Origin: Isoetes taiwanensis
Lineage: Eukaryota > Streptophyta > Lycopodiopsida > Isoetales > Isoetaceae
Direction of reading: 5' to 3'
Length of the DNA stretch: 64,000 bases
Assembly (NCBI GenBank): GCA_021234155.1
Contig: JAJEKV010000205.1
Span: 1,595,501-1,659,500, forward strand
Below are positions 1 to 64,000 of the stretch, piece by piece (the stretch's first letter is position 1; the number at the start of each line of letters is the position of its first letter). Both the position numbers and the translations under genes were made by a program. The notes below the pieces were generated by a model that was not told the DNA's origin, did no database searches, and saw nothing but the letters and a program-made list of their open reading frames with translations.

Positions 1-1803
1 TAAAAGTTTGTCTCATTCTAACACTTAAGCCATTAGGTGTACACGCAATGAGAATGGCTAGTTGTTTCTGTTTGACCCGAAACAGATCGATCTAGCCACG
101 AGCAGGTTGAAGAGAGCTATAACAGGCCTTGGGGAACCGAACCCACGTATGTAGTAGAATACAGGGACGACTCGTGGCTAGGGGTGAAAGGCCAACCAAG
201 ATCATAGCTGGTTTTCCGCGAAATCTATTGAGGTAGAGCGTATATACAATGATGGCCTGAGGTAGAGCACTCCATGGGCTAGGCTGGCCCCAAGCGTGAT
301 CAACCCCAAGGAAACTCCGAATACAGGCCAACCATGAGTACAGACAGACTTCGGGTGCTAAGATCCGAAGTCAAGAGGGAAACAGCCCAGATCGTACGCT
401 AAGGTCCCCAAGCCATCACTTAGTGGAAAAGGAAGTGATTAAGCGATGACAACCAGGAGGTGGGCTTGGAAGCAGCCATCCTTCGAAGACAGCGTAATAG
501 CTCACTGGTCTAGCTTAATGGCACCGAAGATGTCTCGGGGCTTAAGTGATTCACCGAAGCGACGAGACCATTTGAGTCAGTAGCGGAACGTTCCGTAAAT
601 CAAGGAAGGCGGTTGGTGACAACCACTGAAGATCACAGAAGTGGGAATGCTGACATGAGTAACGGGAAATCATGTGGAAAACACGATCGCCAAAAGTTCC
701 AGGGTTTCTGCGTTAAGTCAATCTACGCAGAGTGAATCAGTCCCTAAGGGACCTCGGCTGATTAACGATGGGTACACGAGAGTGGCAAGTCGCCTTCAAA
801 TGAATCAAGAAGAATCGGATGATGGGGCAGGGCTTCGACTTCCAGGAAAGAATCTCGTAGACAAAACTGTACTCCAAACCGACACAGGTGAACAAGTAGA
901 GTATACTAAGGTGCTTGGGAGAACCATATTGAAGGAACTCAGCAAAATGGCCCGTAACTTCTGGATAAGAGGTGCTCTCCTATCGTGCATGATGGGAAAG
1001 CTGCACCTACAAGGGGGTAGCGACTGTTTATTAAAAACACAGGACTTTGCTAAGTGGTAACACGATGTATAGAGTCTGACACTTGCCTGGTGCCGGAAGG
1101 TGAAAAGGAGAAGTGTAAGCTTTGAATGGAAGCCCCGGTAAACGGCGGCAGTAACTCTAACTGTCCTAAGGTAGCGAAATTCCTTGTCGCACAAGTAGCG
1201 ACCTGCACGAATGGTGTAACGACTGCCCCGCTGTCTCCAACGTGGACTCAGTGAAATTGAATTCTCCGTGAAGATGCGGAGTACCAACGGCTAGACGGTA
1301 AGACCCCGTGCACCTTTACTATAGCTTTGCAGTGACAACCTTGATTGAATGTTTAGGATAGGTGGGAGGTATCCCATCTTGAATGAAATACACACTCTCT
1401 CATCTAAGGATGTCTAACTGATCAAGGACCCCGCATGGTGGGTGGTTTATCTGGGGCGGATGCCTCCTAAAGAGTAACAGAGGTGCGCAAAGGTAAGCTC
1501 ATCGGCGTAATGGTATAAGCCTGCCTGACTGTGAGACTGACCCGTCGAACAGGGACGAAAGTCGGCCATAGTGATCCGGGAGTCCCGCGTGGAAGGGCTC
1601 TCGCTTAACGGATCAAAGGTACACCGGGGATAACAGGCTGAGGACTCCCAAGAGCTCTTATCGACGGAGTCATTTGGCACCTCGATGTCGATTCATCACA
1701 TCCTGGGGTTGAAGAAGGTCCCAAGGGTTCGGTTGTTTGCCGATCGAAGTAGTACGTGAATTGGGTTTAGAACTTTGCGAGACAGTTCGGTTTCTATCTA
1801 CCA
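1..1803 (+). rRNA. rrn26: Partial mitochondrial-type 26S (LSU) rRNA, probable nuclear copy (NUMT)
   Basis: The segment carries hallmark LSU rRNA stretches in order: CTAAGGTAGCGAAATTCC near 1167, GTGAAGATGCGGAGTACC near 1267, GGTAAGACCCCGTGCACC near 1299 and GGGATAACAGGCTGA near 1628, which covers the peptidyl-transferase region. The wording (CACAAGTAGCGACCTGCACG, GAATGGTGTAACGACTGCC) is that of plant mitochondrial 26S rRNA, not plastid 23S. The 5' domain lies outside the window. The similarity stops near 1803, before the sarcin-ricin loop, so the copy is truncated at its 3' end. Near 1750-1790 several positions read T where the usual sequence has C, which fits decay of a methylated nuclear copy. 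A true mitochondrial contig is less likely, because nuclear genes and LTR elements follow. Open frames inside it are meaningless. Confidence 0.9.
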
Positions 1804-1880
1804 TGGTGAAGAAAGAGAATTGCCGGAGAAAATGATGAGATCATACACAATGCACTATAAATCTATATAGTAACAGTAAA

Positions 1881-2030
1881 GCAAGAAATTAGGGTCATCT
1901 CGCATTGTTGAGAGAACAAATGAGCAGTAGAAGAGGCAGGTGATTAGTATTCGTCTTGCATTTTTTAGAGCGAACCGAAGAAAGAAACAGTGAAGGCAAG
2001 AAATTAGGGTTCATCTTGCATTGTTGAGAG
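1881..2030. repeat. Direct repeat pair of about 35 bp
   Basis: The unit GCAAGAAATTAGGGT followed by CATC(T/C)(C/T)GCATTGTTGAGAG occurs at 1881-1914 and again at 1996-2030. A shorter relative lies between them. No gene is visible. Confidence 0.6.
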
Positions 2031-2844
2031 TTTACCAAAGGGTGATTCAAAGCCGGTCACATAATAGGCACATAAAGAAACCTCTCCAAGGAGAATTGTC
2101 TTTCAACTAGTCTCCTCCTTCAACTTACGATTCTTCAAGTAGGAGACCTACTTGTAGAGGTACAATACAAATTTGTGGATTGTGCAATTTCATCTTTGAG
2201 AGAGATGGCAAATTTCTACACAGGGTATGGAGAGGTTAAGCTCCAATTAATCCAATTAATGAGAGGATCATCCTGAAAAGTAGTAAATGGGACAAAGGCC
2301 AAACCATTAGATGCTCCAAAATTAACAAAATGGAGCAGAGAAACAAAAAGGCCAGCACCAGTAGGAGAGGAATATGTTCACCCTCTAGATCTGAATGCAC
2401 TAACCCATTCCACTGGGGAGGCACTGGCAAAATCATTTGTAGGCACAGGAAAGACATGTGAATTGTTTTTAAAGCAAAAGCTCTTTGCATTAGTAAACAA
2501 AGTTTAAACTGAAACGCATTTATTTGCTTTAAATGCACTTTGAAAAAGAATCCTTAAAAGATTCCCTAAAAATTCAAAAAAAGATGCATTTTCGCGGTCT
2601 ATTTATGACAATTGTGACATTTTTAACAATTTAGACACCATTTTTTTTAGCTTGACTTGAACCTAGCTTACATGCAAAATTGTTTGATATCCCGTTTTGG
2701 CCCCCTAGTTTGGTAAGAGAACTTCTAACAAAAAAAAAAGCTCAAAAAATTAACATAGAGACAAACAACAAGTGCACTAGAGCGGCAAAGAGGTATTATA
2801 TTCAAAGTTTCCAAAAACACCATAATATTATGAACAAAATTGTA

Positions 2845-3190
2845 AAAAAGTGTCCAATCAAATGCAATAATTTCATATCATTGTTTATAGTGAGCGAATA
2901 ATGATTTTATAAACACATTTCCTTAAGATTTAAAATGATGCCCACGGTATAAAAGTTTGGACAAATAGCCTTCATGGACAATTCAATTTGTGGTGTAATT
3001 CTTTGGATCTCTTTCATGCAGAAAGACAATAGGGAGCTGATATAATGGCATTGACAATTTCAATGTGAATGAAAACTTCAATAAGAAGAAACTTGATTGG
3101 TCTATTTTTGAAACACATGACCAAATTTCTTAATCTTTGGGCCATTTTGGTCAAACATTGAATTTTCTGCAGCTTACCATCATCGATGTG
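2845..3190 (-). pseudogene. Naphthoate-synthase gene fragment (exon piece plus intron), decayed copy
   Basis: This stretch aligns along its length with 50296-50660, which is an intron and the adjoining exon of the naphthoate-synthase gene on the minus strand. Shared landmarks include GTGTCCAATCAAATGCAATAA, CTCTTTCATGCAG, AAGAAGAAACTTGATTGG and TTTGGGCC. The exon piece (about 3135-3178) reads AENSMFDQNGPK where the better copy reads [12 protein letters not shown]. Because intron sequence is retained, the duplication happened at DNA level and not through mRNA. No other exon is present on this side, so it cannot be functional. Confidence 0.75.
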
Positions 3191-3760
3191 ACGCAATAGG
3201 CTGTCTTGAAGTCTTGCATAAACTTATGCAGCAATGAGAGAATTCCTATCGGCATTTACCGGATCATCCCCCCCTCCAAAAAAAAAAAAAACCAATACCT
3301 ATGTTTTTTTTTCTCCTCCCATCAACTTACCCCCTCATGACTCGGTATGGTGTGAAATGGAAAAAACCATATTTGATATGCGTATATGTATGTTTTTGAA
3401 GGTCATCCAAATGAGTTGCATGATTACTAACTATAAACCCCCCTTGCATCAGGTTAGTCCACTACCTATAAATCAAGAACATTTAAATGACCAATATTGT
3501 CGCTACCAACGTAGTCATGTTTCCACGTACACTTTGACCACTACCACTACATAATGCTTCTTGACCCTATGATGTAATAAAAAATGATGAGATCATATCT
3601 CACAATGGAATATGTAATAACAGGGGGTTTTCTTTGTGTTTTTGTACGCTTTTCACTAAGGTTTTCCTATGATTTCGTGATGTATTCAAATGGATGTACT
3701 AATGCGTACATCTAGAGTGCACCATTTCTGAGCCATTTGACTTTAGCCTCTTTTTTTTCT

Positions 3761-3940
3761 AATGGTCAACAACCAATGACTCACAACAAAAGCCCTTTTT
3801 TTTGTGCGTGTGGTGCATAATGGTCAACAACCAATGGCTCACAACAAAAGCCCTTTTTTGTGCGTGTGGTGCATAATGGTCAACAACCAATGGCTCACAA
3901 CAAAAGCCCTCTTTTTGTGTGTGTGTGGTGCATAATGGGC
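3761..3940. repeat. Three ~56-58 bp tandem units in the left foldback arm
   Basis: The unit begins AATGGTCAACAACCAATG and ends GTGTGGTGCAT. It occurs three times here and about twice, inverted, near 6236-6412 in the right arm. The copy number therefore differs between the two arms. Confidence 0.8.
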
Positions 3941-4871
3941 ACATGAAGGGCTTGAAGGGCGCATGTAGTGCAGTTTCCCTGCCGGCAACACATTTTTTAT
4001 CATAACTTTTGATCCAGAGCTCTGTTTGAGATGATTTTTATTGCGTTGGAAAGCTCTCTCCGAGATCGTTTTGATAGTATATAATATGGATATGTTTGGT
4101 TAAATTATCTATGCTAAAACAGCAATTTTTCGGCCGGGTTTGGTAGGCTTTCACATCCTACCAGCTGATTAATACAGGATTGCGCTACTGGATATTGTTT
4201 TATGGCTCATTCCGAATGAAGCTTGCAAAAAATTACCATGCATTTTTAGATTTTGAGGCTTCTAGATCCTTGTGCTAACAAGCAGAAAAGTTTCCCACTT
4301 TGGTTTCTCACCACAAGAATCCATGGAGGCCAAAGGCTGCTGTTAAATTCCAGTTGAAAAATGTTTGTGTATGGGTGTTGCAAACTTTATGACTTTCAGA
4401 ATAATGGGATCAATCTGCTCTATCTTTATGGTAACTTTTACTTATGTTCTATTTGTTTTATTGTGATGAAATTCAAAAGCTACAGGTGATGAATGCCGTA
4501 AATGAATTCTAGTTTTTTTCTGGTTTGAATTCTAAAATTTTTGTCACACCGGGGGGGGTGTGACGTCCCTAAGGCCCCGAAGGGGCCAAAAAATTTTTTT
4601 TGCAACACAAACCATTAACATCCAACATATAAAAATTAAATCCCCCAACACATAACAACCGACACATAACAACCATTGACATTAACAACCGACACATAAC
4701 TACCATTGACATTAATTAACACAACCATTGGGTCCAACACATTTAAATTAAAATCCCCCTTAAACCCCCTTTGGTTTGGGTGCATATTCACACGGGGTGA
4801 CGTAGGGGGATTATAAATCTACATCATGAGAGGTCAAGCGGTAAATGTATACATGGAAGGGAACTCGAGTG

Positions 4872-5035
4872 GTATAAATTTATACTGTCTATGAGCTCAA
4901 GCTGTATAAATTTATATCATGCACTCCACATGAAAAAGAGGGAGCAATATAAATTTATACCGAAGTTCTTTTATAAGAGGTATAAATTTATACAACGAAC
5001 TCCTTTAAGAAAAGTTTCGGTATAAATCTATGCAT
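4872..5035. repeat. Repeated palindrome GTATAAATTTATAC
   Basis: The self-complementary 14-mer occurs near 4872, 4903, 4947 and 4980, with one-base variants, and a weaker fifth copy lies near 5021. The spacing is about 30-45 bp. It sits in the centre-left of the foldback element. A role is unknown; cruciform formation or a protein-binding array are possibilities. Confidence 0.7.
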
Positions 5036-6536
5036 ATATAACTACCATTGACATTAATTAACACAACCATTGGGTCCAACACATTTAAATTAAAATCCCC
5101 CTTAAATCCCCTTTGGTTTGGGTGCATATTCACACGGGGGGTGACTCCGGGCAACGAGAGCTGTTGGATAGGCATATTCACCCCTTATTCCTTAATCTAC
5201 ACCGTACGTAAAGTTCCTCGTTTGTGGGGTATGCAAGTACAAAATTTGCTATACTGTATAACAAGATTCGCAAAATACTATAAGATTTCAAGCGGAATAC
5301 TATATGGTGTTGATTTCGTACGTGCAAAATACAATTATGAGGGCTTTCGCTGCCCTACGTCACCCTCCGTGTGAATATGCACCCAAACCAAAGGGGGTTT
5401 AAGGGGGATTTTAATTTAAATGTGTTGAACCCAATGGTTGTGTTAATTAATGTCAATGGTAGTTATGTGTTGGTTGTTAATGTCAATGGTTGTTATGTGT
5501 TGGTTGTTATGTGTTGGGAGATTTAATTTTTATATGTTGGATGTTAATGGTTTGTGTTGCAAAAAAAAAAATTTGACCCCTTCGAGGCCTTAGAGACGTC
5601 ACCCCCCCCCCGGTGTGACAAAAATTTTAGAATTCAAACCAGAAAAAAACTAGAAGTCATTTGAGGCTTTCATCACCTGTAGCTTTTGAATTTGATCACA
5701 ATAAAACAAATAGAACATAAGTAAAAGTTACCATAAAGATAGAGCACATTGATCCCATTATTCTGAAAGTCATAAAGTTTGCAACACCCATACACAAACA
5801 TTTTTCAACTGGAATTCGCTTGACCTTTGGCCTCCATGGATTTTTGTGGTGAGAAACCAAAGTGGGAAACTTTTCTGCTTGTTAGCACAAGGATCTAGAA
5901 GCCTTGGAATTTGCTTAATAACTGCCTCAAAATCTAAAAATGCATGGTAATTTTTTGCAAGCTTCATTCGGAATGAGCCATAAAACAATATCAAATAGCG
6001 CAATCCTGTATTAATCAGCTGGTAGGATGTGAAAGCCTACCAAACCCGGCCAAAAAATTGCTGTTTTAGCATAGATAATTTAACCAAACATATCCATATC
6101 ATACACTATCAAAAAGATCTCAGAGAGAGCTTTCTAACGCAATAAAAATCATCTCAAACAGAGCTCTGGACCAAAAGTTATGATAAGAAATGTGTTGTCG
6201 GCGGGGAAACTGCACTACATCCCTTCATGTGCCCATTATGCACCATACACACAAAAAGAGGGCTTTTGTTGTGAGCCATTGGTTGTTGACCATTGAAGAA
6301 AAAGGCTAAAATCAATGGCCCTTCATGTGCCCATTATGCACCACACGCACAAAAACAGGGCTTTTGTTGTGAGCCATTGGTTGTTGACCATTGGAAAAAA
6401 AAGGGCTAAAATCAATGGCTCAGAAATGGTGCACTCTAGACGTACGCATTAGTACATCCATTTGAATACATCACGAAATCATAGGAAAACCTTAGTGAAA
6501 AGCGTACAAAAACACAAAGAAAACCCCCTGTTATTA

Positions 6537-7371
6537 TGCTACATATATATTAACAAAAATAAATTCCCTTATATGTAACTTTATTCATGGTTTAACATAA
6601 TACTGAATGGTTATGACATGACATGGCATGGATATAACAAAACGAAACCTAATCTACATCTCAATGGTATAAATCTACACGAAATATCTATGTGAGAAAA
6701 ATTTTTGGGATCATGCAATCAAGAAAGTCATATCAGGAACCTCTTTGTAGTTGGTTCACATCATATCTGAAAGCATTTCATATCAGAAATCAAGCAAAGT
6801 CTGGATTATCCAGAAGGGTTGAGTTCATAGATAATTGCTAAGCTAACATTGATAGGGTTGTGGTTCCCATTCGCTTAAAGAAGCTAGAATACAGATTATT
6901 GTAGTGTTTCCATAAACCAAGGATGTGCATATGCTTGAAGAATCCAGAATTTGTATTAGTGTGAAGGAGATTTGTCTACTAAGGTTGGTTCCTGCAGCTA
7001 ATGAAGAATAACCCAACGGTCCCTGTAAGAAGAAATCAGACATGTAGGAGCTAAATTAAGAATTCGGAGATGGCCTGCAGAGAAGAGGATATTAAACGAG
7101 TTAGGATGCATGTGCAGTACTTTCATGCTCAGCTTCTCGGGAATTCAAAATATCAGGTATCTATATGTCCAAATGCTTGTATCCTAGTGTACCTAGGAAG
7201 AAGTAGAAATAAAAAATGACAGCTGAATGCCGATGTGTCTTATCAAGATACAAGGTTCTCCAAGCTCAAAAGATGCGGAAGCCACAAGGTCAAAAGATCA
7301 ATTGCAAATTGCAGACACACAGAGGGCGAAAATCAGATAGACAATACAAAGCTACTAGTGAATATGCTTGA
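6537..7371. other. Unassigned spacer between foldback element and chromovirus
   Basis: No convincing gene, RNA or repeat was found. A minus-strand piece near 6843-7043 reads as a short open frame following an AG splice-like site, but it has no recognisable family. Confidence 0.4.
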
Positions 7372-7376
7372 TGATA
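7372..7376. repeat. Target-site duplication TGATA (left)
   Basis: TGATA lies directly before the 5' LTR and is repeated exactly at 42443-42447 directly after the 3' LTR. The 5 bp size is normal for gypsy integration. Confidence 0.9.
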
Positions 7377-8985
7377 TGTGACGTTCCAGCATAATATATG
7401 CCCCAATACGTATATTATACTGCCACGTCACACGTACATGTCACAAGTGACATGTACTTGAGAGTAGGACAACGTTGCACCTAGGAGCTAAAGATTGCAC
7501 CTAGGGGGCAACCTTGGATGTTGGGTATGTAATTAAACATACACAACAAAAGGTTCCTTGTTCATCCATTTCCAAATGGCTTAAAGCCATTTGCCCATGT
7601 GGATGCCCTAACCTAGATAGGGTCTATATAAGGGCTAAAACCCTAGACCCTAGCTCTCCTTTCACTTTGCCAATTAGGGTTTTCTAGAGCTTCCTTTCCT
7701 CTTTCGCAATTAGGGCTTCCCTGGGCCAATTCGGCCAAGGTAAGGCTCGAAATCGCATTGCCGTGCTCAGAAAAGTCGGATTTGCACAACAAAGTTCTTG
7801 AGTAGCATTTGTCTTCGCAAGATCGGGGAGCATGGACGCCTTCAGAGGATCAGGGGAGCAAGCCAAGGAGCAGGTATCTAGTTGTTACGTTGTGCAAAAC
7901 AAATCTTCGAGGCGTGGCAATATGCTTGGGTTTAGTATGTTAAATCATCTCACGGAAGCCTTGTAGATCCCTAGATCCGAGACTCTAACGAATGAACCTA
8001 ACATTGGATGTTAAGTAGATAGATTGATATGATTCTCTATCTACGTTACGTGATATTGCATGTATTTCACTCTGTGATCTCCTTGTTGTGGGAAGGGGGT
8101 AGAGACCTAAAAGGTCTGTGTAGAAGATGCTCCTAGCATAGCACCTTAGTTCCCACATACTTGCGCCCGTGCACGAGGAGCCCCACCGGTGTGGGTGAAG
8201 GGGCAAGGCCGGTTGATAAGGAGAAACTTGTCTCATCATGGTGACCCCTCTGGTAGTAAAAAGCCTATCGGGGGTCTTTCTTTGGCTAGGCTTAATGGCT
8301 TGTCGCTGCGTGTGGGCAAGGCATGAGCTCGACACTCGTGGGGTGGTGGACATGACCTTCCGGTGAGTTCAAGTCGAATAAAGGCGGTGGCCCTCTAGCC
8401 GCTGCGATGAGCATGGATACCTCTGGAGGAGAGGCAGCTCTCTTCCCTGCCTCATCGGGGTTGGGGAGATGCAACCCAGCCAGTGCTTAGCCCCTCGGCT
8501 ATTCACCCGGCAGGCTACGGCCAAGTCCCAACACTTTTCAGCCTACTCTGCAAAGTGTGCACGGGAGGGGCGGATGGAGTGGACTACCCTAAGCCATGTT
8601 CTATGCCAGCCAAATCCATTGCCATGAATTACGCATGCGCAATGAACTCGGAGGCCTAGCCGTCGGGTCATCCCCTTGAGTCCAGCCGGGTAGGATCTTT
8701 CCTTTGTATTATTGTTATGAAGGTATTGGCCGACTTCTGTGATGTTGCTATTGTTATGGTGATTGTGTTGTATATTATTAGTTGTGCTCACGTTTGTTTG
8801 TTACGCTTCCTTGAGATAGGTCGATCCGATGGAAGGCGGATGAATGACACATCCACTCTTCCCTTGCTGGCTCTGCCCCCATGGGAGTGGAGTCAGGTGG
8901 ATGGCCCCTGTCAGGCAGCTGCCAGGGGGAATGCTCCTCCTTCGAATACGATGCGGGCATCGTATAAGGAGTAGGGGACGTCACA
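7377..8985 (+). repeat. 5' LTR of the chromovirus
   Basis: The LTR runs 1609 bp from TGTGACGTTCC to GGGGACGTCACA, so its ends form a short inverted repeat (TGTGACGT/ACGTCACA). It matches 40837-42442 over its whole length. A TATA box (CTATATAAG near 7623) lies about 250 bp in, followed by AAACCCTAGACCC and ATTAGGGTTT motifs common in plant promoters and leaders. Open frames within the LTR are not considered coding. Confidence 0.93.
7622..7631 (+). promoter_or_regulatory. TATA box of the chromovirus LTR
   Basis: TCTATATAAG is followed by a run of plant leader-like motifs. The same sequence is conserved in the other LTR near 41086, as expected for the U3/R promoter. Confidence 0.75.
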
Positions 8986-8986
8986 G

Positions 8987-8998
8987 TGGTATCAGAGC
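8987..8998 (+). other. Primer binding site, initiator tRNA-Met
   Basis: TGGTATCAGAGC begins one base after the LTR end. It is the standard complement to the 3' end of plant initiator tRNA-Met used by most plant LTR retrotransposons. Confidence 0.93.
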
Positions 8999-9196
8999 AT
9001 GATCTTGGCATCCAAGATCGAGCACTGGCCATTTTTCCCTTAGGACTAACAGTAGATTCGAGTCTTGGGGTATAGCCACCCAAGCAAGAGCTCGAACAAT
9101 TGGGAAAATTTCCAATTTTTGGGTAGATTTTAGCTCCATGATAGGTTGCTAGTGAAGTGTAGCATCTTTCCCAACCTAAATTGCCAAAAAAATAGG

Positions 9197-9476
9197 CCAC
9201 CCCTCACGAGTGCGCCAAAGACCATTCGGTCGCAAACCGATTCGCCAAAGACTTTGTGTGAGTGGTTGACCTCGTTGACATAGTTAGGTGTCCCAATTAA
9301 TTAAGATAATGGTGTAGTTTGGCTTATTTCCTTAGTTCTAGATAGGTTTGTATGTTATAACACTAAGAAACTCCCCCAGTAAATTGTAAAATAGCCTCGA
9401 AAGCGATCGACCCCTCACGAGCGCCCGGACCCTTTGGGTTGGTAATCCAATCCGCCCAGACTTGTGTGAGTGGTGG
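9197..9476. repeat. Two nested-hairpin repeats upstream of the H3-like gene
   Basis: Copies at 9197-9268 and 9410-9476 start CCACCCCTCACGAG or CGACCCCTCACGAG and end GTGTGAGTGGT. The two ends are imperfectly complementary, and an inner complementary pair (GGTCGCAAACC-type) lies between them. Three further copies occur at 11034-11512. No family is known to me. They are probably structured DNA or RNA regulatory elements of this retrotransposon. Confidence 0.8.
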
Positions 9477-9592
9477 GTGTTTTGAAGTATGGTGAACCCA
9501 AATGAATGCCTCGTGCACCTTCGCTAATGCCCTAGTTTGTTTTTTTTTTTTCCCCATATGAATTGCGGGTCCCAACCCTAAATCCCACCTCC

Positions 9593-9601
9593 CTATAAAT
9601 A
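9593..9601 (+). promoter_or_regulatory. Internal TATA box upstream of the H3-like gene
   Basis: CTATAAATA is preceded by CCCACCTC and followed by AATTAGGGTTTCC, a plant-type promoter and leader context. The first ATG downstream, about 100 bp on, is the MARTKQT start at 9701. A matching arrangement stands before gag at 11673. Confidence 0.6.
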
Positions 9602-9700
9602 GAAAATTAGGGTTTCCATTTTACCCCCACCTTTCCGGAGAACAGCTCGCCCAAGAAGACGATCTTCAGGCGCCAAAGCTCAAACCCGACAAACAAGAGC

Positions 9701-10933
9701 ATGGCACGGACGAAACAGACGCCAAAAGGTTGTACCCACCCGGTTATGTGAGCTTCAAGAGCCGTCCGTCGAAAGGCCGTAGGCCGACGGAGGCAAGTGC
9801 ACATCGGGAAGAGGAGGCACCGGTTGAACCACCTAACCCTAACCCCGAGGAGCAGGGAATGTGTATCGAGAACCTTGATTGGGAGTACGACGCGGGCGGG
9901 CGGAACCGCGGAGGGGGAGCCGGAGGGAGATCTTCGGGATAATGAGGAACCAGAGCCGAACCAAGAAGAAAAAAGAGGGAAAGAGAAGAAGGCGAAGCCG
10001 AGGAAATCTAAGGCTGGAGCGCGGAAGGAAAAGGAAGAACTAAGAAAGAGAAGGGAGGAGAAGGAGCAGAGGAGGGAAGAAAGGAGGAAGCAAAGAGGAG
10101 CGGGAGAAGGTGAGGGCGAGAAAGGTAAGGACCCGGAAGTGCCATGAGAAGCCGAAGAAGAAGAAGACACCGCCGCTGGAGTGACCATACAGAGCCGGAT
10201 CCCGAGAAGCCCCCATCTTCGCCCCGGACCAACTTGAGGAGGGAGCGGAGGACACGTAACCAGAGAGACTTCGGCCCTTCAAACCCACTGGGAGGAGGAA
10301 GACCCCGCGGGCTAATGCACCGCCCTATCCTAAATGGCGTCGCCAAGCACCCCAAATGATGACACCAAGAAACCAAGGCCGCAGAGGGAGTCCTATGCGC
10401 TGAAGCGGGACTTGAAGTAATGAGGAGGAGCTAAAGGAGTATACCGCTGCACATGAAAAATGCACGTAAGAATACTCCAAATACTACGAAGAACACAGAG
10501 TGAAGACCATTGAGGGAGGTCGGCCAACGAAGAAGAACACGTTGAAGCGCCCAACCGAACAGCCAACCCCTCCTCCGGAAGAAGCCGATGAAGAGGCCGG
10601 CGGACTCAAAATTCGCGCGAGGGCAGCCCAAGAAATCAAGCACTTCCAGCAGAGCTATGGCTTCCTCATTCCCGTGAGCCCCTTTGCACGCCTAACAAGG
10701 GAGATTTTGCAGGAGTTCGATCCATCCAACGGGTCACGGACGACATGTTGCTCGCGACCGCAAGGAGGCGCCTGAGCAAAGACATCGTGACATTACTTGA
10801 AAACTCTCGGCGTGTGCTCAACACGCTTAAGAGAGTGACTTGTATGCCCAAAGATATTAGACTAGCTCGGTTTATTAAGAAGGAGGGCCCCCGAACTATT
10901 GTAAATGACCTTTTCTTTGGTATAAGTCTATAA
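9701..10933 (+). CDS. Histone H3-like (possibly CENH3-like) protein encoded by the chromovirus, frame-broken
   Basis: The gene begins with the first ATG after an internal TATA box. Its first residues, MARTKQT, are those of histone H3. A long, highly charged linker rich in K, E, R and P follows (to about 10600). The C-terminal part (10605-10933) is a histone fold of the H3 family. It has an alpha-N/alpha-1 segment EIKHFQQSYGFLIPVSPF, then RLTREILQEF, an alpha-2 helix containing VTLLEN where H3 has VGLFED, and KRVTCMPKDIRLARFI, nearly the H3 C-terminus. The LIP..PF wording and the long tail resemble centromeric H3 more than canonical H3. The MPKD wording is canonical. The reading frame shifts near 9730-9750, 9930, 10147, within 10360-10500 and near 10735. 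These breaks may be sequencing errors (see findings) or real decay. It ends IKKEG plus about 17 extra residues. Inferred role: deposition in chromatin of the element or its target. The H3-family assignment is strong; function is unknown. Confidence 0.85.
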
Positions 10934-11033
10934 TTTTGATAAATAAATAAGTCCAATCGAAGTTTAAATAGGGTGTATTTGCGAATTCTACATTTAGAAA
11001 TAGCAAAGTTCGAACAAACCAGGCATTTTGATC

Positions 11034-11512
11034 CCACCCCTCACAGAGTGCGCCCCAACCCATTAGGTTTGCAAACCGATCCCACCTGGCGACTGTGTGT
11101 GAGTGGTTGAGCATGGTTTGGTGCCAAATCTTGCCTAAATGAAGAAAGTAGGTATACTATTCGACCTAGCTCATCCCAGTTAGTAGGAATTGACCCCTAA
11201 TCTGTCCAAATTGGCCAACGCCGAGTCAAATGGAGCTCCACCCCTCACGAGTGCCTGGACCCATTTGGTTTGGAATCGATTCCACCACAAGACCTGTGGT
11301 GAGTGGTCGAACCCCAAACTCCACTACAACTTGCCCAAATAAGGCGGTAAAGGCTCAATCCTACTTATCTCGATGAGATATCAGGATTATGTCTTTAGTT
11401 CTCTAGTTTAGCATCATTAGTGACCTAAGCAAAAGAGCCCACCCCTCACAGAGTGCGCCCCAACCAGTTCGGTTTGCAAACCGATCCCACCCTGGCGCAC
11501 TGTGTGAGTGGT
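11034..11512. repeat. Three nested-hairpin repeats between the H3-like gene and gag
   Basis: Copies lie at 11034-11110, 11239-11310 and 11438-11512, spaced about 200 bp. Outer arms CCCCTCACAGAGTGCGCC and GGCGCACTGTGTGAGTGG pair. In the last copy the loop holds the perfect palindrome CGGTTTGCAAACCG (11470-11483). The same repeat occurs twice before the H3-like gene. Each cluster lies some 110-160 bp upstream of a TATA box. Confidence 0.85.
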
Positions 11513-11672
11513 CTCGTCCGAATTGATCCAAGTTGTCCTTAGACAAACCAAAATCATTGCTTAAGGACCCTTAGGAGCATTTCCAAGCTCAATTAGCCTA
11601 CAAATCATACCTCTAGACCCCAGAAAGTCAGGGAATTGTAAACCTAAAATTTTCCCAAAATTAGGGTTTTGC

Positions 11673-11680
11673 CTATAAAG
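11673..11680 (+). promoter_or_regulatory. Internal TATA box upstream of gag
   Basis: CTATAAAG follows AATTAGGGTTTTGC and precedes the gag ATG at 11793 by about 115 bp. The hairpin-TATA-ATG layout repeats that before the H3-like gene, suggesting a duplicated promoter module. Confidence 0.55.
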
Positions 11681-11792
11681 GGGAACCCAAGTGTCATTTG
11701 CACCTTCCAACCTCGCTCTCTGCTCCAAGCCGATTTCCCTGATCCTTAGGGCGCTTCTGCATCTGTCTGTCATCCCCGGCTCCTCAGTGCTC

Positions 11793-13308
11793 ATGGCCAC
11801 TTCTTCATTCAAGCGATGGTACAGCGCCACAGCTCATGTGGCTGAAGCTGACATCGAATCGGTCTTCAATGTCTTCCGAAGGGAACTTGACATTGAGGCC
11901 ACCATCAACGCCACTCCCTTCTACCAGAACATCATGTCTGAGTTCCATGCCAAGATAGGACCCTTTTTGGTAGAACTCCCACCTTGTGTAGGGTATTTTG
12001 CACCTAAACCGCGCCCTCAAGTCAGCCCCCGCAAGATATCCCAAATGTAGATAAGTACTTAGAGAATAAAGCAGTCCGCCTTCCCAACTACATGTCCATC
12101 TCACGTCAATAGGAGGAGGTACTTCTCCTATACAAAGAAATTTGTAGCCATCTTTCTATCTCTTGGGGTCAAACCCGGATAGGGAACCCTCAGTCTGACC
12201 TTTAGAAGTTGAACCCATAGCCATGGCCGCAAAGGAGGAGGAGGAACGGATGCGACTCGAGTACGAGCAAGAAGAAGAGGAGGAGGATGAATACGAATCA
12301 GACCCGGAAGACCTGGATCTAGAACAGGAGAGGCAGCAAGCGGAACAGCAGATCCAAAACTTCGAAGAGGGACTGCGAGCAACAAGAAGAGCCCCACCAC
12401 TCGGGCAGGGCATTACAAGCTTGACGCCGGTGTTCATAGCAGGCGAGGCATATCTAACCCTTCACGACATCAAGAATCTTCCACAGTGCCGCGACAGAGG
12501 CCTTAGGGTGGATGAGATTTTACACCTTCTACGACGGCGGATCTCGGCGACTTCATGCGTCGAAGCTTCGGTGACTTCCCTATCAGCATAAGAGAAGCCA
12601 GGACCTTCACCGGCGAGACATCATCAGATATAGAAGCTTACGCAGGCATCAGACAGATGATGGCCGAAAGGGAATTGCCCTCGGAGGAGGAGTTCATGGC
12701 AATTCAGGAACAAATGGGCATCAAAGGCAAGTCCACATCAGCATTATTACCGAGCTCGCCAACACCCATCCTGAAGCAGCATGGAGGCAGTATCAACCTA
12801 AGGAGGCTGGTGCACCAAGACTTCAGAGAGCTAGAGGAGATACCAGTGGATGACTTCGCGGGAAGGCACAGGGCAACTTCCTCGTCTGCCGAAGAAACAG
12901 GGCATGATAAGGCGCTCAGATACTACCTGCCGTTGCTGCTGGACGGAAGAATAGCGGTTATTCACCGCCAATTTAGCCCAAGAGGGGAAGAAGGGGTCTT
13001 TATGCTTATCGCCCTCTCAGGGTTCGGACACCATGCACGATTACCTCCAAACATCGACCATGTTGTCCTGATCAAGAGAGCGATTGCATTGACCATCTTC
13101 GACTTTGCAATCCCTTATAAAGGCTGAGGGCAGATTGGCAATGGCAGGCAAGCGTATACATCGGATAGGAGAATTGCGGACATGGAGGCAAAATACTCAA
13201 GGAGGGGCGTCAACAAATATTCTCGGGGAACTTAACGGGGTCATTAGGTGCGGCCCAAGTGAAGAAATTTTTGGAGGACCACCACGACTACCTCAAGAAG
13301 TTTGAAGA
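11793..13308 (+). CDS. Extended N-terminal gag region of the chromovirus, family unassigned
   Basis: The start chosen is the ATG at 11793 (context GCTCATGGCC), the first after the internal TATA box. The first ~85 residues (MATSSFKRWYSATAHVAEAD...) are compact and helical-looking, with no family I recognise. After frame breaks near 12050 and 12115-12225 comes an acidic coiled-coil stretch (about 12223-12400, EEEERMRLEYEQ then many E/D and Q). A 190-residue block follows (12555-13127) with SSAEETGHDKALRYYLPLLL and RLPPNIDHVVLIKRAIAL. It stands directly ahead of a recognisable capsid region and probably forms the matrix or spacer portion of gag. It could instead be another captured cellular gene. 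Confidence 0.55.
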
Positions 13309-13471
13309 GTAAAAGTTTATTAAATTGCATGTAAAAGATTTAGTATATATATATGAATATAATATATATCTCTTTTTGTATATAATTGCTCCCTCAAATT
13401 GTATAAACAAGTAAAACAACGTAACACACAAAACAAGAACTAATGATCGAGAATGTACTCTAATGTGCATG
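13309..13471 (+). other. AT-rich insert in gag, possible intron
   Basis: A 160 bp AT-rich stretch (TATATATATGAATATAATATATAT) interrupts GC-rich gag. It starts with GTAAAAG after a KKFEE-like reading and ends in TGCATGCAG before LEYLETLMN. These are plausible donor and acceptor sites, but the joined frame is not clean at the exact junction, so splicing is only a suggestion. Confidence 0.4.
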
Positions 13472-14730
13472 CAGCTAGAGTACCTAGAAACCTTGATGAA
13501 CACGGCAGGCGAGAACAAGAACGCACCCCGCCAAGGCGCTTCCGGTAGGAATTTGCTTGAGAAGGTAAGCGGTAACACCGGAGGAGGAGCTATCCCAAAT
13601 CAGATCCGACATCCACGACATAAGGGCATTGCTAAAGGGGCAGCGGCAATAAGAGGACAGGACAGAATGTGCCCTTGCTTAGGGAAACGCCCGGTGGCGA
13701 ACAAATTAACGGCGAAGGAAGAGAAGCGGAGAGGGAGAAGATCTCCTAGCTCGGGATCCTCAAGCTCCAGCTTCGGATCTGCACTTCGGCATCGGAAGAG
13801 CGGGAAGAAGAGGCACGAGGTCGCCGGCGGGATCCAAAACCGGCGAGGGGGACGAAAGCTGACCGATTATCGGAAGAAAGTTGACTCGCCCTTAGTAATG
13901 TGTGGAAAGCGGAAAGTTAGAGCAGTTTTCGGGGGAAAACAGATCCGAATGGAAGCGAGAGGCATGGCTGGATGAGATGAGTGAGTATGGCAACGCCTAT
14001 GGCATGAAAGATAAAGACAAAGGAGGGGTAGCAGCAAAGCAAACCTCAAGGGTGCAGCCGTAATTTGGTGGAAGGGGTATGCCAAAGCACATGAGCTGGC
14101 GAGGGACGGTTGCAAGTTGAGAAAAGTTCGCCAAGGCATTCAAACATCATTATGTACCAAGAGAACATAAGTGCAACATGATGCGGCCAGTTCTATAGGT
14201 CGCAACAGGGCAACAAATCAGTCGAAATACACGGAGGAATTCATGAGACTAAGGCTTTATGTGCCAAAGTTGAGTGAAAAGCATGCGGTGGAAGGCTATA
14301 TTGAAGGCTTGAACGATGAGATCCGCAAGTTTCTAAGGGCAATAAACCGAAGTCCGCGGTATGTGAGGCGAAGCAAAGGCCATAAGTTTGCAAGGAACGA
14401 GGTCCACAAGAGCGGGCATCAAGACAACAATATTTCGGGATAAGGGAAGAGCACGGGGGCTATAGCCCAAGGGCGGCAAGCCCAAATAGCTAGCAAACGC
14501 AAAGTACAATTCAAATTATGGGAAGCAAGGCAACACAAGTAGTGGCAAGTAGGAAAAAAAGCGGGTAAGCTTCAAGGAGCAAGGAGCCAAGTCTAACTAC
14601 TCCCAAGCGGTGAGGCAATTTCTGCAGATCCATTCCCAAGGAGAAGAAGCGAGGGAATGTATAGAGAACCCGGTTGTGTTTCAGATGCTTCCAGCCGGGG
14701 GCATAGGACCAACAATTGCCCCCCGATTAT
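13472..14730 (+). CDS. Gag capsid and nucleocapsid region of the chromovirus, frame-broken
   Basis: After a basic, serine-rich stretch (13650-13975), the capsid domain of the Retrotrans_gag type appears. GAAVIWWKGYAKAHE occurs near 14055. Then, in another frame, FAKAFKHHYVPREHKCNMMR occurs at 14128-14190. SKYTEEFMRLRLYVPKLSEK, followed by AVEGYIEGLNDEIRKFL, lies at 14222-14335. A zinc-knuckle remnant with GHRTNNCP lies at 14700-14722, preceded by cysteines. Several single-base frame shifts separate these pieces. The order capsid then knuckle is normal for gypsy gag. Confidence 0.8.
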
Positions 14731-14894
14731 GAATGCGGCATTGGCGAGCTGGGATGGGAGACACCATCGGATGCGGGGCGGCGGCGAAAGCGGGATTACA
14801 TCCATGGCGAGTGTCACATCTTTGCGGCTATTGATACGTGGAATGCGAGAAAGTCGGGTATAAGGTAATCTCAACGACGGAAAAGCCCAAGAGA

Positions 14895-16765
14895 AATCCT
14901 TTATAGTATTGATAGACTCTGGAAAGCGATCATAATTTTGCATCCCCTAGGATGGTAAGCATGTTGAAGTTAAAGCCGTTAAAGTCCAAGCCCGGGCCGG
15001 TGGTGCTAGCCAATGGAGCAATTAGGCATCTGCAGGAAGAGAATAAACTTCAATGTAGACTTGCCGGTGTTAATGTTGCATTGGGAGCGGAAGTCATGAA
15101 TATAGGCAAGTATGATCTCATTATTGGAATGGAATATCTTGGACCAGCAGGAGCAATCATCGATTGTGGGGAAACGTAAGGTGACCTTAACAACGCCGAG
15201 AGGGCAAAGTCATCGAAAATCACAGGTAAAAAGTAAACCCAATCATGCAATGCATGAGTAGTGAAAAATTGCTTAAGTGCATAAGAAAGCAGCAGGTGGC
15301 CTATCTCCTTAAGCTTGAGCTCCAAGATCGGGAAATGGGAGAGAAATAAAGAGATCAAAGAATCTAGCAAGCTCCCGGGCCAATAGCAAAGTTGATCGAG
15401 GAATTTCAACGACTTGTTCCCCTGATGAGATTAAGCAGCTTCCGCCCTATAGAGGAGTCGAGTGTGAAATAGCACTTGAACACGGGGCCGAAGCCTACAA
15501 GCAAGGCACCTTATAGGATGTCAACCGAGGAGTTGACAGAGTTAAAGAAGCGATTGCAAGAATTGCTAGACCTAGGGTTCATAAGACCTAGTGTCTCCCG
15601 TTGAGCCCCTATTCTCTTTGTGAAGAAGAAGGATGGGAGCCTCGGGATGTGCATTGATTACCGCCCGGTTAAATAAGCACACCATCAAAAATAAGTATGC
15701 CTTGCCTAGGTCGGATGACTTAATGGATCGATTCGCGAGGGGAGCAAAGATCTTCTCCAAAATAGATCTCGGATCGGGATATCACCAGATTAGGATCAAG
15801 GAGGAAGATATTCATAAGACAGCGTTGAGGACAAGATATGGGCACTATGAGTTCACGTTATGCCCTTTGGATTGTCTAATGCACCAGCAACATTTATGAG
15901 GTTAATGAGCGGCGTCCGCGAATTTCTAGATTCCTTCATCATAGTCTTCTTCGACGATATCTTGGTTTCTGATAAGTACGTGGAGGAGCACGCCCAACAT
16001 TTGAGGAAGGTGCTTGAAAAGTTAAGAAGGCATCAACTCTTTGCGAAGTTATCGGGTGCCAGTGCCCCATAGAACGGAAAGAGTGGAGTACTTGGGGGCG
16101 CGTGATCACGCAGGAAGGCATTTCCACAGACCCCTGCGAAGATAGAAGGCGTGATCGGGCTGGCCGGCACCAAAGAATACGCATGAAGTCGGGGAGCTTC
16201 CTAGGGCTAGCGGCTATTATAGAAGATTTGTGAAGAATTTTGCCAAGGTAGCGGCGCCATTAACGGATCTCACAAAAGGTGGGAAGATAAAAGATTGGGC
16301 AGCCCATTGGTAAAACAAGGCCCGAAAGCATTTGAGACACTTGAAGGAAGCTTTGACGACGGGCCCGGTATTGGTCTTGCGGATCCGACCAAAGATAAGC
16401 TTGTAGCAACAGATGCTAGCGGGGATAGCGGCAAAGTATGATCCTCCTCATGCGGGGAGGAAAGAGTAGTGGCCTATGATTCCAAGAAGTTGAATGGCCA
16501 GAAGCAGCTACCCAACATGATGAGGAGCTCCCCGGCTATAGTAAGGGCTTTAAGAATTTGGAGGCATTATTTATTAGGAAGGAAATTCGGTTAGACCACG
16601 AGATCACCAAAGCCTCCAATACATATTTTACTTGGCGCTCCTTAATTTGAGGCAAAGGAGATGGATGGAATTCTTGGAAGAATATGACTTTGAGATAAGT
16701 TATAAGCCAGGGAAGCTCAATGTGGTTGCGGATGCCCTTTCCAGGAAGCCATTGGCAACCAGAAT
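14895..16765 (+). CDS. Chromovirus protease, reverse transcriptase and RNase H, frame-broken
   Basis: The aspartic protease starts with VLIDSG (near 14908) and continues through [20 protein letters not shown] to 15172. Reverse transcriptase runs from the [16 protein letters not shown] segment (near 15503) through [16 protein letters not shown], the [18 protein letters not shown] block (15760-15810) and the [15 protein letters not shown] motif (15860-15905). Its catalytic FFDDILV is at 15949-15969. The RNase H portion (16300-16765) is badly broken but ends with the typical [17 protein letters not shown]. Stops and frame shifts are frequent, many at CAG/CTG/CCGG sites. The catalytic aspartates are still readable. 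Confidence 0.88.
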
Positions 16766-16794
16766 TCATTGTAACGCCATATCAACACTCGTAA

Positions 16795-17816
16795 GTGAGT
16801 TTGGCAAGAAGATTGAGGAAACACTGCCGACGGACCTCGACTTCAAGGAAGTTTGGGCGAGCCTTTCCAAAGAGGCCAGGACCGACAAGGAAAGGGAGAT
16901 GTTCAGGCACTACAAGAAGGAAGGGAACTTGCTATATTATAAAAACAAATTGTGTGTACCAAAATCTTCGCAAGTTAGAAAGCTTATTTTGAATGATACA
17001 CACAATAGTCCCATAGCAGGGCATGCAGGGTTCATGAAGACATATTTCAAGATTAGAAGCAGTTATTATTGGCCCGGCATGAAGAAGGAAATAGCAAGAT
17101 ATATTAGAGAGTGCCAGATATGCCAGCAGACAAAGGCGGAACAGCTCCGGATCCCAGGTGCCTTGGAACCATTGCCCGTGCCAAATGCTAAGTGGGAGGT
17201 GATAAGTATGGATTTTATTACAGGACTCCCAAGAACAGCAAGGGGCAAAGATGCCTTGATGGTGGTAGTAGATAAGTTGTCAAAGATGGCACACTTTGTG
17301 CCGTGCAGGACAACAGATGAAGATTAGACACGACCCAACCTATTTGTTAAGGAGATTTTTAGGCTCCATGGCATGCCAAGGGAGATAATCTCGGATAGAG
17401 ACTCCAAGTTTATGAGTGCCTTTTGGCAGGACCTATTCACCACTATCCAGACAAAGCTTTCGATGAGCACGGCATATCATCCCCAAACAGATGGTCAGAC
17501 GGAGAGGACAAACAGGATCATCGAAGATATGTTAAGAAGCTATGTATGGAACAAGCAATCCAAGTGGGATGATCTCATCTACCTAGTAGAGTTTGCCTAC
17601 AACAGCACCAAGCAGGAGTCATCGCAGATGAGTCCTTTTATGATTAATTACGGGTATCAGTGTCTTACCCCGGATACTTGGCACAACCCTGTGTCCAAGG
17701 TGGAAGTCTCCCAGCAGATGCTTTCGGAAATGCAAGACTTGGTGGAGGAAGTGAGAGGATATCTCCTTGCAGCAAGAAGCAGGCAGAAAAGCATCGCGAC
17801 AAGCATAGGACGGTAA
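16795..17816 (+). CDS. Chromovirus integrase (HHCC and DDE core)
   Basis: The zinc-binding region reads NDTHNSPIAGHAGFMKTYF followed by YYWPGMKKEIARYI and CQICQQTK, giving the H...H...C..C pattern (16990-17135). The catalytic core has D in SMDFITGLP (17205-17235), D in IISDRDSKFM (17384-17413) and E in TDGQTERTNRI (17490-17525). One stop (TAG at 17325-17327) splits the core between the first and second aspartates; otherwise the frame is long and well preserved. Integration would produce the 5 bp duplication seen around the element. Confidence 0.93.
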
Positions 17817-18328
17817 GAGAATTTGAAGTGGGAGACAAAGTGTGGTTGAAGATCAAAGTCAAGCAGGCCAAGCTCGCCATCGGCAATTGCAAGAAGCTTG
17901 CTCCAAGATGGGCTGGACCCTTCAGAATAGAGAAGAGAGTAGGTAACCAATCCTACAAGTTGGACTTGCCAGCACATCTTAAGATACATAAGGTTTTCCA
18001 CGTAAGTTTGCTAAAGAGGCACACCCCAAACCCCGAGGAAGTATTGGAGACAAACGAGTTTTTAGAAATGACGGACGAGCATATTGAAATCGTTCCGGAA
18101 GTCCTTCTTAATAGATCTTATAAGAAGACAAGAAGGTCAAAATTCCTCCAATACCTTGTGAAGTGGAAGCACTTACCAGTGGAAGACGCTACGTGGGTAC
18201 TTGAGTCAGATCTTAAGAAACAGTACCCCGAGTTTATGGAGCAATGCAAGGGTCGGCTCGTCACCGAAGTAGTCGACATCAGCAACCAAGAAATCGGCTC
18301 AGGCATGTCGATTTGGGTTTGGATTTAA
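17816..18328 (+). CDS. Integrase C-terminal GPY/F region and chromodomain
   Basis: Downstream of the core comes the conserved EFEVGDKVWLKIKVKQAK segment, then KLAPRWAGPFRIEKRVG and KIHKVFHVSLLKRHTP. A canonical chromodomain follows (about 18130-18260), with FLQYLVKWKHLPVEDATWV and the helix ESDLKKQYPEFMEQ. Chromodomains of chromoviral integrases are known to bind modified histone H3 tails and direct insertion into heterochromatin. Here the same element also encodes an H3-like protein, which makes this reader of special interest. The reading frame ends with TAA at 18326-18328. Confidence 0.93.
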   Translation, partial: REFEVGDKVWLKIKVKQAKLAIGNCKKLAPRWAGPFRIEKRVGNQSYKLDLPAHLKIHKVFHVSLLKRHTPNPEEVLETNEFLEMTDEHIEIVPEVLLNRSYKKTRRSKFLQYLVKWKHLPVEDATWVLESDLKKQYPEFMEQCKGRLVTEVVDISNQEIGSGMSIWVWI

Positions 18329-18408
18329 GCATGTGTAGCTAAGGCTAATCTACGCATGCAGCCTATGCTAGGCATGGGTTGCATGCGTTGTTACCGATGA
18401 TGAGACCA
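18329..18408. other. 3' noncoding part of the chromovirus, left of the guest array
   Basis: This noncoding DNA continues at 40096 once the guest array is removed. It contains a small inverted repeat, ACGCATGCA at 18352-18360 and TGCATGCGT at 18380-18388. Confidence 0.7.
18404..18408. repeat. Target-site duplication GACCA (left) of the guest array
   Basis: GACCA directly precedes the first guest LTR and is repeated at 40091-40095 directly after the last one. The whole three-LTR array therefore corresponds to one insertion site. Confidence 0.9.
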
Positions 18409-20867
18409 TGTTGCCCCTTTTTGGGCAACATGGACCATCATGATACCTAGAGTTTCAAGATTGGAAGATACTTGTCAAAGTTTGGAAGACTTGTGGTTTC
18501 TTTTGAGGTTTCATCTTAAGTTACTTTCTCATCACTCATATGGTAAGAGTTAGTGCTATTTTGATCCTGCTAGAGTTTGGAAGAAATTGGTTCAAGTTTG
18601 GAAGACCCTTGGGATCTTGGTTGTATAGCCTGATTCTTTCCTTTGAGGAAGTTTTCTAGTTACATTCTTATTTCTTGAAGACCAGGCAAAGAATATTGCA
18701 AGCTATACAAGGAGTCATTACCATGTTGCTCATATTCACTCATATGAAACTAAATGGAGTTGCACCCATGATTTGAAAGTCACACATATGAAGATGCACT
18801 TAGAAGTGGAATTGCTCTTATTTTGGCCTTGAAGATTGGAAGACCTTTTTAGAAGTTTGGAAGACCCTAGGGCCTTGAGCAAAGTTATGTTCATCATAAG
18901 GTATGATTTGAGCTTTTGAGATATGATCATGTGCTCTGTGGGTTCCAGCCTTCATCCATTTCATCCATCCTACATCCACCTTCCTTTCATTTTTTTATAT
19001 ACCTCATTTTCACCCCTGTCATGCCTTCTTTCATTACCTCACTACCTATATTTTATTGGCCTCACCTCCACTTGTGAATTGCTCTCAAGAGATCATGAAA
19101 AACCTCAAGAGCAAAGAAGCTTGAATTTTACCTTCATTCTATCACCCTAAATCCTACCATAGCCTTTTTTTTCCTATTTTTCCACCCTTTTCCTATGATT
19201 TTTTTCACCATTTCCAAGGTTGAAAATTCATTGACCATGGTCAAAATGGCCAAAATTTCAAGTATCTCAATTTGACCTCGAAAACACTCTAGATTTGAAG
19301 CTTGGCAAAAATAGCTAGGTTGGCCTTTTCAAAATTCAAAAAGACATGGGAAACCCCTCAAATATCATTTCTTGGGATGCGTGCCAAAAAAATAAAAAAC
19401 CTATTCTAGCCTATCTACCCTATCTAATTTTGCATAGTTCCAGGTCACCCCCCCCATTTTTCCACGTGGCAGCAGGGCGTGGGGGCCAGACACGGGCTGG
19501 GTGTCCCCTCTGCGTGGCACGCAAATTTAATAGCTGCTCTGCATTATTCCTTATATACCTTAGCCGCCAGACTCGTTTGTGCCTGTGGGATATATAAGCC
19601 CTTGAGAATTTTTGATAAACCCTAAGAAATAGAGGAAACCGCTAAACCGCCAATTGGTGCCTAAAACCTGATTGAATCCCGCCAATTTCCGCCCGAAATT
19701 AGTTCCTAAACCTTTTCCGAAACCCCTGGAACCCTTTGTGGCACTTGATTGATAGAAACTTGCTCAGATTAGGCCGGAAATCATTGAACCGAGCTGGTTT
19801 TTGGGAAGGACAGTTTTTAATCTGGGAATACAGATCATTTTTTCTACCCCCTGGGAGATATACCCGTGATCTGGGCGATTTCTATATTCCTGATATTCTA
19901 TTGATCCGTTTCTACCTCAAATTCTCGCTAATCCCGCTTTCGAGATTGAAGATTGACTGTATTTTGATTGAAGACCGACTCTGTTGTGACTTATTTGACA
20001 TCAAAACTCCTACTGCTACTCAAATTATCTTATTATTTTCTCTTTCTGATAATTTTTGGGTTTTCAGAAGTTGACAATGCCTTGGGATCTGTTCTCAAGC
20101 ATTATCCTGGGTATTACTTGCTGAGAATTCTAAACTCCTGTGATATCTTATGATTTGAATGCATATTCATTGCCTGGACAAATAGTGTTTCCATCTTCTT
20201 TTTGTTTCAAGTTGTTCTGCCTGTCTAAACTAATAGAAACCAGATATTTAAAGTAGAATCCAAATTAATAGTCGTGTCCCATTCTTTAAAAGGTTTGAGT
20301 ATTGCTTATATGCAAAGAAAACAAAGAAAAAATAGTTTTTTCCATAACTGTCATAAACTGTGACAGAAATCGAGACTTTGGCCCATCTCAGTAAATATCA
20401 TAGTGTTTGCTTGTCAAGAAAACCTTATGCACATGATCTAGAGTTTATTTTGAAGCTGTTTATACAAATTCCAACTCAAGATTCATCACCAAACTATATT
20501 TGCAAATTTTGGCTCTCTGTTTTGGCATTGACCAATTTTTGACTGAACTTTGACATTGATTTTCTTGGTCTTCCCTATCCAAATCGAGACGGACTTTCAC
20601 CAAGTAGTTCCCTCTACTTGTCTATAACTCATACCAAAACCAAAACTCAAAAATCTTAAAGGGCGTGGATCTGCAAGATTGATTTTTTGCTCGACAGCTT
20701 TTTTCTCGCCGGGGGATTTGAGTGATTTTGACAAAACCAGCATTTGAAATTGAGTTCTTTTGCTTTATATGATTAAGGATTGATCACCCTAAGTGATCTG
20801 GAGGTCCTGACCAGTTTGTTTACACTTCCTTTGAGGTTAGGCTAAAATTCCAGGTTTTAGGCTAACA
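18409..20867 (+). repeat. Guest array LTR 1 (2459 bp)
   Basis: It starts TGTTGCCCC and ends GGCTAACA. Its first 22 bases form a hairpin, with TGTTGCCC and GGGCAACA as arms. TTTGGAAGA-type motifs recur in U3, and a TATA box (TATATAAG near 19591) precedes AAACCCTAAGAAATAG. It differs from LTR 2 and LTR 3 mostly at CAG/CTG-type sites. Confidence 0.93.
19591..19598 (+). promoter_or_regulatory. TATA box in guest LTR 1
   Basis: TATATAAG is preceded by GTGCCTGTGGGA and followed about 20-30 bp on by AAACCCTAAG. LTR 3 has the same box near 38817. LTR 2 reads TATATCGC here, a difference that may be a base-call artefact. Confidence 0.6.
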
Positions 20868-20870
20868 TTT

Positions 20871-20887
20871 TGGAGGTCCTACCGAGA
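20871..20887 (+). other. Primer binding site, probable tRNA-Gln (copy 1)
   Basis: TGGAGGTCCTACCGAGA begins three bases after the LTR end. Its complement, TCTCGGTAGGACCTCCA, fits the 3' end of a plant tRNA-Gln including CCA. This differs from the tRNA-Met site of the host chromovirus. Confidence 0.75.
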
Positions 20888-20910
20888 TTTTTACCTGGAA
20901 ATTGAACTCA

Positions 20911-22303
20911 ATGGCACCAAGGAAGATTTCAGAGTCTGCTGAACCACTCGAGGAGACAAATCAACCAGATTTGGTAGGAGTAAGCATGAGAGTGGCTACC
21001 AGATCTACCACTAATGCTACAAATACTCCCAACTTGCCTATTCCTCCACCAGCTCCTCTCTATCAGTCTACAAATATTACAAATATTTCCTCTGTGCCCT
21101 CTTCTTCACAAATTCATAAACTTTTTGAACCAGATCAACCTGCTCAGTCTGTTCCTCCATCAGCACCTTATCATTTTGAGTTGACTATACCTGTTTCCCC
21201 CCCTTGCTATGATTCTTCCATGAATGCCAACCATTTTCTAAAAAACTTTGAAGACTATTATGAAGAACATGGGAGAAAGAAGGGTTCGTGTTCATGAATT
21301 CATCAAATGCATGAAGGGTGATGAGGCCAGATCTTGGCTCGATTTTGAGCTGTCTATAGGTACCAAAGGGGATGAATTGGAACACAAGTTTCTATCAAGG
21401 TTTGGTAAGGCTACTTCACCCCAGGATCTTGTCTTTGAACTCAACTCATTTTCCATTAGACCTGGTGAGAGTGTAAAGCAGTATGTGGAGAGATTTAATT
21501 CTTATTTGCTAGTGTGTAACAGGAATCAGGTTACTCATCCAACATTGCACCTAGTTGCTTCCTTTATCAGAGGTTTGATGTCTAGACCTAGGATCTATAG
21601 GAAGTTATTAAAATTACAAAAATTTGGTGAGTTGGATTCTATCCATAAAACATTTGTAAAGGCTGTAGATCTGGCAGAACTATTAAGCTATCTTCCTGAT
21701 GAAGAGATCAGAGATCCATTTTATCCTCCTCATCATGGAACTGAACATGATTTACATTTTGCTAATGCTGCTCCTGTTTATGCAGTACAAAAAGAGAAGA
21801 AGAAGTCCAAGGCTGAAGAATTGGATCCTCATGTTTCAGAGATGAAATCTGAGATCAGTAAAGTGTCTGAGGCACTTTTGGAAGTTACCAAACAACTTAC
21901 TGAATTAAAAAACAGTAAAGATGCCCCACCTCCTGAATGCACAAACTGTGGTAAACCTTACCATAGAGCTGAGCAGTGTTTTGCAAGGCAATGTCCTAAG
22001 TGTCATAGAAGAGGTCACTTTGGTAGAGAATGTCCTGTTTGCTCTTTTTGCAAGGAAATAGGTCATGAGGAGAAGTATTGCAGTGTTAAGGCTTATTTTG
22101 AAAAACAAGATAAAGGTAAACAAATGTCAAATATAAGTTTTATTGAGACTTGTGCAGGAGAACAGGAAGAGCAAGATGTTATGGTTGTGCAGACACGTGC
22201 CAGAGCTCATCCAAATGCATCTACAGGTTCTGTTCCACCTCATAAGGTAACATTTCAATCAGATCCTCAGAATATAGCTCCTCCTCCCTGCTCAAAGGTA
22301 TAA
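20911..22303 (+). CDS. Guest element 1 gag polyprotein
   Basis: The start at 20911 (MAPRKISESAEP) follows the primer site by 23 bp. A proline/serine-rich leader is followed by the capsid region (EARSWLDFELSIGTKGDELE, FIRGLMSRPRIYRKLLKLQK). A lysine-rich coiled segment and three CCHC zinc knuckles follow: CTNCGKPYHRAEQC, CPKCHRRGHFGREC and CSFCKEIGHEEKYC (21940-22082). One frame shift near 21290 breaks the first part. The same place is intact in copy 2, so the gene was functional recently. Three knuckles is more than the one or two usual in gypsy gag. Confidence 0.9.
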
Positions 22304-22476
22304 AACAGAAAGATTTCGAAGTTGGATGAATTTGAATTACTTATGAAAAATTCTAAGGTTACTGCGTGGATTTATTAACTCACGAGAATTGCACCATCAT
22401 ACAGGGAAAAGTTGATCAAAAGCACTCCGGATATTGAAGAGGTTGCTGCTGAAACCGCAACAATATTTCGCGGGCT

Positions 22477-25400
22477 TTGCCTGAGCAAACTGAAGATCCA
22501 GGTGCTTTTACTTGTAGTGCTACTATAGGAACTTCCCATCTAGACAAAGTTTTGCTGGATGGAGGTTCTTCTCTTAATGTTATGCCTTATCATGTTATGA
22601 AGGCACTGGATCTCAAGGTAGAAGATAATACTTCCATTGTTCTAAAATCTTTTTCAAATGCTAAAGTTGTGCCTAAGGGAATAGTAAGAAATGTATCTGT
22701 GAATACAGGGGGAATCATTGTCTTTGGCCACATTTGTGGTTGTTGATTTTGAAAATGTTAATCAAGCTAATATCTATGATCTATTATTAGGAAGGAGATG
22801 GATGAAAACAGTGGATGCCAGACCTGTATGGTCTGAAGGCACTTGCACCATTTCCAATGGAGCAACTTCTGTCAAACTGGCAAACAAAACTGATCCATCT
22901 GCTAACATTAGGTTCATAGATGTGGACATACTACAGGAAGAAGATTTGGGTGTTTACAATTTAGGGCCGGATGCTAGTATACATGAAGAGGTTGTCAACT
23001 TTGCTTACATGCATGTTGAATCTCCTGATCTGAAGGCAAAAAAGCCTATCTCTGGTTTGATGGAGGTATGTCAAAAAAACTGGGGATTGCTTCTTCTGCT
23101 GCTATTTTGAAGGATGCAGATTTTAAGTTGATGACTAAGATAGGGAGAATTCACCCTAATATTTCTTCTAATGCAGCAGAATACAAAGCCCTCATTGCAG
23201 GTTTACAAGAAGCAAGGTGTATGAGTATTTCTCATATTGTTATTTATGGAGACTCACAACTTGTTTGTAGACAAATCTTGGGAGAATATCGAACTAAACA
23301 TCAAGACATGGAGGATCTGAGTGCTCAAGCCAGAATTATTAACTTTTTTTGATCATTGGGAGATTTTACATATTCCTAGATCTAAAAATTTTGAAGCTGA
23401 CTCATTGTGCAGAAAAACCCTTATGGAGTATTTGTCTGAAGGAGCTATTCAAGAGGATGTCTTAGATGAAGAGGAGCTTTCCCAATTCCATCCCATCTTA
23501 ACTATCAACCTAGCACAAGAGGAATCACTTAAAGAGCTTGAAGTGCATAAAGGAGGTATATCTAGGACCCTGCATATGGGAGACTTATATAATGAAGGTG
23601 ATCAAGGTAAAATGGTTGAGTTATTTGAGGATTGGGTGGATGTTTTTGCTTGGGAGTATTCAGAACTGAAAGGGGTTGATAAAAAAATTTGTGAGTTTGA
23701 AATTAAGGTTCGAGAAGATGCCAAACCTGTTATGCAGAAGTTGAGAAGAATTAATTCTTCACTTTTGGATCTTATCAAACAAGAATTATTTTAAAATGCA
23801 GGAATCAGGATTGATAGTTGACATTGTGAACCCCTCTTGGGTTTCTTGTATTGTTCCAGTTCTAAAAAAGAATGGTTCCTTAAGAATATGTGTGGATTAT
23901 AGAGATCTAAATAAAGCTACTGTTAAAGATTGTTACCCTTTGCCTTTTTTGGAAGAAATCCTTTATGCAGTGGCTGGTAAGTCTATGTACTCATTTTTGG
24001 ATGGTTTCTCTGGTTTTAATCAGATTAGCATCAAAAAGGAAGATCAGTCTAAGACATCCTTCATTACTCCATGGGGAACTTATGCAATGAAAAGGATGCC
24101 TTTTGGCTTAATGAATGCCCCTGCCACATTTCAGAGAGCCATGGATACTGTCTTTGCAAACATGACTCCTGAGCAATTCAGAGTTTATCTGGATGATTTA
24201 TGCTTAGGTAATCGATACAAGTGATCATATTTCAGAGCTAACAAGAATATTTACATTGTGCGCATAAACCGAGTTAATCTAAACCCAAAGAAGTGCATCT
24301 TTTTGGCATCCAAAGGCCAGCTCTTAGGCCATGAGGTTTTTCGCTAAAGGCCTTCAAGTAGTCAAGAGAAGATCATAGCTTTAAAAAAGCTTCAAACACC
24401 CGTGACAATTAAAGAAGTCAAGGGATTTATGGGAATGACCTCTTTCTTAAGAGTGTATGTGCCTAATTTCTCTCACCTTATTAGTCCTATCTCTAAGTTG
24501 ACTAGAGTAGGCCAAGTTAGTAAAAAGAGAAAGTAAATATAGGCCTGTTGTTTGACCGATGAGTGAAAAAGCTTTTTTGCAGATCATAGAGGCCATTTGC
24601 CATTCTACACTTTTTAAAAACTCCAGACCTTTCCTTACCATTTAAAGTTTACATAACTATCACTAAAAAGGCTCTTTGGAGTTGCCATTTTGCGTGATAG
24701 ACACCCTATTGCTTTTGCAAGCAAACAATGGTCTCAAACTGGAAGAGAAGTATGCTAAGATAGAAAGGAGTGCTTTGCTCTCATCATTTTTTGATCGAGA
24801 GACGTGGTCATCTTTTACAAAAATCCCAAGCCACCATCTACATGCAGCAGAACCCCATGCCTTTTTTGTATGGTAAGAAATTAGAAAAACCTAAGCTTCA
24901 TAGGTGGGCTTGTAGGCTTCAATCTTATGATTTAAAGGTAAAGGTTATTCATGTATTGAACAACCCGAAGTTTATACCACTCACGCTTGCCTACTTTGAA
25001 CATGAGGAGGTGGTACAAGAAGAAGAAATGACTAACCTTGTTGTAAATGAGCAGGACGTGTCAACTATGCCAGCTCAAGGTTGGCAACAACCTATCAGGA
25101 GATTCCTTCAGTATCAAGAGATACCTTTGAATTTTCAAAAGCCAAGCTTACAAGTTTAAGTTAAAATGTTTGACTTACTCATTGGTTGGTGACATCTTGT
25201 GCAAGGTAAATAGGGATGGTGTACTCTTAAGATGTGTTGATGAAGATGAAGCTGCCCTGGTACTTGCTGAAAATCATAAAGGTGTTTGTGGTGGTCATTT
25301 TGCAGCAGATACAACCGCCAAAAAATATTAAGGTCCTGGTTATTTCTGGCCTCATTTATTTAGAGATTGCTATGATGTCATAAAAACTTGCCACCAATGC

Positions 25401-26363
25401 CGGATTTTTGGTAAGAAAATTTTGCATCCCGCCCCTCTCATCGAATTGTGTCCCTGTGCCCATTTCAAGTTTGGGGGCTAGATTATGTTGGCCCTATAAA
25501 TCCCTCATCTTCTGCTTCAAAGATGAATACATTGTTGTGGCTACAGATTTATTTACCAAATGGTCGAAGCAAAGACCCTTTGAGAAAAGCAAATGCATAT
25601 ACCATCGCTAGGTTTTTGCATGAAAACATTTGTTCTAGATTTGGGATCCCTTTCAAAATTTTGACTGATAGAGGCTCTACTTTTATTAATGAGGTTATTC
25701 AAATTCTTGTCTCAAGCCTCAAGATCAGACATGTGAAAAGCTCAGCCTATTACCCTCAAGGAAATGGTCAAGCTGAGTCCACTAACAAAGTGCTTAAGGG
25801 TATTTTTAAAAAACAGTTTGCCAAAACCAAAAGATTGGCATTTGAAATTATATGATGCTCTTTGGGCTCATAGAATCACTGCTAAAACTGCCACTAATGC
25901 TTCTCCCTTCAGTTTGGTTTATGGTGTTGAAGCAGTTATTCCTGTTGAGTTGGAGATCCCCTCTTTGAGGATGGCACTCAAGTTGGATTTGGAGTTTACT
26001 GAGGCATTACAACACAGGTATGAGGTTTTACTAAAGTTGGATGAGGATAGATTTGGTGCAGAAAACTTCAATCTACTTAAGAAGGCTAGGAGTGCAGCAG
26101 CTTTTAAAGCAGCTCACAAGCTCCAGGATAAATTTGCTCCATTGGAACTCGTGCTCAAATGGGATGCTGCAAATGAAGGTAAGTTGTCTAAATTTGAAAA
26201 TCCTTGGGAAGGCCCTTACCAGATTGTAAGAGAAGCTGGCTGTTCATCTTATTGGCTTAAGGATCTCAAAACAGGTTTGGAATTACCCAATCCTACAAAT
26301 ATTCAGCATTTGAAAAGATATTGGCCTCAACATGCATGTTTAGGCCTTTTTGCTCCTATATGA
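22477..26363 (+). CDS. Guest element 1 pol (PR, archaeal-type RNase H, RT, RNase H, IN), frame-broken
   Basis: The domains occur in an unusual order. Protease comes first (LLDGGSSLNVMPYHVMK, near 22552), then an RNase H of the archaeal/RVT_3 type (23066-23430) with AEYKALIAGL, IYGDSQLV and NFEADSL. Reverse transcriptase runs from VLKKNGSLRICVDYRDLNKA (near 23856) to YLDDLCLG (near 24187). A second, gypsy RNase H (24560-24960) and an integrase with zinc finger CHQCRIF-type and DDE core (25250-26363) follow. There is no chromodomain. Frame shifts sit mainly where copy 2 reads CTG or CAG, so at least some are likely errors. The C-terminus ends PQHACLGLFAPI. Confidence 0.88.
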
Positions 26364-28017
26364 ACATCTATTTTAACTTAAAGTAGGTTAATTGCTGTTG
26401 GAAGTTGGAGATTTAAAATTCTTTTGATTGATTTTGTTTATTTCCTTGAGGCTTAAGCTGTAGATTTTGGTTGGTTGGAATTGCTAAATTGTTTCCGATT
26501 AGTTGTACTCAAGTTTCTTTATACTTGTGCCATCAAGACCATTTTTCCTTTGAGGTGAACTAATTGTGTGTTCTGTTTGAAGCAGAAATATTTTTTCAAG
26601 ATCAGACATTTTCAAAAAGAGCAAGAGAAAATTCTATTCATCAAAAAAGGTACACAAGTTACAAAAGAGAGGATCCTCTCATAGAAAACCAATGCTATCA
26701 GCATTTCCTGAAGGGATAGTAGGAATCTTGTCTGAAGGAGATCCATCTGCAGCATCTAAGAGATTGTTATATCTGGTAAAAAAATTGTCCATGGTACCAA
26801 ACACATAATGATCTTCACTCCAGAGATTCTCTTTCAGGAATTTGAAATGCATCTCTTTTATCATGAGAAGCATCAAGGAACCATAGCTATCTGCTAGCAT
26901 CCTGTGGGAGTAGTATAACTGCCTATACCGCCAAATTGAGCATCCGTCGCCTCATGATGATGCTTACACAAAAGTAGTGCATATGTAGCATCCGAATGCA
27001 TTCCCTTGTAAGAATTCCGCCCACGAGAGCCTTTGTGTTCGATGCACATGCAAAGGTCTTTGCTAGTTTCTCTTGATAAGTCTTTTGCCCAAGGAAACAC
27101 TCCATGGCGAGGTGATCATGGTTCATGTCTTTTTTGTAGAGTTCCTTTTCGGAGTCAGGGTAGTTTTGGTCAACATTTTTGCCTTCCCATATACACGCCT
27201 TTAAAATGCATGTGCACCGAGTAAATTTCCACGAGGAAGAGGTTCTTCATTAATTAAAACATTGTCCCATTCTCAGATCGTATATGCAATTCTTGCACAT
27301 GTGTCCGATTACACCATAAGGAATAGGTACTCCTGTAGCTGGATCAAGCTCAGGAAGCACTCCAAAATTGCTCGGATCAGCTGTTACATTGTCCCAGATA
27401 GGTGTATGGTAAGAAAAAGGAGCCATGATCGGCAAGGGAGGTCGAAGTTTTTTACGAGCACGAAAGCGGAGGAGGAGCAAATTAGGGTTCGAGCTTTCGA
27501 TGGTTTGAATTTTTGGTGTGAAGGTTTGAATTTTTAGTTTGAAATACATTCAATGGTTGTATGAGCCAAATTTCTTGAATAGTAGAAGTTTAGTTAAATA
27601 GGGTAGAGATTTGCTATGCTTTAACAATTTTGAGTGTTGTCATTTCAGGTCCATTTGCTCATTACTCTTATTTGTCTTAAGTTGGCCTCTTTCCATCTAG
27701 CCCTTGCTTCCATATGAAATTTTCAGAGTGCTAATCCTACATTGTTACTCATCCCTTTATTTGGCACTCATGCTAATTTGATTATCATTGTCATATGCAG
27801 GTTCATCCACTTCTTCTCCATATTCAATTGCCTTGAGTTGTCCTACCCTCCATTTGATCTTATTTTCTTATCACTCTCTCCATTACCTTATACTCTGCCT
27901 CATATTTCCCACCACTGCAGAGTAATTCTATTCCCTCCACCACTTGTTGATATTTTGAAGACCTTCAGTTAGCATTTCTTTCCTTTGAGGCTGAGGGGAC
28001 CAGCCTCATTCTTTCCT
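26364..28017. other. Guest element 1 3' region between pol and LTR 2
   Basis: About 1.65 kb lacks plus-strand genes. Its first half carries antisense open frames (see the separate entry). The second half (27550-28017) is T-rich noncoding DNA ending in the purine-rich tract next to LTR 2. Confidence 0.7.
26679..27549 (-). CDS. Antisense ORF(s) of guest element 1, frame-broken
   Basis: On the minus strand, pieces read MAPFSYHTPIWDNVTADPSN (start near 27426), HDHLAMECFLGQKTYQEKLA (near 27110), and YGSLMLLMIKEMHFKFLKEN with YVFGTMDNFFTRYNNLLDAA (26679-26900). The same pieces recur at 36390-37045 in copy 2. They run head-on toward pol and fit the position of the antisense ORFs described in Tat-lineage gypsy elements such as Grande. 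No domain is recognisable, and the pieces are joined only across frame shifts or introns. Confidence 0.55.
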
Positions 28018-28026
28018 TTGAGGAGA
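28018..28026 (+). other. Purine-rich tract before LTR 2
   Basis: TTGAGGAGA abuts the TGTTG of LTR 2 and recurs before LTR 3 (37629-37637). It is short for a polypurine tract, but its position fits plus-strand priming. Confidence 0.5.
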
Positions 28027-30484
28027 TGTTGCCCCTTTTTGGGCAACATGGACCATCATGATACCTAGAGTTTCAAGATTGGAAGATACTTGTCAAAGTT
28101 TGGAAGACTTGTGGTTTCTTTTGAGGTTTCATCTTAAGTTACTTTCTCATCACTCATATGGTAAGAGTTAGTGCTATTTTGATCCTGCTAGAGTTTGGAA
28201 GAAATTGGTTCAAGTTTGGAAGACCCTTGGGATCTTGGTTGTATAGCCTGATTCTTTCCTTTGAGGAAGTTTTCTAGTTACATTCTTATTTCTTGAAGAC
28301 CAGGCAAAGAATATTGCAAGCTATACAAGGAGTCATTACCATGTTGCTCATATTCACTCATATGAAACTAAATGGAGTTGCACCCATGATTTGAAAGTCA
28401 CACATATGAAGATGCACTTAGAAGTGGAATTGCTCTTATTTTGGCCTTGAAGATTGGAAGACCTTTTTAGAAGTTTGGAAGACCCTAGGGCCTTGAGCAA
28501 AGTTATGTTCATCATAAGGTATGATTTGAGCTTTTGAGATATGATCATGTGCTACAGGGGTTCCAGCCTTCATCCATTTCATCCATCCTACATCCACCTT
28601 CCTTTCATTTTTTTATATACCTCATTTTCACCCCTGTCATGCCTTCTTTCATTACCTCACTACCTATATTTTATTGGCCTCACCTCCACTTGTGAATTGC
28701 TCTCAAGAGATCATGAAAAACCTCAAGAGCAAAGAAGCTTGAATTTTACCTTCATTCTATCACCCTAAATCCTACCATAGCCTTTTTTTTTCCTATTTTT
28801 CCACCCTTTTCCTATGATTTTTTTTTTTCACCATTTCCAAGGTTGAAAATTCATTGACCATGGTCAAAATGGCCAAAATTTCAAGTATCTCAATTTGACC
28901 TGAAAACACTCTAGATTTGAAGCTTGGCAAAAAATAGCTAGGTTGGCCTTTTCAAAATTCAAAAAAGACATGGGAAACCCCTCAAATATCATTTCTTGGG
29001 ATGCGTGCCAAAAAAATAAAAAACCTATTCTAGCCTATCTACCCTATCTAATTTTGCATAGTTCCAGGTCACCCCCCCCATTTTTCCACGTGGCGTAGGC
29101 GTGGGGGCGGTTACAAGGGTGGGTGTCCCCTCAAGTGGGCACGAAATTTAATAGCTGCTCTGCATTATTCCTTATATACCTTAGCCGCCAGACTCGTTTG
29201 TGCCTGTGGGATATATCGCCCTTGAGAATTTTTGATAAACCCTAAGAAATAGAGGAACCTGCTAAATCCGGCCAATTCGTGCCTAAACCTGATTGAATCC
29301 CGCCAATTTCCGCCCAAATTAGTTCCTAAACCTTTTCCAAACCCCTGGAACCCTTTGTGGCACTTGATTGATAGAAACTTGCTCAGATTAGGGCCGGAAA
29401 TCATTGAACCGAAAGCTGGTTTTGGGAAGGACATTTTTAACTGGGAATCTGAGATCATTTTTTTTTACCCCCTCGGAGATATACCTCTCGTGATCCGGGC
29501 GATTTCTATATTCCCGATATTCTATTGATCCGTTTCTACCTCAAATTACGCTAATCCTCGCCGAGATTGAAGATTTCAGTATTTTGATTGAAGACCGACT
29601 TCTGTTGTGACTTATTTGACATCAAAACTCCCTTTTGCTACTCAAATTATCTTATTATTTTCTCTTTTCGATAATTTTGGGTTTTGAAGTTGACAATGCC
29701 TTGGGATCTGTTCTCAAGCATTATCCTGGGTATTACTTGCTGAGAATTCTAAACTCCTGTGATATCTTATGATTTGAATGCATATTCATTGCCTGGACAA
29801 ATAGTGTTTCCATCTTCTTTTGTTTCAAGTTGTTCTGCCTGTCTAAACTAATAGAAACCAGATATTTAAAGTAGAATCCAAATTAATAGTCGTGTCCCAT
29901 TCTTTAAAAGGTTTGAGTATTGCTTATATGCAAAGAAAACAAAGAAAAAATAGTTTTTTCCATAACTGTCATAAACTGTGACAGAAATCGAGACTTTGGC
30001 CCATCTCAGTAAATATCATAGTGTTTGCTTGTCAAGAAAACCTTATGCACATGATCTAGAGTTTATTTTGAAGCTGTTTATACAAATTCCAACTCAAGAT
30101 TCATCACCAAACTATATTTGCAAATTTTGGCTCTCTGTTTTGGCATTGACCAATTTTTGACTGAACTTTGACATTGATTTTCTTGGTCTTCCCCTATCCA
30201 AATCGAGACAGACTTTCACCAGTAGTTCCCTCTACTTGTCTATAACTCATACCAAAAACCAAAACTCAAAAATCTTAAAAGGCGTGGTTGCAAGATTGAT
30301 TTTTTGCTCGACAGGTTTTTTCTCGCCGGGGATTTGTAGTGATTTTGACAAAACCAGCATTTGAAATTGAGTTCTTTTGCTTTATATGATTAAGGATTGA
30401 TCACCCTAAGTGATCTGGAGGTCCTGACCAGTTTGTTTACACTTCCTTTGAGGTTAGGCTAAAATTCCAGGTTTTAGGCTAACA
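28027..30484 (+). repeat. Guest array LTR 2 (2458 bp), shared by both elements
   Basis: The same TGTTGCCCC start and GGCTAACA end as LTR 1. It serves as 3' LTR of the first internal region and 5' LTR of the second. No target duplication flanks it. Confidence 0.93.
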
Positions 30485-30487
30485 TTT

Positions 30488-30504
30488 TGGAGGTCCTACC
30501 GAGA
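30488..30504 (+). other. Primer binding site, probable tRNA-Gln (copy 2)
   Basis: TGGAGGTCCTACCGAGA lies three bases after LTR 2 and is identical to the first copy. Confidence 0.75.
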
Positions 30505-30527
30505 TTTTTACCTGGAAATTGAACTCA

Positions 30528-31890
30528 ATGGCACCAAGGAAGATTTTGAGTCTCGCTGAACCACGAGGAGACAAATCAACCAGATTTGGTAGGAGTAAGC
30601 ATGAGAGTGGCTACCGGATCTACCACTAATGCTACAAATACTCCCAACTTGCCTATTCCTCCACCGGCTCCTCTCTATCGGTCTACAAATATTACAAATA
30701 TTTCCTCTCGTGCCCTCTTCTTCACAAATTCATAAACTTTTTGAACGGATCAACACCTTTCGATCACGTTTCCTCCATCGGCACCTTATCATTTTGAGTT
30801 GACTATACTGTTTCCCCCTTGCTACTTGATTCTTCCATGAATGCCAACCATTTTCTAAAAAACTTTGAAGACTATTATGAAGAACATGGGAGAAAGAAGG
30901 GTTCCAGGTTTGCAGAATTCATCAAATGCATGAAGGGTGATGAGGCCAGATCTTGGCTCGATTTTGAGCTGTCTATAGGTACCAAAGGGGATGAATTGGA
31001 ACACAAGTTTCTATCAAGGTTTGGTAAGGCTACTTCACCCCAGGATCTTGTCTTTGAACTCAACTCATTTTCCATTAGACCTGGTGAGAGTGTAAAGCAG
31101 TATGTGGAGAGATTTAATTCTTATTTGCTAGTGTGTAACAGGAATCAGGTTACTCATCCAACATTGCACCTAGTTGCTTCCTTTATCAGAGGTTTGATGT
31201 CTAGACCTAGGATCTATAGGAAGTTATTAAAATTACAAAAATTTGGTGAGTTGGATTCTATCCATAAAACATTTGTAAAGGCTGTAGATCTGGCAGAACT
31301 ATTAAGCTATCTTCCTGATGAAGAGATCAGAGATCCATTTTATCCTCCTCATCATGGAACTGAACATGATTTACATTTTGCTAATGCTGCTCCTGTTTAT
31401 GCAGTACAAAAAGAGAAGAAGAAGTCCAAGGCTGAAGAATTGGATCCTCATGTTTCAGAGATGAAATCTGAGATCAGTAAAGTGTCTGAGGCACTTTTGG
31501 AAGTTACCAAACAACTTACTGAATTAAAAAACAGTAAAGATGCCCCACCTCCTGAATGCACAAACCGTGGGTAAACCTTACCATAGAGCTGAGCAGTGTT
31601 TTGCAAGGCAATGTCCTAAGTGTCATAGAAGAGGTCACTTTGGTAGAGAATGTCCTGTTTGCTCTTTTTGCAAGGAAATAGGTCATGAGGAGAAGTATTG
31701 CGGTGTTAAGGCTTATTTTGAAAAAAACAAGATAAAGGTAAACAAATGTCAAATATAAGTTTTATTGAGACTTGTGCAGGAGAAACGGGAAGAGCAAGAT
31801 GTTATGGTTGTGCAGTGGAACGCGTGCGAGCTCATCCAAATGCATCTCTGGGGTTCTGTTCCACCTCATAAGGTAACATTTCAATCAGAT
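30528..31890 (+). CDS. Guest element 2 gag polyprotein
   Basis: This is the second copy of gag. The capsid region is uninterrupted here (30819-31574), including FAEFIKCMKGDEARSWLDF where copy 1 is broken. A base change and an added G at 31565-31572 (CCGTGGGT for TGTGGT) break the first zinc knuckle (CTNRG here, CTNCG in copy 1). The other two knuckles are intact. The leader (30528-30820) carries several small shifts relative to copy 1. Between the two copies every gag segment is present in frame at least once. Confidence 0.9.
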
Positions 31891-32099
31891 CCTCAGAATA
31901 TAGCTCCTCCTCCTGCTCAAAGGTATAAACAGAAAGATTCTGAGTTGGATGAATTTGAATTACTTATGAAAAATTCTAAGGTTACTGTGGATTTATTAAC
32001 TCTGCTGAGAATTGCACCATCATACGAGGGAAAAGTTGATCAAAAGCACTCGGATATTGAAGAGGTTCTTTGCTGAAACACGCAACAATATTTCGTGGC

Positions 32100-35000
32100 T
32101 TTGCCCGAGCAAACCGAAGATCCAGTGCTTTTACTTGTAGTGCTACTATAGGAACTTCCCATCTAGACAAAGTTTTTTGGATGGAGGTTCTTCTCTTAAT
32201 GTTATGCCTTATCATGTTATGAAGGCTTTGGATCTCAAGGTAGAAGATAATACTTCCATTGTTCTAAAATCTTTTTCAAATGCTAAAGTTGTGCCTAAGG
32301 GAATAGTAAGAAATGTATCTGTGAATACAGGGGGAATCATTGTGCTGGCCACATTTGTGGTTGTTGATTTTGAAAATGTTAATCAAGCTAATATCTATGA
32401 TCTATTATTAGGAAGGAGATGGATGAAAACAGTGGATGCCAGACCTGTATGGTCTGAAGGCACTTGCACCATTTCCAATGGAGCAACTTCTGTCAAACTG
32501 GCAAACAAAACTGATCCATCTGCTAACATTAGGTTCATAGATGTGGACATACTACAGGAAGAAGATCCGGGGTGTTTACAATTTAGGCCCGGATGCTAGT
32601 ATACATGAAGAGGTTGTCAACTTTGCTTACATGCATGTTGAATCTCGATCGAAGGCAAAAAAGCCTATCTACGGGTTTGATGGAGGTATGTCAAAAAAGC
32701 GGGGATTGCTTCTTCTCGCTGCTATTTTGAAGGATGCAGATTTTAAGTTGATGACTAAGATAGGGAGAATTCACCCTAATATTTCTTCTAATGTGAGAAT
32801 ACAAAGCCCTCATTGCGAGGGTTTACAAGAAGCAAGGTGTATGAGTATTTCTCATATTGTTATTTATGGAGACTCACAACTTGTTTGTAGACAAATCTTG
32901 GGAGAATATCGAACTAAACATCAAGACATGGAGGATCTGAGTGCTCAAGCCAGAGAATTATTAACTTTTTTTGATCATTGGGAGATTTTACATATTCCTA
33001 GATCTAAAAATTTTGAAGCTGACTCATTGTGCAGAAAAACCCTTATGGAGTATTTGTCTGAAGGAGCTATTCAAGAGGATGTCTTAGATGAAGAGGAGCT
33101 TTCCCAATTCCATCCCATCTTAACTATCAACCTAGCACAAGAGGAATCACTTAAAGAGCTTGAAGTGCATAAAGGAGGTATATCTAGGACCCTGCATATG
33201 GGAGACTTATATAATGAAGGTGATCAAGGTAAAATGGTTGAGTTATTTGAGGATTGGGTGGATGTTTTTGCTTGGGAGTATTCAGAACTGAAAGGGGTTG
33301 ATAAAAAAATTTGTGAGTTTGAAATTAAGGTTCGAGAAGATGCCAAACCTGTTATGCAGAAGTTGAGAAGAATTAATTCTTCACTTTTGGATCTTATCAA
33401 ACAAGAGCTGTTTAAAATGCAGGAATCAGGATTGATAGTTGACATTGTGAACCCCTCTTGGGTTTCTTGTATTGTTCCAGTTCTAAAAAAGAATGGTTCC
33501 TTAAGAATATGTGTGGATTATAGAGATCTAAATAAAGCTACTGTTAAAGATTGTTACCCTTTGCCTTTTTTGGAAGAAATCCTTTATGCAGTGGCTGGTA
33601 AGTCTATGTACTCATTTTTGGATGGTTTCTCTGGTTTTAATCAGATTAGCATCAAAAAGGAAGATCAGTCTAAGACATCCTTCATTACTCCATGGGGAAC
33701 TTATGCAATGAAAAGGATGCCTTTTGGCTTAATGAATGCCCCTGCCACATTTCAGAGAGCCATGGATACTGTCTTTGCAAACATGACTCCTGAGCAATTC
33801 AGAGTTTATCTGGATGATTTATGCTTAGGTACTGATACAAGTGATCATATTTCAGAGCTAACAAGAATATTTACATTGTGCAGACAAACTGGAGTTAATC
33901 TAAACCCAAAGAAGTGCATCTTTTTGGCATCCAAAGGCCAGCTCTTAGGCCATGAGGTTTCTGCTAAAGGCCTTCAAGTAGCTGAAGAGAAGATCATAGC
34001 TTTAAAAAAGCTTCAAACACCCAGGACAATTAAAGAAGTCAAGGGATTTATGGGAATGACCTCTTTCTTAAGAGTGTATGTGCCTAATTTCTCTCACCTT
34101 ATTAGTCCTATCTCTAAGTTGACTAGAGTAGGCCAAGTTAGTAAAAAGAGAAAGTAAATATAGGCTGTTGTTTGGGTGATGAGTGTGAAAAGCTTTTTTT
34201 GCAGATCATAGAGGCCATTTGCCATTCTACACTTTTAAAAACTCCAGACCTTTCCTTACCATTTAAAGTTTACATAACTATCACTAAAAAGGCTGCTGGA
34301 GTTGCCATTTTGCAGGATAGACACCCTATTGCTTTTGCAAGCAAACAATGGTCTCAAACTGAAGAGAAGTATGCTAAGATAGAAAGGAGTCTTTGCTTTG
34401 CTCTCATCTTTTGATCGAGAGACAGGTCATCTTTTACAAAAATCCCAAGCCACCATCTACATGCAGTGAGAACCCCATGCCTTTTTGTATGGTAAGAAAT
34501 TAGAAAAACCTAAGCTTCATAGGTGGGCTTGTAGGCTTCAATCTTATGATTTAAAGGTAAAAAGGTTATTCATGTATTGAACAACCCGAGTTTATACCGC
34601 CTCACGCTTTGCCTACTTTGAACATGAGGAGGTGGTACAAGAAGAAGAAATGACTAACCTTGTTGTAAATGAGCAGGACGTGTCAACTATGCTAGCTCAA
34701 GGTTGGCAACAACCTATCAGGAGATTCCTTCAGTATCAAGAGATACCTTCTGAATTTTCAAAAAGCCAAGCTTACAAGTTTAAGTTAAAATGTTTGACTT
34801 ACTCATTGGTTGGTGACATCTTGTGCAAGGTAAATAGGGATGGTGTACTCTTAAGATGTGTTGATGAAGATGAAGCTGCCCTGGTACTTGCTGAAAATCA
34901 TAAAGGTGTTTGTGGTGGTCATTTTGCAGCAGATACAACTGCCAAAAAAATATTAAGGTCTGGTTATTTCTGGCCTCATTTATTTAGAGATTGCTATGAT

Positions 35001-35993
35001 GTCATAAAAACTTGCCACCAATGCCAGATTTTTGGTAAGAAAATTTTGCATCCTGCCCCTCTTACTGGAATTGTGTCCCCAGGCCCATTTCAAGTTTGGG
35101 GGCTAGATTATGTTGGCCCTATAAATCCCTCATCTTCTGCTCAGCATGAATACATTGTTGTGGCTACAGATTTATTTACCAAATGGTCGAAGCCAGCACC
35201 CTTGAGAAAAGCAAATGCATATACTACTGCTAGGTTTTTGCATGAAAACATTTGTTCTAGATTTGGGATCCCTTTCAAAATTTTGACTGATAGAGGCTCT
35301 ACTTTTATTAATGAGGTTATTCAAATTCTTGTCTCAAGCCTCAAGATCAGACATGTGAAAAGCTCAGCCTATTACCCTCAAGGAAATGGTCAAAGCCGAG
35401 TCCACTAACAAAGTGCTTAAGGGTATTTCTGAGAAAAAGCAGTTTGCCAAAAAAAAGATTGGCATTTGAAATTATATGATGCTCTTTGGGCTCATAGAAT
35501 CACTGCTAAAACTGCCACTAATGCTTCTCCCTTCAGTTTGGTTTATGGTGTTGAAGCAGTTATTCCTGTTGAGTTGGAGATCCCCTCTTTGAGGATGGCA
35601 CTCAAGTTGGATTTGGAGTTTACTGAGGCATTACAACACAGGTATGAGGTTTTACTAAAGTTGGATGAGGATAGATTTGGTGCAGAAAACTTCAATCTAC
35701 TTAAGAAGGCTAGGAGCAAAGCAGCTTTTTAAAGCAGCTCACAAGCTCGAGGATAAATTTGCTCCACTTTGGAACTCGTGCTCAAATGGGATCTTTTGCA
35801 AATGAAGGTAAGTTGTCTAAATTTGAAAATCCTTGGGAAGGCCCTTACAGTTATTGTAAGAGAAGCTGGCTGTTCATCTTATTGGCTTAAGGATCTCAAA
35901 ACAGGTTTGGAATTACCCAATCCTACAAATATTCAGCATTTGAAAAGATATTGGCCTCAACATGCATGTTTAGGCCTTTTTGCTCCTATATGA
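32100..35993 (+). CDS. Guest element 2 pol (PR, archaeal-type RNase H, RT, RNase H, IN), mostly open
   Basis: A single frame of 538 codons (32541-34157) runs from the protease end through the archaeal-type RNase H into reverse transcriptase. This shows directly that this RNase H lies upstream of and fused to RT. Key residues seen are FDGGMSK, IYGDSQLV, NFEADSL, the RT motif VYLDDLCLG and MPFGLMNAPATFQRA. The second RNase H (34172-34600) has ITKKAAGVAILQDRHPIAFA. Integrase (34880-35993) has H...H (ENHKGVCGGHF), CHQCQIF, VWGLDYVGP, LTDRGSTF and a glycine-rich PQGNGQ before the third acidic residue. Breaks remain near 34158, 34415 and 35400-35470. Confidence 0.9.
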
Positions 35994-36389
35994 ACATCTA
36001 TTTTAACTTAAAGTAGGTTAATTGCTGTTGGAAGTTGGAGATTTAAAATTCTTTTGATTGATTTTGTTTATTTCCTTGAGGCTTAAGCTGTAGATTTTGG
36101 TTGGTTGGAATTGCTAAATTGTTTCCGATTAGTTGTACTCAAGTTTCTTTATACTTGTGCCATCAAGACCATTTTTCCTTTGAGGTGAACTAATTGTGTG
36201 TTCTCGTTTGAAGCGTAAAAATATTTTTCAAGATCGGACATTTTCAAAAAAGAGCAAGAGAAAATTCTATTCATCAAAAAGGTACACAAGTTACAAAAAA
36301 GAGAGGATCCTCTCATAGAAAACCAATGCTATCAGCATTTCCTGAAGGGATAGTAGGAATCTTGTCTGAAGGAGATCCATCTGCAGCAT

Positions 36390-37045
36390 CTAAGAGATTG
36401 TTATATCTTGGTAAAAAATTGTCCATGGTACCAAACACATAATGATCTTCACTCGGAGATTCTCTTTCAGGAATTTGAAATGCATCTCTTTTATCATGAG
36501 AAGCATCAAGGAACCATAGCTATCTGCTAGCATCCCGTGGGAGTAGTATAAGCGCCTATACCATCCAAATTGAGCATCCGTCACTCATGATGATGCTTAC
36601 ACAAAAAGTAGTGCATATGTAGCATCCGAATGCATTCCCTTGTAAAATTCTGGCCCTGAGCCTTTGTGTTCGATACATGCGGTCTTTGCTAGTTTCTCTT
36701 GATAAGTCTTTTGCCCAAGGAAACACTCCATGGCGAGGTGATCATGGTTCATGTCTTTTTGTAGAGTTCCTTTTTGAGTCGGGGTAGTTTTGGTCAACAT
36801 TTCTGCCTTCCCATATACCTTTGCCTCAGAAATGCATGTGCGAGTAAATTTCCACGAGGAAGAGGTTCTTCATTAATTAAAACATTGTCCCATTCTCAGA
36901 CGTATGCAATTCTTGTAATGTGTCTGATTACACCATAAGGAATAGGTACTCCTGTAGCTGGATCAAGCTCAGGAAGCACTCCAAAATTGCTCGGATCAGC
37001 TGTTACATTGTCCCAGATAGGTGTATGGTAAGAAAAAGGAGCCAT
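36390..37045 (-). CDS. Antisense ORF(s) of guest element 2, frame-broken
   Basis: This is the second copy of the antisense frames of element 1, containing YGSLMLLMIKEMHFKFLKEN and HDHLAMECFLGQKTYQEKLA. Breaks fall at places different from those in copy 1. Function is unknown. Confidence 0.5.
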
Positions 37046-37637
37046 GATCGGCAAGGGAGGTCGAGTTTTGAGCCTGGCGAGAGGAGGAGCAAATTAGGGT
37101 TCGAGCTCGATGGTTTGAATTTTTTGGTGTGAAGGTTTGAATTTTTAGTTTGAAATACATTCAATGGTTGTATGAGCCAAATTTCTTGAATAGTAGAAGT
37201 TTAGTTAAATAGGGTAGAGATTTGCTATGCTTTAACAATTTTGAGTGTTGTCATTTCAGGTCCATTTGCTCATTACTCTTATTTGTCTTAAGTTGGCCTC
37301 TTTCCATCTAGCCCTTGCTTCCATATGAAATTTTCAGAGTGCTAATCCTACATTGTTACTCATCCCTTTATTTGGCACTCATGCTAATTTGATTATCATT
37401 GTCATATGCAGGTTCATCCACTTCTTCTCCATATTCACTGTCTTGAGTTGTCCCTACCCTCCATTTGATCTTATTTTCTTATCACTCTCTCCATTACCTT
37501 ATACTCTGCCTCATATTTCCCACCACTGCAGAGTAATTCTATTCCCTCCACCACTTGTTGATATTTTGAAGACCTTCAGTTAGCATTTCTTTCCTTTGAG
37601 GCTGAGGGGACCAGCCTCATTCTTTCCTTTGAGGAGA

Positions 37638-40090
37638 TGTTGCCCCTTTTTTGGGCAACATGGACCATCATGATACCTAGAGTTTCAAGATTGGAAGATA
37701 CTTGTCAAAGTTTGGAAGACTTGTGGTTTCTTTTGAGGTTTCATCTTAAGTTACTTTCTCATCACTCATATGGTAAGAGTTAGTGCTATTTTGATCCTGC
37801 TAGAGTTTGGAAGAAATTGGTTCAAGTTTGGAAGACCCTTGGGATCTTGGTTGTATAGCCTGATTCTTTCCTTTGAGGAAGTTTTCTAGTTACATTCTTA
37901 TTTCTTGAAGACCAGGCAAAGAATATTGCAAGCTATACAAGGAGTCATTACCATGTTGCTCATATTCACTCATATGAAACTAAATGGAGTTGCACCCATG
38001 ATTTGAAAGTCACACATATGAAGATGCACTTAGAAGTGGAATTGCTCTTATTTTGGCCTTGAAGATTGGAAGACCTTTTTTAGAAGTTTGGAAGACCCTA
38101 GGGCCTTGAGCAAAGTTATGTTCATCATAAGGTATGATTTGAGCTTTTGAGATATGATCATGTGCTACAGGGGTTCCAGCCTTCATCCATTTCATCCATC
38201 CTACATCCACCTTCCTTTCATTTTTTTATATACCTCATTTTCACCCTGTCATGCCTTCTTTCATTACCTCACTACCTATATTTTATTGGCCTCACCTCCA
38301 CTTGTGAATTGCTCTCAAGAGATCATGAAAAACCTCAAGAGCAAAGAAGCTTGAATTTTACCTTCATTCTATCACCCTAAATCCTACCATAGCCTTTTTT
38401 TTTCCTATTTTTCCACCCTTTTCCTATGATTTTTTCACCATTTCCAAGGTTGAAAATTCATTGACCATGGTCAAAATGGCCAAAATTTCAAGTATCTCAA
38501 TTTGACACCGAAAACACTCTAGATTTGAAGCTTGGCAAAAAAATAGCTAGGTTGGCCTTTTCAAAATTCAAAAAGACATGGGAAACCCCTCAAATATCAT
38601 TTCTTGGGATCGTGCCAAAAAAAATAAAAACCTATTCTAGCCTATCTACCCTATCTAATTTTGCATAGTTCCAGGTCACCCCCATTTTTTTCCATGGCGG
38701 GGGTGGGGGCTTTATTACAGGTGGTGGTGTCCCCTCTGCGTGTACGCCAAAATTTAATAGCTGCTCTGCATTATTCCTTATATACCTTAGCCCGGACTTC
38801 GTTTGTGCACGTGGGATATATAAGCCCTTGAGAATTTTTGATAAACCCTAAGAAATAGAGGAACACGCTAAATCCGGCCAATTCGGTGCCTAAACCTGAT
38901 TGAATCCGCCAATTTCCGCACCAAATTAGTTCCTAAACCTTTTCCGAAACCCCTGGAACCCTTTGTGGCACTTGATTGATAGAAACTTGCTCAGATTAGG
39001 CCGGAAATCATTGAACCGAGCTGGTTTTTGGGAAGGACAGTTTTTAATCTGGGAATACAGATCATTTTTTTACCCCCCTCGGAGATATACCTGCGTGATC
39101 CGGCGATTTCTATATTCTCGATATTCTATTGATCTGTTTCTACCTCAAATTCGCTAATCCCGCTTTCGAGATTGAAGATTGGTGTATTTTGATTGAAGAC
39201 CCACCTCTGTTGTGACTTATTTGACATCAAAACTCCCTCGCTACTCAAATTATCTTATTATTTTCTCTCTTTTCGATAATTTTGGGTTTTCAGAAGTTGA
39301 CAATGCCTTGGGATCTGTTCTCAAGCATTATCCTGGGTATTACTTGCTGAGAATTCTAAACTCCTGTGATATCTTATGATTTGAATGCATATTCATTGCC
39401 TGGACAAATAGTGTTTCCATCTTCTTTTGTTTCAAGTTGTTCTGCCTGTCTAAACTAATAGAAACCAGATATTTAAAGTAGAATCCAAATTAATAGTCGG
39501 TCCCATTCTTTAAAAGGTTTGAGTATTGCTTATATGCAAAGAAAACAAAAGAAAAATAGTTTTTCCATAACTGTCATAAACCGTGGATGTAAATCGAGAC
39601 TTTGGCCCATCTCATTAAATATCATAGTGTTTGCTTGTCAAAGAAAACCTTATGCACATGATCTAGAGTTTATTTTGAAGCTGTTTATACAAATTCCAAC
39701 TCAAGATTCATCACCAAACTATATTTGCAAATTTTGGCTCTCTGTTTTGGCATTGACCAATTTTTGACTGAACTTTGACATTGATTTTCTTGGTCTTCCC
39801 CTATCCAAATCGAGACAGACTTTCACCAGTAGTTCCCTCTACTTGTCTATAACTCATACCAAAAACCAAAACTCAAAAATCTTAAAGGGCGTGACTGCAA
39901 GATTGATTTTTGCTCTGACAGTTTTTTCTGCTTCAGGGACTGTAGTGATTTTGACAAAACCAGCATTTGAAATTGAGTTCTTTTGCTTTATATGATTAAG
40001 GATTGATCACCCTAAGTGATCTGGAGGTCCTGACCAGTTTGTTTACACTTCCTTTGAGGTTAGGCTAAAATTCCAGGTTTTAGGCTAACA
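37638..40090 (+). repeat. Guest array LTR 3 (2453 bp)
   Basis: Start and end match LTR 1 and 2. It is followed immediately by the target duplication GACCA (40091-40095), where host chromovirus sequence resumes. Confidence 0.93.
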
Positions 40091-40836
40091 GACCACTACG
40101 GTGCTCTCTAGGGCGTGGTGTAATGTCAATGTAGGCATGACCGCGTTTCCCCTTGTATGAGTGGAAGGTAGGTTGGAAGTCTACTTCTGTCCCACGGAAG
40201 TAGACGACCTCGAGAGAAAAGAGGTCATTCAGGTATGCATTGATAGGAAAAGCACCTCTAGTCAATGCCTACGGGGGAGGGCCCTTCACGCCCCATATAC
40301 GGGAAGGACCCAAGTCCCACGCTAGGCAACTACAGGTGTAGGCATGAGCGGCATATAGGCATAATAGAGTATTTGTCTCTTCGGCCGGGATGGGAGAAAC
40401 ATAATCTTCCTATCTTGAAGAGATATGCCTTGCATCCATATAATTGTATTTAATGGGTGGTTCCCTTACAACCAACCCTTATAATAATAATTAAATATGT
40501 ACTAGCGTAGCGTACATCCTGGGGCAACTAGATGGCGGGAGGGTGGCGCTACAAGAACTCAGCGCATAGTTTTGCCATAATGTGTTGTGAGGAGGCGACG
40601 AGAAGTTTTAGTTAAAACCTTAAAGCTATAATTGATGTTAATTTTGTTTATAGTCGATTATGAAGTAGAGGGCGGAAGAGCCTCTCACCATAGTACAATT
40701 CTGATGTAAACTACAAATATTACGAGGTGATTAATATAATATGAATATGTAAGTGTTGTAATTGCGGGATATGCGGTACCCAAGGTGGGGAGATGCGTGA
40801 TCTTTGAGGGGCGACATCAAGTCAAGGTGGGGAGAA
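40091..40836 (+). other. 3' noncoding part of the chromovirus, right of the guest array
   Basis: This continues 18329-18408. It holds a perfect small hairpin (GTCTACTTC/GAAGTAGAC near 40178-40205) and no convincing gene. It ends in a purine-rich tract, AAGGTGGGGAGAA at 40824-40836, which abuts the 3' LTR and is the likely polypurine tract. Confidence 0.75.
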
Positions 40837-42442
40837 TGTGGCGTTCCAGCATAATACTCGCCCCAACACGTATATTATCTTGCCACATCACACGCATACA
40901 TGTCACAAGTGACATGTACTTGAGAATAGGACAACGTTGCACCTAGGAGCTAAAGGTTGCACCTAGGGGGCAACCTTGGATGTTGGGTATGTAATTAAAC
41001 ATACACAACAAAAGGTTCCTTTGTTCATCCATTTCCAAATGGCTTAAAGCCATTTGCCCATGTGGATGCCCTAACCTAGATAGGGTCTATATAAGGGCTA
41101 AAACCCTAGACCCTAGCTCTCCTTTCACTTTGCCAATTAGGGTTTTCTAGAGCTTCCTTTTCCTCTTTTTGCAATTAGGGCTTCCACTGGGCCAATTCGG
41201 CCAAGGTAAGGCTTCGAAATCGCATTGCCGGGGCTCAGAAAAGTCAGATTTGCAACATGAGGTTCTTTGAGTGCTTTGTCTTGACAAGATCGGGGAGCAT
41301 GGACGCCTTCCGAGGATCGGGGAGCAAGCCAAGGAGCAGGTATCTAGTTGTTCTGTTGTGCAAAACCGTCTTCAGGCGTGGCAATATGCCAGTTTAGTAT
41401 GTTAAATCATCTCTGGAAGCCTTGTAGATCCCTAGATCTGAGACTCTAACGAATGAACCTAACATTGGATGTTAAGTAGATAGATTGATATGATTCTCTA
41501 TCTCTGTTCTGTGATATTGCATGTATTTCACTCTGTGATCTCCTTGTTGTGGGAAGGGGGGGTAGAGACCTAAAGGCTGTGTAGAAGATGCTCCTAGCAT
41601 AGCACCTTAGTTCCCACATAATTGCGGCCCGTGCACAGGAGCCCACCTGGCTGTGGGTGAAGGGGCAAGGCCGGTTGATAAGGAGGAACTTGTCTCATCG
41701 CGGACTGACCCCTCTGGTAGTAAAGCCTATCGGGGGTCTTTGCTGGCTAGGCTTAATGGCTTGTCACTGCGTGTGGGCAAGGCATGAGCTCGACACTCGT
41801 GGGGTGGTGGACATGACCTTCCAGTGAGTTCAAGTCGAATAAGGGCAGTGGCCCTCTAGCCGGCTGCGATGAGCATGGATACCTCTGGAGGAGAGGCAGC
41901 TCTCTTCCTGCCTCATCGGGGTTGGGGAGATGCAACCCAGCAGTAGTAGCCCCTTCGGCTATTCACAAGAAAGGCTGGCCAAGTCCCAACACTTTTCAGC
42001 CTACTGCGCAAAGTGTGCGGGAGGGGCGGATGGAGTGGACTACCTAAGCCATGTTCTATGCCAGCCAAATCCATTGCCATGAATTACATGCGCAATGAAC
42101 TCGAGGGAGGCCCTAGCCGTCGGTCATCCCCCTTGAGTCCGAGCCCTGGGTAGGATCTTTCCTTTGTATTATTGTTATGAAGGTATTGCTGACTCTGTGA
42201 TGTTGCTATTGTTATGGTGATTGTGTTGTATATTATTAGTTGTGCTCACGTTTGTTTGTTACGCTTCCGCAGATAGGTCGATCCGATGGAAGACGGATGA
42301 ATGACACATCCACTCTTCCCTTGCTGGCTCTGCCCCCATGGGAGTGGAGTCAGGTGGATGGCCCCTGTCAGGCAGCTGCCAGGGGGAATGCTCCTCCTTC
42401 GAATACGATGCGGGCATCGTATAAGGAGTAGGGGACGTCACA
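40837..42442 (+). repeat. 3' LTR of the chromovirus (1606 bp)
   Basis: It matches 7377-8985, starts TGTGGCGTTCC and ends GACGTCACA. It is followed by the target duplication TGATA (42443-42447). The TATA box is at about 41087. Confidence 0.93.
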
Positions 42443-42447
42443 TGATA

Positions 42448-44080
42448 CATGGAAATGAGTGAAAATACAAATTCTCCAATTAATAAGATGCATACTTTTC
42501 TAAATTAGACAAAAAGTATGAATAGATTTGTTTGGAAAATAAGAGCTTAAGGTATACTTTATGTTAGAAAAGCATATAAACATGGAGTCACAAAGCCATA
42601 AAATAGGCACAACTATATATCCACTGCAAGCTATGTTCATTTTCAAGTGTGAATTGGAATGTTGATGTTCGATGTCGGCACTGCTGAATTATCCAAGTTT
42701 ATGTTTCAACAATTTCTACAATGGCATTTTATATCAACAACTCCTACAATGGCATTTTATATCAACTCCTACAATGGTAATATATTAATATTGTTGCTCA
42801 GTGATTTACATGTTCTTTTAATTGAGCATTGAACAACTCGACTTGAGAGATCAAGCTGTGATTTTGGCATTTGCCTGATGACGTTTTTGTTTTGCCTGTG
42901 ATTTTGGCATTTGCCTGATGGCATTTTGTAATTTTGCACTCTATCTTCCCTATCTATGGCACTTAGTATTAATATTAATCATGTGATTGCATGATGCAGA
43001 TGGTCTTAGAGGTGCATGGTGTGTTGGCTAGTAATGTAAGTTTTGTTACATATGATAGTATATAAAGCTTGCATATGAAGATAGATAGATAGATTGTATT
43101 TTTACGTCATGCCACATTGGCAACGTCCATGAGGACATATGACGGACCCCCAGAGACTTGAACACAAGATCTCTTAGTTGCTAACCCAATGGACTAGCCA
43201 ATAAACCGAACAATAAAGAGTCATTTCTTCTTAAAGTTGTGATCTCCATTTATCATTCAAAAGGTATCTACGGCATATATAATCCAGAATCTGATTTTTT
43301 ATTTCAGTTCGTCGCTAAGCAATTTTTCTGGCACGCAATCCAAAATTTTATTCTTAGGGCGCATCCCCATCTGACTTTGCCACATGGCAAACCCAGCCAG
43401 GAAAAAACCATTCCCATTACCTTCAAGGCACCGGAGTTCTGATGACGAGTCCAAGACACCTTCCCTTTCTTCAGAAGCCCTTAAGAACTTCCGAATTCCC
43501 CAAGTCAGGCCTTGGGTTTATCTTTTGTCCTCTAGCAAGTTGAATTTATCCTCTAGCAGCTATATTCGTCTTGTAGGTCAGTTCCGATTTGTCCTGTAGC
43601 TTGCCAAGAAACCAGAAGCTCACCCATGGTAATAGGAATGGTATGCACATAATAGATTGTACGAACCCAGTTCCGATGACATGGGAAACCTAGTTTTCAT
43701 ATAATGGGGATGCGCCCTCATGCCACGTTTTTTTTCAAGCAAGCAATTTGCTCCATCTATTTCCATTTTTTTTCAAGGCAGTGTTCTTGCGCTGCAATCC
43801 ATTCTATTCCTTGCATGACATCTGTAAAAATCCTTGGATTAGACGACAGCTAATCTGGCATTGCTGTAGCCAGCTAGCAAGGCGGGCTGCTTGGCAATCC
43901 ATTCTAATGCTTAGACGCCATCCGTAAGAATCCATTGGATTAGGTTAGATTAGATGGCAGCTGATCCGATGATGAGGTATATAAGAAGCGAAGGACCATG
44001 CATGCTCACTTTAATTCTGAAATTCGTTTGGAATCGGCTGTGCATTATGGACGGGACTGTCCAAGAAGATGGGCAAAAAA
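42448..44080. other. AT-rich intergenic DNA with small tandem repeats
   Basis: No gene was found. ACAATGGCATTTTATATCAAC-type units repeat at 42718-42777. GTGATTTTGGCATTTGCCTG repeats at 42857-42876 and 42898-42917. A pair of diverged direct repeats (GCAATCCATTCTA...) lies at 43795-43960. A SINE-like sequence occupies 43083-43212. A TATA-like GAGGTATATAAGAAG stands near 43975. Confidence 0.5.
43083..43212 (-). mobile_element. Probable tRNA-derived SINE
   Basis: Read on the minus strand, the head resembles a tRNA gene with pol III boxes (TTGGCTAGTCCATTGG as A-box-like and GTGTTCAAGTCTC as B-box-like). An unrelated body follows, and the sequence ends in an ATCT-type tail (seen on the plus strand as GATAGATAGATAG at 43083). 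This is the standard SINE layout. No clear target duplication was found. Confidence 0.5.
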
Positions 44081-44089
44081 ACTAGTGGT

Positions 44090-45540
44090 CCAGGTCAAAT
44101 TTTAGTGATGCTTATGGACGAGGCCAAGGCAGAGAAAACCCAGGCCGAGCTAACAAAGGTGGTCGTGGAGGTTATTGGGATAATAACAGAGGTGGCCAAG
44201 GACAAGCTAGAGGAACAGGATCATAGCACAAGCCAACACTGCAGTTGAAGCTAGGACTACTCAAATCACGGACCCTCCTATGGAAAGAATGTGCATGTAT
44301 CCTGCAATGGATCAGGGCTATGCAAATAACCCAGTTGTGGTCATCAGAGTACCAGGTATTATTCATGGATTTCTTGTTTTATTTCTTATTGATTGTGGTA
44401 GTATACATTGCTTTATTTCCCCAAAGTTGGCAAAGAAACTAGAATCGAACATGATTAGCTGGGACCCTAGATATGTGGAGTTGGCTGATGGCAAAATTAA
44501 GACTTCTTATTTTATGGTAGAAAATCTTGAATTCCAAGTAGGAGATCTGGGGTCCCACACTAGTTTTGAAGTATTGGGCCCAGGGAAGTATGCTGCTATT
44601 CTAGGTATGTCATGGTTGGGACCATATAAAGCTTGCATTGATTGTGGGAAGCAAATCGTTACATGCCAAAGTCCAATTGGAGCAAAGTATGTGCTGGAAG
44701 GATTGCCTTCATCATTAGTAGTTACCCCTTTGTCCCGGAAAAGCTTTAAGAAACAGATTGAGAGGGGTTGCATAAGAATGGGATGCGCATTGTTGTTAGA
44801 TCCATTTTTGGGTATCGCAGGATTGCAAGAACAACATATTGCCCCTGAGATCCAGAAAGTGTTGGATGAGTTCTTTGATGTGTTTCCTAAGGAATTAACA
44901 GAGTTGCCTCCACATAGAATAGTAGATCATGGGATGGAACTTGTTCCAGGGGCTGAACCTACATTAAGGCCACCATATAGATTTCATGCATTAGAGATGG
45001 CTGAATTAAGGAAGCAGTTAGCAGAATTATTGGAACAAGGGTTCAAACAGCCGAGTGTTTCTCCATTTGGGGCGTCGGTTTTGTTTGTAAAGAAGAAGAA
45101 TGGCACATTAAGGTTGTGTATTGATTATCGTATACTTAACCAGATTACCGTTAAGAATAAATATGCATTGCCTAGAGTTGAAGAGCTCTTTGACTAATTG
45201 GGTCAAGCTAAGTATTTTACAAAAATTGATCTTCAATCTGGATATCATCAGATCCGAATCAAGGATACGGATATCTATAAGACTGCATTCAGGATACGAT
45301 ATGGACATTATGAGTTTGTTGTAATGCCGTTTGGGTTGGCAAATGCTCCCGCCACCTTCATGCGCCTATTGAATGAGATATTCCGACCTTTCTTGGGTTT
45401 ATATTGGTTTTCTTCGATGACATTTTGGTATATTCCAGGACATTAGAGAAGAATGTGGAACATGTAAAACAGACATTAGTTATTTTGAGACGAGAGAAGT
45501 TGTATGGTAAGCTATCTAAGTGTTCCTTTGCACAAAATAG
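44090..45540 (+). pseudogene. Old Ty3/gypsy fragment (gag tail, protease, RT)
   Basis: The gag tail is an RGG-rich stretch ([19 protein letters not shown], near 44150-44215). The protease has [18 protein letters not shown], where the usual D-S/T-G triad reads D-C-G, and IDCGKQIV follows. Reverse transcriptase (44930-45540) has [52 protein letters not shown] and [16 protein letters not shown]. In a shifted frame it has [19 protein letters not shown] at 45195 replaces the usual glutamine, a C-to-T change. The copy stops at about 45540, where an LTR-like sequence begins. It is clearly older than the elements to its left. Confidence 0.88.
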
Positions 45541-45544
45541 ATTG

Positions 45545-47132
45545 TGTTATGCCCAAATATTTTGAGACCATTGTTCTATATTTTTGCATGCATGCTATTG
45601 TGGCTAACAATATTAGTTCGATGCAGATGGCATCGGAATTACTGGTCGCTTGTATCTCTAGTCTTAAGTATGGTGCACCTTGGAAATTTTGGACTAGGGA
45701 CGTTAATGCTAGAGGCATATTTATCATGATTAAGCATTATGCTAATGGTAATGTTAAGTTAAGGATTGCAAATGCTTTAATGGTTGAAATACCATTGAAT
45801 ATGAAATAGGTGAGCACCCCTTAAATCGGGGCCGATTTGGCTCCTGGGCCAAGACCGACTGCTACTGGGTGGTTGCCACGTGGCGATGCCACGTTGGCAG
45901 GAGATCATATCAAGGAAGTGGTAGCCTGTAACAAAAAAGGAAGGAGAAGCCGAAAGACTATGGAGAAGCGGAATCTGGAGAAGAAAACCAGAAGCAGAGC
46001 TTGGAATATTAGGAGTGGAGGGACGTGGTTTCAGTGTTGCTATAGCTCGTGAAGCTGAGCATAATTTCAAGGCAATTGGTAAGCTTTAAGATTGGAGAAT
46101 CTGGTTGCCATGGTAGATGGGGTCTTCTGGAAAGGAGACGAAACCAAAGCGTACCTCAGACTCAAAATTAATGAAGCTTCACCTTGAGGGCATCCTAGGA
46201 TTACCCAAAGGACTTCCCCTTAATAATATTCTATACTAGCTCTGTGACTCCGTCTGTAGAAACTGGTTCTGTAAGAAAAGCTTGTATTTGCTATAGGAAG
46301 TACTGGCTTGACTTGGACCACGATGGATTTCGTGGTTGTCTAGTAGAAATGATAAGGTTGATGCCGTTAACAAGCAAGCTGATATAGTCTTATACATAGC
46401 ACGCTTCTTGATGTGTCCTTGTGAAAGAACATAATGGCAAGCAAATGCTTACCTTAAGAATTCTCTTATACCGGTGAGATAGATATATGACCTTGTAATG
46501 GGACAAGGTTATATGTGTATCAACTGGCCGGGATTATTGGAAGTTCTATGGAGCTCTGCTCCATTGTAGAAGCATCCTCATCTCACAATGTACGTATCCA
46601 AGGGAGTTTATGGGGGCATGTATGTAGATGAGCGAGGCTTATCTTGATAGGAACTTCTGATACTAGTGAGATGAAATCTATCACTGGTATGGGACGGTGA
46701 TGGACATAATCAATAGTCTAGTGTTCTGGGTTCTTATAATGCTTGCAGTTTCTCCCTCACTTTGGATCCACCAGCGCGGGGGTTCTGGACGACGTACTGT
46801 CTAGATATGGCGGGGTGTGTCCGCTTGGCAGATGCTATGGTGCGTGTGGTGGATTCCCTATGTGTGTACTTGCAGTCTGTCAGTCATTGCTTCACGTTGA
46901 CACTACTGGATAACTCTTATGCATGTTACTAATACGTAGAAGCTTGTACAGGTTGTTTGATAGCTGGTGGAGCATACGTGTGTATATAGTCATCTGTATT
47001 GTCGTCTTGTTATCTGTATACGTGGCTTTCATGTATATAGTCTCGTGGGAGGCAGTACTTGTTCTGTGTACTCTGATGATTTGATGTGAATATAAATCGA
47101 AATTTTTGGTACTAAAATTTTGGTTCGTAACA
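45545..47132 (+). repeat. LTR-like segment of another retrotransposon
   Basis: The right edge is firm: TTCGTAACA ends at 47132 and a tRNA-Met primer site follows. The left edge is a suggestion, TGTTATG at 45545, which would give TGTTA...TAACA ends and coincides with the truncation of the RT fragment. No second LTR is present in the window. No gene was found inside. Confidence 0.5.
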
Positions 47133-47133
47133 G

Positions 47134-47144
47134 TGGTATCAGAG
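47134..47144 (+). other. Primer binding site, tRNA-Met type
   Basis: TGGTATCAGAG lies one base after the LTR end. The following bases depart from the full complement (AC instead of C), as expected for an old copy. Confidence 0.8.
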
Positions 47145-47177
47145 ACAGAGTTGCGGTTTGGACCTTGATTAGCTGAG

Positions 47178-47385
47178 ATGGAGCACAGCGAGACTAGTGC
47201 AGGCGCCCATACTATAGCGAGATAGGCGACTCCTATGGAGGAGGAACCTGATGTATGAGGGCTAGTTGCTCGCATACAGGAAACCCCGAAGAACCTGGAG
47301 ACCATGCAGACGAAGTGGGGTGAGGACTTACTGGGTGTGCAGTAGAGCCTCAAGGCAGTATTAGACACTCAGACTGAACCTAGGG
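47178..47385 (+). pseudogene. Start of a gypsy gag, decayed
   Basis: An ATG 34 bp after the primer site opens MEHSETSAGAHTIAR and soon meets stops (three TAG/TGA-type breaks). The fragment contains a helical LVARIQETPKNLETM piece, then gives way to the minisatellite. Confidence 0.5.
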
Positions 47386-47830
47386 GAATCTTTATAGGAA
47401 CTTTGGGAATCTAGGAGCCTACATACAATCTGGGGAAATCTATAGAAACCTTGAGGGAATCTTGAGGAATCTAAGGGAATCTTCATAAAATCTTGGAAAA
47501 TCTCGAAATGGAAAATCTAAGGGAATCTAATGGAATCGACGAGAATCCATATAGAATCATGAGAATTCTAGAGGAATCTTGCAATAATCTTAGAATATCT
47601 ATGGAAATCTCAAAAGAATATTTAGAAATCTAAGGGAATCTCTATAAAATCTTTGATAATCTAGGAAAATCTTGATGAAATCTTGGAGAATCTAGGGGAA
47701 TCTTCATAGGATCTTAGAGAATCTAGAAAAATATACATAGAATCTTTGGAAATCTTTGGGATCTTGGGAGAATCTTTCAAAATCTAGGGCAATCTTTGTA
47801 GAATATTAAGAATCTATGGGAATCTTTCAC
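47385..47830. repeat. GGAATCT-type degenerate minisatellite
   Basis: About 450 bp is built from variants of GGAATCT, AGAATCT and AAAATCT spaced 9-15 bp, often with CTTCATA or CTAG between them. A higher-order period of roughly 40-60 bp is suggested but not measured. Confidence 0.85.
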
Positions 47831-48854
47831 ACTGGGTGTGTTTTGCAGGGTTGACTTCACAAAGTCCTTTATAGTACAACCACTTGTATCTAATGATAAG
47901 TAATTATATGGAGTGCCGGGCAAGGATGTACTTATGTGATACAGATATTAATGCCAACCATCCGATTAAGAATGGAAGGCCTTGTTGTTGCCACCTCATG
48001 GAGGAGGTCATGCCCAAAATTTTGTCAGATCAAAAGGGAAGGAGAAACCGTAGCCCTTAATGCATGGCGACATCTATGGATCATGCATGAGGCATGCGCC
48101 ATGCCTACAAGCCATTGGATCAAAAGGGAAGGAGAAATCCTAGCCCTTAAAATTTTATAAGAATGTGCAAGGAAGTTGCAATTTTTTTCAATTAATGGAA
48201 ATAGTTAATGCATTGGCTTTCTAGAAAGCTTTTTTTTTTTGTTTTTTTTTTTTAATAGCCTTCAAATGGCCATAACTTGGAGTATAAAGATTAGATCAAG
48301 GTGGAATCCATGCCCGTTGCATTCCTCTTGTTGAGAACTTTCCAATGATTGGTGGCTTGTCGCTGTTCCAGAATTAGCAGAACATATGTGTAAGAAGATA
48401 AAGAACTGACAATCAGAGGGGAACATGCAAGGGAAGATGAAAAAGGAAAATTCAACAGATCAAACTGCAATAGAAGGTTTCTTTTGTCCAACCAAGCTTG
48501 AGGAGATAAAGGCTGAGCTGAAGAATGGCGTTGAAGGTTAGATTTCAAAGAAGATTTTCCTTCCGCTCTTTTTATGAAGCGCCATTTGTATTTTGTATCA
48601 ATGACACAAGCTTTGATCCAAGAACTGAAATTGTTGCATGCCAAATCTTAATCTATGGTGCTCAAAGCTTCATTCATGTAAAAATATTAGATATTGTCCA
48701 TTACATGTATTATATATAAAATAAGCCATTTATCAAGAGATCCATTTTGCCAATCAGTAAAGAGAAATGTTCTTGGGGCCACGACAAATTTTTTGTAATA
48801 ATTAGATGCTTATTTTTTGCATCAATATACGATACATATGCTAAGCATTAAACT
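47831..48854. other. Intergenic DNA with one direct repeat pair
   Basis: GATCAAAAGGGAAGGAGAAA followed by (C/T)C(G/C)TAGCCCTTAA occurs at 48028-48060 and 48118-48150. A poly-T run lies near 48230-48255. No coding sequence was found. Confidence 0.5.
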
Positions 48855-50828
48855 TCAAGGAAATCTTGGAAATTTCGAAAAGTCAGCCTTGCGCCTGCTT
48901 AAATAAGCATGTTTTCCTTCTTCTCCTTCTTCACTTCCATAAAATAGCAAGGTAGCATTCCCAGCAAGTTCCTGAGTATCAAATATATATTATTTCATTA
49001 GTATTGTAAATTACAAGACACCTAAGGAGTAGTTCATTCTTTCAACTAAGCTAGCTTCTTCCTCTATCCTAGGCCATTTTCCCCCCGATACATAATTTTA
49101 TGCATATTAAGTAATAACTACATGTCTATATAGCAAAAGACACCCCCCTTTTCGTATTTGAAGTGCATAGGTTTGTCATTTTATTTTAATCAACATTTTC
49201 CATCTTTCAAATGAGCTGGCGTCCAAACAACCCAAGCATATTCAAAGTTTCCAAGAAATTAATTGATATAGAGATGCTACCTGTAAACCAGCATGCCCAT
49301 CATCCACGGCATTCATGGCAGACTTAAGGATCCGAATCGCAGTTGGACTATTTTGCAATATTTCTCTGCACCACTTTACCATTTCTTCCTCCAAATTCTC
49401 AAGCTGTAAGTTATAAATAGCACAAATTATGCAGAGTATTAATTTTGAGATCTAAAGAAAATACTCACCGGTACCACACAATTTATGAGCCCCATTCCAA
49501 GTGCTTCTTGTGCATTGTAAAATCTTGCAAGAAACCACATTTCTCGAGCTTTTTTTTGGCCTATCTAAAATATTTTGAAAAAAGAACGAATGCAATGAAG
49601 AATTAAAGGTTATGCACTTCAACCTTTGTGAAGTTATCATAAGCATAACATGCAAAGAATATATGCAAGAAAGAATCAATGGTTGCACACTTCAATATTT
49701 GTGAAGTTATATAAAAGCAAAAGATGCAAAAGTATATTGTAGAAAGGTATGACAATTTATTGAAGTTTGCGGATGTTTCTTTCATAGTATCAAAATATGC
49801 TCCATATCCTTAGATGGTTTGCTACAAGGAGAGTCAATGGATCAAAGGCTAGTAGATTCTTTCATACTTTACATAACACATTCTCATCATTGCACTAAGC
49901 TGAGAATTGAAAGATAGTAGTACTAAAAATCACCATAGCACATAGAGTTGTTCTAATCCCAAAATGGTGCAGGTGTAAACAATTTTCACTATGAAATAAA
50001 CATGCCTTCTCTTTGCGCATAATGGATACTTACCAATCGAGTCATTATGCTTGAACCATATCCAGCATCAAAACTCCCAACCTGCAGAAGAATAGTTGAG
50101 TCCAAGGATTCTGTAATGGACATATGCCAGGATGCTAAAATACTTTGTAAAAAGATCAATAGTACATTATTAAGCAAGAGAAAGGATGACCCTTGGCAGT
50201 GGACAATTTCTTATGTCTACGCGAACCCTTCTCATGTACGATTTGTTCAACTTGATGCCATTCTGAATCCCCAAATGCTGGCTCCTTCATCAAGTGTCCA
50301 ATCAAATGCAATAAAATTAGACTTCAAGTCATTGCTTTATAGCTGAGTGAATACTGGTTTCATAAATGTGTTTCCTTGAGATCTAAAAAGGTGCTCACTG
50401 TATAAAAAATTAGATAGATAGCCTTCACGGACAAGTCAATTTGGTTGTGTAATACTTTGGAGCTCTTTCATGCAGAATGGTCCTAAGGGAGCTGATATAG
50501 TGGCATTGCCAAATTCAGTGTGAAAGAAAACCTCAACAAGAAGAAACTTGATTGGCCTCAACAAGAAGAAACTTGATTGGACTAATTTTGAAGCACATGA
50601 CCAATTTTCTTAACCTTTGGGCCAGTCTGACCAAACATTGCATTTTCTGCTGCTATTGTAAGATCGCAAACCATATGAAGAATATGTCCACCACCAACAG
50701 CATATCCAGCAACCTATAGTTGATTTGCAAACTTAGTTCAATATAAACTTCAGATATTTATAATAAATAAAAATAGCTTAGCTACTTACCATTGCAATTA
50801 CTGGTTTAGGAAGTCTCCGTATTTGCAC
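48855..50828 (-). CDS. DHNS: 1,4-dihydroxy-2-naphthoyl-CoA synthase (naphthoate synthase), last six exons
   Basis: This is a MenB-type crotonase that closes the second ring in phylloquinone (vitamin K1) synthesis. The plant enzyme acts in peroxisomes on o-succinylbenzoyl-CoA. Exons on the minus strand are 50790-50828 ([13 protein letters not shown]), 50615-50713 ([16 protein letters not shown]...GQTGPK), 50034-50081 ([16 protein letters not shown]), 49469-49564 ([16 protein letters not shown]...INCVVP), 49281-49403 ([16 protein letters not shown]...DDGHAGLQ) and 48855-48971 ([16 protein letters not shown]...FSKFPRFP, stop). All have GT-AG borders and join in frame with no stops. Exons for the N-terminal half are not visible upstream. 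The gene is either truncated by the repeats that follow or split by a very long intron. Confidence 0.93.
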
Positions 50829-51106
50829 CTGCAGATGGGGATAATCTTATAAAAGCTTAGGAAAAGCTTAGGACTTGATTTAAAGAGCTCATAGGTTTAG
50901 GACCGTCACTTAACAAGGATTACTTCTATGTTTAATGGATGAAGATAATGCAATTCATGATATGGCTGTGTGCATGCTCTTATATAGAATTTGTATCTAA
51001 AGTCTAGATTCTAGACGCTTGTTCCCACTATGACATTAGAGAAGCACCAGCATTCAAGGAAAGAAGGACAAACACATTATGGTCAAAATATTTAACTAAA
51101 GAGACT

Positions 51107-51530
51107 AGGGTACCTTCGCACCTGCCGTTAAGTTAGGAATAAGTTAATTTTTTTTAACTGCCAGTTAAACTTATAAGAGACTCTTGTGTTCGCACCAAGA
51201 CTAAGTTAACTTTCCGTTAAGACTTTAACCTAACGGAAACTGGTTAAATGCTTTCAGACTAGAACAAGTTAGGTTATTTTTTTTTAACTTAACAATAAAA
51301 TAAAAATGTGTTCGCACTTGCCTTAGTTAAGTTAGTGCTAACTTAATGCTAATGGCAATTTCTTCGCATAGGTGCCTATTAAGTTAGTCTAACTTAATGC
51401 TAACGGCAATGCCTTCGCACATTCGTCCATTAGGTTATTTTTTTTTAACTTAATGCTAACGGCAATACCTTCGCACATACCTCCGTTAAGTTTTATTTTT
51501 GTTTTCTATTAAGCGCTTCAAACAATTGTC
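51107..51530. repeat. TTAAG / TTCGCAC-rich repeat block, probable DNA-transposon end
   Basis: Units combining TTCGCAC, CCGTTAAGTTA, TTTTTTTTTAACTTAATG and CTAACGGCAAT recur at least five times in both orientations. The left border reads AGGGTACCTTCGCACCTGCC. Subterminal repeats of this type are typical of cut-and-paste transposons. I could not find the opposite end. Confidence 0.55.
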
Positions 51531-51740
51531 CTCTTCTTGTGTCATGAATAAATTAATATATGAGCTCATAACCAGCATGATATCATGCACTTGTTGATCA
51601 TATTCCATCTCATTAAAACACTACATAATCAACTTGTTATTCAAAGCTTATCATTGGATTCAAAGCCTACCATTGTTATTCAAAACTTGTTATTCTAGTC
51701 AATTTTTGTTATTCAAAACTTATCAAATAAGAGACAATTA

Positions 51741-51956
51741 TCAAGTGAAGACTATATATTCAGTTAATGTGCGGCGGATCTCCACACCCAATTCATATGG
51801 GTCTGGATCAGTGTTCGCACGTGGTTCTTCTGCTTCATCTGCCTCATTCTCCTCGATTTCTTCTTCTTCTCCTCGTCTTATTCGCCACTGCCTTACTTGC
51901 TCCAACTCTTCCTCGATATCTGCCTCGATGTCTGGATGCTGATTTGAGGACCACAC
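51741..51956 (-). CDS. Short acidic coiled-coil ORF next to the TTAAG repeats
   Basis: The 71-residue frame starts MWSSNQHPDIEADIEEELEQ and is rich in E, D, A and R, with a likely coiled coil, ending LTEYIVFT. It may be the first exon of a transposon protein belonging to the adjacent repeat block. No family was recognised. Confidence 0.35.
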   Translation of the reverse strand: MWSSNQHPDIEADIEEELEQVRQWRIRRGEEEEIEENEADEAEEPRANTDPDPYELGVEIRRTLTEYIVFT

Positions 51957-52259
51957 AATCTAGCCAATCTGCAGTGGCAGTCACATCCCGTCAACTGGGC
52001 AGTTGACAGTAATGCGCCATATGCAACTACATTGTAGAGCACGAACATATTTTAACTTTATTTGGAAAACCAGATACAAAAAGCTTTTCAAATACATTTG
52101 AAGTGTTAGATAGCACATGCAGAATAAATATCTAGGCCAAAGTCTTTGCTTGATTATTACCCTTCACCATTTTAGCCTATGAGTACATTCCACTCTTTTG
52201 CTTATTTCTATGATTACATCAAACTAAATGTTGCCAGTGTCAGAAGAGTAATATGATAA

Positions 52260-53870
52260 ACATGGGACCTTAAAGAGTCATAAAATTGTTGTCACAAGCA
52301 TAACTGCCACAACGGCAATACCTGCAGAACGCAACAGGGTGTCAAATGGAAATAATACATAGATAGCATAAAGAATGCAGGTGTCACATACCATATGCAT
52401 TTCCTATTTGAGTAGTCTCTCGAAACCCAGCTGTTATTGCAAGACAAAGGCCCATTAATATCCAATTGATTTCAGGAACATAAATTCGTCCACCAAATTG
52501 GTGCGATGTGTGAACAATCTTCATGCGAGGAATATGAACATAGGCCAGAAAACAGAATCTGTAATAGAAATATGATATCATATTTCACATGTAACACATA
52601 ATACCTCAATCATAACAAAAACAGAAACTGCAGCATTACTTGGTATTGATTTGTAAAAGGTATCTGACACATGCTCCGGGAACTTCATGAGGTATGCTCC
52701 TTGACCAATATAGGCTAACAGCAGAGAGGGAAAGACCAGCACGGTAAAAGCAACCTGCCCAAGCTAACATATCAGTATGCCGCATTTGTTCCCTCAAACA
52801 AAAACTAATTACCTGAATTGATAACATTGAGAAATGTCCCAAATCAGCAAATAAAGCCTCAGCCCCTACATTTTCCCACCACCAATATGAAAAATAAACT
52901 CATTTTCACCCTATGTTCTCCATAATAAATAATTAGGGTATTAGATGGACATGGTCAAGCCCAATGGAATCCCATTAGACAACATACCTGTTATAGAAAG
53001 CACTACACCACCAAGTGATACCCATCTGCTTGATAATGTTGTATATCCCTACTAGCCCAGTGGAGATGAACCATAAAAGTATTACTGGAGCAAACATGAA
53101 TCCCACTTTACCAGTACCAAAGTGCTGCATGCTAAGCAAGATGACCAGGATAATAAGTGCCAAGATTACCACATGACCTGTAAAACGATTGTCTTAGGTA
53201 ACCAGATAATGGACAGAATGCATGACAAGTGACTTGTACGCACATATGGACAAATATGCCACTACAAGGTCAGAACTTGATTCCATGGCTCTCCTACTAC
53301 TTTCAAAACTCCTACACCAGCTACTTAAAAGACAAAGCACATATAAAACCTCAGAAATGACATCAAGTTGGCATGGTGCATCCCTGAAACAACTATATAA
53401 GCAGAATAGTTACCCTGTCGGAAAGCCGGATGTGCAGCCTTAATACCACTCACAGATGACAGAACTACAACAAACGAATCAGGGCCCAAGTTAGACACCC
53501 TTGCTCATAATGAAACAGGAAAAGAACAGCACAGAAGAAAGGCACACAATGGAATGCAATTAATGAGATACCATGCCACATTGAATTAATATCAACCAAA
53601 GGATAAAAAATCTTCAATTTCTATCGTGATAACTGGAAGCAAGCCATCCCAGCTAACAATTTTAACAGACAAAGCAAAACAAAGACATTTAATACAAAAC
53701 ATCATCATTAACATGAAATCCTCCTTAAACAACCATTTGCACAATAAAAGGAAGATAGCTGTAGGTGGCTTTACAGCTTTCATAAGTACCTGAGATTGCT
53801 GGCATAAGGATGCCATCACCTATAACCATACAGGTACCCAGAAGGACCAGAGTGAGCTCCAATGGATCTG
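52260..53870 (-). pseudogene. HAK/KUP/KT potassium transporter pseudogene
   Basis: Seven exons are traceable on the minus strand: about 53790-53870 (LTLVLLGTCMVIGDGILMPA), 53414-53464 (VLSSVSGIKAAHPAFRQ), 52988-53177 (FGTGKVGFMFAPVILLWF), 52813-52865 (AEALFADLGHFSMLSIQ), 52605-52754 (LLLAYIGQGAYLMKFPEHVS), about 52393-52558 ([20 protein letters not shown]...[12 protein letters not shown]) and up to 52321 (IAVVAVMLVTTIL, stop). Splice borders are kept, but two exons have internal deletions with frame shifts: one in 52988-53177 before WVSLGGVVLSITG, one in 52393-52558 between FWPMFIFLA and RMKIVHTS. The long cytosolic C-terminus is missing. It cannot form the usual twelve-helix K+ transporter. 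Confidence 0.88.
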
Positions 53871-53900
53871 GATGTGGCCATGGTCTGACCAAAATATCAT

Positions 53901-53984
53901 GCCTACCAACATGGACATGGTCAGTGCTGGGTTTTACAGCCTGCCTACCAACATGGACATGGTCAGTGCTGGGTTTTACAGCCT
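53901..53984. repeat. 42 bp tandem duplication
   Basis: GCCTACCAACATGGACATGG followed by TCAGTGCTGGGTTTTACAGCCT or CT occurs twice, head to tail, with no difference. It lies just upstream of the first recognised transporter exon. Confidence 0.85.
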
Positions 53985-54377
53985 CTTCTGCTGAATCTCT
54001 GAACCGTAGATAGCTTAACGAAGGAGTATTTCCCCTGCTATATGTCTCAATAGTTGATGATAGAACACCCAGAAAAGCTTGAGGCTGCTTAGATATAAGC
54101 ATGGATTCACCGGAAAGACATAAACCTAAGGCAAGGCTAGCTATACACGCCACTATATGAAGAAACAAAGTAGGAAAAACGAGAACCCAGCATTGGATGC
54201 TCACCCTCGTTTCTAATTCCGAACTCTTTTTTCTATATAGCCATAAGCAAATTTATCGCTCCCTTTGTGTTCTTATTCATCGATTGGAGCGCCATTACCA
54301 GGTCGTAACATCCTTGATCCACAACGCAACTTACCCGGTCGAACATCCTTGATCCCACAACGAACCGGAGGTGCATT

Positions 54378-55036
54378 TGTTGAGGGGAACAAAGGGTTTT
54401 TAGCAGTCATCAACATATACTGAGTATATTCCACATATACTCAGTATATCCCACAAACCCACATAAACGAGGGTTTGCCCCCCTAGGGGCAACCCAAAAA
54501 TAAAGGTGGACATTATTTGAATCTACCATTTGCAAACCTGCTTCTCCCAATGGGGGGCAGAAAAATGGATCACCGAAAATAATAGATGACAAACTTTAAG
54601 CTCGAGTCTCAGCATCCTATAAAGATATTTCCATTGTGCAATATAAGCCGGAGAAAAACTCCCCCACGGATATTCTTTTGTTGATAAATCCATATTTACA
54701 AAAACGATCTATGTCGAGATATATGATATCGAGCACCATCTTGCCGCTAGACGTGATATATCAGCACTTACGGCGACTTATAGCTTTTCGGCACATAAGG
54801 TCTTGACTAAGCACCTTATCAAGATCGAGCACCGAGCCTAACTAAGTAACGGTTTGTTATTAGTGGATTGGGAAAGCAACTAATACTATTCTTAGTATCA
54901 CCATTATGTTTATATCATTGTACGTCATGTATTGATAACATTGAATACAATTCCATTTTGCCTTTGTTTTGGGAGCTTGCGCTCTCGGATATCGGTGTGC
55001 ATCCCCTTCTCTCCCTTTCTTGGTGCAACCTTGACA
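54378..55036 (+). repeat. 5' LTR of a Ty1/copia element
   Basis: The LTR starts TGTTGAGGGG and ends CCTTGACA, 659 bp, with a primer site directly behind it. It contains a perfect 15 bp hairpin, ATATACTGAGTATAT and ATATACTCAGTATAT, separated by TCCAC (54415-54449). The 3' LTR lies outside the window. Confidence 0.8.
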
Positions 55037-55048
55037 TGGTATCAGAGC
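55037..55048 (+). other. Primer binding site, tRNA-Met
   Basis: TGGTATCAGAGC directly follows the LTR end with no spacer, as is usual in plant copia elements. Confidence 0.92.
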
Positions 55049-55086
55049 ACTAGGTGTGCTAAGATTGATTCAAGATCAACACAGCA

Positions 55087-55318
55087 ATGGAGAAGGTTGC
55101 AAGCTACAACCAGCTTACCTTCCCTGGCAGTCATGCGATTCAAATCTTTGACGGCACAGGTTTCCAGCAATGGAAAAGTGGAATGATCTTCATCCTCAAG
55201 GATGAAGGAGTTTGGGGAATTGTCAATGGCCAAGAACCTGCACCGGATGCCAGGAATATTGTTGATTTGATACTTTGGCAGCGCCGAGATGACAAGGCAA
55301 TGGCATATATTGGGCTCT
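55087..55318 (+). CDS. Copia gag, N-terminal part, interrupted by a DNA transposon
   Basis: The start MEKVASYNQLTFPGSHAIQI leads into the copia gag signature FDGTGFQQWKSGMIFILKDE, then DEGVWGIVNGQE. The frame is open up to the insertion point after MAYIGL. The continuation SLADSILDEFQQ lies at 63091 onward. Removal of the insert and one copy of CTCT restores an unbroken frame across the junction, so the gag was intact when the insertion happened. Confidence 0.88.
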
Positions 55319-55347
55319 GGGTGAAAGTATGCTGGTGGGTGGCAAAA

Positions 55348-55432
55348 GCATGCGTCCGGACGCATGCTTATAGCAGGGTTTTAGCCCGCTTAAAGCACCC
55401 CTGCTTTTGCTTAATTTGGGGTGCTTTAAGCG
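55348..55432. repeat. Palindrome and hairpin at the left transposon end
   Basis: Directly after the terminal repeat stands a perfect 20 bp palindrome, GCATGCGTCCGGACGCATGC (55348-55367). A second perfect hairpin follows, with CGCTTAAAGCACCCC at 55387-55401 and GGGGTGCTTTAAGCG at 55418-55432. They may be transposase binding sites. The right end has no equivalent palindrome. Confidence 0.9.
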
Positions 55433-55694
55433 TAACTGCCCGTCATTTTTTTTTACGCCCTTCATGTACTAACACGTCCACCTCACGAATGAACCGTTAG
55501 GATAATGATTGTGGGTTTTTGGCTGGATTTTCGCGCGAGTGGTGTGGTAGTACGTTGCAAATTGGATTACCGTCATGGGCGTGAAAATTCTCCCTCCAAT
55601 TCAATTATCCTCCCCTCTCGGGGAATTTCATGGCGCTCCTCGATCACAGGCCTGGAGGCAATCACGCAGCGTTTAGCATTGGATTTTCGGCCCG

Positions 55695-58600
55695 ATGAAT
55701 CCCAATCTGATGTTCCAAATTTCTTTGGATGTCAATCCAACACAGGAAATATCACGTGAAGATCCAGTTTCCTCTGCAATTTACAAGAAATTGGATGCAG
55801 AGAGAAAGAGAGAATACAGATTAAGGAATAAGATGAAAAGAGCAGCGGTTGAACGGGAGGATCTGAGCATGAGACGCAGGCAAGAAATAGCCAAGCAAGT
55901 AGTTGATTACTTCAATAAGCTCACCAAAAAGCATTCACCAGAACTCAAGGCTGATGTGATGAAGAGGGTGGTTCATCACCACGAAATGGAAATCTCAGAA
56001 CCTGGACTTTTGCCAAATCCAAAGGAGTGCAAGGCAGCGGGAGTGCTGCTCAACAACTTGAAACAGACAATGGCAGCCACAAAGAGGCTAAGGAACCATG
56101 ATATTTGGAGAGCCAGAACCTCAACACTTGTGATGGCTTCTTCCACAAATTCGAGATGCAATTCCACTATGGCAGGGCTGTTAGGTACATCTATTTCTTG
56201 TCTTCATGCCTGTGCTTCTTCATGCTTTCAAGTGCTTGTATCTGCTGAGTGATGCTGGCTGGGATATGTTCATTGATACATGTGCAATATTTCTTATGAT
56301 AGGTTGCATGAGGTCAACAATTGCAACTGCTGCATTAAGGAAATCGGAAGCCTTCCTTGGAAATGGTCCGTGGTCTGCTTTCCAAAAGAGGTTGAGGTGC
56401 GATTCTCTCACCCCTGCTTGCAAGCAAAGCATAACGAATTACGGAGAAAAGCCAGAGTCTCTCCTTGCAAGAAAGATGTTGTGAACACTGTTGGAGAGTC
56501 AGGCTTCCGAATTTCTTATCCCTTGCACCTTCTGGAGGTCACACAGGTATAAGTTTCCATACAAACTTTTTTTTCTGCTATTTCTAACCAAAGGCCACCA
56601 TTCAGCTGCAGCTATATCAACAATACAAAAAGGGACATCCTGAACACCCTGTTTGCTTAAAGGCTTTCGAGAAGTTGAAGCCTATTTATGTGAAGAAAGT
56701 ATCGAGAAAGGAAAAACATTTGTTGCATATACCATATGAAGTTGGAGTATGCCAGGGTAGCACTGAATGCATTAAGGTCAGCGAAAACTGGATTCCATGG
56801 TGAAGAGTGCAAGTGCACCTGCGAGGTCTGTGGACCTGGTGAGAAGTGTCTGGCCAGCCAACATACGTATGACTCAACCAAATGAGCTCACGGAGGGTCG
56901 TGTGGTTTGCAACAAGGGCGAGGGTGAAGAATGGTATAAACATGACTGCTTGATGCAGACATGTCAGAAGTGTGGCACGAAAAGTCTTCCTATATGTCCA
57001 AGAGAAAGAGAGAATCACGAGTTCTTGCTTGAATGGAAGACGTTTGAAAAGGTAATACTCTCTTTATTGTTTGCTGAAGCATGCTGATATGTGCTGTCAT
57101 GCGCTGACTACTGCTTTTGTGCTTTCAACTTGCGCTGATCTTCTTTTTTTTATGCTACAGACCTTGTTACAGATTCCAGTGGAGACAGAAGAAGCTGATG
57201 GAGTTGCAGCCTGCGTTACCAAGGAAGTGCCAGGTGGCAGCAGAAAGAAAAGATCTAATGCCACCAAGAAGGGAAACCAAAGTAAGAAGTCCAAGGTAGC
57301 TGGTGGGACACTCCCTCGAAAGCAAAGACAAGGTGAGAAGAATGGAAACAAAAGTAAGAAATCCAAGGTGATTTGGTAGGACACTGAAGCTGCGGCAGAC
57401 AAGTTGAGAAGAAGGAAACCAAAGTAAGAAATCCAAGGCGGTGGTGGGACCTGACTGAAGCTGCAAAGACAAGATGAGACCTCAAATGGCAAGGGAAAAA
57501 AAGAAAGGACCAAAGCCCGGTTCTTAGATTGTCTTACAAGAGAACGGCGGTGAAGGCTTTCATTTCATATCTGTGTTCCACGTTGAAGATATTCGTGTCA
57601 CACAATTCTGAGGGCTAGGTGGCGAGGCCATGCAATTCAAGAGGTGCTTGGACAATATCCAAGATGGCACCATTGTTTACGTAATTGATTTTCTTGAGAA
57701 TTCTGACATCAAAATACAAAGGGAGGTTCAAAGCCGGCATTGGCACAATGACCAAATAACAATTCTCGTCCACATCGCATTATAGGATGGACAAAGCACT
57801 CGGGATCGAAAAGCTATTGAAGGAAACCCATTTTTACTTGAGTGATGACAAGATTCATGACACTCTTTTTGTGCAACACTTGTCTTAGAAAGCACAATTC
57901 ATGGCTAGTATCAAATGGTGTAGAATTCTCCGGGCATATAGTTTGGTGGATGGTTGTTCTAGCCAATTCAAATCTGCCCGACCATTCTATTTCCTACCAA
58001 GATATCACCACGAGCTAGGGAAGGAAATAATATGGAATTTCTTTGGGACAGCCCATGGTAAGGGGAGAGCACGATGGGCAAGGGGCGATCCTCAAAGGGG
58101 CATTCACTAGAGAGCAGCTCAAGTATGATGGAGTGAGATTTAGGGTGCTGCCGATGCACGTGAATTCGCTATGAGTTGGAATGAAGGTGCCAAAGAAGCG
58201 GGGACATCAAGAGGTAATATGCTTTCATCGCATTCATCCGCTTTTAACGTGCTTTCATCCGCTTCACAAAGTGCTTTTATCCGCTTTTATCCGTTGTGTA
58301 ATCTTTGTAATGTGCCTCAGATCTTGTATGTGAACCGCAATAGTTGTTGCCGGCTTTTTGCGTGCACTTTTGGTTCATTGGAAAGGATGATGTTGATAGG
58401 ACAGGACCGGCTGGATCGTGCCGTGGTAGAAGGGACGAAGGAAATACACAAAGATCGGGACATACTTGGCCAAATCAAGCACAAGGGTGGCTCATAGAGG
58501 TTTAAGTTGTTTCGTGGTAACTGTTTGAAAGGAAACCGGTCATCTTGTGTGAACAAAAGAGGTTAAAGAATTGGAAATATGTTACTCTAAAGCCGAAAAG

Positions 58601-58935
58601 TCTCTTGGTGAAGGTAATCAAGACGCTAAATCGATGAGGCATTTTTTGAAGGTGATGGAGAATGGCTTAGTGGAAACATAGAGGAAGGTGATAACTTTCT
58701 TTGTTGTAGCCGAGGGGGGAAATCGGGAGAATGCAGATTTCTATGTGGTCAAATGTGTTAAGCCGAGGCATATCCTTGACGAATTGTCAAGGATAGTGGG
58801 TCGAACCTTCAATGTCGATGAACATGTGTTGGCTGGTTTGTACTATCTTTGTCGGCCCGATGGTACTTGGGAGCTACTTGAAGACAAAGGTCCGACCTTC
58901 CGATCTGATCATCGTATCAGCCATCAAGTTTGAGA
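55695..58935 (+). CDS. Transposase-like gene of the DNA transposon, multi-exon, with breaks
   Basis: The N-terminal block (55695-56170) is basic, with KKLDAERKREYRLRNKMK and AKQVVDYFNKLTKKHSPELK. A cysteine-containing middle block (56280-57050) includes FEKLKPIYVKKVSRKEKHLL. A lysine-rich repeat region (57240-57480) follows. The C-terminal core (57560-58130) has KWCRILRAYSLVDGCSSQFK and YHHELGKEIIWNFFGTAHGK. The pattern DGCSSQFKS...WNFF.T.HGKG resembles the RNase-H-like catalytic core of transposase-type proteins in eukaryotic cut-and-paste elements. A tail (58688-58935) has NADFYVVKCVKPRHILDELS. Exon borders such as GT at 56549 and AG at 57160 are plausible but not all resolved. Position and orientation argue that this mobilises the element. 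The superfamily is unassigned. Confidence 0.65.
57240..57480 (+). repeat. KGNQSKKSKV-coding tandem repeats in the transposase gene
   Basis: Three imperfect ~75 bp units encode lysine-rich segments (KGNQSKKSKV, NGNKSKKSKV). A stop and shifts appear in the second and third units. The segment would act as a basic, possibly nuclear-localising or DNA-binding, linker. Confidence 0.65.
58220..58310. repeat. GCTTT(T/C)ATCCGC tandem repeat
   Basis: Short units of the form GCTTTCATCCGC or GCTTTTATCCGC recur about five times, probably inside an intron of the transposase-like gene. Confidence 0.6.
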
Positions 58936-59089
58936 TGAATCGATTCACGGCACTAATGATTTTCCCTTGATCGGGCTACTCACGGATGATCCTTGATACC
59001 GCCATATGAAGGTTGAATATGCTTTGACCTAGTTGTTTTATCATTTTAACAGGTCTGTAGTTACTTGTGTACTTGTCTCAAATTTTGAT

Positions 59090-59210
59090 CATTATATTGG
59101 AGACAATGCTTGTGAGTATTGGAGTCTTTTAGTATTGGAAACAATGCTTGTAGTAGTGCTGTATTGGAGTATTTTAGTCTTGGAAACAATGCTTGTAGTA
59201 TTGCGAGTAA
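59090..59210. repeat. ~45-50 bp tandem repeat (GGAAACAATGCTTGTAG)
   Basis: Three units containing TATTGGA(A/G)ACAATGCTTGT lie between the transposase-like gene and the 3' end of the phosphatase gene. The two genes converge here, and the repeat marks the noncoding spacer. Confidence 0.65.
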
Positions 59211-59339
59211 GCTTGATATATATTACAGAAAATTGTACACTCAATATTTGAGACATCTTACAAGATCACTCAATACTCAAGATATAACACAAAGTAATCT
59301 GCATATATTACAAAAAAGTAGTGTACAATGGTTACTTCA

Positions 59340-60550
59340 TAAGTCATCGAAGTCCTCAAATCTATGCTCGTCGCCCGGGAAGGGTGCCCAAAGAAATTTG
59401 CCTTTGTACTTCAATAGGAGCATTGAGGATATAGTAGGTGAGACAAGGTAGTTGTTGAGACGGTAATCCAAAGACAAGAATCGTCTCCGGGGCCAACCAT
59501 GCATCGGTGAAATCAATTTGTGAGATCGTTTGTGATCTTTGTATGAGAGGCCAAGTATTCCAAAGCCGGACACACAAACTTCGCAAAAATTGTCCTCTTC
59601 TGCCCCTTGAAAGGCATAACAGAGCGGTTTGTGTGCGGGGTTTAGAAACCCTTTGTGCATTTGTCATCAACCAAGAAAATCATACCATGATATTGAGGAA
59701 AATCCTCAAGAACAACCTTCAACTCCTTGAAAAATAGTTGCTTTTCTCGTCTTTGGTTGATGCTCGCGATGCATAGCAATGCTCTTGACCATATATCTTC
59801 AAGAATCTGGTCTGCAGATCAGGGAACAATGCATCCACCATATCCCTTGTATTCCGAAGTAGAGAAGCACTCCAAATCACAACATCAAACCTCTGCAGTG
59901 CCCACTCCACAAACTCATGATACCCTGGTCTGCAAATGAGGTACTTACTTGCAGTTTCTTTTACAACATGGTTCGTTTGTGGTGGATGCAAGATTTTTTG
60001 ATTCATTCTCCTCTGTTGTTAATGCGTGCCCAATTACACCATTTATGTCAAGCACCATGCACTTCCGATGCGGGTGTCCATCCCTCGACGTTTGCAACCA
60101 CTGTCGATGGCTGCTGCATCGTGCTTATGCATCTTTGGATTTGTCTTTGGGAAGTGCTATCACGGGCGTCTTTGGGGTGTCTTTGGGAAGTGCTATCCGG
60201 GCGTCTTTGGAAGTTCTTTGCGACTTCTTTGGACTACGGTTTATCTTTGCTACCGGTGATGGAGAGTCTTTGATAGCCATAGCTAGATACATCCTTACTA
60301 GTATCTCCCTCGTCCCCAATGTATGGGCGTTTCGGCTATCAGAACCTGTACCAAGTGGTGGCTTAGGGTCCTTGGTCTCTGCAAAATCAAAAGTGGTGCT
60401 ACAATTACCAATGGCTGGCGGGACATTATGCCAAGTGAAATAAGACAAGTAAAATAACCGCTTGAACTTAAATATTGGATTGCACCTTTTATATGTAAGA
60501 GTTTGTTTTTGCACTTTGGTTTCTTCATTTATGCGTGCAGGTTCTCTCAC
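59340..60550 (-). CDS. FCP1/NIF-type HAD phosphatase-like cargo protein, frame-broken
   Basis: Read on the minus strand, the N-terminal part (60550-60125) is low-complexity with a repeated IALPKD unit. The catalytic domain follows with MVLDINGVIGHALTTEENES (near 60045), the D-x-N-G form of the HAD motif common in plant NIF-family proteins. Then come ICRPGYHEFVEWALQRFDVV and IWSASLLRNTRDMVDALFPD (59940-59830) and the second acidic motif MIFLVDDKCTKGFLNPAH (59690-59640). The C-terminal remainder reaches 59340. A TAA near 60126 and frame changes near 59990 interrupt the frame; introns or errors could explain part of this. Members of this family remove phosphate from proteins such as the RNA polymerase II C-terminal domain. 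The substrate here is unknown. It lies fully inside the transposon. Confidence 0.8.
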
Positions 60551-60776
60551 TATCTTGACCTCAGATTCAAGTAAGCACCACTTGTGGTTGCCTTCTCCTT
60601 ACGCATGCAAATGCATATTGATCCCTAGGTTGAAACTTCGAAACAAATTTTACAAGGACACAATGGGGAAAAAACATATATTATGGTATTACACAAAAAC
60701 CTTTTAAGCGATCGTTTTGCCAAGTCTTGTGCAAACAAAATTGGCCCCTGAAAGCGAGTACATATAAATTACATTA

Positions 60777-62750
60777 GACATTTGTTTTTTTTTTTCCTAG
60801 TGCCACGCCTATAGGCACGTCCTCATCAACCGAATCATCTGACTCACCCTCACTCTCGGGGTCCAGGACCGTTTTGGTCCTGGACCTTGTGAGCCTTGTG
60901 ATTCGGCTCACAACCTTGTTCACCTGCTTATCCACTATATTCGGGTCTTCAACATCCTTGTCTGCCCCTGCATCAACAGTGTTAGAGGAGGCCTTTGTAG
61001 AGGTTGCTGCAGAATTTGGAACTATATTGTATTTTCGACATCGCCGAACTCTTTGGAATCTGCTTTGGGCCCGTGTTGGTGTCTTTAGCACGGTGCTTCG
61101 AGTCTTTGCAATGTCTTCTTGACCGCTTGCCTCGTCGTTCGTTCGTCTCTCCTACAAGCGCTTCTAATGTACCCACTTCAGGAAACAAACGTGTACCTTT
61201 TTTGGCTGTTCTTGCTTGTGGAGTTCGAGTCCTTGTAGACTTGTGTCCGGGGGTCCTTTTACTAAGAGGTGTTTTGACATGCTTCCTTTTCCTGTTGCTA
61301 TCTGGAGTTGTAGCTACCACCTCATCTAGGTCAATTGTCTCAACTATTTGTTTGTGTGCTGCCCAAAGATGTAAGGGTTCCTGCTTGATTTGTCTTCCCA
61401 ATTCCTCCACTAAGCCTGCTTTGGAACTGTTTTACGAGCATTCAGGAGGTGTGTCTTCTCCATAAGCAAACTCGAGGCGGTGACATGATATCGTGGCCAC
61501 ATTTCAGCTTCGGACTTAGGGTGTAATCATCCGGAATGCCAGCCGCATGTGGAGCATCGCTCCTCATCTCCAATTGGCAACCTGAATGTCACGGGATAGA
61601 TGCTCACAAGCTGGCCGACTCTCCTTGTAAGTTCCCTAAGCTGTTGAGATTCGTAAATGCCGCTTGGCTTTTTGCAAGTTGCACGGTGTTTGCAACCTCG
61701 GCAGCCTATAGTGGCCACCTGTTGAACTATCCCCTCATCTATTGGGCCACCCCCATTTCAACAAGGGCTTTGAGCATGTACTACGCCATGTCTTTCTCTC
61801 TCTCAAGCTCAGTAGCTTTCAGTGAGGAGGCACGGACATCGGGGACATGTGGCTTGAAGGCGTGAGATGTTGTCTTTAATTTTCGCAATTTCTCTTACGA
61901 AGCCAAAGAAGAAAGCTCCCTTAGCACGGATTTGGACAACTAGCTCCTTCTTGGAGACTAAATCAACCTTCAGCTGCGTGTCTAGGGTTTCACGCAAATC
62001 TTTGCATAGGACTTCCAGTGATATGTTCTCCCCATAATTTGTGTGTAGGAAATTTACATTGGAGCCGGTCACAAAAGCTCCTTATGGACGGCCTCCTTCT
62101 AATTTAATACCCGGTGCCTCCACAGGCGGCCTTTACTGCTATGCTTTTCGGTCTTTGTGGTTTCTTTGAGATTTGGCGGCCTGCCACCGCTTGCTGGAGC
62201 AACGCTTGCAGGTTCACTTTTAACTTCTTTCTTTGTAGGCTCTACTCTTTCTTTTGCATGGCTAACGCCCAATTAACCTTGAACTGTGGATCTGCTTTGC
62301 TCGGAGGCGGTTATTGAATGCAAATAGGTATGATAATCGTCTTTCTAACTTCTCTGTTCTTCAACCCGTCAGGGTATATTTTGCTCGAAGCTCTATTAGA
62401 GCTTCTTAGCTCGCCTCACCTTGTCAATGGAAGTTTTTGCGGGGAATGACCCCGTTGGTATCCCAAACTTCATTGTACTCTGCAGATATGAGGTCTGTTC
62501 GAAATTGAGAGGGATGAACGCCCTCGTTTGGCGGACTCGCATACGCATGGAAGTCTTCTTCGGTTGGCAATCAGCCGGTCCGGTCTTAAGGGAACGCGTT
62601 TCTTCCGGCCGGAAGAATGCAAGAAAATCCAATTAACGTGGTTGAACCCTAAACCCATTGAAATTTTGTTTTGTTGCTTTTTGCTTACCCGGGTAATGGG
62701 TTCCGTTGGAATTACTGCTTGAGCGGGCGGATCAATCACCTTCTTTACCA
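60777..62750 (-). CDS. Unrecognised cargo protein of the DNA transposon, basic then acidic
   Basis: A minus-strand start MVKKVIDPPAQAVIPTEPIT lies at 62750. Further pieces are TSMRMRVRQTRAFIPLNFEQ (near 62540), a helical piece SLEVLCKDLRETLDTQLKVD (near 61970) and MEELGRQIKQEPLHLWAAHK (near 61410). A strongly basic stretch with KTPLSKRTPGHKSTRTRTPQ follows, and the acidic end DPESEGESDDSVDEDVPIGV finishes near 60790. The composition suggests a nuclear, DNA- or chromatin-associated protein with several exons. I recognise no family. It is divergent from the transposase gene in orientation, and its promoter would lie near the right terminal repeat. Confidence 0.5.
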
Positions 62751-63090
62751 TGGTTGATCTGTTTGTGTAAAGTGGAAATCCGAAAGCGCAAATTCGCGGG
62801 TTGCTTGGCCGGAGTAGAGAAAGTTGGGGAAGAGAGATTTGGAAAAACACAAATTCGAAAGTTCGTTCGTTTGTCTAGTGGTTCCAGATTGCAGGGGTCG
62901 CTTTCATTACTGGGGGCGGCAAACAGGTAATGATTGTATAAACGGGTACCGGCTAGACGAATAGACGGGCAGAATATAGGTGGTACTATATAGGTGAAGG
63001 GTGGGAAAAAAATGTATGACGGGTGATTTTGGGTGCTGGTGCTGGTGCTGGGGTCGCGTTTTTTTGCTACCCACCAGCATACTTTCACCC

Positions 63091-63504
63091 CTCTCTTTAG
63101 CTGACTCTATCCTTGATGAGTTCCAGCAAGAGAATAGCCACGATTTGTGGCATGCTCTCGTTGAGAATGGGCATTTGCATGCTGAGGCAGCAAATATGTA
63201 TTGGGAAGAGACGGAGAGTCTTAACCAAGATCGCATGAAGCATGCCTTCCAGCAGATTGAAGCTTTTGGAGAAGAGCATCAGATCTCACAGTCGATGCAA
63301 CTATTTTCCTTCCTCAGGTCATTACCTAATGCATTTGATTCTTTGTGCAGCCGCTCTATGCAAGACAAAGATATGGGCTTCCATCAAGCAATCACTTCTA
63401 TTAAGGAGGAGATCGTGATGAGGCAAGATGCAGGTAAAGATGGTCATGGCCACTCTCTTTGCAGCAGGGCATTCAAAGACTCAATCTATCCTAAATGGGG
63501 ATGA
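63091..63504 (+). CDS. Copia gag, continuation after the DNA transposon
   Basis: The frame resumes LSLADSILDEFQQENSHDLW, followed by FQQIEAFGEEHQISQSMQLF and LRSLPNAFDSLC. This is the UBN2-type copia gag with its conserved W and LPxxF wording. The frame ends in TGA at 63502-63504. No CCHC knuckle is present before the stop. Confidence 0.85.
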   Translation, partial: LSLADSILDEFQQENSHDLWHALVENGHLHAEAANMYWEETESLNQDRMKHAFQQIEAFGEEHQISQSMQLFSFLRSLPNAFDSLCSRSMQDKDMGFHQAITSIKEEIVMRQDAGKDGHGHSLCSRAFKDSIYPKWG

Positions 63505-64000
63505 GCACGATGAGGAGGAGAAGCACATTGGCAACAGATTATCTCTTCCTATTAAGCATGAAGTAGTGGGTTCAGATCCTTCTACTTTCTGGATATCAGC
63601 CGATGCAGTAGCACCCAATAAATGGATGCCAATTTCTGATATTCTAGCACCTTCCAAGCAAGGATTAATAGATACCTTAGCCATTGAGCTAGGATATCTT
63701 GATGTGGCCTTCATCTCCCCATTTTCAGGCAATGTGGCAACACTTCATCAAGTGGCATTCATTTCTGATACTTTGGTGGCGTTTATGCAAGGAGGCACTC
63801 AGGTTCTAACACCTGATCAACTGATTTTTCTGTTCGGATTACAGGAACTTCCAGCACTTACAACACTTCCAGCACCTGTTATGGCACTCAACTCTTTTCT
63901 GTTTTCAGATCAAGGAGGAGATCTTAATTCACTTGATTGTGAAGGAGTTGAATATGCATCATATATGATCATGATTCCAAAGCAAGGAGGAGCAATTGAC
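63440..64000 (+). CDS. Open frame of at least 187 codons overlapping the end of copia gag, unrecognised
   Basis: From the ATG at 63440, shifted relative to gag, an open frame runs to the window edge. It reads MVMATLFAAGHSKTQSILNG, then HIGNRLSLPIKHEVVGSDPS, FWISADAVAPNKWMPISDIL and LGYLDVAFISPFSGNVATLH. It may be the true continuation of gag-pol after one sequence error, or the part after a splice (CAG/GTAAAG precedes it). No protease or zinc knuckle is visible. The gene continues outside the window. Confidence 0.55.
   Translation, partial: MVMATLFAAGHSKTQSILNGDEHDEEEKHIGNRLSLPIKHEVVGSDPSTFWISADAVAPNKWMPISDILAPSKQGLIDTLAIELGYLDVAFISPFSGNVATLHQVAFISDTLVAFMQGGTQVLTPDQLIFLFGLQELPALTTLPAPVMALNSFLFSDQGGDLNSLDCEGVEYASYMIMIPKQGGAID

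Follow-up and report, generated by a model that had tools for sequence, protein, structure and literature searches.

Core histones are regarded as a property of the host, in which they carry the silencing of transposons. Viral histones that form nucleosome-like particles have been published (PMC9145170, PMC11500106), and the bracovirus histone CvBV-H4 becomes part of host chromatin (PMC9145170). In the main text of the 2022 review of viral histones (PMC9145170), none of the words retrotransposon, retroelement, and retrovirus occurs, and the word histone is absent from the main texts of the genome papers on Isoetes taiwanensis (PMC8566536) and Isoetes sinensis (PMC10541799). Among the matches listed from the open-licence literature, no histone-encoding retrotransposon was found; a subscription or preprint report could exist. 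Here, we describe an element of I. taiwanensis that carries a histone H3 gene ahead of gag.

The window analyzed, a 64,000-nucleotide stretch of the I. taiwanensis genome, contains a Ty3/gypsy chromovirus-type element at positions 7372–42447, with all stranded features on the plus strand. A TGATA target-site duplication (7372–7376) is followed by the 5′ LTR (TGTGAC...GTCACA, 7377–8985) and, right behind it, by TGGTATCAGAGC (8987–8998), which we take to be a primer binding site (PBS) of the initiator tRNA-Met type. The next features are a frameshifted H3-like gene (9701–10933, with the H3 fold at about 10620–10893), an open reading frame designated ORF2 (about 11793–13312), the gag and protease region (13447–15090), and the region of reverse transcriptase (RT), RNase H, and integrase (15470–17816, the left edge being approximate), all of which are broken in this copy, and then a chromodomain at the C-terminal end of the integrase (18095–18244; Pfam Chromo, E-value 1.8e−10). 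A purine-rich tract recognized by eye (40824–40836), the 3′ LTR (40837–42442), and the second TGATA (42443–42447) complete the element, and comparison of the two LTRs gave a K2P distance of 0.069 over 1586 bases. We assigned the element to the chromoviruses from the LTR pair, target-site duplication, and PBS in the window, the gypsy-type order of gag, RT, RNase H, and integrase in the window and in its relative L059, and the chromodomain behind the integrase. The domains of the gag and protease region were identified in L059 (Retrotrans_gag and Ty3_capsid, with weak matches to a zinc knuckle and an aspartyl protease), in which the chromodomain region is 97% identical to that of the window. The LTRs, the TGATA duplication, TGGTATCAGAGC, and the site before gag given in the preliminary description were all confirmed by the sequence, and the H3 gene does lie between the PBS and gag, but ORF2 also sits between the H3 gene and gag.

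A nested tandem gypsy insertion that is foreign to the element interrupts its interior (18409–40090, plus strand); the insertion is flanked by its own duplication, GACCA (18404–18408 and 40091–40095). The unit of this insertion is 9.6 kb long with end repeats of about 2.4 kb, and about 2.25 units lie inside the single duplication, an arrangement consistent with two internal regions and three end repeats. The non-coding stretches ahead of the H3 gene and of ORF2 contain a repeated motif of about 75–80 bases with complementary-looking ends, CACCCCTCAC...GTGAGTGGT (9196–9268, 9408–9480, 11030–11107, 11239–11311, and 11435–11512; two copies were computed and the other three were found by eye), which is perhaps a promoter or an RNA structure. 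Outside the element, positions 1–1827 at the left edge of the window match bacterial-type large-subunit rRNA (organelle-like DNA), and positions 3615–6536 form a long inverted repeat of about 2.9 kb overall, the arms of which are 90–99% complementary in pieces.

The H3-like gene of the window reads MARTKQT at position 9701, and its H3-like blocks are split over two frames. When a profile search against the histone family was run, the frames at 10470–10775 and 10592–10933 matched Pfam Histone with E-values of 6.5e−5 and 0.0017, and their bit scores, 23.6 and 19.1, were below the curated cut-off of 26.4. In an alignment to the L011 open frame, 1004 of 1170 bases were identical, and 29 of 30 gap runs were not a multiple of three; part of these frameshifts could be assembly error, and the window copy of the gene is dead. 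Any doubt over its H3 identity is removed by the intact relatives, which match clearly: the open frame of L004, which is one place with L009, scored 67.9 bits against the same cut-off (E-value 1.3e−18). Thus, the H3-family gene that had been proposed at 9701–10933 is borne out. The proposed match between its blocks and those of H3 also stood, but the spacing that had been read as one residue off did not, as 17 of 18 intact copies have the canonical H3 spacing, the exception (L044) being without five residues.

The relatives of this gene, here called family A, are numerous. A DNA search of the genome with the fold yielded at least 330 first-look candidates, and the 40 that were scored, the window copy included, were 89–100% identical. 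A protein search with the L004/L009 open frame (390 amino acids), in which 106 of 43,922 loose candidates were scored, yielded at least 114 matches with 53–100% identity. We extracted 18 full-length natural ORFs of 379–421 amino acids, which begin with MARTKQT in 17 cases and with MACTKQT in one. In these proteins, the start is followed by a variable charged linker and then a better conserved segment (PPYPKWPSP...EYSKYYEEH...), together roughly 300 residues, and finally by an H3 fold of canonical length, apart from the shortened L044 and a deviation over a short stretch in L009. The L004/L009 protein aligned to solved H3 with an E-value of 4e−17 and no gap inside the fold, and the fold of L053 aligned to it gap-free as well. 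The ordinary H3 tail is unrecognizable past the first nine residues, with no recognizable K27 or K36 segment.

The genomic surroundings of these copies are also shared. The genome search for other copies revealed two diverged cases, L011/L059 and L045/L061, in which ORF2 and gag follow the H3 gene; between the two, ORF2 is 61% identical and gag is 83% identical over 162 residues. The PBS was present upstream of the H3 gene in 8 of the 11 family-A loci tested. In the L042/L060 copy, the 7 kb downstream matched none of the ORF2, gag, and RT queries, and this copy is therefore considered to be interrupted. A TATAAA motif was located 103–109 bases upstream of the ATG in 32 of 34 family-A rows (L004 and L009 being a single place counted twice, L001 being the window copy, and the diverged L039–L058, with too little upstream DNA, lying outside the scan). 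In the window, the putative promoter of the H3 gene itself is the TATA motif TATAAATAG (9594–9602, plus strand), a 9-mer that is not rare on its own, as the two matches in the window were reached in 12 of 100 shuffles. The recurrence of the gene in other copies with a common upstream region, together with histone matches far above chance, supports the earlier proposition that the element captured a histone gene.

A second set of element-like H3 genes was found in a genome search with a plant H3 sequence, in which 150 of 9031 candidates were scored, giving at least 15 canonical H3 genes and at least 135 partial matches. The 15 canonical host genes were 97–99% identical to the query over all 136 residues, and each of the 12 that were fetched encodes 136 amino acids. 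The 135 partial matches, with 72–87% identity, mostly extended from residues 8–36 to residue 135, and 127 of them were stop-free within the match. Fifteen of these (L076–L090), picked for their long open frames, were read as family B; some of the remaining 120 may be fragments of host H3. The family-B frames encode 400–451 amino acids in all 15 (for L083, 538 when counted from the first ATG), and in each a new N-terminal domain is joined through a basic linker to an H3 fold, the ordinary tail being unrecognizable from the start. Two family-B proteins matched Pfam Histone with E-values of 4.8e−39 and 3.3e−42 (133.8 bits for L079 and 144 bits for L084). The five family-B folds compared shared 77–79 of 89 residues with host H3 (87–89% identity), and the six family-A folds compared shared 43–50 of 88–89 residues; synonymous sites were saturated between host H3 and all of these folds. 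Because of this saturation, the five family-B folds compared are not fresh conversions by host genes.

The family-B locus L079 provided a view of the surrounding DNA. Upstream, a stretch aligns over 117 bases with the window LTR at 80% identity, and downstream lie an ORF2 homologue (BLASTP E-value 2e−8, from a single comparison) and a gag-like start (E-value 0.02, from a single comparison), after which another element in reverse orientation interrupts the copy before pol. No PBS was found near L079 with the five patterns tried. Because of the ORF2 homologue, the gag-like start, and the related LTR stretch, this looks like an element lineage encoding H3, and family B is probably, judging from this one copy, a sister family of elements that shares the gene order. 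The H3-carrying trait is present in at least two families. In family A, and likewise in the single family-B copy read, ORF2 separates H3 from gag; it was located at 266–916 of L059, 5586–6203 of L061, and 463–1290 of the family-B copy L091; across the abutting loci L011/L059, it forms an open frame of 492 residues from stop to stop. No clear relative of its protein was found in these searches: L059 had no Pfam match and no PDB match, and L061 had a single Pfam match with an E-value of 0.13.

The broken state of the window copy and of many other family-A copies would suit the idea that the histone gene is a captured passenger without function for the element. The median dN/dS (Nei-Gojobori method; pairs with usable dS, which are not independent and from which saturated pairs dropped out; open ORFs only, which lowers the values) was, in family A, 0.072 for the fold (77 of 153 pairs), 0.083 for the stretch before the fold (88 pairs), 0.185 for the charged linker (102 of 153), and 0.186 for the first 35 residues (120 pairs), and, in family B, 0.024 for the fold (78 of 105), 0.076 for the N-terminal domain (70), and 0.255 for the linker (85 of 105). 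Among the pairs usable for both regions, the fold had a lower dN/dS than the linker in 65 of 75 family-A pairs, the other 10 showing no such difference, and in 78 of 78 family-B pairs. The H3 fold is under purifying selection in both families, and the family-A gene has been long maintained, since synonymous change between its subgroups is saturated in several pairs. Selection on the fold, with dN/dS of 0.02–0.07 at large dS, contradicts the passenger reading, recent conversion by host genes being countered by the saturated synonymous sites of the folds compared, and we regard that reading as highly improbable. For the same reason, the strong selection on the fold, the chance insertion of a host histone pseudogene was rejected. 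Since the fold is selected in both families while their N-terminal parts differ, the job that the two families share is probably that of the fold, namely, joining nucleosomes.

The residues kept in the fold are consistent with such a job. In 31 of 34 family-A folds (three were left out because the LQEA block was unrecognized, two of them being the open frames L009 and L044), R69, E105, D106, C110, K115, R116, V117, T118, M120, D123, L126, and I130 were invariant, and H113 (30 of 31), R83 (28), and R72 (27) were nearly so; these residues presumably serve H3–H3, H3–H4, and DNA contacts. Others were changed in these 31 folds: R63 to P in 30, K79 to D in 30, K56 to Q or R in 30, R129 to F or Y in 29, and R49 to Q or K in 20. 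Because family A alters these five residues, the formation of normal nucleosomes is not assured. By analogy with giant-virus histones on viral DNA, the H3 variant might instead condense the nucleic acid of the element in the virus-like particle or before integration, an idea to which the long charged linker and the published nucleosome-like particles of viral histones (PMC9145170, PMC11500106) lend some plausibility. Nevertheless, we consider it very unlikely, because the element regions read contain no H4, H2A, or H2B gene, so that the particle would have to take in partners from the host, and because the conserved H3–H3 and H4 contacts point to nuclear nucleosomes.

Phylogenetic trees of 93–94 columns recovered family A as a single long-branched clade (100/100) and placed family B, also a single clade (99/96), among canonical H3 sequences; 7 fold rows were left out of the family-A/CENH3 tree, and the family-B tree left out 16 and used 3 of the 12 host rows. 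AU tests rejected none of the constrained groupings, either in the family-B tree (A with B, p = 0.096; B with host, p = 0.30; B with the P0060 set, p = 0.177) or in the family-A tree, from which host CENH3 was absent (A with CENH3, p = 0.155; A with P0006-type proteins, p = 0.356). The two folds may go back to one capture followed by divergence, to two captures, or to replacement by recombination. The sequence REIAQEF occurs in host H3 and in many of the family-B copies read and points to a lycophyte source, but only as a hint, because P0078, a protein of unassigned source, reads nearly alike (RELAQEF).

A derivation of family A from host CENH3, which would send the element to centromeres, was also considered. 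The LLIPxAPF and KDM motifs of family A resemble those of plant CENH3. Against a rice CENH3 sequence, eight of nine element folds had a higher identity than against canonical H3, with one tie, and the AU test retains the grouping of family A with CENH3. However, the alignment score was higher with canonical H3 in all nine folds, loop 1 between helices 1 and 2 has the canonical H3 length in the family-A and family-B rows aligned and is one residue shorter than in rice CENH3, the family-A proteins start with ARTKQT, and family A did not group with CENH3 in the tree. These results make a centromeric origin and role quite unlikely.

Public metagenome data contain proteins with the same layout of a MARTKQTARK start, a long unrelated linker, and an H3 fold (P0006, P0008, and P0009; P0024; P0030), as well as a set of 11 related long-tailed H3 proteins (P0029, P0032, P0033, and P0060–P0067, of which P0064 reads MARTKQTAWK). 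They possibly belong to histone-bearing mobile elements of other organisms. Best-scoring entries, such as P0001–P0005 and P0035–P0059, were set aside because their names and domain annotations pointed to fusions or to low-complexity similarity to ordinary histones. The pattern stretches found in IMG/VR viral contigs numbered 35, 19, 34, and 126, among which no relative was confirmed, and a search of proteins with 142 residues of L053 as the query gave 32 candidates, none at an E-value ≤1e−10.

Starting from the observed location within an element, the H3–ORF2–gag–pol order in family A, the open full-length copies, the selection on the fold, and the lack of an ordinary tail, we tentatively favor the explanation that an Isoetes chromovirus lineage encodes a nucleosome-competent H3 ahead of gag, in which a long new N-terminal part replaces the ordinary tail and weakens silencing. 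The protein would be produced, with the TATA motif of family A perhaps acting as its promoter there, would pair with host H4, and would enter nucleosomes on the element DNA and perhaps genome-wide. Such nucleosomes could not carry several of the usual marks, as family A has no recognizable K27 or K36 segment and, in some copies, M or I at position 9, and family B has no ARTKQTARK start; because of these missing marks, host silencing would be weakened, being either diluted or kept off the element, and the element would be transcribed and copied more. We counted in favor of this anti-silencing explanation the selection on the fold, the kept contact residues, the new N-terminal parts of both families, the M or I at position 9, and the TATAAA motif. 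Of the 42 family-A tails, 34 have K at position 9, 6 have M, and 2 have I; the tails were picked by a pattern demanding T-K-x-T, so that the presence of K4 is fixed by the pattern and is not a measure of conservation; the M9 and I9 tails occur in diverged copies, and five of the eight belong to the 18 open frames (L039, L042, L043, L044, and L045). However, the K9 kept in most of these tails counts against the explanation, as an anti-silencing histone would not need it. The replacement of the tail is opposed by the MA(N/I/P)TK start of 12 of the 15 family-B proteins, which is perhaps a remnant of ARTK, and by an ARKS motif in some family-B linkers, and a family-B promoter is opposed by the lack of a TATA motif within 200 bases upstream of the 15 loci.

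The presence of an H3 variant and a chromodomain integrase within one element, the ARTKQTARK start of most family-A tails read, and the long extension in both families would also suit a targeting role, in which the element H3 is built into selected nucleosomes, where its long N-terminal extension (which begins with ARTKQT in family A) serves as a tether or beacon for the chromodomain–integrase complex. This role appears somewhat unlikely, as family B is without the ARTKQT start, and the window chromodomain, examined by eye, is without the first and third aromatic cage residues, which places it in group II by the rule of PMC3350952, a group with a little-known role. Whether silencing is weakened or chromatin is marked for integration, the proteins most likely enter host nucleosomes and swap the modifiable tail. 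The element H3 may thereby alter chromatin at the element or its target, as had been proposed from the window alone. A far-reaching version, in which the two H3 families enter chromatin genome-wide and recode it, the M9 and I9 copies of family A naturally inhibit host H3K9 methylation in the manner of K9M, a core histone becomes the weapon of an arms race, and the long-tailed H3 proteins of the metagenomes play the same trick elsewhere, is in our view unlikely.

The maintenance of this H3 by selection suggests that the elements supply part of the host chromatin for their own ends. A retroelement lineage with a selected H3 of its own would imply that part of the nucleosome can come from mobile elements and that a plant genome contains at least dozens of open H3 genes other than those of the host (here, 18 frames of family A and 15 of family B). 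Escape from silencing marks by supplying a mark-less histone becomes directly testable, and histone gene counts, results with anti-ARTKQT antibodies, and H3 proteomics in such plants may include element proteins.

Compared with known systems, the element shares with plant chromoviruses the LTRs, the PBS, the gag–protease–RT–RNase H–integrase order, and an SH3-like domain and chromodomain at the end of the integrase, but it differs from them in carrying an H3 gene and ORF2 ahead of gag and in its length of about 13.4 kb without the nested insert. Its H3 proteins have a fold of canonical length as in host H3, whereas they comprise 379–451 residues with new N-terminal parts. As in CENH3/CENP-A, a divergent H3 fold is joined to a variable long tail, and LLIPxAPF is found in family A; in contrast to CENH3/CENP-A, loop 1 has the canonical length, family A starts with ARTKQT, and family B falls among canonical H3 sequences. 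The element H3 also resembles the bracovirus CvBV-H4 and the single H3s of DNA viruses, which are also captured host core histones, often with an extended tail (PMC9145170), but their carriers are DNA viruses, whereas the H3 described here is carried by a retroelement.
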